This document shows, in pieces, positions 1 to 33,079 of a stretch of DNA of 33,079 bases (its first letter is position 1; each line of letters opens with the position of its first letter). The translations under genes were made by a program, and so were the position numbers. The notes below the pieces were generated by a model. That model made no database searches. It saw only the letters and a program-made list of their open reading frames with translations, and was not told the origin of the DNA. The stretch covers positions 1-33,079 of the forward strand of contig JACCYQ010000146.1 in NCBI GenBank assembly GCA_013696395.1, given 5' to 3'. The DNA is from Chitinophagaceae bacterium (GTDB lineage: Bacteria > Bacteroidota > Bacteroidia > Chitinophagales > Chitinophagaceae).

Positions 1-1466
1 CCCAGCCTGTCATCAAAATATCTTTTTCCAACCTGCATGAATGCACCTAACCGCCAAAAACTATTGATGGGCGAATTAAAATTGATGGTTACTGCAGGTT
101 GCACCAACATTCCATTATCGTCCCGGATTTCTTTTCGCAGCACATTAAATGTGCTGTTATTATAATCTACCAATTGTGCTACCCCACCATAAGAAAATTT
201 CCAGCCATTTTTATTTTTGTTGACATCAATACGCAGTTTATTTTCAATTTCCTGTGATTGTAATTTCAATGTTCGTTCTGCTTCGTTCGGATCCTGGTTG
301 TCTTCAAATTTATCCAGTTTATTATCCATCATATTCCGACTTAGCGCAACACTGATAAAACCATTGTTTATCTGGTGGCGAATAGAAGCACCTACCGTGT
401 AACTACACTGGTTTATGGTTGGATTTGAATTCAGCACATAGAGTTTTTCCGGTGATGCCGATCTCGGTTGTGCAAAAGAAAATTCATCTATAGCACCGAT
501 GCCCAGAAATGTGAGCGTTGTTTTTTTACTGAAGCGATGCGTGATCTTGTATTGAAAATCCCAGTAATTTGGCCGAATAGGTAAGTCGATGGCCTTGAAC
601 AGGAACTGTAAATAAGAACGGCGTGCGGAGGCAAGGAAAGTTGTTTTATCTTTTTTGATTGGACCTTCCAATGTAGCGGCTACTTCGGTTGCACTTAACC
701 TGAAGTTTCCCTGTACCCTGTGGGGATTTCCATCTTTTTGCCTGAACTGGAACACGGAGGACAATGCATTGTCGTAACGTGCATCGAAGGCGGATGAATT
801 TAGTTTTACATCTTCAATAAATGAAACGTTCAAAATACCTGTTGGTCCACCTGCACTACCTTGTGTTGCAAAATGATTGATCACCGGCACTTCAATACCA
901 TCCAGGTAAAAAACATTTTCATTTGGAGCACCTCCTCGGATAATAATATCATTCCGGAATCCGCCAACACTACCTGAGGTACCGCCAACACCGGGAAGCG
1001 TTTGTATTACCCTACTGATATCAAAATTTCCCCCGGGATTGCTCCTTATTTCTTCAGCCGTTAATCTTTGTACAGAAAGCGGGCTTTCAAGCGTGGCCGC
1101 TCTTACGGTTGCACGGTTAGCTTGTACCGTTACCCCGCTAAGCTCCTGGGTTAAGGTTTCCATTTCAATGTTTAACACCATATCATTTCCTGATGTAATG
1201 ACAATGTTAAACAATTGATTTTCCTTATACCCGACAGACGTTATGGTAAGTCCATAACTCCCGACAGCCAATGAAGAAAAAGAAAATCGCCCTGCTGAGT
1301 CCGTTATAAGTGATTGTCCACTTGATAATTTTAAACTGGCGCCAGGGATAGTCTGCAGTGTGTTTTTATCTGTGACGGTACCTATTAGTGAGCCAAGTGG
1401 CTGGGCATTCAGCATGGTTACTAAAAAAGAGCATATAACGAAAAGGAATATCTTTTGAACTTTCAT
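1..1466 (-). CDS. TonB-dependent receptor, N-terminal part (cut by window edge)
   Basis: The frame opens at ATG 1464-1466 and stays open to base 1, giving about 488 residues; the C-terminal barrel end lies outside the window. A signal peptide (MKVQKIFLFVICSFLVTMLNA, cleaved before QP) is followed by a carboxypeptidase-regulatory-like beta-sandwich (GSLIGTVTD to about residue 100). Then comes a TonB plug domain with the typical run SNPGGNFDISRVIQTLPGV and IIIRGGAPNENVFYLDG, and then barrel strands. This architecture is the usual Bacteroidota outer-membrane importer energised by TonB-ExbBD. No SusD-like partner is visible on this side. The substrate cannot be told; the nearby upstream secreted phosphoesterase and amidohydrolase could feed it, which is inference. 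Family call sure, substrate unknown. Confidence 0.93.
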   Translation of the reverse strand, partial: MKVQKIFLFVICSFLVTMLNAQPLGSLIGTVTDKNTLQTIPGASLKLSSGQSLITDSAGRFSFSSLAVGSYGLTITSVGYKENQLFNIVITSGNDMVLNIEMETLTQELSGVTVQANRATVRAATLESPLSVQRLTAEEIRSNPGGNFDISRVIQTLPGVGGTSGSVGGFRNDIIIRGGAPNENVFYLDGIEVPVINHFATQGSAGGPTGILNVSFIEDVKLNSSAFDARYDNALSSVFQFRQKDGNPHRVQGNFRLSATEVAATLEGPIKKDKTTFLASARRSYLQFLFKAIDLPIRPNYWDFQYKITHRFSKKTTLTFLGIGAIDEFSFAQPRSASPEKLYVLNSNPTINQCSYTVGASIRHQINNGFISVALSRNMMDNKLDKFEDNQDPNEAERTLKLQSQEIENKLRIDVNKNKNGWKFSYGGVAQLVDYNNSTFNVLRKEIRDDNGMLVQPAVTINFNSPINSFWRLGAFMQVGKRYFDDRL

Positions 1467-1586
1467 AAGTAGATGTTAGGGGAAATAACAACATGGCTTT
1501 GGAAAGGTTCAAAAAATGCGGAGAAGTTGACCAATATAAAGTTATTTGTTTATTGGATTGAAGCTATCTTACTAATCGGAGTTGAC

Positions 1587-1619
1587 ATAGTTGAATCTGC
1601 ATCTATAGGGTTCAACTAT
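1587..1619 (-). other. hairpin just past the amidohydrolase stop
   Basis: Perfect 9-bp inverted repeat, ATAGTTGAA (1587-1595) and TTCAACTAT (1611-1619), with a 15-base loop, beginning 11 bases after the amidohydrolase stop codon. No uridine run follows on the minus strand, so it may be a 3' end stabiliser or a factor-dependent stop rather than an intrinsic terminator. Confidence 0.3.
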
Positions 1620-1629
1620 TAATACGTTT

Positions 1630-3288
1630 TTATTTTCTCATAAAAACTTCTTTACCATTTACCATCGTGCGGATAACCTGCACGTTTTTAATATTTTCAG
1701 GATCTACTGTAAAAAGATCATGAGAGAGCACAGCCAGGTCTGCAAGCATTCCTTTTTTTAATTTTCCGGTTTTATTTTCATGGAAACCTGCATAAGCATT
1801 GTTAACCGTATAGCATTTCAATGCCTGTTCCACTGTAATTTTTTGTTCGGGATACCAGCCATTTGGATTTTTATCATCTAACGTTCTTCGCGTTACTGCT
1901 GCATAAATTCCTGTAATAGGTTCAAGCGGCGCCACCGACCAATCGGAACCAAAAGTGAGCATTGCATTCGCATTCAACAAAGAGCCAAATGCATACGTGC
2001 CTTTTAATCTTTCATCATCTAAACGTTTATAGGCCCACCTGCCATCATCTATTGCATGATAAGGTTGCATGGCCGGTATTACCTGCAAAGAAGCGAATCT
2101 TGCCAAATCTTTTTGATGAATATGCTGGGCATGTTCTATCCGTGAACGATGATCTCTTTTTGTTTTGTTTTGCGATTCTTCATAAACATTCAATAACCAA
2201 TTAATAGCCTGGTCGCCTATTGCATGCGTTGCAATATGCAGCCCTGCCGAATCTGCCGCGACTACCCATCGACGTAATAATGTGGTATCCGTAACCAACA
2301 GACCGCGGGATGAAGGCTCATCCAGATAGGGTTCAAAGAACCAGGCAGTAGTTGATCCCAATGATCCATCAACAAATCCTTTTAAACCACCCCAGCGAAG
2401 CATATCATCTCCGCGACCATCATTTTTAACCAGCGAATCTAATTTTTGCCAGGTCCTGATTGGTACATGAGCGTATATTCTGAGATTCAGCTGATCATTT
2501 GCATGCGCTCTTCGATATGTATTTAAATCAGTCCAGCCTCCATATCCGCCCATATCAAAAACTTGTGTCACCCCGTTTTCCCATGCGTGCTGTATTGCTC
2601 TTTGTAAAGATTCGTCCAATTCTTTTTCAGATGCATCCGGAATAAATCGTGAAACCAAACCCATTGCTTCATCTTTTAATATACCGGTAGGTTCGCCTGT
2701 TTTTGAATCCCGGATGATCTCTCCACCTTCAGGATCTGGTGTATTCTTAGTAATGCCTGCCTTGTTTAATACAAATGAATTAACCAAAACCATATGTCCG
2801 TCATAGCGGTTTACATATACAGGTTGATCGCTGGTCACACTGTCGATCCATTCTTTGCGGGGCAGTTCCCCACCCCATGCTTCATGATCCCAGTCACCAC
2901 CCTGTATCCAACGGTCATCATTAACCGAACTAACATATTCTTTTAATGTATTAATAAATGCAGCAGGTGTTTGTGCATTGCGAAGATTTACAGCGGCCAA
3001 TTGATAACCGCCGGCTAAAAAATGTGTATGGTTGTCAATGAAACCCGGGACAATCATTTTTCCATCCAGGTCAATTACCTCTGTATCAGTTCCTTTATAA
3101 GGTTCATAATCAGTTCCGACAAAAACAATGAGACTGTCTTTGATGGCAATAGAAGTTGCACGGGAATTGGTACTGTCGCCAGTCCAGATCTTTGCATTAA
3201 CATAAATAATATCAGCGTTAGAATTTTGAGAACAGGAAGAGATGAAGAAAAGTGAAAAGAGTATCAAGTATCCGGGTATATATCGCAT
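1630..3288 (-). CDS. lipoprotein amidohydrolase, YtcJ-like (Amidohydro_3 family)
   Basis: A 552-residue metal-dependent amidohydrolase. The N-terminus is a lipoprotein signal with lipobox ISSC (Cys19), so the enzyme is probably anchored in the envelope, unlike cytoplasmic YtcJ proteins. Metal-site motifs are intact: HTH at residues 87-89 in PGFIDNHTHF, Lys303 in GGLKGFVDGS, His351 and His355 in HIATHAIGDQ, His386 in RIEHAQHIH, and Asp449 in FGSDW. The C-terminus (MLADLAVLSHDLF) is the returning beta-sandwich seen in this superfamily. The start is an ATG directly before the signal peptide. It lies 124 bases after the phosphoesterase gene on the same strand. Substrate unknown: the family covers amides, carbamates and formamides. 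Family sure, reaction open. Confidence 0.9.
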   Translation of the reverse strand: MRYIPGYLILFSLFFISSCSQNSNADIIYVNAKIWTGDSTNSRATSIAIKDSLIVFVGTDYEPYKGTDTEVIDLDGKMIVPGFIDNHTHFLAGGYQLAAVNLRNAQTPAAFINTLKEYVSSVNDDRWIQGGDWDHEAWGGELPRKEWIDSVTSDQPVYVNRYDGHMVLVNSFVLNKAGITKNTPDPEGGEIIRDSKTGEPTGILKDEAMGLVSRFIPDASEKELDESLQRAIQHAWENGVTQVFDMGGYGGWTDLNTYRRAHANDQLNLRIYAHVPIRTWQKLDSLVKNDGRGDDMLRWGGLKGFVDGSLGSTTAWFFEPYLDEPSSRGLLVTDTTLLRRWVVAADSAGLHIATHAIGDQAINWLLNVYEESQNKTKRDHRSRIEHAQHIHQKDLARFASLQVIPAMQPYHAIDDGRWAYKRLDDERLKGTYAFGSLLNANAMLTFGSDWSVAPLEPITGIYAAVTRRTLDDKNPNGWYPEQKITVEQALKCYTVNNAYAGFHENKTGKLKKGMLADLAVLSHDLFTVDPENIKNVQVIRTMVNGKEVFMRK

Positions 3289-3412
3289 ACAGCTAATTTT
3301 AGGAAATATAAGAATTCTTCATTTATATTGAACGAGGGATAATCATCTCCATTGACAGGTTATAAGTTTCAAAAGAATATGGGTTGAACAATGCCTGGTT
3401 CTGTTCCCGAAT

Positions 3413-5287
3413 TTATCTCAGTTTAATTTCATCGATATCATTTAATGTATCTGGGTTTACAACTTTCATTATGATCTCTTTCCCATTTACATAAAATAAA
3501 CATATTGCATTCTGTACACTAAAAGCTTTGGTGTGCGGACTCCATGGGGCCTGCTCCTGCGCATAATAAGGTGCACCAGCGGCACCATTATTAATTTGAA
3601 AAATGGGTCTTGATATTTTTATCTTCTTTCCTTTCCAGTTTTCCGGATAAATTTTTACTTCGCTTGTTAATTCAAGCCTGTTGTAATTATGCTCATCACC
3701 TGTAAGTACGGCTACTACTTTTTTACTTTTATTAATTAGAATATCAAGGTATTCATCTCTTCTTTCAATAATCCCTTTATCTACCGGTTTGCCTGATATA
3801 TATGGTCGCTTATCATTATTGCCATTATACCACATATCATCCCCTACATGTCCTCCATTTGGAAAGATGGGTGTATGCTGCGTTAAAAAAATATGATCAA
3901 TAGCATTATCACCTTCTAATTTTTTGATGGTTTGTTCTAACCACCTAATCTGGTTATCCATTAAATAACCATGCAGATTACCACTGGTACCTGCATTCCT
4001 AGATATGGAAGGTGCATACCAGTAATCAGCATTTAAAACGATCATAGCTACATTATCATATGTGTAATAAAACACAGTTTCTTTATAGGAAGGAAAATCT
4101 TTATTTTTTTTATCGATATCATATTTATTGCCATCCTCACTATCAGGTCCATTTAACGGGTTTACAAAAGCCTCCTGCATCAAGGCTTCGGCAGATTCCG
4201 TATCATAAGGAAAGCGGTCAATAAAAGCAACTGTTGCTCCTGACGAATCTTTAAAAATATGTCCCAATGCTTCATGATTTCCCTGGCCAACATAAACTGG
4301 CATATAGTGCCAGAACGGTGCTAGTGAATTTTTCCAATTAGTATATTGCAGCAATTGTTCTTCCTTATTAGTCAAATAGCCATTGATCATATCGCCAGTA
4401 AACTGCATAAAGGCAGCTTTTTGCTGAACGGCCACAGCACCTATCTTTTTCATGATATATGCATTCGTCCCATATACCATTCTTTCACCGCCACCTAAAG
4501 CATGACGACTATCACTGGTATAAGCAAATACAAAAGATTTGCGGCTGCCGGGCAAAGGTGCTGTTGTAAAAGAATAGGTTTGTTTTAATGGCCCATAATT
4601 AACTGTGTAATCATATTTTTTCTCTGGCTGTAACCCGGTAATTTTAAATTCATGATGTGTCAGGGATACTGAATCCTGCATTAATTTATGATCAACTTGT
4701 ATACTTGCTTTAACCGGCATGGATGTTTCAAACCAAATGACTGCTTCACCGGATGTTATATTATTAACATAAGGACCTTCATAAATTGCAGGCACTATTT
4801 CAAAAGGACCTTTACCTGTAACACTGATAACACCATCAAACAATATTAATCCTGCTTGATTTGTAAGCCGGTAACCTATTGATAATTGCCCGCTTTGTTG
4901 CCAGCCCACCATATCAAAAGGATCTCTGAAATCTGTTATAATATTGATATTTGCCATACCATTAGCAAGCCTCCTTGTAACACGATAAACCGGTAATGGA
5001 TGTGGGGCCTGCCCATATGGAATGAGTCCGTAAGTGATAGTGCCTTCAATGTTTTTAAAATTCATTTCTACACCGGTGCTGGTACCTTTTGGATTACCAA
5101 GCATTTGTTTCAATGTATATCTTGCAGAGGTTGTATCTGAATAATAGCGAACACTGTCTTCGAGGTAATACAATCCTTTTGCATCCCAGGCCAAATTGGA
5201 ATAAGAGGACGGAATTCTATCCTGGGCATTTACACTACCAATTGCATTGACAGTAAAAATGGTAATTAAGATTAATTTTAAACGCAT
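3413..5287 (-). CDS. secreted metallophosphoesterase, purple acid phosphatase-like
   Basis: A 624-residue exported protein with a Sec signal peptide (residues 1-21, cut after VNA). Residues about 165-245 look like a fibronectin-type/PAP N-terminal domain (SGEAVIWFETSMPVKASI, GLQPEKKYDYTVNYG), and residues 250-560 are a calcineurin-like phosphoesterase. Blocks in order: SDSR (Asp259), GDM (Asp299), GQGNHEALG (Asn337-His338-Glu339), LTQHTPIF (His471) and LTGDEHNYNR (Asp531, His533). The order matches purple acid phosphatases, but the last block reads GDEH where the family usually has GHxH, and the Tyr of GDxxY is not in its usual place. It probably hydrolyses phosphate esters or diesters outside the cytoplasm. 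Substrate unknown. Confidence 0.87.
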   Translation of the reverse strand: MRLKLILITIFTVNAIGSVNAQDRIPSSYSNLAWDAKGLYYLEDSVRYYSDTTSARYTLKQMLGNPKGTSTGVEMNFKNIEGTITYGLIPYGQAPHPLPVYRVTRRLANGMANINIITDFRDPFDMVGWQQSGQLSIGYRLTNQAGLILFDGVISVTGKGPFEIVPAIYEGPYVNNITSGEAVIWFETSMPVKASIQVDHKLMQDSVSLTHHEFKITGLQPEKKYDYTVNYGPLKQTYSFTTAPLPGSRKSFVFAYTSDSRHALGGGERMVYGTNAYIMKKIGAVAVQQKAAFMQFTGDMINGYLTNKEEQLLQYTNWKNSLAPFWHYMPVYVGQGNHEALGHIFKDSSGATVAFIDRFPYDTESAEALMQEAFVNPLNGPDSEDGNKYDIDKKNKDFPSYKETVFYYTYDNVAMIVLNADYWYAPSISRNAGTSGNLHGYLMDNQIRWLEQTIKKLEGDNAIDHIFLTQHTPIFPNGGHVGDDMWYNGNNDKRPYISGKPVDKGIIERRDEYLDILINKSKKVVAVLTGDEHNYNRLELTSEVKIYPENWKGKKIKISRPIFQINNGAAGAPYYAQEQAPWSPHTKAFSVQNAICLFYVNGKEIIMKVVNPDTLNDIDEIKLR

Positions 5288-5480
5288 ACCTTAAGAATCA
5301 ATAATTAGTATGCAATATACTTTTAATAGATTTTCGTAAGATTGATTTTAAATTAAATCTTATAAACTGCAGGTATTACTATGATGAAGAAATTTAAAAA
5401 TTGGCGTATTTACATACTGTACATTCAATTCCATAAAAATTATTGGACGCTTAGTCAGGGCAGCACATTTATTTATTTAT

Positions 5481-6335
5481 TTACATTGGATTAGTAGGAC
5501 ATCCGAAGCTGCGTTTGTTTCCAAAACCTCCACCGCCTCCTTTACTTCCCAGGCGCAAAGAGATATTTATGCCGGTAAAATAATACCAGTCTTTTAATTT
5601 AGCGCCACCTCTTTGTGAACCACCGGCAGGGTAAGTGGGATTTCCAAATTGCACTTCATCACCTCGATAAGCAAGATCAACAGCCTGGGGACCTTTAAAG
5701 GCAAGTAACTCAGCTTCATCAGCATAATTGGTACTTACATCGTCCAGGTAATCGGTAAATAATTTTCTTAAACCAAGTTCAGCACCAATGCGAACATTAT
5801 CGTTTAAGGCAAACCGTAAGCCTCCGCCAAATGGAATAGCCAATTGCGTTAGTTTATATGGCTTTTTGTAACCGGGTAAACCCTGGCCTTCCGTACTTAA
5901 ATCCTGCAAGTGAACATGCTCCCCTTTTGTATCGTAAGTATATGGACTAAAATGAAAAACGGCTGCTCCACCAAAGATATAAGGCGATAGCCGGCGTTCA
6001 TATAAATTAAAGAAATAGTATTCGCCAACAACACTAAATTCAGAAATGGTGGATTCGAAACTAAGGTTTCGGGCTTTTAATGAGCTGTCTTCATTATAAA
6101 AATCAGCACCATTCACTTTGGCATAAGTGTAAGCGGCACGTAACAGAAATTTATCTGTTATTTCGTAATGGGCAGTAAGTCCGATAGCACCATTGGTTTG
6201 CTTGATATCAAAAACTTTATCAACCAGATCACCCTGGTAATTGGCCAATCCACCATATGCACCAATATGTAAATTCTGAGCAGAAGTAGCCAGGGTAAGA
6301 ACCAAAAATGCGGATACAATTGCAGCTGACTTCAT
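5481..6335 (-). CDS. DUF6089 family outer-membrane beta-barrel protein (PorG-like)
   Basis: Starting at ATG 6333-6335 gives 284 residues beginning MKSAAIVSAFLVLTLATSA, a clean Sec signal peptide cut before QN; an upstream in-frame TTG would add ten residues ahead of the signal and is unlikely. The mature protein has alternating strands ending in aromatic residues, as in an eight-stranded porin-like barrel. Shared blocks with the upstream neighbour are NYQGDL, RNLSF, TEGQGLP, FTDYLDDVST and KDWYYF. DUF6089 includes PorG of type IX secretion; whether this copy works in secretion cannot be told here. The tail is Gly-rich (KGGGGGFGNKRSFGCPT). Paralogue of the gene at 6532-7419. Confidence 0.85.
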   Translation of the reverse strand: MKSAAIVSAFLVLTLATSAQNLHIGAYGGLANYQGDLVDKVFDIKQTNGAIGLTAHYEITDKFLLRAAYTYAKVNGADFYNEDSSLKARNLSFESTISEFSVVGEYYFFNLYERRLSPYIFGGAAVFHFSPYTYDTKGEHVHLQDLSTEGQGLPGYKKPYKLTQLAIPFGGGLRFALNDNVRIGAELGLRKLFTDYLDDVSTNYADEAELLAFKGPQAVDLAYRGDEVQFGNPTYPAGGSQRGGAKLKDWYYFTGINISLRLGSKGGGGGFGNKRSFGCPTNPM

Positions 6336-6531
6336 GAAACTGAGATTTTTGCTAGGTAATTGCAAATATGAGGCCTAAGCCATAAAATTACGACGCTAAT
6401 TTTTAATGGAAAGAAACTTAACTCCGGCAATCCTCCAATCTGATTTGTCAGACAGTAAATGAAATTTCATGCATTAATGTAAAAAACCTGTCATTAAACA
6501 CCCGCAGTAATAGAAGAATTATGATGGATTT

Positions 6532-7419
6532 TTACCAGCGGGGACATTTAGTATTGTAACTCCGTGTATTAGCATCCGTTAAGTGATTAAACATCGATCG
6601 GATACCACTCCACTTTACTTCCATATGCAACCCAATAAAATAATACCAATCTTTTTCGGTAGGTGTGCCACGGATTTCTTTATCAGATGGATAGTTAGCA
6701 TTGCCGGGTAATTCATCTCCCCTGAAAGCCAGTTCCACAGCTTTTGGCCCGTTTCCATTCAACAAAACCTGCTGATCGGCATACGTAGTACTGACATCAT
6801 CCAGGTAATCTGTAAAAGTTTTACGCTGGTTTAGTTCAAACCCGATATTGAAATGATCACTTACGGCATATCTAAAACCGCCACCGAAAGCAAATGCAAA
6901 CTGTGTAAGCTTATATTTTTGTTTGGATGGATATTCGGGTAAACCCTGTCCTTCAGTGCCAAGTGGCTGGAAATAAACTTTATTTCCCTGCTGATCGATG
7001 GTCCACGGATTGAAATGAAAAATGGCACCACCGCCATAAATATAAGGGGCGAATTTTTTTGTTTCCAGGTCTGTAAGCGAAATTTCCAATCCAGTGTGTA
7101 CCTCTTTTAAACGGGTATTGAAACTCAGGTTTCTTGGTTTCAGGTAATCCCGGTTATAACGGTCCGCCGCCTGTATTTCGCCGGTTGCAACGCCGGTACG
7201 CCAGGTTAAATGAGGATGAAATTTTAATCTTGCAATTAATCCAAAAGCTGATTTGGAGCGATTTACTGTAAAACTATTTGGATTCAGGTCGCCCTGGTAG
7301 TTAATCAACCCGCCAAAAACACTTACACTCAATTTTTCAGTTTGTATCTGGGCTAATAAACTGGTTGGTAATAATAAAAATAATATAAGGATATGTGGGA
7401 TATCAGATCTCAAAAGCAA
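6532..7419 (-). CDS. DUF6089 family outer-membrane beta-barrel protein, second copy
   Basis: A 295-residue paralogue of the next gene downstream, sharing NYQGDL, PRNLSF, GTEGQGLP, KYKLTQ, FTDYLDDVST, RGDE and KDWYYF in the same order. The signal peptide region is LRSDIPHILILFLLLPTSLLA. There is no in-frame ATG between the upstream stop and the signal peptide; the best starts are TTG codons at 7417-7419 or 7411-7413, so translation probably begins at TTG. It begins 66 bases after the epimerase stop, so co-transcription is likely. The C-terminal tail is short and Ser/Arg-rich and, as in its neighbour, ends with a Cys-Pro motif (KCPRW). Function unknown beyond the family. Confidence 0.82.
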   Translation of the reverse strand: MLLRSDIPHILILFLLLPTSLLAQIQTEKLSVSVFGGLINYQGDLNPNSFTVNRSKSAFGLIARLKFHPHLTWRTGVATGEIQAADRYNRDYLKPRNLSFNTRLKEVHTGLEISLTDLETKKFAPYIYGGGAIFHFNPWTIDQQGNKVYFQPLGTEGQGLPEYPSKQKYKLTQFAFAFGGGFRYAVSDHFNIGFELNQRKTFTDYLDDVSTTYADQQVLLNGNGPKAVELAFRGDELPGNANYPSDKEIRGTPTEKDWYYFIGLHMEVKWSGIRSMFNHLTDANTRSYNTKCPRW

Positions 7420-7485
7420 AAGGTTTAAATAAAAAACTGGAGAAGTGGTTTCAAATATCTTTCCAGGTTTAAATAACGAATATTA

Positions 7486-8508
7486 TCAACCAATATTTTC
7501 CAACATCTTAATACCAAGTCCATTTTCTGTGGATGGATGAATATGCCCTTCCTGATATGTGAAACCGGATGCCAGATCCTGGCTTAATAATAATGGCCCA
7601 TCTACGTCCACATAATCGATCAGTGGCATCAGGTGAACAATAGCGGCAGAACCAACAGTGGATTCATTCATACAACCCACCATCACTTTCATATCTAATT
7701 CTCTTGCTTTGGTGATCATTCTCAATGCAGGTGTTATACCACTGCATTTGGTTAATTTAATATTGATTCCATGAAAATGGTGGAAACATTTTTCTACATC
7801 CTGTTCATACACACAACTTTCATCGGCAATCAAAGGCAATGGTGAGTGTTCATATAATTTTTTCATTCCTTCCCAATCATCTTTGGCCAAAGGTTGTTCA
7901 ATTAGTTCCACCCCCAGGTCTTTTAACCGGGGGATTTTTTCCAGTGCTTCATCAGCCGTCCAAGCCGCATTAGCATCAATCCGAAATCGTGCATCAGTTT
8001 GCTTTCGTAATGCGGTCACAATTTCAATATCCTGGTCTGTACCTAATTTGATCTTGTAAATTGGCCAGGGTTTCTCCTTCATTTTTTCAACCATTTTTTC
8101 AATGGTGTCAATGCCGATGGTATAATCTGTAACCATGTCGTCGTTAAAAGCTTCTTTCCAAAATTTGTATAAAGGCTTCCCTTTTAATTTGCCATACATG
8201 TCCCATGCGGCTATATCGAGTGCACAAACTAAAAAATGATTTTGTGGAAAAAGGTGATGCAGGTAATGCCAATAACGATCAGGCTCAGTGAAAGCGAATT
8301 TTTCTGCAAATGTTTTTTTCTGTTCCAGGTCGGCAATCATTTTTTCAACCGGAATATTATAATAGCTGATGGCTGGCGCTTCTCCATATCCTTTAATGCC
8401 AAAATGTTCCAGTTCGACGATCAGTGTAGGCTGGTGCGTTTTGGTTCCTTTTGAAATGGTAAAAGGGTATTTAAATGGTAATGAAAATGAGCGGTAGTTT
8501 ATTTTCAT
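7486..8508 (-). CDS. L-Ala-D/L-Glu (dipeptide) epimerase, enolase superfamily
   Basis: 340 residues with the muconate-lactonising-enzyme type enolase fold. Catalytic lysines are in YKIKLGTD (Lys152, Lys154) and IKLTKCSG (Lys251). Metal ligands are Asp178 (RIDANAAW), Glu204 (IEQPLAKDDW) and Asp229 (IADESCV). A GCMNESTVGSAA block and a DVDGPLLL block with the Asp-x-Asp signature of dipeptide epimerases follow. Such enzymes invert the second residue of L-Ala-D-Glu released from peptidoglycan, allowing murein peptide recycling; related enzymes accept other dipeptides, so exact specificity is inferred. It is cytoplasmic, with no signal peptide. The gene is followed at 66 bases by the DUF6089 pair and preceded by a 388-base non-coding repeat island. 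Confidence 0.9.
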   Translation of the reverse strand: MKINYRSFSLPFKYPFTISKGTKTHQPTLIVELEHFGIKGYGEAPAISYYNIPVEKMIADLEQKKTFAEKFAFTEPDRYWHYLHHLFPQNHFLVCALDIAAWDMYGKLKGKPLYKFWKEAFNDDMVTDYTIGIDTIEKMVEKMKEKPWPIYKIKLGTDQDIEIVTALRKQTDARFRIDANAAWTADEALEKIPRLKDLGVELIEQPLAKDDWEGMKKLYEHSPLPLIADESCVYEQDVEKCFHHFHGINIKLTKCSGITPALRMITKARELDMKVMVGCMNESTVGSAAIVHLMPLIDYVDVDGPLLLSQDLASGFTYQEGHIHPSTENGLGIKMLENIG

Positions 8509-8896
8509 TTTTAGATGTTTAGGATTCAGCAGTTGTGTTTAGCGTTTAGCGCATAGGGTTTAGATCTTTATTGTATTTAAGGTTAAAGGTTGAAATGTTT
8601 AAAGGGTTAAGGGGTTAATTTAATTTCAATTCCTGATACACCAATTCCTAATTCCACCCTGAGATTAAAGAAGGAGAACCAATAAACAAATCAACCAATC
8701 AAATACTTTTAGCCCAATTTCAAATTCCCAATTTCCCAATTCCTTATTAACTAATCAACCTCTCAACTTATCAACCAACTAACGGTAATGCATAACTGAA
8801 TTAATAATAGCATTCTAAGCATCAGCCCAATTCCAAATTTGCCCAATTCCTAATTCCTTATTACCTTATCAATCTCATAACTAATCAACTACTTAA
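8509..8896. other. 388-base non-coding island with two-armed word repeats
   Basis: No credible ORF in either strand. The left part (about 8530-8630) is built of GTTTAGCG and GGTTAA/GGTTGA words; the right part (8640-8896) of CCAATTCC, AATTCCTTATTA and TCAACC words, roughly the reverse complement of the left. The right part contains an imperfect direct repeat (separate entries). The transcript of the glucanotransferase gene would read through it, or stop in it, before the epimerase gene. Confidence 0.6.
8711..8782 (+). repeat. imperfect direct repeat, copy 1
   Basis: Begins AGCCCAATTTCAAATTCCC and ends TCAACCAACTAA. It matches copy 2 at 8824-8900 by eye over most of its length (same order of the blocks AGCCCAATT, CAAATT, CCCAATT, CCTTATTA and ATCAAC), with small indels. 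The copies are 41 bases apart. Confidence 0.6.
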
Positions 8897-8900
8897 CTAA
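8824..8900 (+). repeat. imperfect direct repeat, copy 2
   Basis: Begins AGCCCAATTCCAAATTTGCC and ends ACTTAACTAA, running into the stop codon of the glucanotransferase gene. Same block order as copy 1 at 8711-8782; a related sequence lies far away at 32858-32940. Confidence 0.6.
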
Positions 8901-11587
8901 CCCCTCCCACTATCCTCAATATATCCTGACAACTCCTGGTTAAAAGATTTTTCTTTTAGTAATTGTTCTAATGGAATATGCATGCGAAAACGCCAGTAAT
9001 GTTTTGGATCAGCAGGCACATTGATCCTTTCATCTGCAGGATGCGCCCTGCGCAGTTCTCCATCTATTCCCAACAAATCCTGTAATTGGAAAATACTCCA
9101 CATGGCTGGTGAATATAAATGTTGCAATACAATCGCTTTATTGATCCAAGGCTCACAGAAATAGGGCGCTTCACCATGTTGACCTAATTCATTATTAAAG
9201 AAATGCTGGGTTTTTGCACGATCTTCTTCCCACCATCCGCGGATAGTGCTCATGTCATGAGTGGAAGGTGTAACAACAGAAAGATATGGTGCATCATCAG
9301 GATGAAAGAAAAGTTTTTTGGCATCCTTGGGCATTCGTTGAATTTCAAGACTCAAAATGCCTAACTGTTTCATTACCTCCGGAACGGAATGTGGAACCAT
9401 ACCAAGATCTTCACCACAAATCAGCATATTGGTCGCCTGCTTCAGACAAGGCAATTTATGCATGGCTTCTTTTTTCCAAAAATCATCCTGGCGATGATAA
9501 AAATAATTATTGTATAAATATTTAAGCACCCCTTTGGCATGATCATCCAGGTAGCGAAAGGAAGTTGTATTCTCCATGCCGAAGCGGAAATGATATTGGG
9601 ATTCTCCTTCATTTGTTTCAGGCAACAAGATTACATTCGAGATCAGGTCGAACAAACCTTGTTTTAATTTTTTATTTTCTTCCGAGGGTTCCATTGTCGA
9701 AAAATAATTTTCGACCTGGAGCTGTGTTTCAAATTGATATTCCAGGTTGTAGCTACCCCAGTCGTTGGGCACAACAAAGGATGTCAACACCTGTTCGGCG
9801 TTGGTGCCAAAGATTTCATTAATGATTTCTTCTGTAATAAAAGGTTTGTAAAATCTTTTAAGATCCGTATGTATTCCATGATCATTCAATTCTGATAAAT
9901 GCAGCGGAATGGCCGGAACAAAATGCCCCATAATACCTTCAACTGCATGGCGTGGAATACTCCAGATGCGGAAGAATCCCAGGATATGGTCAATACGGAA
10001 AGCTGAAAAATATTCGCTCATTTGTTCAAACCGCTTGCGCCACCATGCAAAACCATCCTGTTGCATTTTTTGCCAGTTGTAAGTTGGGAAGCCCCAGTTT
10101 TGTCCTTTTACAGCAAAGTCATCCGGCGGTGCGCCAGCCTGTTGATCCATATGGTAAAGATCCGGATCCATCCATGCATCAACGCCATACCGGTAAATTC
10201 CAATAGGAATATCACCTTTTAAGGCTATGCCATTTTTGTGTGCGTAATCAGCTGCATCTTTTATTTGCAAATGCAAATGATATTGGGTAAAGTAGTGAAA
10301 TGCAATGCTCTTATAGGGCTTTGATTTTTTGCTGGTTAATTTGGCGATTTCCGATTTATCATAAACCGCATTGGTGTTCCAGTGACTGTAATGGGAAGTT
10401 TTATTTTTATCACGCAGGTAACTGAATGCTGCATATGGAACCAGCCAGTGATTATTTTTTTCAAAGAAAGAATCAAAACCATCACTGTTCAACACTTCTT
10501 TCCCATCCAGTTCATACAACTCCTGTAAAACCTGCAGTTTATATTTGATCACTTCTTCGTAATCCATTTCCGGCAATTCATTCAGTTGCTTTTGCTTTCT
10601 TTTTAAAGAATTGATATGTGATGCATGTTTGCGACCGGCAACTTTTTCAAGGTTTACATAAAGCGGGTGCAAAGCGAATGCGGAAATGGATGCATAGGGA
10701 TATGAATCTGTATAAGTATTTGTTGCAATCGTATCATTCACCGGCAATAACTGGATCATTTTCAACCCAGTGTTTTTAGCCCAGTCTACCAATAATGTTA
10801 AATCGTTGAATTCCCCGGTACCAAAACTTTTCTTGCTGCGTAAACTGAAAACAGGAATGGCAACACCTGCACCATGCCAGGTATTGTTTGGAAAATAAAT
10901 AAACCCATCGTGAAATATTTTTAAAGGATTATTTGATAAGCCTACCGGCAATTGCCGGTTTGCTCCAGCTTCGAACCGGACAAAGGTTTTTGTTTTGGTA
11001 TTGTAAACGCCATATTTATATTCAAAGGGCTGTTGATCTTTTTCTATTTGAAGACTGATCTCAAACCAATTTCCTACTGGTTGTAATAATTGAATATTAT
11101 CTTTTGCCCAGTTCCCTAATGCTGCTGAACCACCCGAAATACAAACGGTTTCATCTTTTTTTAATAATGGAGCTTTAACCCTAAACTGGTAATTAAAATC
11201 TTTTGGCAGGCGGGGTCTTGTTTCTTTTCGATAAAGAAAGATCTCTTTAAAGGGAGCTGTATAAAAAGCATTTTCAAAGTCGCCTGCATGGTTCCAGGTA
11301 TCTATCAGCGCTAAATCTCTAGCGGCTGATTTTGGATTATTTATGATTCGTGTATTTTCATTTTCCGGGATCCACTCGCCGCCTGCATTTTTCAACAGGT
11401 ACTTATATCGCAACTGGGGCGTTTTCTTTTCATCTATCTCGATGCTTGCCTGCCAGAAATCATTGTTATAATAATTCATTTGCAAGGCTTGCTCCATTTC
11501 GTATTCACCCAGTAATGAGTGATTTCCAGTGATATATAAGATTTGATTGACTTTTGTATGGAAACGCAGGAAAAAATCAACTTTCAT
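8897..11587 (-). CDS. malQ: 4-alpha-glucanotransferase, DPE2 type with two starch-binding domains
   Basis: 896 residues: two CBM20 starch-binding domains (about 1-115 with TGNHSLLGEYE, and 130-235 with SGGSAALGNW), then a GH77 domain. Catalytic residues are visible: nucleophile Asp533 (FRIDHILGFFR), acid/base Glu726 (ICGEDLGMVP) and Asp778 (STHDMST). The nucleophile and acid/base are 193 residues apart, against about 50 in E. coli MalQ; such an insertion together with tandem CBM20 marks the DPE2 type known from plants and Bacteroidota. It transfers glucan segments between maltose or maltodextrin and larger glucans in the cytoplasm. There is no signal peptide. It follows the infC terminator and has its own promoter-like box. 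Confidence 0.95.
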   Translation of the reverse strand: MKVDFFLRFHTKVNQILYITGNHSLLGEYEMEQALQMNYYNNDFWQASIEIDEKKTPQLRYKYLLKNAGGEWIPENENTRIINNPKSAARDLALIDTWNHAGDFENAFYTAPFKEIFLYRKETRPRLPKDFNYQFRVKAPLLKKDETVCISGGSAALGNWAKDNIQLLQPVGNWFEISLQIEKDQQPFEYKYGVYNTKTKTFVRFEAGANRQLPVGLSNNPLKIFHDGFIYFPNNTWHGAGVAIPVFSLRSKKSFGTGEFNDLTLLVDWAKNTGLKMIQLLPVNDTIATNTYTDSYPYASISAFALHPLYVNLEKVAGRKHASHINSLKRKQKQLNELPEMDYEEVIKYKLQVLQELYELDGKEVLNSDGFDSFFEKNNHWLVPYAAFSYLRDKNKTSHYSHWNTNAVYDKSEIAKLTSKKSKPYKSIAFHYFTQYHLHLQIKDAADYAHKNGIALKGDIPIGIYRYGVDAWMDPDLYHMDQQAGAPPDDFAVKGQNWGFPTYNWQKMQQDGFAWWRKRFEQMSEYFSAFRIDHILGFFRIWSIPRHAVEGIMGHFVPAIPLHLSELNDHGIHTDLKRFYKPFITEEIINEIFGTNAEQVLTSFVVPNDWGSYNLEYQFETQLQVENYFSTMEPSEENKKLKQGLFDLISNVILLPETNEGESQYHFRFGMENTTSFRYLDDHAKGVLKYLYNNYFYHRQDDFWKKEAMHKLPCLKQATNMLICGEDLGMVPHSVPEVMKQLGILSLEIQRMPKDAKKLFFHPDDAPYLSVVTPSTHDMSTIRGWWEEDRAKTQHFFNNELGQHGEAPYFCEPWINKAIVLQHLYSPAMWSIFQLQDLLGIDGELRRAHPADERINVPADPKHYWRFRMHIPLEQLLKEKSFNQELSGYIEDSGRG

Positions 11588-11662
11588 TCAATATAATTTT
11601 TAAGGATAAAACTTAGTTTATTGATCTTTTTTTATATGTAAGAAAAAACACCGTATAACGGG

Positions 11663-11670
11663 CGAAAGTA
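11663..11670 (-). promoter_or_regulatory. promoter-like -7 box before the glucanotransferase gene
   Basis: Minus-strand TACTTTCG, one mismatch from TAnnTTTG, with a TTTC about 19 bases upstream in place of the -33 TTTG. It lies about 75 bases before the ATG and just downstream of the infC terminator, where a new promoter is expected. Confidence 0.35.
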
Positions 11671-11747
11671 AAAAAAAGCCTTGGAGGAGGAAATTTTAAA
11701 TTTTTGTTTCCAAAGAAAATTAAGCAGGATACAGCTTTCAACCCATT

Positions 11748-11777
11748 AAAAAAAAACAGGAGACCAGCTCCTGTTTT
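11748..11777 (-). terminator. intrinsic terminator after infC
   Basis: Perfect 10-bp stem AAAACAGGAG/CTCCTGTTTT (11753-11762 and 11768-11777) with a 5-base loop, followed on the minus strand by a run of uridines (A9 on plus, 11748-11756). It starts 4 bases after the infC stop codon, so the thrS-infC transcript ends here. Confidence 0.9.
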
Positions 11778-11781
11778 CCAT

Positions 11782-12390
11782 TTATTCGTTATTATTATTT
11801 TTTTCCGGTTTTTCTTTTTTCTCTTTCTTTTTGGTTTTAGGGGCAAACATAGCCAGCATTCTTCTTCCCTCCATTTTTGGCATACTTTCAAGAACACCAT
11901 TTTCTGCTAATCTTTCGGCGAATTTTAATAACAGTAATTCTCCCCTGTCTTTAAACTGGATGGCCCTTCCTTTAAACTGTACATAGGCTTTAACTTTATT
12001 GCCATCTTTTAAAAAGTTAACCGCATGTTTGGCCTTAAAATCAAAATCATGATCATCCGTATTAGGTGTAAAACGGATTTCCTTGATTTCAGATGTTTTG
12101 GCTTTCGCCTTCATCTCTTTTTCCTTCCGCTTCTTGTCGTATAGAAATTTATTATAGTCAATGATTCGGCAAACCGGAGGATCACCCTGGGGCGAAATTT
12201 CTACCAGGTCAAGCTCCATATCCTGAGCCATTTTATATGCTTCTGCTGTTGGGTAAACACCGATTTCAACATTTTCACCCACTAATCGTACCTGGGGTAC
12301 CCTGATAAGATGATTTATACGATGCTCTGCTTCTTTCTTTTGGGGAAATCTTCCTTTGTAACCCCTGAATCCTTGTTTTTGTAATGCCAT
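11782..12390 (-). CDS. infC: translation initiation factor IF-3
   Basis: 202 residues; binds the 30S subunit, keeps it apart from 50S and checks start codon and initiator tRNA. The N-domain begins at EHRINHLIRVPQVRLVGEN, followed by the linker region (VCRIIDYNKFLYDKKRKEKE) and the C-domain (KEIRFTPNTDDHDFDFKAKHAVNFLKDGNKVKAYVQFKGR). A Lys/Glu/Asn-rich tail of about 25 residues extends beyond the usual end. The start is an ATG rather than the AUU/AUC used for autoregulation in enterobacteria, with about 20 residues ahead of the core. It lies 64 bases after thrS. Unusually, no rpmI or rplT follows; a strong terminator does. Confidence 0.97.
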   Translation of the reverse strand: MALQKQGFRGYKGRFPQKKEAEHRINHLIRVPQVRLVGENVEIGVYPTAEAYKMAQDMELDLVEISPQGDPPVCRIIDYNKFLYDKKRKEKEMKAKAKTSEIKEIRFTPNTDDHDFDFKAKHAVNFLKDGNKVKAYVQFKGRAIQFKDRGELLLLKFAERLAENGVLESMPKMEGRRMLAMFAPKTKKKEKKEKPEKNNNNE

Positions 12391-12454
12391 TTATTGTTTT
12401 TTCGTGAAATCCTGCCCCTTTCAGGCAATTTTTTATTTGTTTAAATATATTGAA

Positions 12455-14386
12455 TTAATCTTTCCTTTCCATAATCTCATTCCTGGTAGCATTTATAAAT
12501 TCTTCAACAAATTGTACCCCGGTGACTCCTTTGCCCTGTCTCCTTACTGCAACTTTTTCTTCATTCATTTCCTTTTCACCAACTACCAGCATATAAGGTA
12601 CTTTCAACATTTCGGTATCGCGTATCTTCTTGCCAATCTTTTCGTTGCGATCATCAATCTCTGCACGAATATCAGCTTTTTTCAACTTTTGCAAAATTGT
12701 TTTGGCATAGTCCAAATATTTGTCGCTGATGGGCAACAACTTTACCTGTACCGGGGCCAGCCAAACAGGAAACTTTCCTGCATAGTGTTCCAACAAAAAT
12801 CCAATGAACCTTTCATGTGTACCTAATGGTGCCCGGTGAATGATCAGCGGAGTATCGGATTGGTTATTGGCAGTGGTGTAACTCAGGTTAAAACTGCGAC
12901 CCTGGGCAAAATCTACCTGGTTTGTTGCCAATGTAAATTCCCGGCCAATAGCGCTCCAAATTTGTACATCAATCTTGGGTCCGTAAAAAGCAGCTTCATC
13001 CTGCACTTCAACAAAAGGCGTTTCTGTTTTAATTAAAACATCGCGAACCAACAGTTCGGTTTCTTTCCATAATTCAGGTTCATCAACATATTTCTTTCCC
13101 CGTTTCGCAGGATCATGAAGGCTCAGTCGCATCACGTATTTATCAATCCCAAAAATCTTAAAATATTTTCGGTACATATCATTTACCGCTTTGAACTCTT
13201 CATAGAATTGTTCTTTGGTGCAATAAATATGTGCATCATTCATATGCAGGCAACGAACACGCATCAATCCAAATAATTCACCGCTTTGTTCATAACGGTA
13301 ACAAGTACCGTATTCAGCCAACCGGAATGGTAAGTCCTTATAACTCTTAGGCTCAGCCGCAAATATTTTGTGGTGATGCGGGCAGTTCATTGCCTTCAGG
13401 TAATATTTAACACCTTCTAATTCCATAGGTGGGTACATACTATCCTCATAATAAGGAAGGTGACCGCTGGTGAGATAAAGATTTTCTTTGGCAATATGTG
13501 GTGTTACCACTCTTTTATAGCCACCATCTGTTTCTGTTTCTTTGGCAAGTTTTTCCAATTCTTCAATTATTATGGTACCATTGGGCAACCATAAAGGCAG
13601 TCCCGGACCTACATCATCATCCATGGTATAAATGCCCAGCTCTTTACCCAACTTCCGATGATCTCTTTTTTTAGCTTCTTCCAGCATAGCGAGGTGTTCA
13701 TCCATTTCTTTCTGAGATGGAAATGTGACACCATAAACCCTGATGAGTTGTTTATTCTTTTCATCACCTTTCCAATATGCGCCGGCTATATTGGTTAGTT
13801 TGATTGCTTTAATTAAACCAGTGTGTGGAATATGCGGACCTCGACAGAGATCGGTAAAACTTCCCTGGCTATAAAATGTAATTTCTCCATCCTGCAGATT
13901 TTGTAAAAGATCCAATTTATACTGATCTCCTTTTTCAGTAAAATAATTTATGGCTTCCTCTTTCCTTATTTCCTTTCTTTCAAACTTGTTATTTTGGCGG
14001 GCCAGTTCATTCATCTTTTTTTCCAATGCCTGCAAATCCTCTTCAGCCAGTTTGTGATCCCCGAGGTCCATATCATAATAAAAACCATTATCCACAGCAG
14101 GGCCAACCCAGAATTTTACCCCTGGATAAAGTTGTTCAACCGCTTCAGCCATAAGGTGTGCTGATGAATGCCAAAATGTAGTACGCCCTTCATTGTCAAT
14201 AAAAGTGAGCAGTTTTAATGAAGCATCATTTTGTATTGGCCTGCTAATGTCCCAAACCTCTCCATTCACCTGTGCGGCAATGATCTTTCTTGCCAAGCCT
14301 TCCGAAATGCTTTTTGCAATATCGAAAGCAGACACTCCATTTTCATACTTCCGCACCGCACCATCCGGTAATGTAATATTGATCAT
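12455..14386 (-). CDS. thrS: threonyl-tRNA synthetase
   Basis: Charges tRNA-Thr and edits Ser-tRNA-Thr. From ATG 14384-14386 (MINITLPDG) the protein has 643 residues: TGS domain (1-60), editing domain with HSSAH at 73-77 and Cys181/His185 in LCRGPH, class II catalytic core with the zinc Cys in AMNCPHHH and His in CLHMNDAH and IHRAPLGTHERF, then the anticodon-binding domain. In E. coli ThrRS the editing histidines are also 73 and 77, which favours this start over the in-frame ATG at 14426-14428, which would add 14 residues and sits inside a hairpin. First gene of a thrS-infC operon with a structured leader. Confidence 0.97.
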   Translation of the reverse strand: MINITLPDGAVRKYENGVSAFDIAKSISEGLARKIIAAQVNGEVWDISRPIQNDASLKLLTFIDNEGRTTFWHSSAHLMAEAVEQLYPGVKFWVGPAVDNGFYYDMDLGDHKLAEEDLQALEKKMNELARQNNKFERKEIRKEEAINYFTEKGDQYKLDLLQNLQDGEITFYSQGSFTDLCRGPHIPHTGLIKAIKLTNIAGAYWKGDEKNKQLIRVYGVTFPSQKEMDEHLAMLEEAKKRDHRKLGKELGIYTMDDDVGPGLPLWLPNGTIIIEELEKLAKETETDGGYKRVVTPHIAKENLYLTSGHLPYYEDSMYPPMELEGVKYYLKAMNCPHHHKIFAAEPKSYKDLPFRLAEYGTCYRYEQSGELFGLMRVRCLHMNDAHIYCTKEQFYEEFKAVNDMYRKYFKIFGIDKYVMRLSLHDPAKRGKKYVDEPELWKETELLVRDVLIKTETPFVEVQDEAAFYGPKIDVQIWSAIGREFTLATNQVDFAQGRSFNLSYTTANNQSDTPLIIHRAPLGTHERFIGFLLEHYAGKFPVWLAPVQVKLLPISDKYLDYAKTILQKLKKADIRAEIDDRNEKIGKKIRDTEMLKVPYMLVVGEKEMNEEKVAVRRQGKGVTGVQFVEEFINATRNEIMERKD

Positions 14387-14405
14387 TTGTTTGTTTGTGA
14401 TTTTG

Positions 14406-14443
14406 AAAAAATACTTAAGTATTGCCATTCTCTAAAGAATGGC
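14406..14443 (-). promoter_or_regulatory. thrS leader: hairpin, palindrome and U-run
   Basis: On the minus strand a 7-bp hairpin, GCCATTC/GAATGGC (14437-14443 and 14424-14430, 6-base loop), abuts the perfect 14-base palindrome AATACTTAAGTATT (14410-14423), which runs into TTTT (14406-14409). It sits between the predicted transcription start and the thrS start at 14386. It resembles an attenuator or translational operator, but the second stem is weak. The known E. coli ThrRS operator principle makes autoregulation plausible; the loop does not show a threonine anticodon. Confidence 0.4.
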
Positions 14444-14455
14444 TATTAAGGCCGG

Positions 14456-14484
14456 CAAAATTAACAAACTCTTGTTGAATCAAC
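14456..14484 (-). promoter_or_regulatory. probable Bacteroidota-type promoter of thrS-infC
   Basis: -7 box TAATTTTG (14456-14463, exact TAnnTTTG) and a -33-like GTTG (14481-14484) separated by 17 bases. Transcription would begin near 14450, leaving a leader of about 65 bases before ATG 14386. Confidence 0.55.
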
Positions 14485-14522
14485 CGCTTCGATAAAAACA
14501 AATTTGGTAATTTCACGCTTCT

Positions 14523-15566
14523 ATGGTTAGACTTTTACCCAGGATATTATTGCTTTCCAGTATTTTCTTTCTCTACCAATATTCTGCATCAGGTCAGGAT
14601 CTTTCAGGTATTTGGCGTGGGTATTTCATCACCGAAAGTGGGGACAATTATAAACTGGAGTTCCAGATTGTCCAAAATAAATCATTAACTGTAACTGGTG
14701 TTTCTTATTCTTACCTTGATGTACGTTTTTATGGTAAAGCAAATATGACTGGCAGATACATAAAATCTGAAAAACAATTTCAAATCCAGGAAAACCGAAC
14801 TGTGGAAGTAAAGAGTACAACTGGTGGCGGTACCTGTATCATGAATTATAATCTCTCTTATGTAAAGTCTGGCCCTGAAGAATTCCTGGAAGGAAATTAC
14901 CTGGGGAAATCAGAAAACAGGATGAACCCCCGTCTTAATGGCCAATGGGGCGATTGCGGTGGTGGAAAAGTTTTTTTAAGAAGAGTGCATAATAGTGATT
15001 TTTATGTGGAACCTTTTTTAAGAGATCAGCCCCGAAAATCAACACCTAAAACCACGCCTAAAGAATCGGAGAAAAAACCGGAATCTAAAAAGGAAACGCC
15101 TAAGACAACGATCCCACCTGAATCTGAAGTGCTGGATAAAAAACCAGAAGAAAAAAAGATTGAATTCCCTGAATCAAAACCGAAGGAAAAAGAAATAACA
15201 CCTGCACCGCCTATTTTAAAGACCAGGTCAAATGAATTGACACGAACCTTTGAAGTAAATACCAAAAAGGTAATAATAAGGCTTTATGATAATGGAGAAA
15301 TTGATGATGATACCGTTTCCGTTTACTTTAATAATAAATTGGTTTTGGATAGAAAGCGACTATCAACCGTTCCATTAACCATCACACTAAACCTGGAAGA
15401 TGAGAATGAAGAAAATGAATTAATAATGGTAGCTGAAAACCTGGGACGTATTCCTCCCAATACTTCTTTAATGATCGTTCAGGCAGGTGATCAACGATTC
15501 CAGGTAAATATTACATCAACCGATCAAAAAAATGCGTTGGTTCGATTTATTTATCGAAAACCATAA
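14523..15566 (+). CDS. secreted protein of unknown function with Pro/Lys-rich linker, paralogue 1
   Basis: 347 residues, function not recognised. Signal peptide (1-24), then an N-terminal domain (about 25-160) starting QDLSGIWRGYF with GVSYSYLD and two cysteines (105, 145). A linker (165-233) is very rich in Lys, Pro, Glu and Thr. The C-terminal domain (about 236-347) contains YDNGEIDDDTVSVYFNN, STVPLTITL, ENLGRIPPNTSLMIV and QKNALVRFIYRKP. The next gene has the same N- and C-terminal domains without the long linker. The DNGxIDxDT stretch looks like a calcium-binding loop, which is inference. The charged linker could span a wall or periplasm. It is read divergently from thrS; no clear promoter was seen. 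Confidence 0.8.
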   Translation: MVRLLPRILLLSSIFFLYQYSASGQDLSGIWRGYFITESGDNYKLEFQIVQNKSLTVTGVSYSYLDVRFYGKANMTGRYIKSEKQFQIQENRTVEVKSTTGGGTCIMNYNLSYVKSGPEEFLEGNYLGKSENRMNPRLNGQWGDCGGGKVFLRRVHNSDFYVEPFLRDQPRKSTPKTTPKESEKKPESKKETPKTTIPPESEVLDKKPEEKKIEFPESKPKEKEITPAPPILKTRSNELTRTFEVNTKKVIIRLYDNGEIDDDTVSVYFNNKLVLDRKRLSTVPLTITLNLEDENEENELIMVAENLGRIPPNTSLMIVQAGDQRFQVNITSTDQKNALVRFIYRKP

Positions 15567-15626
15567 GCATTACCGTTTGCATAATTTTAAATTCACCAAA
15601 CAGCTTTTTTTCTATTTTCAATAATT

Positions 15627-16466
15627 ATGCTTCGGTTTATCTGCTTTTTAATGCTGCTGTTTGCCTGTTTTCCTGCTTCCACCCAGGAATTAAATGGTAT
15701 ATGGAAGGGAACATTAACAATAAGTCCGGGCGGATGTTTCAGGGTTTATAACCTGGAGTTACAAATCAATATTGACGAAAAACAGCATATCAGTGGAGTA
15801 TCTTATCATTACTCTGACCTGCAGAATTATGTAAAAGAAGAATTTGATGGAAGTTATGATAATAAAGGAATGGTGCTTTCCATCAACGAAATTAAAATAC
15901 TCACTTACCATGTACCTCCTGATTGTGTTCCCTGCATTAAAAAATATGCATTGGTTTATAAAAAGGAAGAAACATCTGAAACTTTGAGTGGCACAATGGG
16001 CGGCCAAATGATCAATAATGCTGGCGTGTGTCCACCTGGCACTATTGTTTTAAAACGCATCAAAGAATCCGCTTTTAAAGAAATCGAAAATAAAAATGCT
16101 TTACCTGGCTCCTTGACCAACCGTAAAAATGAATTGTTAAGAGAAATTAAAGTTGATACCGGTAATATTCGCCTGGATTTTTATGATAACGGGATTATCG
16201 ATGGAGACACTATTTCCGTGTTTGCCAATAACCAGGTTATTGTTTCAAACCAAGGTTTAACTACCGTTCCCATTACCGTTTATGTTCGTATTGATACACA
16301 AAAAATGGAACAGGAAATTGTTATGGTAGGACAAAACCTTGGAACCATTCCTCCTAATACTGCCTTGATGATTGTTACAGCAGGCAAAAAACGTTACCAG
16401 CTTTATCTTACCTCGGATGAGCAAAAAAATGCCATGGTCAGGTTTGTTTATGAAAAACCTGATTAG
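15627..16466 (+). CDS. secreted protein of unknown function, paralogue 2
   Basis: 279 residues, paralogue of the gene 60 bases upstream and probably co-transcribed. Signal peptide (1-19) then QELNGIWKGTL, a domain with GVSYHYSDL and four cysteines (37, 100, 103, 135) that may pair after export, a short linker, and the C-terminal domain (166-279). That domain has YDNGIIDGDTISVFANN, TTVPITVYV, QNLGTIPPNTALMIVTAG and QKNAMVRFVYEKPD. The C-terminal domain is the better conserved part between the two copies. I know no named function for it. It ends 31 bases from the convergent CHRD gene with no visible terminator hairpin between. Confidence 0.8.
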   Translation: MLRFICFLMLLFACFPASTQELNGIWKGTLTISPGGCFRVYNLELQINIDEKQHISGVSYHYSDLQNYVKEEFDGSYDNKGMVLSINEIKILTYHVPPDCVPCIKKYALVYKKEETSETLSGTMGGQMINNAGVCPPGTIVLKRIKESAFKEIENKNALPGSLTNRKNELLREIKVDTGNIRLDFYDNGIIDGDTISVFANNQVIVSNQGLTTVPITVYVRIDTQKMEQEIVMVGQNLGTIPPNTALMIVTAGKKRYQLYLTSDEQKNAMVRFVYEKPD

Positions 16467-16497
16467 GCATTTATAAAAAAGTAATCAATTATTCAGC

Positions 16498-16992
16498 TTA
16501 CCTGATTTGTCCCCTAACTATTCCTGGTGGATAAAAATTTGAATGTACATTGGCATAAACTTCATCATGCAGTAACAAATCATACTGTTCGGGAGTTAAC
16601 GTTTGTACCATATTTTTACCAAAATCATCAGCAGTATGAGCCAGGAAGATTCGAACCGGTCCATTAACTCCAGTGGCACCGAGATGTACATGGGCAACAC
16701 GCAAAGCATCCCCTTCTTCCAAATGATCAACCATAATTTTTGAATAAAGGGTTCTGTCTGAAGTTAATCTTAAAAGCACCCGGCCTTTGGCAGTTGTATT
16801 GACTGCTGGCACTTCATTTTCACCACTCAGGTGAACTAACATATTCAGAACATAGGGGCCACCGCCATTCCGTGCCATAGGAATGTCGAGGAAATTCGTT
16901 TCATTAGTCTGAACCGGGAGTTCAGCCTTTTGACAGGAAAAGAAATAAAGTGAACAAACCAGCAAAAATGCAAGAAAAAAAAATTTTTTCAT
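16498..16992 (-). CDS. CHRD domain lipoprotein
   Basis: Starting at ATG 16990-16992 (the upstream TTG adds two residues) gives 164 residues. The signal peptide ends in lipobox FFSC, followed by QK after the Cys, which resembles the CQK type of surface-export signal in Bacteroidota lipoproteins (inference). The rest is one CHRD domain: LSGENEVPAVNTTAKGR at the front, VAHVHLGATGVNGPVRIFL in the middle and VHSNFYPPGIVRGQIR at the end. The domain is found in chordin and in many bacterial exported proteins; its molecular role in bacteria is not settled. Single gene, convergent with the secreted paralogue pair. Confidence 0.88.
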   Translation of the reverse strand: MKKFFFLAFLLVCSLYFFSCQKAELPVQTNETNFLDIPMARNGGGPYVLNMLVHLSGENEVPAVNTTAKGRVLLRLTSDRTLYSKIMVDHLEEGDALRVAHVHLGATGVNGPVRIFLAHTADDFGKNMVQTLTPEQYDLLLHDEVYANVHSNFYPPGIVRGQIR

Positions 16993-17211
16993 GATCAATC
17001 ATTTAGAAGATTAAAAAATAAAACGTAGTAGTTTTCATTAATTATTTTGATTGTTCAAAGGGAAAGAAGAGCAGGAAAAGGAAGTTACATAATTAAAAGG
17101 ATTTAATCGGACGAATGAAGGAAATGGTTGCCTGCTGGTTCGATTTTTTTAAGAACAAATAATACCAAACAATATTGAACACAAAAATGTATTAATTAAT
17201 AAATCGGGAAA

Positions 17212-17517
17212 ATGAACTACACAGAAAATTACCAGGGAATAAAAGTAGATGTACAGGCCGTTGATTTTACTATCCAGGACGATATACAGCAGGAAGTAAG
17301 AAACACGATTGATAAACTACAAAGGCATGTTACAAAAATAAATTGGGTAGATGTTTATTTAAATATTGAAGCAAATCAACCAACTAATAATAAGAGTGTA
17401 AGTATGCGCGTTGGTATTCCCGGCCCGGATGTATTTGCTTCTGATACCGGGGATCACTGGCTTCCACTTTTGAAAAGCGTGGAAGAAAAACTGCGTCGCC
17501 AACTGCAGAAAAAATAG
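17212..17517 (+). CDS. hpf: ribosome hibernation promoting factor, HPF/RaiA family (short form)
   Basis: 101 residues matching the single-domain S30EA/RaiA fold (beta-alpha-beta-beta-beta-alpha). It begins with strand IKVDVQAVDFTIQDDIQQEVR, then the helix NTIDKLQRHVTKINWVDVYL, strands through SVSMRVGIPGPDVFASDTGDHW and the closing helix LLKSVEEKLRRQLQKK. There is no second dimerisation domain, so it belongs to the short class. These proteins bind the 30S decoding region in stationary phase and promote or protect inactive ribosomes. The gene stands alone, with 213 bases upstream and a bidirectional terminator downstream. Confidence 0.87.
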   Translation: MNYTENYQGIKVDVQAVDFTIQDDIQQEVRNTIDKLQRHVTKINWVDVYLNIEANQPTNNKSVSMRVGIPGPDVFASDTGDHWLPLLKSVEEKLRRQLQKK

Positions 17518-17534
17518 TAATCGGTTACTTAAAT

Positions 17535-17580
17535 ATAAAACTTAAATCCACTGACTGATGCTGGCTGGTTTAAGTTTTAT
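17535..17580. terminator. bidirectional terminator between hpf and the DoxX gene
   Basis: Perfect 12-bp stem ATAAAACTTAAA (17535-17546) and TTTAAGTTTTAT (17569-17580) with a 22-base loop. Plus strand continues into TTTTTG; minus strand continues into TATTT. The right arm overlaps the last codon of the convergent DoxX gene. Confidence 0.7.
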
Positions 17581-18012
17581 TTTTTGTTTTTTCTTCCCAA
17601 TTCAATGATAATCTGCCATTACCCGCTATTAAAAAATAAATCAATAATAAAAGAACCAATAATGAAACCAGCCAGATAGTATAGGGTTTCATGATTTCTC
17701 CGGGATTATTTACCAGTATAACAGCGCCTAGCAAAATAGGAATCTGTATAAGTGCGGCAAACCTGGTTAGTACACCAATTGCTATCAGGATACACCCAAG
17801 TATATGAGCAAAAACAACATAGTGACTGATCAAGACCAAAGCAAATTGACTAAAAGAAAGACTGCTGCCAACCAAACTTATAATGGCACTGGTATTTTCT
17901 AAAAAGAGAATACCTGTATAACCAGGAAGATGCCCAAAAAAATGCGGATAAAATCAACCCATAATGGATGATGTGTATCACCCCAATGGCCAATGCGTTC
18001 TAAAGTATTCAT
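17570..18012 (-). pseudogene. DoxX family membrane protein, frameshifted
   Basis: Two overlapping-frame pieces make one DoxX-like protein of about 147 residues. The first piece opens at ATG 18010-18012 (MNTLERIGHWGDTHHPLWVD) and stops at TAG 17899-17901. Reading one base back at the T5 run (A5 on plus, 17901-17905) continues into FLENTSAIISLVGSSLSFSQ and to the stop at 17570. The rebuilt protein has four hydrophobic segments with the family run HYVVFAHILGCILIAIGVLTR. One missing T explains everything; the rest is undamaged. It may be a recent mutation, a phase-variable homopolymer or a sequencing/assembly error. The family is an integral membrane protein of uncertain role in redox or quinone functions. 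Confidence 0.8.
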
Positions 18013-18066
18013 ACATTGATATTTAGGTGTGAATGTATATCCTAATTTACCGATTTTTTGCGGGAC

Positions 18067-18086
18067 GTCCGGGATAAATTCCGGAC
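18067..18086. repeat. GC-rich inverted repeat
   Basis: GTCCGG (18067-18072) and CCGGAC (18081-18086) around an 8-base AT-rich centre, between the divergent DoxX gene and the DUF819 gene. It stands out in an AT-rich gap and could be an operator or a hairpin in a leader; no further support. Confidence 0.3.
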
Positions 18087-18187
18087 ACACCGCCCTATCT
18101 TGTATATCAATAATTTTCTTACCTGCTCAAAGAGTACAATCAACATTATAAACTTCTTTTAATATCTTGGCCGCTTAAAAAACTTGC

Positions 18188-19450
18188 ATGAACGAAACTA
18201 ACACCGCCCTGATCACAAATGATGCTGTTGTTCTGGGAATTTTAATGGCAATTCTTGCTTTCATTTTTTATACATCCGGATCTAAAATTTCATTTTGGAA
18301 TAAATTTTACCGGATCATTCCCAGTATCCTGCTTTGTTATTTTATACCAGCCCTGTTCAATACGTTTGGGATTATTTCTGGCGAAGCTTCCGGATTATAT
18401 ACGGTGGCTTCCCGTTATTTTTTGCCTGCCAGTTTAGTCCTTTTAACCATGAGCGTGGATATTCCATCACTTAGAAAATTAGGTGGTAAATCCCTGATCA
18501 TGTTCTTTGCCGGTACATTGGGTGTGATGCTGGGTGGACCGCTGGTTCTTGCATTGGTCGGATCAATTTCGCCCGATACCCTGATGTATGGTGACGAAGA
18601 AGTCTGGCGTGGTTTATCTACTATTGGTGGAAGCTGGATTGGTGGTGGCGCAAACCAGGCAGCTATGCTTGAAGTTTTTGGTGCCAGTAAACCATTGTTT
18701 GGACAAATGATTGCAGTAGATGTTTTGGTAGCTAATATCTGGATGGGCATTTTGTTATATGGTTCACAAAGGAGAGAAAAGATTAATCGCTGGTTAAATG
18801 CGGATAATTCTGCAATAAAAGAATTAGAACAAAAAATGGAAACGCTGGAATTGAATTCCATACAACAAAAAAGAGGTACAAGGGAATGGATGATACTGGG
18901 AGGTATAGCATTTGGTATTACTGGTTTTGCACATTTTTTTGCCGATATCATTGCTCCCTGGTTTGCAGCTAATGTACCCGGATCAGAAAAATATTCATTA
19001 ACCAGTTCTTTTTTCTGGCTGGTTGTGATTGCCACTACACTAGGTGTTATACTTTCGTTTACCCGTGTACGTAAGCTTGAAGCCATTGGTGCTTCTGACA
19101 TGGGTTCGGTATTTCTATATTTCCTGGTAGCCACCATTGGTATGAACATGGACCTAAAGGCAATATTTAATAATCCTATACTATTCCTTATCGGGGGTTT
19201 GTGGATTACCTTTCATATCATCATTATGCTGGTAGTTGCAAAAATCATTCGGGCACCATTCTTTTTTGTAGCGGTAGGCAGCCAGGCCAATATCGGTGGT
19301 GCAGCCTCCGCTCCTATTGTTGCTGCAGCCTTCAACAAATATTTGGCACCGGTTGGTGTATTACTGGCAGTGCTGGGATATGCCGTAGGAACTTATGGCG
19401 CATATCTTTGTGGCCTGGCTATGCAATGGGTTTCAGATATGTTTAAATAA
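18188..19450 (+). CDS. DUF819 family integral membrane protein
   Basis: 420 residues with about ten hydrophobic segments, broken by a charged cytoplasmic-type stretch near residues 195-235 (rich in Glu, Lys and Arg). Diagnostic DUF819 (YjcL-like) stretches are FYRIIPSILLCYFIPALFNT, a GGSWIGGGANQAAM loop, SVFLYFLVATIGMNMDL and GSQANIGGAASAPIVAAAF. The two small-residue loops in the first and second halves suggest an internal repeat like that of transporters with two inverted halves (inference). Substrate unknown. It stands alone; a box TATCTTGG, one base from the -7 consensus, lies about 15 bases before the ATG. It ends 12 bases from the convergent subtilase gene. Confidence 0.9.
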   Translation: MNETNTALITNDAVVLGILMAILAFIFYTSGSKISFWNKFYRIIPSILLCYFIPALFNTFGIISGEASGLYTVASRYFLPASLVLLTMSVDIPSLRKLGGKSLIMFFAGTLGVMLGGPLVLALVGSISPDTLMYGDEEVWRGLSTIGGSWIGGGANQAAMLEVFGASKPLFGQMIAVDVLVANIWMGILLYGSQRREKINRWLNADNSAIKELEQKMETLELNSIQQKRGTREWMILGGIAFGITGFAHFFADIIAPWFAANVPGSEKYSLTSSFFWLVVIATTLGVILSFTRVRKLEAIGASDMGSVFLYFLVATIGMNMDLKAIFNNPILFLIGGLWITFHIIIMLVVAKIIRAPFFFVAVGSQANIGGAASAPIVAAAFNKYLAPVGVLLAVLGYAVGTYGAYLCGLAMQWVSDMFK

Positions 19451-19462
19451 AATAACCTGAAG

Positions 19463-22099
19463 TTATAATACCACCAATTTTAAATGAGTAATCATTCCAT
19501 CATCGCTGATAACGCGAATGATATATAACCCTTTACTAAGCATTCCTGCAGGAATAGTATTGATAACATCGTCCAGTCTTTTTTCCAACATTAAAATGCC
19601 CATACTATTGAAGACCTGCATGGAAGCAATATCTGCTTCACGGGAAATAATATGTACCGGTTGATATTGGCCCACTGGATTTGGATAAACCCGGTATTTG
19701 TTTACATCGGCAAAATAAATAGTTATGCTATCACTATATATTATTTGCCCGTTTCTCAGTGTGAGTTTTACGCGATATATATTAACGCCGCCAGTTGGAG
19801 CGACATCAATATAATTTAAAGAGGTCTGGGTGATAATAGGTTCACGGTACATTACCTGGTATCCCGTCGGTGTCAATTTTTCCCAGTCAATAGTAATTAT
19901 GTTATACAAACTGCCCAATGAAAGTTGCAAATGAATATCATCATCCATTATGCCAGCCAAAAAACTCCGGAAATAACATTCAACACCTTGCTGGGTATAA
20001 TTAATTGTAAAACTTTTTATTGCAGGCATAGACCCAATTATTGGTGCTACGGAATAATGCAATGAAGTATAATTGGATTTAGAAATTACAATAGATGTAT
20101 CATTCGTAATAATTACAGGCTCCAGGTAATTATTTTCAAGGCTATATATCTGGTATCCTGTGGCTTCTTCCACATTTTCCCAATAAAGCAAAACGGAATC
20201 CTTACAATGAAATCCTACTAATAATTTAATATCCTTTGAAATGGTGAAGGTGTCGGAAACGAAAATGATTCCATCAATTTGCATCCTCAAATGTGCCAGT
20301 GAAATAGTATCTGACGCCTGCCAATTATAAAAACTTTTTGAAAGGTCAACATTTGAATTAACCAACTGCCAATCGCTCCCATTTAAACTATATTCCAGTT
20401 TGCCAGTTTTATTTTTATCGAATCCACTTTCCCAACGGATAATATTATTATTTCCCGGAAAAATATTTTGACGATAAACCGGGTAATGCCAGGTGAAGAC
20501 ATTCACAGTATCGAACTGGTAAGCCAGATAAAATTCTTGCGGGGAGCCGGGTATTTTTTTCCCTTTTACAGAAAATGTATAATTACCTGGTTCAGGAAAG
20601 TCCAACGTAATTTGTTCTACATTATTCAAACTGTCTCTTTTTCGTTCTGCAGGTAATTGCAAAGAATCTTTACGCGGAAAATGATTTAATACCCATGGTT
20701 GCCAGCTTTGTGCGCCAGCATTCAATTGAAGGTCAAGGTCGTTAACCAATGCCCTGGGAGAATTAACTTCTGCAGGAACATCATTCCAGACCAATGTAAG
20801 TTTCATTTGCCTGATTCCATAGGGAACCTGTAAAGGGTAAATCATTTCTTCACCTTCAATCAATTTATCTTTAATGAAATTACCGGTTGTCAATAATTGT
20901 ATTGCTTTAAAGCCATTCGCATTACCATATCCGGAAATAAAATCAGGATGTTGCGGACCAATATCATCTGCGCTATTCAATAAAACAGCCTTTACCAATG
21001 CAGAAGATGGAAGGCTGTCCTGGTGTAATGATTTATAGACTTGTTGCAAAATCAAAGATATTCCGGAAACTACTGCTGCTGATCCGGAACTGCCATCTAC
21101 ACCAAATGCCACTAGTTCTGGCTTTATCCGACCATCATATGCAGGTCCACGTGAACTTTGTAATGGAATTTGAATAAATGGATCAATAGCTCCGACGGTT
21201 AAAATATTTTTAGCCATTTTAAAACTACCGGTAAGATTAGCATATCCTTCAATATCCTGGTACATGCCTATTGAAGGTGCCGTTGTGCCCATATTTCCAG
21301 CACTGAAAACATGAATTAGTTCGGGGTTATTAATGGTACTGATATCATAAGCCATTGCATCTGCTCCATAATAATTTTCTACCCCTGTACCATAGGAATG
21401 ATTTTGAACCGAAATATTATACTGCTGATAATATGTATCGGGATCGGGTAATAATGAACTAAAGTCAGATGAAGTAATAGCGCTACCCCACGCTACTCCT
21501 TTCCCGGTATAAAAAGAATTTCCACCGCCTGCAATCATATTTGTCATCAACGTGGCATGAGTAGTAGTCGATAAAGATTGAAGAGGTGTGGAAATATATC
21601 GCCCCCTGAAATCTATATCTGCAGTATCAGGTCTTTGTTCCTTAACAGATACAATCATTCCGCTACCATTCCATAAAGGATATTCATGATGTAATTTGGA
21701 AATTTTATTAGCCCCCAGGTCAAACCCATTCACATTCATTTCCTCAACAGGTTTTCTCTTTTTTTCTATAAACCGAACGATGTCTGATTGTAAAAGATGT
21801 TTATTAATGTCAGATGGATTCAGTTCTAAAGAAAATATATTGGCTGACTGGTAAAATTGAAGATTACGAACCGGTATTTTATTCCTTTCTAAAAATAATA
21901 TAAAAGATAAACTATCAGTTACCAAAACCTGGTAAGAAAGATGTTGCAGTGAATCATGGTTTTTGTAAATATTGGTAATAAGCGGTGATAATTTTGATGG
22001 AATTTCCGGTTGGGCATGCACTGAATTTAGAACAGAAAGTAAAAACAGGCAGCTAATCAAAATTTTAATCCGGGGATGTAAGTTTAGGGGTTGATTCAC
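19463..22099 (-). CDS. subtilisin-like S8 peptidase with T9SS sorting domain
   Basis: No in-frame ATG exists near the front. GTG 22097-22099 is the best start (878 residues), giving an n-region then ILISCLFLLSVLNSVHA, cut before QPE; the open frame reaches a TTG at 22192. Numbered from GTG: the catalytic His181 is in TTTHATLM, the oxyanion Asn269 in FSAGNMG, and Ser338 in GSSGSAAVVSG. The strand that normally carries the Asp reads MIVSVKEQ, with Glu154 at the Asp place, and Ala replaces the Pro of GTSxAAP. After the S8 domain come beta-sandwich domains, and the last 80 residues (YRVYPNPVG to the end) are a type A T9SS C-terminal sorting domain. Probably secreted or attached to the cell surface; proteolytic activity not assured. 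Confidence 0.88.
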   Translation of the reverse strand: MNQPLNLHPRIKILISCLFLLSVLNSVHAQPEIPSKLSPLITNIYKNHDSLQHLSYQVLVTDSLSFILFLERNKIPVRNLQFYQSANIFSLELNPSDINKHLLQSDIVRFIEKKRKPVEEMNVNGFDLGANKISKLHHEYPLWNGSGMIVSVKEQRPDTADIDFRGRYISTPLQSLSTTTHATLMTNMIAGGGNSFYTGKGVAWGSAITSSDFSSLLPDPDTYYQQYNISVQNHSYGTGVENYYGADAMAYDISTINNPELIHVFSAGNMGTTAPSIGMYQDIEGYANLTGSFKMAKNILTVGAIDPFIQIPLQSSRGPAYDGRIKPELVAFGVDGSSGSAAVVSGISLILQQVYKSLHQDSLPSSALVKAVLLNSADDIGPQHPDFISGYGNANGFKAIQLLTTGNFIKDKLIEGEEMIYPLQVPYGIRQMKLTLVWNDVPAEVNSPRALVNDLDLQLNAGAQSWQPWVLNHFPRKDSLQLPAERKRDSLNNVEQITLDFPEPGNYTFSVKGKKIPGSPQEFYLAYQFDTVNVFTWHYPVYRQNIFPGNNNIIRWESGFDKNKTGKLEYSLNGSDWQLVNSNVDLSKSFYNWQASDTISLAHLRMQIDGIIFVSDTFTISKDIKLLVGFHCKDSVLLYWENVEEATGYQIYSLENNYLEPVIITNDTSIVISKSNYTSLHYSVAPIIGSMPAIKSFTINYTQQGVECYFRSFLAGIMDDDIHLQLSLGSLYNIITIDWEKLTPTGYQVMYREPIITQTSLNYIDVAPTGGVNIYRVKLTLRNGQIIYSDSITIYFADVNKYRVYPNPVGQYQPVHIISREADIASMQVFNSMGILMLEKRLDDVINTIPAGMLSKGLYIIRVISDDGMITHLKLVVL

Positions 22100-22278
22100 A
22101 GATTCTTTATAAGGAGTAAACTTAAAAATAGTAAATAACCCTGAGCATCCACGGAATTTTACCACACATATGGAAAAAAGTTTAAACTCCAAAATAATTC
22201 GTTAAAAAAAAGTTAGTATTCAATTTTTTACCGTAATTTTTCTATGAAAACATTTCAATAACAATAAAACATTAACGC

Positions 22279-23076
22279 ATGAGAAAAATGTTGGCCATTT
22301 GTGCCCTAATTACATTAACCATTATGGGCTGTAAAAAGGACGTTGCTGTTGTAGAGGATGAAAGCATATCACAGGACATTCTAGCCCAGGTTCACCAACA
22401 CGGATTTGGTACTTCTGATGTTAAAAAAGTTGAAGAGGGTTACCTTGTTGAAGGTGATATTATTCTAACCCCGGAATTTTTAAATAGCAAACCTGGTGGA
22501 AATTTTTTACGCATTGCCAATGAAGAACAGTACCGAACTACTAACCTCGTTACCGGAACACCCCGCAACATTACCATGAGTTTACATTCTAAATTATCTT
22601 CACAAGCAGGTTACTCGCAGGCTTTGCAGGAAGTTGCCGATAGGTATAATGCAGAAACCATTGGACTTACCTTTAGTGTAGTTGCTTCAGGTGGAACTAT
22701 TCAATTTGTAAATGGAAATGGACCTTATCTTGCTTCCGCAGGCTTTCCAAGCGGTGGTAATCCATATAACAAAGTGACTGTTTATTCCCGAAATATAGGT
22801 AAAGGCACTACTCCAACTTTCATTAATTACCTGGCTACAATATTAGCGCATGAAGTAGGACATTGTATTGGATTTCGTCATACTGATTATATGAACAGGG
22901 CATACAGTTGTGGTGGTTCTGCTACCAATGAAGGTGCTTCTACAGTTGGTGCAGTGCATATAGCTGGTACACCTACAGGTCCTGATGCTGGTTCATTCAT
23001 GCTGGCATGTATTGGTTCAGGCCAAAACAGGCCGTTTAATACTAATGATAAAATTGCTTTAGATGTTTTATATTAA
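22279..23076 (+). CDS. M57-type zinc metalloprotease, lipoprotein
   Basis: 265 residues. The lipoprotein signal ends at Cys18 (TIMGC). The catalytic zinc motif is HEVGHCIGFRHTD (His191, Glu192, His195, His201), the metzincin form HExxHxxGxxH followed by Asp203, as in the Peptidase_M57 (dual-action HEIGH) family. The region before it is the usual protease B-like domain with a stretch predicted as soluble alpha/beta; there is no large C-terminal extension. Cysteines at 196, 211 and 244 may bridge. It is divergent from the S8 peptidase gene, so the two exported peptidases may share a control region. A strong terminator follows 19 bases after the stop. Confidence 0.9.
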   Translation: MRKMLAICALITLTIMGCKKDVAVVEDESISQDILAQVHQHGFGTSDVKKVEEGYLVEGDIILTPEFLNSKPGGNFLRIANEEQYRTTNLVTGTPRNITMSLHSKLSSQAGYSQALQEVADRYNAETIGLTFSVVASGGTIQFVNGNGPYLASAGFPSGGNPYNKVTVYSRNIGKGTTPTFINYLATILAHEVGHCIGFRHTDYMNRAYSCGGSATNEGASTVGAVHIAGTPTGPDAGSFMLACIGSGQNRPFNTNDKIALDVLY

Positions 23077-23095
23077 TATGATTAATTTATAAATT

Positions 23096-23125
23096 AAACC
23101 GCCTCAATGGAGGCGGTTTTTTTTT
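23096..23125 (+). terminator. intrinsic terminator after the M57 gene
   Basis: Perfect 10-bp stem AAACCGCCTC/GAGGCGGTTT (23096-23105 and 23110-23119), 4-base loop AATG, and a T9 run at 23117-23125. Confidence 0.93.
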
Positions 23126-23281
23126 GTAAAAATTATTTTATTATGAGAATATAACGTTAAAAAACAAACGCTTTAACAATAAACTTAAAAACTTTCATGC
23201 AATCATTCCGTCATTTGTAACGTTAATCACATGTGTGTACAACATTCATAGGCTCTGCTAAAAATCGTTTAATAAATTTGT

Positions 23282-24142
23282 ATGACTAATACCATATACA
23301 TGCAAGAGGGATTTGAAAAACAAAAAAATGTAAAGGCTTCAGCTATTACACTTTTTACCGGGGGATTATTGTTATTAATAATGATATTAATTAGTTGGCC
23401 GGTTCCTGTCATTCTTCCAGCACCTGATATGGAATACCTGGAAGTCAATCTGGGCAGCGGAGATATAGGGTCAGGAGACGATCAACCTCTTTTACCAGGT
23501 GAACCAGCACCTTCCCAACAGTTGGCTTACAACCCTCCAACGCCCATTCGTTCCATTGCAAATTCTGCCAAGCAAATTGAAACAGATGATCGAAATGTTG
23601 ATGCACCGGCTATCAGGCAACCGGCAACAAATAATTCAACGGCAACCAAAATAGATAATGAAAACAGGACGGTTAAAACAAATACTACAACTTCACCGGT
23701 TGTATCACCGGCACCGCCTAAACCCAGAGCCGTGTTAGGACGTACAACCGGTGGTAATGGCAATGGTGGAAATGGTGCGGATACATATAAACCAGGCTCA
23801 GGCGAAGGTGTTGCAGGTGGACAAGGTGACCAGGGTCGTGTAGGTGGTGTACCTGGAGGAAAAGATTATACCGGAACGCCAAAGAATTTCGGAGTTCGGG
23901 TATTGCAGATCAGTGATCAATCATTTGAAGATGATTTTAATGAAAATGCAAAAGTAGCCATGGAAGTAACTGCCGATGCCAATGGAAAAGTTACAGCAGC
24001 AGTATTTAATTTAAAAAACAGTACAACCAATAACCGTTCTATGATTGATATTGCTCAACGTAAAGCTTTCCAGTTAAAACTGGGATCTTCAGATGTTGGA
24101 CAAAAAGGAATCGTTGTATTTAATTTTAAAGTAAAGGGATAG
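23282..24142 (+). CDS. TonB-like single-span protein (energy transducer-like)
   Basis: 286 residues: a short cytoplasmic N-terminus, one membrane span (about 20-42), a long Pro/Thr/Asn-rich then Gly-rich periplasmic stretch (about 70-195), and a C-terminal domain (about 200-286). That last domain (VAMEVTADANGKVTAAVF, then IDIAQRKAF and IVVFNFKVKG) resembles a TonB C-terminal fold. No exbB or exbD lies next to it here. The protein could begin at the second Met (ATG 23300): a -7-like TAAATTTG at 23273-23280 ends one base before the first ATG, which would favour the second. It is separated from folC by a terminator. Role in TonB energy transfer is inferred from architecture only. Confidence 0.75.
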   Translation: MTNTIYMQEGFEKQKNVKASAITLFTGGLLLLIMILISWPVPVILPAPDMEYLEVNLGSGDIGSGDDQPLLPGEPAPSQQLAYNPPTPIRSIANSAKQIETDDRNVDAPAIRQPATNNSTATKIDNENRTVKTNTTTSPVVSPAPPKPRAVLGRTTGGNGNGGNGADTYKPGSGEGVAGGQGDQGRVGGVPGGKDYTGTPKNFGVRVLQISDQSFEDDFNENAKVAMEVTADANGKVTAAVFNLKNSTTNNRSMIDIAQRKAFQLKLGSSDVGQKGIVVFNFKVKG

Positions 24143-24169
24143 GCATATATAAGGTTGAGAGATTATTAA

Positions 24170-24205
24170 GTCCCAGTTGCCTGGTAACTGGGACATTTTA
24201 TTTTG
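24170..24205 (+). terminator. intrinsic terminator after the TonB-like gene
   Basis: Perfect 9-bp stem GTCCCAGTT/AACTGGGAC (24170-24178 and 24186-24194) with a 7-base loop, then ATTTTATTTTG. Confidence 0.85.
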
Positions 24206-24210
24206 AGGGA

Positions 24211-24249
24211 CATTTTCAAATTTTCAAATTCTCCAATTCTCAAATTGTT
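24211..24249 (+). repeat. short run of TTTTCAAATT words before folC
   Basis: Four repeats of a TTCAAATT/TCCAATT/TCTCAAATT word between the terminator and the folC -7 box. The words resemble those of the larger islands at 8509-8896 and 32750-32945. Confidence 0.4.
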
Positions 24250-24255
24250 TCCTTT

Positions 24256-24263
24256 TATTTTTG
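24256..24263 (+). promoter_or_regulatory. -7 box four bases before the folC start
   Basis: TATTTTTG, exact TAnnTTTG, ends four bases before ATG 24268. No good -33 TTTG is seen at the usual spacing. If used, the mRNA would be leaderless or nearly so. Confidence 0.42.
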
Positions 24264-24267
24264 CGCC

Positions 24268-25560
24268 ATGAATTATGCGCAGACTATAGAATACCTCTAT
24301 ACCCGTTTACCCATGTTCTCCAGGATTGGGCCACCTGCACTAAAGCCGGGCCTTGATAATATCACCCGTCTTTGCAAAAGTTTGGGTGATCCGCATAAAA
24401 AATTTAAAAGCATTCATATTGCCGGCACCAATGGAAAAGGTTCGGTAAGTCATATGCTGGCTGCCGTTTTCCAAACTGCTGGTTATAAAACAGGATTACA
24501 TACATCACCTCATTTATATGATTTCAGGGAAAGATTAAAAGTGAATGGAGAACCTGCACCCGAAGAATTTGTAATCGATTTCGTTGAGAATATGAAACCG
24601 ATGATCGAAGAAATGGTTCCCAGTTTTTTCGAGATTTCTATTGCTATGACCTTTGAATATTTTGCACAGCAAAAAGTTGATATTGCTATTGTGGAAACCG
24701 GGCTTGGAGGCAGGCTGGATAGTACGAATATTCTGCAACCTGTATTAAGCATCATTACCAATATTGGACAAGATCATATGCAATTATTAGGGAATACACC
24801 TGCAGAAATTGCGGGTGAAAAAGCAGGAATTATAAAGGAAAATACACCGGTTATTATAGGTGAATCAGTGCCAAATATCGCTGCGGTTTTTGAAAAGTTT
24901 GCCCAGGAAAAAAATTCTCCACTCTACTACGCCCAGGAGCAATTCAACATCGTTGATTATCACAACAGCATCCATTCATTAGAAGTGGAGGTAGCTAAAA
25001 AAAATTATACGGATCATTTTAAATATGAAATTGACTTGCCGGGAATTTATCAATTAAAAAATTTACTAACCGTTCTGCAGGCTCTATCTGTTTTAAACCA
25101 AATGGAATGGAGATTAGATAATGATTATGTTCTTAAAGCTTTGGCAAATGTTCGTAAACTTACCGGGTTACATGGTCGCTGGGAAGTGATCCATGAAAAA
25201 CCCTTAGTGATACTTGATGTTGCTCATAACGAAGATGGAATTGAGATGGTTCTGCAGCAGGTTGAAATCATAGCACCTACCAGCGTCCATATAATATTAG
25301 GAATGGTAATTGATAAAGCGATCGATAAGATTCTGGCCTTATTACCAGCCAGTGCAAAATATTATTTTACACAGGCCCATGTTCCAAGAGCAGTGCCTGC
25401 GGAGCAATTACAAACGCAGGCTGCAACATTTCAGTTAATTGGAGAACATTATGAAAATGTAAATGATGCATTAAAAGAAGCGCTTAACCATGCTGGTGAA
25501 TCAGATCTTATCCTGGTTTGTGGCAGTGTATTTTTGGTTGCAGAGGTAAGGCGTTTTTAA
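24268..25560 (+). CDS. folC: bifunctional dihydrofolate/folylpolyglutamate synthase
   Basis: 430 residues of the Mur ligase superfamily. It adds glutamate to dihydropteroate and to tetrahydrofolates with ATP. The P-loop is GTNGKGSV at 53-60 in HIAGTNGKGSVSH; then VETGLGGRLDSTN, ITNIGQDHMQLLG with the Mg-binding His, and EKAGIIKE typical of FolC; the C-terminal domain shows HGRWEVI and DVAHNEDGIE. Full length for the family. Its end overlaps the convergent Nudix gene by four bases (25557-25560). Preceded by a terminator and an own -7 box, so it is a single transcription unit. Confidence 0.96.
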   Translation: MNYAQTIEYLYTRLPMFSRIGPPALKPGLDNITRLCKSLGDPHKKFKSIHIAGTNGKGSVSHMLAAVFQTAGYKTGLHTSPHLYDFRERLKVNGEPAPEEFVIDFVENMKPMIEEMVPSFFEISIAMTFEYFAQQKVDIAIVETGLGGRLDSTNILQPVLSIITNIGQDHMQLLGNTPAEIAGEKAGIIKENTPVIIGESVPNIAAVFEKFAQEKNSPLYYAQEQFNIVDYHNSIHSLEVEVAKKNYTDHFKYEIDLPGIYQLKNLLTVLQALSVLNQMEWRLDNDYVLKALANVRKLTGLHGRWEVIHEKPLVILDVAHNEDGIEMVLQQVEIIAPTSVHIILGMVIDKAIDKILALLPASAKYYFTQAHVPRAVPAEQLQTQAATFQLIGEHYENVNDALKEALNHAGESDLILVCGSVFLVAEVRRF

Positions 25561-26114
25561 ATCGATAATTCATCCAGTTTTTCCAATGCATAATGTATGC
25601 AGGTTACATGCATAGCTTGTACGATCTTTTGTTCCTTAATCATTTGTTTCAATTCATCAATGCTGAATAACAATACTTCGATTTCCTCATGTTCATCCAG
25701 TTGCTGTTCACTAACCTTTTCTCCACCTGTAGCCAGGAACATGTGCATCCAGTTACTATTGGTTGATGGATTAGGCGAAGTTTTGCCCAGGTAATAATAT
25801 TTATCAAAGGAATAGCCTGTTTCTTCCATCAGTTCCCGGCTTACTGCATGTTCAAGATTATCATCTGTATCATCCACACAACCACCAGGAATTTCTAAGC
25901 TCACTTCCCCGATGGCGTGACGATATTGTTTTACCATTACAACTTGTTGCTCACCGGTTATAGCCAACACCGTAACCCATGTTGGAAATTCATAAACATA
26001 ATAGGGCGAAACTATGGTTCCATCCGGCTTCCTGCAAGTGTCTTTTCTTACTTTGAACCAGGTATCTTTAAGTAAATAGGTTGAATCTAATATTGTCCAA
26101 TGCGGATCTTTCAT
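25557..26114 (-). CDS. Nudix hydrolase, ADP-ribose pyrophosphatase-like
   Basis: 185 residues. A front beta-domain (WTILDSTYLLKDTWFKVRKD, YYVYEFPTWVTVLAI) precedes the Nudix box, IPGGCVDDTDDN then SRELMEETGY. The REL-MEE-TG half is perfect; the first Glu position holds Asp and one residue is inserted between it and Arg, compared with GX5EX7REUXEEXGU. The overall layout (QYRHAIGEVSLEIPGG before the box) is that of NDP-sugar or ADP-ribose diphosphatases. Substrate not determined. It starts 11 bases after the YfiT-like gene stop, so the two form an operon. Confidence 0.88.
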   Translation of the reverse strand: MKDPHWTILDSTYLLKDTWFKVRKDTCRKPDGTIVSPYYVYEFPTWVTVLAITGEQQVVMVKQYRHAIGEVSLEIPGGCVDDTDDNLEHAVSRELMEETGYSFDKYYYLGKTSPNPSTNSNWMHMFLATGGEKVSEQQLDEHEEIEVLLFSIDELKQMIKEQKIVQAMHVTCIHYALEKLDELSI

Positions 26115-26125
26115 AAAAAGAACTT

Positions 26126-26650
26126 TTATTTCCAGTTCATTCTTTCACGTAGAGAGCGAATTTGAGCAACATGATGGCGACTATGCCATGCATAGCTGCC
26201 TAACAAATACCAAAGAGTGGATTTCTTTTTATATTCAGGATGAAAAATCGTTTTTTCCCAATCGGATTGTTCAAGATGATCTAATAATTCAACCCAGCGA
26301 TTATGTAAGGCAAAGAGAAGTGTAACTGAAATATTAACCGGGATATTTTTAACATCAGGCAGTTCAGCCCATTTATCCTGGTCGTATGGTTTAATGATTG
26401 GGTTATCTTCCGTTAATGCAAGTTTGAAGCGGCAATAGGCATTTATATGACTATCTGCTACATGATGCACTAATTGCTGTAATGTCCACCCACCATCACG
26501 ATAAGATGTTTCCAGTTGACTGGCATCGAGATTTAAAATCGCATTTTCAATATTTCCAGGAAGAAAGCGAATATCGCTTATCCATTGCTGTTTTAATACT
26601 TCCGAGAAAGGTTGTGGCTCATATTCTCCTATTGGATATCTGAAATCCAT
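26126..26650 (-). CDS. YfiT-like DinB-family metal-dependent transferase/hydrolase
   Basis: 174 residues, a four-helix-bundle DinB/YfiT protein. Metal-ligand type histidines are in WTLQQLVHHVADSHINAY (front) and YAWHSRHHVAQIRSLRER (end), the two-site pattern of the YfiT/BstA subgroup, and the front RYPIGEYEP is typical of it. Homologues include bacillithiol S-transferases and unnamed metal-dependent hydrolases; which applies in Bacteroidota is open. A promoter-like pair, TTTG (26697-26700) and TAAATTTTG (26670-26678), 18 bases apart on the minus strand, lies just upstream but in very AT-rich DNA. Followed at 11 bases by the Nudix gene. Confidence 0.88.
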   Translation of the reverse strand: MDFRYPIGEYEPQPFSEVLKQQWISDIRFLPGNIENAILNLDASQLETSYRDGGWTLQQLVHHVADSHINAYCRFKLALTEDNPIIKPYDQDKWAELPDVKNIPVNISVTLLFALHNRWVELLDHLEQSDWEKTIFHPEYKKKSTLWYLLGSYAWHSRHHVAQIRSLRERMNWK

Positions 26651-26807
26651 TATTTATTAATTTAAAATGCAAAATTTAAAATGAAAAATTTATTTTCAAA
26701 TGGATATTGTTTTTTTATTGGATTCACAAACCATTTTAATTTATTTTAAATGGCAATGTTGCCTATCCAAAAATTCATTTTCAAATTGACTAATTGTCAA
26801 ATTGATT

Positions 26808-27569
26808 TCATCCTTCTCGTAAAGAGTGACCGGTTAACTGAATAAATACATCTTCTAAATTTGCTTTTTTTATTTCCTTTGGTCTTTCAAAACCTGAATT
26901 TACCAACTCATCTATCAGCATATCCGGAGTAGATAAAGCAATAATCTCTCCTGAATCTATGATTGCTACCCGGTCACATAATTTTTCGGCTTCATCCATA
27001 TAATGTGTAGTCAGGATAACAGTAGTGCCTTTATCTCTTATTTTTTTAATCAATTCCCAAAGATTACGTCTTGCCTGTGGATCAAGGCCTGTTGTAGGTT
27101 CATCCAAAAAAACAATCCGGGGATCATTGATCAACGTAGTGGCTACTGAGAATCTTTGTTTTTGTCCACCGCTTAATTCCTTAAATTTCGCCTTTGCTTT
27201 ATCCTTCAAATTCACCAGTTCCAGCAATTCTACCGGGGGCATTTTTTTATTGTACATGCCATTGAACAATTCAATCAATTCGGTAAGATTTAAGTTGGGA
27301 TAATATCCACTTGATTGTAATTGTACCCCAATGATCTTTTTAATTTCTCCGGGTTGTTTATCAAGATCAAATCCATTTACAATAACTTTTCCACTGGTTT
27401 TTTCCCGCAACGTTTCAATGATCTCCAGAGTAGTAGACTTGCCAGCACCATTTGGGCCCAGCAAACCAAAGATCTCACCTTCAAATACATCGAAGCTTAT
27501 CCCTTTTACTGCTTTGAACTGGCCATAATTTTTAACCAGTTCTTTAATCGATATGATCACAGGGGCCAT
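26808..27569 (-). CDS. ABC transporter ATP-binding protein
   Basis: ATG 27567-27569 gives 253 residues (MAPVIISIKELVKNYGQ); an upstream TTG frame overlaps the fbp end and is less likely. All nucleotide-binding motifs are present: Walker A GPNGAGKST, signature LSGGQKQR, Walker B IVFLDEPTTGLDP, and switch His in TTHYMDEAE. The layout is that of DrrA/CcmA-like exporter subunits. The membrane partner is not in the window: the gene is preceded by fbp at 7 bases and followed by 157 non-coding bases, then the YfiT gene. So the permease, if there is one, is encoded elsewhere. Substrate unknown. Confidence 0.92.
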   Translation of the reverse strand: MAPVIISIKELVKNYGQFKAVKGISFDVFEGEIFGLLGPNGAGKSTTLEIIETLREKTSGKVIVNGFDLDKQPGEIKKIIGVQLQSSGYYPNLNLTELIELFNGMYNKKMPPVELLELVNLKDKAKAKFKELSGGQKQRFSVATTLINDPRIVFLDEPTTGLDPQARRNLWELIKKIRDKGTTVILTTHYMDEAEKLCDRVAIIDSGEIIALSTPDMLIDELVNSGFERPKEIKKANLEDVFIQLTGHSLREG

Positions 27570-27576
27570 GCAGAAA

Positions 27577-28596
27577 TTATTTTGTACTTCCAATTATGCT
27601 TTCTAATTCTTCCATCATTTTTCGGCTACCGATAAACATGGGTGTACGCTGATGCAATTCTGTTGGCTGAATATCAAGAATTGGCTGAACACCATCCGTG
27701 GCAATTCCTCCTGCAACTTCCACAATAAAAGCGAAAGGATTACTCTCATACATTAATCTCAATTTTCCGCCGGGCCTATCAGAAGTTCCCGGATACATAA
27801 AAATTCCGCCTTTAATCAAATTACGGTGAACATCTGAAACCATGCTGCCAATATAACGTTGCGTATATGGCCCACCGTTAGCCGCATTTTTATTCTGGCA
27901 AATATTTATATAGTCTCTCACTTTTTCATCGTAACGGAAAAAATGGCCATGATTCACGGAATAGATCCTGCCATCATCAGGGCACTGAAGCTGGGGATGA
28001 CTTAAACAGAATTCCCCTATCGAAGGATCAAGTGTAAATCCATTAACACCCCGGCGGGTTGCGTAAACCAGCATGGTTGATGAGCCGTAAACTATATATC
28101 CTGCTGCCACCTGCCTACGCCCCTTTTGTATAAAATCCTCCAGAATAACAGGTGTGCCTTTTGGACTAACCCTTCTGAACACACTAAAAATAGTTCCTAT
28201 TGAAACATTTACGTCTATATTACCGCTGCCATCCAATGGATCAAAAAGGCACACATATTTTGAGTTCATACTTACTTCATCATCAAAAGCAACAAAATCA
28301 TCCAATTCTTCGCTGCCGATACCTGCGCAGCTGATACCGTGTTGCAATGCGCCCATGAACTGTTTATTGGCAAATTCATCCAACTTCATTACGTCTTCAC
28401 CCTGGACATTTATTTTGTTGGCATTCCCAAGAATATCAACGAGGCCGGCCTTATTTACTTCTACATTAACTCTTTTGGCCGCCAGGCCCATATCACGCAA
28501 CAGGCCACTTAATTCACCTGTAGCCTGTGGAAAATCCCGCAGCCCCTGGATTGTGAATTCATCTAAGGTTAATACTTTCCTGTTAAAACCATTCAT
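27577..28596 (-). CDS. fbp: fructose-1,6-bisphosphatase, class I
   Basis: 339 residues. It hydrolyses fructose-1,6-bisphosphate to fructose-6-phosphate in gluconeogenesis. The metal-binding core is at FDPLDGSGNIDVNVSIGTIF (Asp119, Asp122) with Glu96/Glu97 in GIGSEELDD; the sugar-phosphate site follows with YIGSMVSDVHRNLIKGG and YPGTSDRPGGKLRLMYE. Class I by these motifs and by length. It is the first gene of a two-gene unit with the ABC ATPase 7 bases downstream. A TACATTTG promoter box lies upstream, and the leader contains a 7-bp inverted repeat (28600-28606/28623-28629). Confidence 0.96.
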   Translation of the reverse strand: MNGFNRKVLTLDEFTIQGLRDFPQATGELSGLLRDMGLAAKRVNVEVNKAGLVDILGNANKINVQGEDVMKLDEFANKQFMGALQHGISCAGIGSEELDDFVAFDDEVSMNSKYVCLFDPLDGSGNIDVNVSIGTIFSVFRRVSPKGTPVILEDFIQKGRRQVAAGYIVYGSSTMLVYATRRGVNGFTLDPSIGEFCLSHPQLQCPDDGRIYSVNHGHFFRYDEKVRDYINICQNKNAANGGPYTQRYIGSMVSDVHRNLIKGGIFMYPGTSDRPGGKLRLMYESNPFAFIVEVAGGIATDGVQPILDIQPTELHQRTPMFIGSRKMMEELESIIGSTK

Positions 28597-28629
28597 AAAT
28601 CAGCAATTTTGATAAGTAAATTTTGCTGA

Positions 28630-28660
28630 CAAATGTAAGTTATTAATATGGGGAGATAAA
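28630..28660 (-). promoter_or_regulatory. probable promoter of fbp
   Basis: Minus-strand -7 box TACATTTG (28630-28637, exact TAnnTTTG) and a -33-like TTTA (28657-28660) 19 bases apart. The start of transcription would be near 28625, and the TTGCTGA/TCAGCAA inverted repeat lies at the start of the mRNA. Confidence 0.5.
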
Positions 28661-28724
28661 TTAAGTGATCATATGATATTATACGATGTGTATGATTCGT
28701 GAAGGTTAACAAAGCCATACATCC

Positions 28725-28753
28725 TTTGTTTTAAGGTCTGCCTCCTATCTTTG
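28725..28753 (+). promoter_or_regulatory. Bacteroidota-type promoter of lysC
   Basis: TTTG (28725-28728), 17 bases, then TATCTTTG (28746-28753): both boxes match the TTTG / TAnnTTTG consensus exactly. ATG follows 19 bases after the -7 box. This is the best promoter in the window. Confidence 0.7.
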
Positions 28754-28772
28754 CCATCTTAAAAAACAGGAT

Positions 28773-30026
28773 ATGCAGATTTTTAAGTTTGGTGGGGCTT
28801 CGGTTAATAATGTGGATCGTATTAAAAAAGCAGCGCAAATCCTTTATCAATATAAAAATGAAAAAACGCTGGTGGTTATCTCCGCTATGGGTAAAACAAC
28901 CAATGAACTGGAATTGGTTGTTCATGCTTTTTATGAAAAGGATACGGATAAATCACTTGCGCTGTTCCATGAAATAAAAAGAAAGCATCTGGATATTGCG
29001 GCAGAATTGCTAAAAAAACCATTACCTGTATTACTTGATTTTTTTACAGAAGTTGAATGGTTGCTGCATGATAAACCGGTTAAACATTTTGATTATTTTT
29101 ATGACCAGGTTGTATGTATTGGAGAATTATTATCCACCGCTATTGTAAGTGCGTATCTTAATGAAACAGGTCTTGAAAACAAATGGCTGGATGTAAGGGA
29201 TATATTCCGGACGGACAATAATTTCCGGGATGCTATGATCGATTATCAACAAACCACCCTGAATATTCATGAAACCGTCTGGCCACAATTTGAAACATCT
29301 AGCCTGGTGATAACGCAGGGTTTTATTGGCGCAACTTCTGATAATGAAAGCACCACCCTGGGACGGGAAGGCAGTGATTTTAGTGCGGCTGTATTTGCTA
29401 ATATTCTGGATGCTGAAAATTTGATTATCTGGAAAGATGTACCTGGTGTTATGAATGCCGATCCTAAAAAATTTCCCGATGCTGTTTTGATTCCGGAATT
29501 GAGTTATGTAGAAGTAATTGAAATGGCTTATTATGGTGCACAGGTCATTCACCCAAAAACCATCAAGCCTCTCCAAAATAAGCAGATTCCTTTGTATGTG
29601 AAATCATTTTTAGACCCGTCATTACCCGGCACATTGATAAAAAAGCAGCTATTAATAAATCTTCCACCCGTTATTGTATTTAAAGAAAACCAGGTGATGA
29701 TTGAATTCAGAACCAGGGATTTTTCTTTTGTAGGTGAAGAGCATGTTACTCGCTTGTACCAAATTTTTAAGCAACACAAACTAACACCAAATCTTACCCA
29801 AAATACGGCAATCAGTTTTTTATGTGTGATGGATGATCATGAGGAAAAAATTGAGCAACTATCTCTGGAATCGGCTGAAGTGTTCGAAGTTAATGTGACC
29901 AGAGAATTACAGTTGCTTACTGTAAGGCATTTCAAAGAAGCACATCTTAATGATATCATTAAAGAACGTACAATTTTATTAAGGCAGGAAACTAAAGATG
30001 TAGTCCAGGTTTTAATGGCGGGTTAA
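28773..30026 (+). CDS. lysC: aspartate kinase
   Basis: 417 residues, monofunctional. It phosphorylates aspartate, the first step to lysine, threonine, methionine and diaminopimelate. The kinase domain begins with KFGGASV (5-11), with the family Thr changed to Ala, and has LGREGSDFSA at 197-205 and the helix MAYYGAQVIHPKTIKPL. The C-terminal part (about 280-417) is an ACT-type regulatory region, at the short end for the class. No fused homoserine dehydrogenase. The last 15 bases overlap the convergent L,D-transpeptidase gene; no terminator hairpin is seen there. Possibly feedback-regulated by end-product amino acids; that is family knowledge, not seen here. Confidence 0.95.
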   Translation: MQIFKFGGASVNNVDRIKKAAQILYQYKNEKTLVVISAMGKTTNELELVVHAFYEKDTDKSLALFHEIKRKHLDIAAELLKKPLPVLLDFFTEVEWLLHDKPVKHFDYFYDQVVCIGELLSTAIVSAYLNETGLENKWLDVRDIFRTDNNFRDAMIDYQQTTLNIHETVWPQFETSSLVITQGFIGATSDNESTTLGREGSDFSAAVFANILDAENLIIWKDVPGVMNADPKKFPDAVLIPELSYVEVIEMAYYGAQVIHPKTIKPLQNKQIPLYVKSFLDPSLPGTLIKKQLLINLPPVIVFKENQVMIEFRTRDFSFVGEEHVTRLYQIFKQHKLTPNLTQNTAISFLCVMDDHEEKIEQLSLESAEVFEVNVTRELQLLTVRHFKEAHLNDIIKERTILLRQETKDVVQVLMAG

Positions 30027-31196
30027 GCTGCTTGAAAATTCAATTGTAAAACTTTGCTTCATTTTTTTTGCAACGGCTTTATCATGCAACATAGCAGGTT
30101 TCCAGATAGGCATTTTTTCCAGGCGGGTTATAAGATCTTCATTGAAATCATTATTCACTCCGTTTATAACTTTAAAATTGGTAGGCGTCCCGTCTTTATC
30201 TACAATAAATTCAACCTGCACGTGAGCTTTGGTAATATTGGCAGGCAACAGGTCCGACATTTCCTTCCCCACTTTATCCAGGTATGACAAAAAAGCTTTT
30301 CCACCGCCGGGAAATTCGGGCCATTGGTGAACTACGTCTGCCAGTTCTGTAATAGTTCTTTGGCGATGAACAACACTTGGCCTGGTTAGTTTTGTTTTGA
30401 TAACTTCCTTATGTATGGTATGCACCATATATTGGCCTTTATCATCCGTGGTAATTACAGGCAGTTGCCTGAAGCGTTCAAAATAATTATATACCTCTTT
30501 CAATTTTTCAGTAAAAGGCTTAAGGCTGGGATTATTGAACATCAGGTTATTGAGATAATCCTGGCTTCTTTTTACGGTGAACCGGATAGGGAAAATGTGA
30601 ACGGGAATAAAATCCTGTCCCTGGTTTTTTGCATGTGCCGAAAGAATATAAATTTCTTCAATTTGTGGATCGGTTACCGGAATACAACCTACTGTTACAC
30701 AACTTCCATGAATATAAATATCACCCCCGGGTCTTTGAACATCGCTTAAAATACGGTCTGATGAATTGGGGTAATTGATACCTAGTGATAAATGATACGA
30801 ACTCTTAGGATTGAATTCGTTTATATAATAAAAACCTTCTGGTACCTGGTAATCACCTTCTATTCTTTTGGGACCTAATGTACCCGCAAGTGCACAAACC
30901 CGGTAAGTTTTAAATAATTGAAAAGTATCCTGGATATTGTTCTTAACCCAGATTTCCAACTGACTGTCATATTTAAATGACCTGATATAAATAAAATTGG
31001 CCGGCCATTTTAGTTTTTTCTGAGCAAATTGCTTTTGTAAGGTATCTTCTCTCCGGTTCATCGCCTCACTGGCACGTGGAAAGGCTTTTTGATAATCAAT
31101 AAATGTGGATGCAGATGTATATGCCGTTCCACCCTTTTGAGCAGAAATAGATTGAAAGATCAGGCTGGTAAATAATATTAGCAGAATTCTATTCAT
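30012..31196 (-). CDS. L,D-transpeptidase (YafK-like) fused to a TonB C-terminal domain
   Basis: ATG 31194-31196 gives 394 residues starting MNRILLILFTSLIFQSISA, a Sec signal peptide cut before QK; two more ATGs upstream add four residues. Residues about 65-205 hold an L,D-transpeptidase/YafK-type catalytic domain with the active-site block IYIHGSCVTVGCIPVTD (His163 and Cys171 in this numbering). Residues about 285-390 match a TonB C-terminal fold: QWPEFPGGGKAFLSYL, ITKAHVQVEFIVDKDGTPTN, then MPIWKPAMLHDKAV. There is no membrane span between, so it is not a normal TonB. Probably acts on peptidoglycan in the periplasm, with the second domain as a binding module. Single gene, upstream of the HPPD stop by 168 bases. 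Confidence 0.86.
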   Translation of the reverse strand: MNRILLILFTSLIFQSISAQKGGTAYTSASTFIDYQKAFPRASEAMNRREDTLQKQFAQKKLKWPANFIYIRSFKYDSQLEIWVKNNIQDTFQLFKTYRVCALAGTLGPKRIEGDYQVPEGFYYINEFNPKSSYHLSLGINYPNSSDRILSDVQRPGGDIYIHGSCVTVGCIPVTDPQIEEIYILSAHAKNQGQDFIPVHIFPIRFTVKRSQDYLNNLMFNNPSLKPFTEKLKEVYNYFERFRQLPVITTDDKGQYMVHTIHKEVIKTKLTRPSVVHRQRTITELADVVHQWPEFPGGGKAFLSYLDKVGKEMSDLLPANITKAHVQVEFIVDKDGTPTNFKVINGVNNDFNEDLITRLEKMPIWKPAMLHDKAVAKKMKQSFTIEFSSSLTRH

Positions 31197-31306
31197 AGTT
31201 AACATCATAAAAACGGGCTGTATTGATGGTTTATTATAAGATAGGTGATCAGCCTTGTAAATATAGCCTGAAATAAAAAAAAATAATAGTATAAGTTATA
31301 CAGAAA

Positions 31307-31341
31307 CGGGAAACTAATGTTAATATTTGCGTTGTTTCCCG
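31307..31341. other. hairpin between the transpeptidase and HPPD genes
   Basis: 8-bp stem CGGGAAAC/GTTTCCCG (31307-31314 and 31334-31341), 19-base loop, lying 24 bases beyond the HPPD stop. On the minus strand it is followed only by a short T-rich stretch. May end the HPPD transcript. Confidence 0.35.
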
Positions 31342-31364
31342 CTTGTTTTATAAATTAAAATTGA

Positions 31365-32504
31365 TTATAAATTACCTCTCGCTTCCTGTTCCCTTTCTAT
31401 GGCTTCAAACAAAGCTTTAAAATTTCCTTTACCGAAACTTTTAGCGCCTTTGCGTTGAATGATCTCAAAAAATAAAGTAGGCCTGTCTTCAACAGGTTTG
31501 CTGAATAGTTGTAATAAATAACCTTCGTTGTCACGATCTACCAAAATGCCTAATTCTTTAAGTGGCTCCAGGTCTTCATCAATATGACCAACCCGATCTG
31601 TCAGATCATCATAATAAGATGTAGGCACTTTCAAAAATTCCACACCACGGCTCATTAAGGCGCTCACCGTTTTAACTATATCATTGGTTGCAAGTGCTAC
31701 ATGTTGTACGCCTTCACCATTATAAAATTCAAGATATTCTTCTACCTGGCTTTTCTTTTTTCCTTCAGCCGGTTCATTGATGGGGAATTTCACATATCCA
31801 TTACCGCTACTCATTACCTTACTCATTAATGCGGAGTATTCTGTGGAAATATCTTCATCATCAAAAGTCAGAATATTATTAAAACCCATTACATCTTCAT
31901 AAAATTTAACCCAAACATTCATCTGGTTCCAACCAACATTTCCCACACAATGATCTACATATAATAAACCCGTATCTTCAGGCTTATAATGGGGGTTATT
32001 CCAGGCTTTGAATCCGGGCATAAAAACGCCAGTATAATTTTTTCTTTCGATAAATAAATGAATGGTATCGCCATAAGTTTTTATTCCACTCACCACCACT
32101 TCACCTTCAGCATCATTGGTCCGTAAAGGTTTCATATGATTCGAAGCGCCGCGTTTAGTCGTTTCTTCCCATGCTTGCGTAGCATCGTCAACACTTAGTG
32201 CCAGGGTCTTTACCCCATCACCATGTTTGTAAATATGATCGGCAATTTCATTTTCCGTGCGTAAAGGAGTGGTTAACATAAATGTTAGTTTATGTTGCCT
32301 GACAACATAACTCACCCTGTCCTTCATTCCTGTTTCGGGTCCTGCATAAGCCAGAGCCTGGAAACCAAATGCACTCATATAAAAATGCGCTGCCTGCTTT
32401 GCGTTGCCAACATAAAATTCTACATAATCGGTACCATGCAACGGTAAAAAATCAGTTTGTCCTGATGTTGCATTATTTGTTTGTGTTACTGTTAGATTTG
32501 CCAT
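31365..32504 (-). CDS. hpd: 4-hydroxyphenylpyruvate dioxygenase
   Basis: 379 residues of the vicinal oxygen chelate superfamily. It converts 4-hydroxyphenylpyruvate to homogentisate with O2 and Fe(II), in tyrosine breakdown. The three iron ligands are in place: His185 (YVDHCVGNV), His268 (GVQHVALATNDI) and Glu347 (TLFFEIIQRKG). The N-terminal half-domain begins TDYVEFYVGNAKQAAHFY. The C-terminal block RKGAKSFGKGNFKALFEAIEREQ is the closing helix typical of true HPPD rather than hydroxymandelate synthase. No homogentisate dioxygenase lies within the window on either side. Upstream is a 469-base gap with no clear -7 box near the start. Confidence 0.96.
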   Translation of the reverse strand: MANLTVTQTNNATSGQTDFLPLHGTDYVEFYVGNAKQAAHFYMSAFGFQALAYAGPETGMKDRVSYVVRQHKLTFMLTTPLRTENEIADHIYKHGDGVKTLALSVDDATQAWEETTKRGASNHMKPLRTNDAEGEVVVSGIKTYGDTIHLFIERKNYTGVFMPGFKAWNNPHYKPEDTGLLYVDHCVGNVGWNQMNVWVKFYEDVMGFNNILTFDDEDISTEYSALMSKVMSSGNGYVKFPINEPAEGKKKSQVEEYLEFYNGEGVQHVALATNDIVKTVSALMSRGVEFLKVPTSYYDDLTDRVGHIDEDLEPLKELGILVDRDNEGYLLQLFSKPVEDRPTLFFEIIQRKGAKSFGKGNFKALFEAIEREQEARGNL

Positions 32505-32857
32505 GATAATTTTTTAATCAGCAATAGAAATTTTAAATCATCGTCATTTGCACAGTTTACCCTGACGTAGGAAGGGCACACTTGTACTGTAAATCAATAT
32601 TGTTTTAAATACTAAGCGGTCGCCTGGGGTGCCAATTTTTTTAATAGCAGTGGTCCATACTAAGACTTTCAACCAGCAAAAAATATTGCTGCCGCTGGTC
32701 ATTAAAAAGCTTTTGAGGATAATCTGGTCGCATGAAACAAAATTAAGATTTTAGTTGATCAGTTGATATTGTTGATTGGTTGATTAATTTATCCCAATAC
32801 CTAATTACAATGTTTAATTGTTTAATTGTTGAGAAGTTTAAACCTGTCGAAGATCGT

Positions 32858-32940
32858 GCCCAATTCCCAATTTCCTAATTCTCTATTCAACTTCAAACCG
32901 TCAAATATTCAACAAAATCAACCATTCAACTTTTCAACCA
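32858..32940 (+). repeat. AATTCC/TCAACC word repeat, related to the 8711/8824 pair
   Basis: Starts GCCCAATTCCCAATTTCC and continues CTAATTCTCTATTCAACTTC and several TCAAC words. Same block order as the repeats at 8711-8782 and 8824-8900, 24 kb away. Confidence 0.5.
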
Positions 32941-32964
32941 CTCAAATATCAACCCTTATCTTTG
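32931..32964 (+). promoter_or_regulatory. probable promoter of purK
   Basis: TATCTTTG (32957-32964), exact TAnnTTTG, with TTTTC (32931-32935) 21 bases upstream as a weak -33. It ends 9 bases before ATG 32974, so the leader would be only a few bases. Confidence 0.45.
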
Positions 32965-32973
32965 CTCTCCATT

Positions 32974-33079
32974 ATGAAAAAGATTGGAATTTTAGGTGGC
33001 GGCCAGTTGGGTCGCATGCTTTTGCAGGCTGCAATAAACTACCCTGTTGAAACATATATTCTTGAAAATGATGATAATT
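32974..33079 (+). CDS. purK: 5-(carboxyamino)imidazole ribonucleotide synthase, first 35 codons
   Basis: The frame opens at ATG 32974 and runs off the window. The visible start reads MKKIGILGGGQLGRMLLQAA, the ATP-grasp PurK opening with its GGGQLGRML signature, then INYPVETYILENDDN. PurK converts aminoimidazole ribonucleotide with bicarbonate and ATP in purine synthesis. The call rests on the N-terminus only, but that motif is highly specific. Confidence 0.88.
   Translation, partial: MKKIGILGGGQLGRMLLQAAINYPVETYILENDDN

Follow-up and report, generated by a model that had tools for sequence, protein, structure and literature searches.

The window, that is the whole stretch of 33,079 nucleotides analysed (contig JACCYQ010000146.1 of a Chitinophagaceae bacterium), contains two adjacent genes on the forward strand, separated by an intergenic gap of 60 bases. 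The first encodes P1 (14523..15566, 347 aa), which comprises a leader, a barrel, a long linker and a C-terminal domain (CTD), and the second encodes P2 (15627..16466, 279 aa), with the same order of parts and a short linker. Both were delimited by sequence, alignment and BLASTP, and P2 also by a structure model. In P1 the Sec leader covers residues 1-24 (14523..14594) and is followed by Gln25, the GxWxG up-and-down beta-barrel domain residues 25-160 (14595..15002, placed from the alignment with the fold of the P2 model), the Lys/Pro/Glu/Thr-rich linker residues 161-233 (15003..15221, from the P1/P2 boundaries and the linker statistics of first genes) and the CTD residues 234-347 (15222..15563, from the alignment and profile matches). 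In P2 the Sec leader covers residues 1-19 (15627..15683) and is followed by Gln20, the barrel residues 20-150 (15684..16076), the short linker residues 151-163 (16077..16115, from the model and the linker statistics of second genes) and the CTD residues 164-279 (16116..16463), for which structure models predict nine strands.

The divergent neighbour of the pair is thrS (12455..14428, reverse strand), used in the locus survey as a synteny marker and standing outside the function proposed here. A CHRD-domain protein (16498-16998, reverse strand) is convergent with P2. The rest of the window includes two adjacent DUF6089 (PF19573) outer-membrane barrels (5481-7419, reverse strand), one of which (6532-7419) reached 115 bits (3.6e-33) with the NCBIfam T9SS PorG model, whose cut-off is 130; an S8 subtilase (PF00082; 19463-22192, reverse strand) that ends in a T9SS sorting tail of type A (TIGR04183, 2.3e-10); an M57 HEIGH-type metallopeptidase (PF12388, 1.7e-45; 22279-23076, forward strand); and an L,D-transpeptidase (YkuD; 30012-31208, reverse strand) whose C-terminal part is TonB_C-like (24.0 bits against a cut-off of 24.6).

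P1 and P2 are paralogous (BLASTP E 2e-52, 162 bits), and the resemblance is not due to chance since their two-domain layout recurs in 147 of the 174 CTD-bearing ORFs of the first locus set, as identified by a barrel profile (142 of the 174 by the GxWxG pattern). A preliminary description, made from the sequence alone, had proposed two adjacent exported proteins with both domains in common, the C-terminal one better conserved, and a long Lys/Pro/Glu/Thr-rich linker in the first. The ORFs are as described there and all the quoted motifs were found in the alignment; identity is 42 of 129 aligned residues (32.6%) in the barrel and 56 of 115 (48.7%) in the CTD, and the linkers, with the boundaries set in this analysis, measure 73 residues in P1 and about 13 in P2. 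By eye, both ORFs have a Sec-type leader directly ahead of a Gln (SASG before QDL and PAST before QEL), and Gln immediately precedes the first strand in 140 of 147 barrel-bearing relatives, a pattern that supported the placing of both leaders. Gln after the leader is the pattern of the Bacteroidetes Q-rule, as presented in PMC5837995.

GxW at the first strand is a mark of the calycins. The structure prediction for P2 (pLDDT 91.6, pTM 0.75) has an N-terminal part similar to avidins, nitrobindin and lipocalins (Foldseek best E 7e-4; VIA Z 12.4 against 4jnj_C, 107 aligned, rmsd 3.1), and model and VIA together give an eight-strand up-and-down barrel. Calycin-type barrels share with the P1/P2 barrel this up-and-down fold and the GxW motif, the VIA Z for P2 being 11-12.5 over about 103-121 residues; unlike them, the P1/P2 barrel is coupled to the CTD and lacks a Pfam match above cut-off, the curated lipocalin and avidin profiles included among the Pfam matches listed. 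On the modelled fold, the domain is a calycin/avidin-like barrel of the ligand-binding type, its ligand being putative.

The CTD is an all-beta domain of ~115 residues which forms a real, unnamed family of its own. In the scans of P1, P2 and relatives it was not assigned above cut-off to any model of Pfam or NCBIfam: P1 had no Pfam match, P2 had only sub-threshold CagX and Neprosin_AP, and neither had an NCBIfam match above cut-off. The 95 members of one alignment (A4), scanned one by one, gave no family recurrent above cut-off among all 24 NCBIfam families and 25 of the 35 Pfam families shown. Flavobacterial and divergent members had no Pfam or NCBIfam family above cut-off for the CTD, the matches of protein L123 falling in its OmpA and PorE-like parts, outside this domain. 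Searches of solved structures by sequence, with P1 and with the profiles A5 and A4, found nothing below E 0.03. Modelled alone (A5 model), the CTD is predicted with pLDDT 88.5, pTM 0.82 and nine strands, and on this model it is a compact and real domain. Foldseek against the PDB and viral models gave nothing at E <= 0.001 (best E 6e-3), and the VIA fold search nothing above noise (best Z 6.4, where models without a clear match typically have a best Z of 7-8). This weak outcome does not show a new fold, and since the fold searches gave nothing above noise there is no known calcium site to transfer to the CTD. PADLOC assigned neither P1 nor P2, tblastn found no match in plasmids (P2 query) or phages (P2 CTD query), and a literature search covering mostly open papers, by motif strings as well, found nothing on the CTD. 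The domain had been described as one without a known name, and the Pfam check agreed, with no strong match to a characterised family.

The signature of the CTD consists of two loops, D-x4-D-x-D and N-x-G-x3-P-N-T, which were located by conservation counts and hold the best conserved positions in 217 aligned CTDs. In P1 they are D256...D261-x-D263 (15288..15311) and NLGRIPPNT (N306-T314, 15438..15464), and in P2 D187...D192-x-D194 (16185..16208) and NLGTIPPNT (N237-T245, 16335..16361). The eight best conserved P2 positions are P243, D194, N244, G239, D192, D187, N237 and T245: D194 and P243 were found in 217/217 CTDs, D187 in 216/216, D192, G239 and N244 in 216/217, N237 in 213/217 and T245 in 208/217, one CTD having Lys at D192. 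The loci L009-L088 were chosen by degenerate patterns built from these same loops, so that conservation among them is partly circular. A recount was made on 82 CTDs not chosen by pattern, although still found by a profile containing the loops, and here D187 was conserved in 81 (plus one gap), D192 in 81, D194 in 82, N237 in 79, G239 in 81, P243 in 82, N244 in 81 and T245 in 74. The acidic DNGxIDxD positions, previously singled out as conserved, are thus almost invariant, the three Asp at 81-82 of 82.

In the CTD model the loops come after strands 20-27 and 68-77, the second and sixth of nine, which would put both at one end if successive strands alternate; on the model, the two loops probably share one end. 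The invariance of their Asp and Asn residues points to a metal site rather than to catalysis, and the three Asp and two Asn are most simply explained by a site for a divalent metal. Binding of calcium, suggested earlier for the acidic loop, would be consistent with the conserved loops and is putative, as deduced from sequence.

The CTD is located at the extreme C-terminus, its match ending 0-29 residues before the stop in 174/174 ORFs (median 3), and is preceded by very different fronts. Among the longer fusion proteins of the family survey, which were picked largely by frame length and a missing barrel match, an M16 protease was identified in L119, a TPR/PD40/OmpA arrangement in L121, LamG plus HYR in L124, PG_binding_1 within the linker of L136 and long coiled-coil-like repeats in L120 and L127, whereas several divergent GxWxG barrels also precede the domain and L131, L150 and L152 contain two CTDs each. 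OmpA is found ahead of the CTD in three of the 45 proteins of one set (A6), and peptidoglycan-linked fusions are 4 of these 45, a set picked largely for unusual look. The layout TPR/beta-propeller/OmpA, typical of the PorE family of T9SS proteins, is common to L121, L122 and L123 ahead of the CTD; L123 reached 150.8 bits against the PorE model, with a cut-off of 600, and its CTD comes after OmpA, unlike in PorE. OmpA and PG_binding_1 domains act on peptidoglycan, so the CTD copies fused to them are probably periplasmic, and L124, with its LamG/HYR front, would be equally compatible with surface display and with the periplasm. Action on peptidoglycan by the C-terminal domain of PorE is reported in PMC7192894. 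The linker may span the wall or the periplasm, as had been proposed, and the PG_binding_1 domain in one linker and OmpA before three CTDs are consistent with this.

The source genome (83.65% complete) contains 7 CTD copies. The profile identified the domain (E <= 0.001) in 44 of 296 Bacteroidota genomes, comprising 8 of the 11 listed genomes from its own family, 2 from its order, 33 from its class and one from elsewhere in the phylum, the latter a doubtful match since it is a 56-column fragment with three in-frame stops. Full-length profile matches were found in 52 of 60 Chitinophagaceae genomes (48 of the 54 good ones). In one flavobacterial family (f5) the copies are mostly short, roughly 190-275 residues, with weak scores (E 7e-4 to 2e-10), and stronger copies are also present in genomes G134 and G222. 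The expectation of a widespread uncharacterised domain, with a conserved acidic loop and fused to varied N-termini, was borne out by these genome and partner surveys. One locus of G222, an f5 genome (L096, G222:C19), carries a row of three CTD genes, of which two belong to the strong Chitinophagaceae type, possibly by horizontal transfer. Beyond Bacteroidota, one pattern scan of genome contigs was covered, with the best 80 of 571 matches. A contig labelled Williamsia sp., of Actinomycetota (L061, JADCRZ010000018.1), has a CTD pair beside thrS-infC, all of Chitinophagaceae type, and is probably mislabelled or part of a mixed bin.

The paired arrangement was surveyed in 80 named-genome loci, the best 80 of 571 matches. 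Among them thrS adjoins a CTD gene in 58 loci, always on the opposite strand, and lies beside the pair in 50 of the 53 two-copy loci; the three exceptions are L050 and L057, which start at a sequence edge, and L042, with two distant copies. In the tree built from 174 CTDs, with arbitrary root and few columns, a clade of 65 rows (100/97) holds 48 of the 51 thrS-linked second genes, and a separate one of 61 rows (100/97) holds 53 of the 59 first genes; the second genes L061, L080 and L083 group elsewhere, on the first-gene side. Linkers of first genes have a median of 97 residues and a range of 70-160 (n=50, all long), against a median of 11 and a range of -4 to 21 in second genes (n=51). The paired genes are separated by 42-185 bases (28 of 53 loci measured). 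From thrS synteny, the separate clades and the linker rule, the duplication is old and the difference in length is a kept property; the pair is older than the diversification of the Chitinophagaceae sampled. A tandem duplication with linker gain, taken as recent, had been suggested and is not upheld. Since all 50 measured first genes are long-linkered and many more distant CTD relatives also carry linkers, the second copy is no less likely to have lost a linker than the first is to have gained one.

Among the gene families flanking these loci, named by eye among the best 80 of 571 matches, the most frequent are thrS (56/80 in this count), an ABC-F-like ATPase (24/80), a convergent outer-membrane-receptor-like protein (23/80) and a peptidase-like one (19/80), and none of the commonest flanking families looks functionally linked to the pair as an operon partner. 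L011 and 13 other loci have a family of exported-looking minus-strand proteins of ~250 aa just upstream of the pair, and the thrS match begins 518-1016 bases away in 13 of 28 measured loci. In L037 (3172-4414) the first gene is split over two overlapping frames, with the barrel in one and the CTD in the other, which is a frameshift or an assembly error.

A close known parallel in layout is found in the T9SS sorting domains of types A (TIGR04183/PF18962), B (TIGR04131/PF13585) and C (cl41395), which are also C-terminal beta-sandwiches of Bacteroidota, often placed after a linker, according to PMC10202324; CTD-bearing genomes also have a T9SS. That the CTD is a further sorting class, carrying the protein through the outer membrane to be then cleaved or to serve as surface anchor, is nevertheless rather unlikely. 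Its strict C-terminal position, the Lys/Pro/Thr-rich linker ahead, the LamG/HYR partner, the all-beta prediction and the presence of the translocon gene sprA in the source genome, in all 44 phylum-sample genomes that have a CTD and in 59 of the 60 Chitinophagaceae genomes speak for it; sprA, however, is also present in 184 of 252 CTD-negative genomes, and the co-occurrence is confounded because shared ancestry can explain the difference. No T9SS sorting model matched any of the 95 members (all 24 NCBIfam and 25 of 35 Pfam families shown), whereas the subtilase of the window, acting as control, was recognised as type A (TIGR04183 2.3e-10). For the type C domain (ChiA type) there was no NCBIfam match, in a library whose coverage of that model is uncertain. 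The CTD further differs from sorting domains in being larger (about 110-115 residues, nine predicted strands), in its internal acidic loop pair and in lying in some copies behind peptidoglycan-binding domains; OmpA in three CTD proteins and PG_binding_1 in L136 argue against the sorting role, and no dedicated PorP/SprF-like partner was seen by eye among the 22 commonest flanking families.

The calcium-dependent xylan-binding modules CBM36 and CBM60 are small sandwiches with acidic loops, and a CBM36/CBM60-type glycan binder, in which the loop calcium would coordinate sugar hydroxyls, is quite improbable as an account of the CTD. The top VIA match is indeed 2xfd, a vCBM60 with cellobiose (83 residues aligned at Z 6.4, rmsd 3.0), and by eye a fragment of the 2xfd chain shows a similar order of strands and loops. 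This Z is nevertheless below the 7-8 typical of models without a clear match, so the likeness is a weak one of fold without significant sequence relation: the profile comparison of CTD and CBM60 scored 9.8, which at least 12 of 60 shuffles exceeded (one of them gave an unexplained 131, the next best being 15.2), and the CBM60 model PF16841 matched 0 of 148 Bacteroidota genomes, the source genome included. Loops with conserved Asp, Asn, Gly and Pro often occur as purely structural turns, and this, together with the great diversity of CTD partners, would suit a structural cap or dimerisation module whose loops serve folding and hold at most a structural metal. We consider such a module unlikely, since eight near-invariant loop residues, kept behind fronts as different as barrels, a protease and OmpA proteins while the sandwich varies, seem more than a turn usually needs. 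That the CTD is a VirB9/CagX/TrbG-like domain, of the kind found in conjugation or type IV secretion systems, was rejected as extremely improbable. CagX (PF03524) matched P2 with E 8e-4 at residues 244-276 and was the most frequent Pfam family in the alignment, with 8 of 95 members and a best E of 8e-4, but the P2 match covers the last two strands only, with 19.7 bits against a cut-off of 34.2; P1 has no match, and no conjugation genes were seen by eye among the window ORFs.

The reading we prefer, tentatively and as somewhat short of probable, is that P1 and P2 are an old exported pair of the cell envelope in which the CTD is a metal-holding docking module and the linker sets reach; here the export route, the metal, the docking, its partner and the role of the linker are what we infer, and the analysis shows the two-domain layout, the conservation, the fusions, the age of the pair and the linker rule. 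Each protein would consist of a ligand-binding-type barrel, a linker and a C-terminal beta-sandwich, where the two loops, probably placed at one end, would jointly hold a divalent metal, most likely calcium. The loop face would dock on a fixed envelope partner (an outer-membrane protein, a glycan or peptidoglycan), where the CTD would hold front domains of different kinds. The linker, 70-160 residues long in first proteins and about 11 in second ones, would set how far the barrel may reach. Against this reading stand the fold searches with nothing above noise, the small number of peptidoglycan-linked fusions in a set chosen for its oddity, the front of L124 and the one CTD with Lys at D192. 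A broader proposal, which we regard as unlikely, is that the CTD is a mobile calcium-gated targeting or docking domain, an address tag beside the T9SS domains by which barrels, proteases, lectin-like and peptidoglycan-binding proteins would share one common receptor in the outer membrane or peptidoglycan.

The CTD is present in up to seven or more copies per Chitinophagaceae genome and reaches the Flavobacteriaceae, and many envelope proteins are annotated without it because the scans assigned it to no model of Pfam or NCBIfam. If its copies dock to one receptor, the CTD would add to the ways in which these bacteria direct proteins to a given site in the envelope. The pair of a long-reach and a compact protein, kept across the sampled family, would be a natural experiment on linker length.
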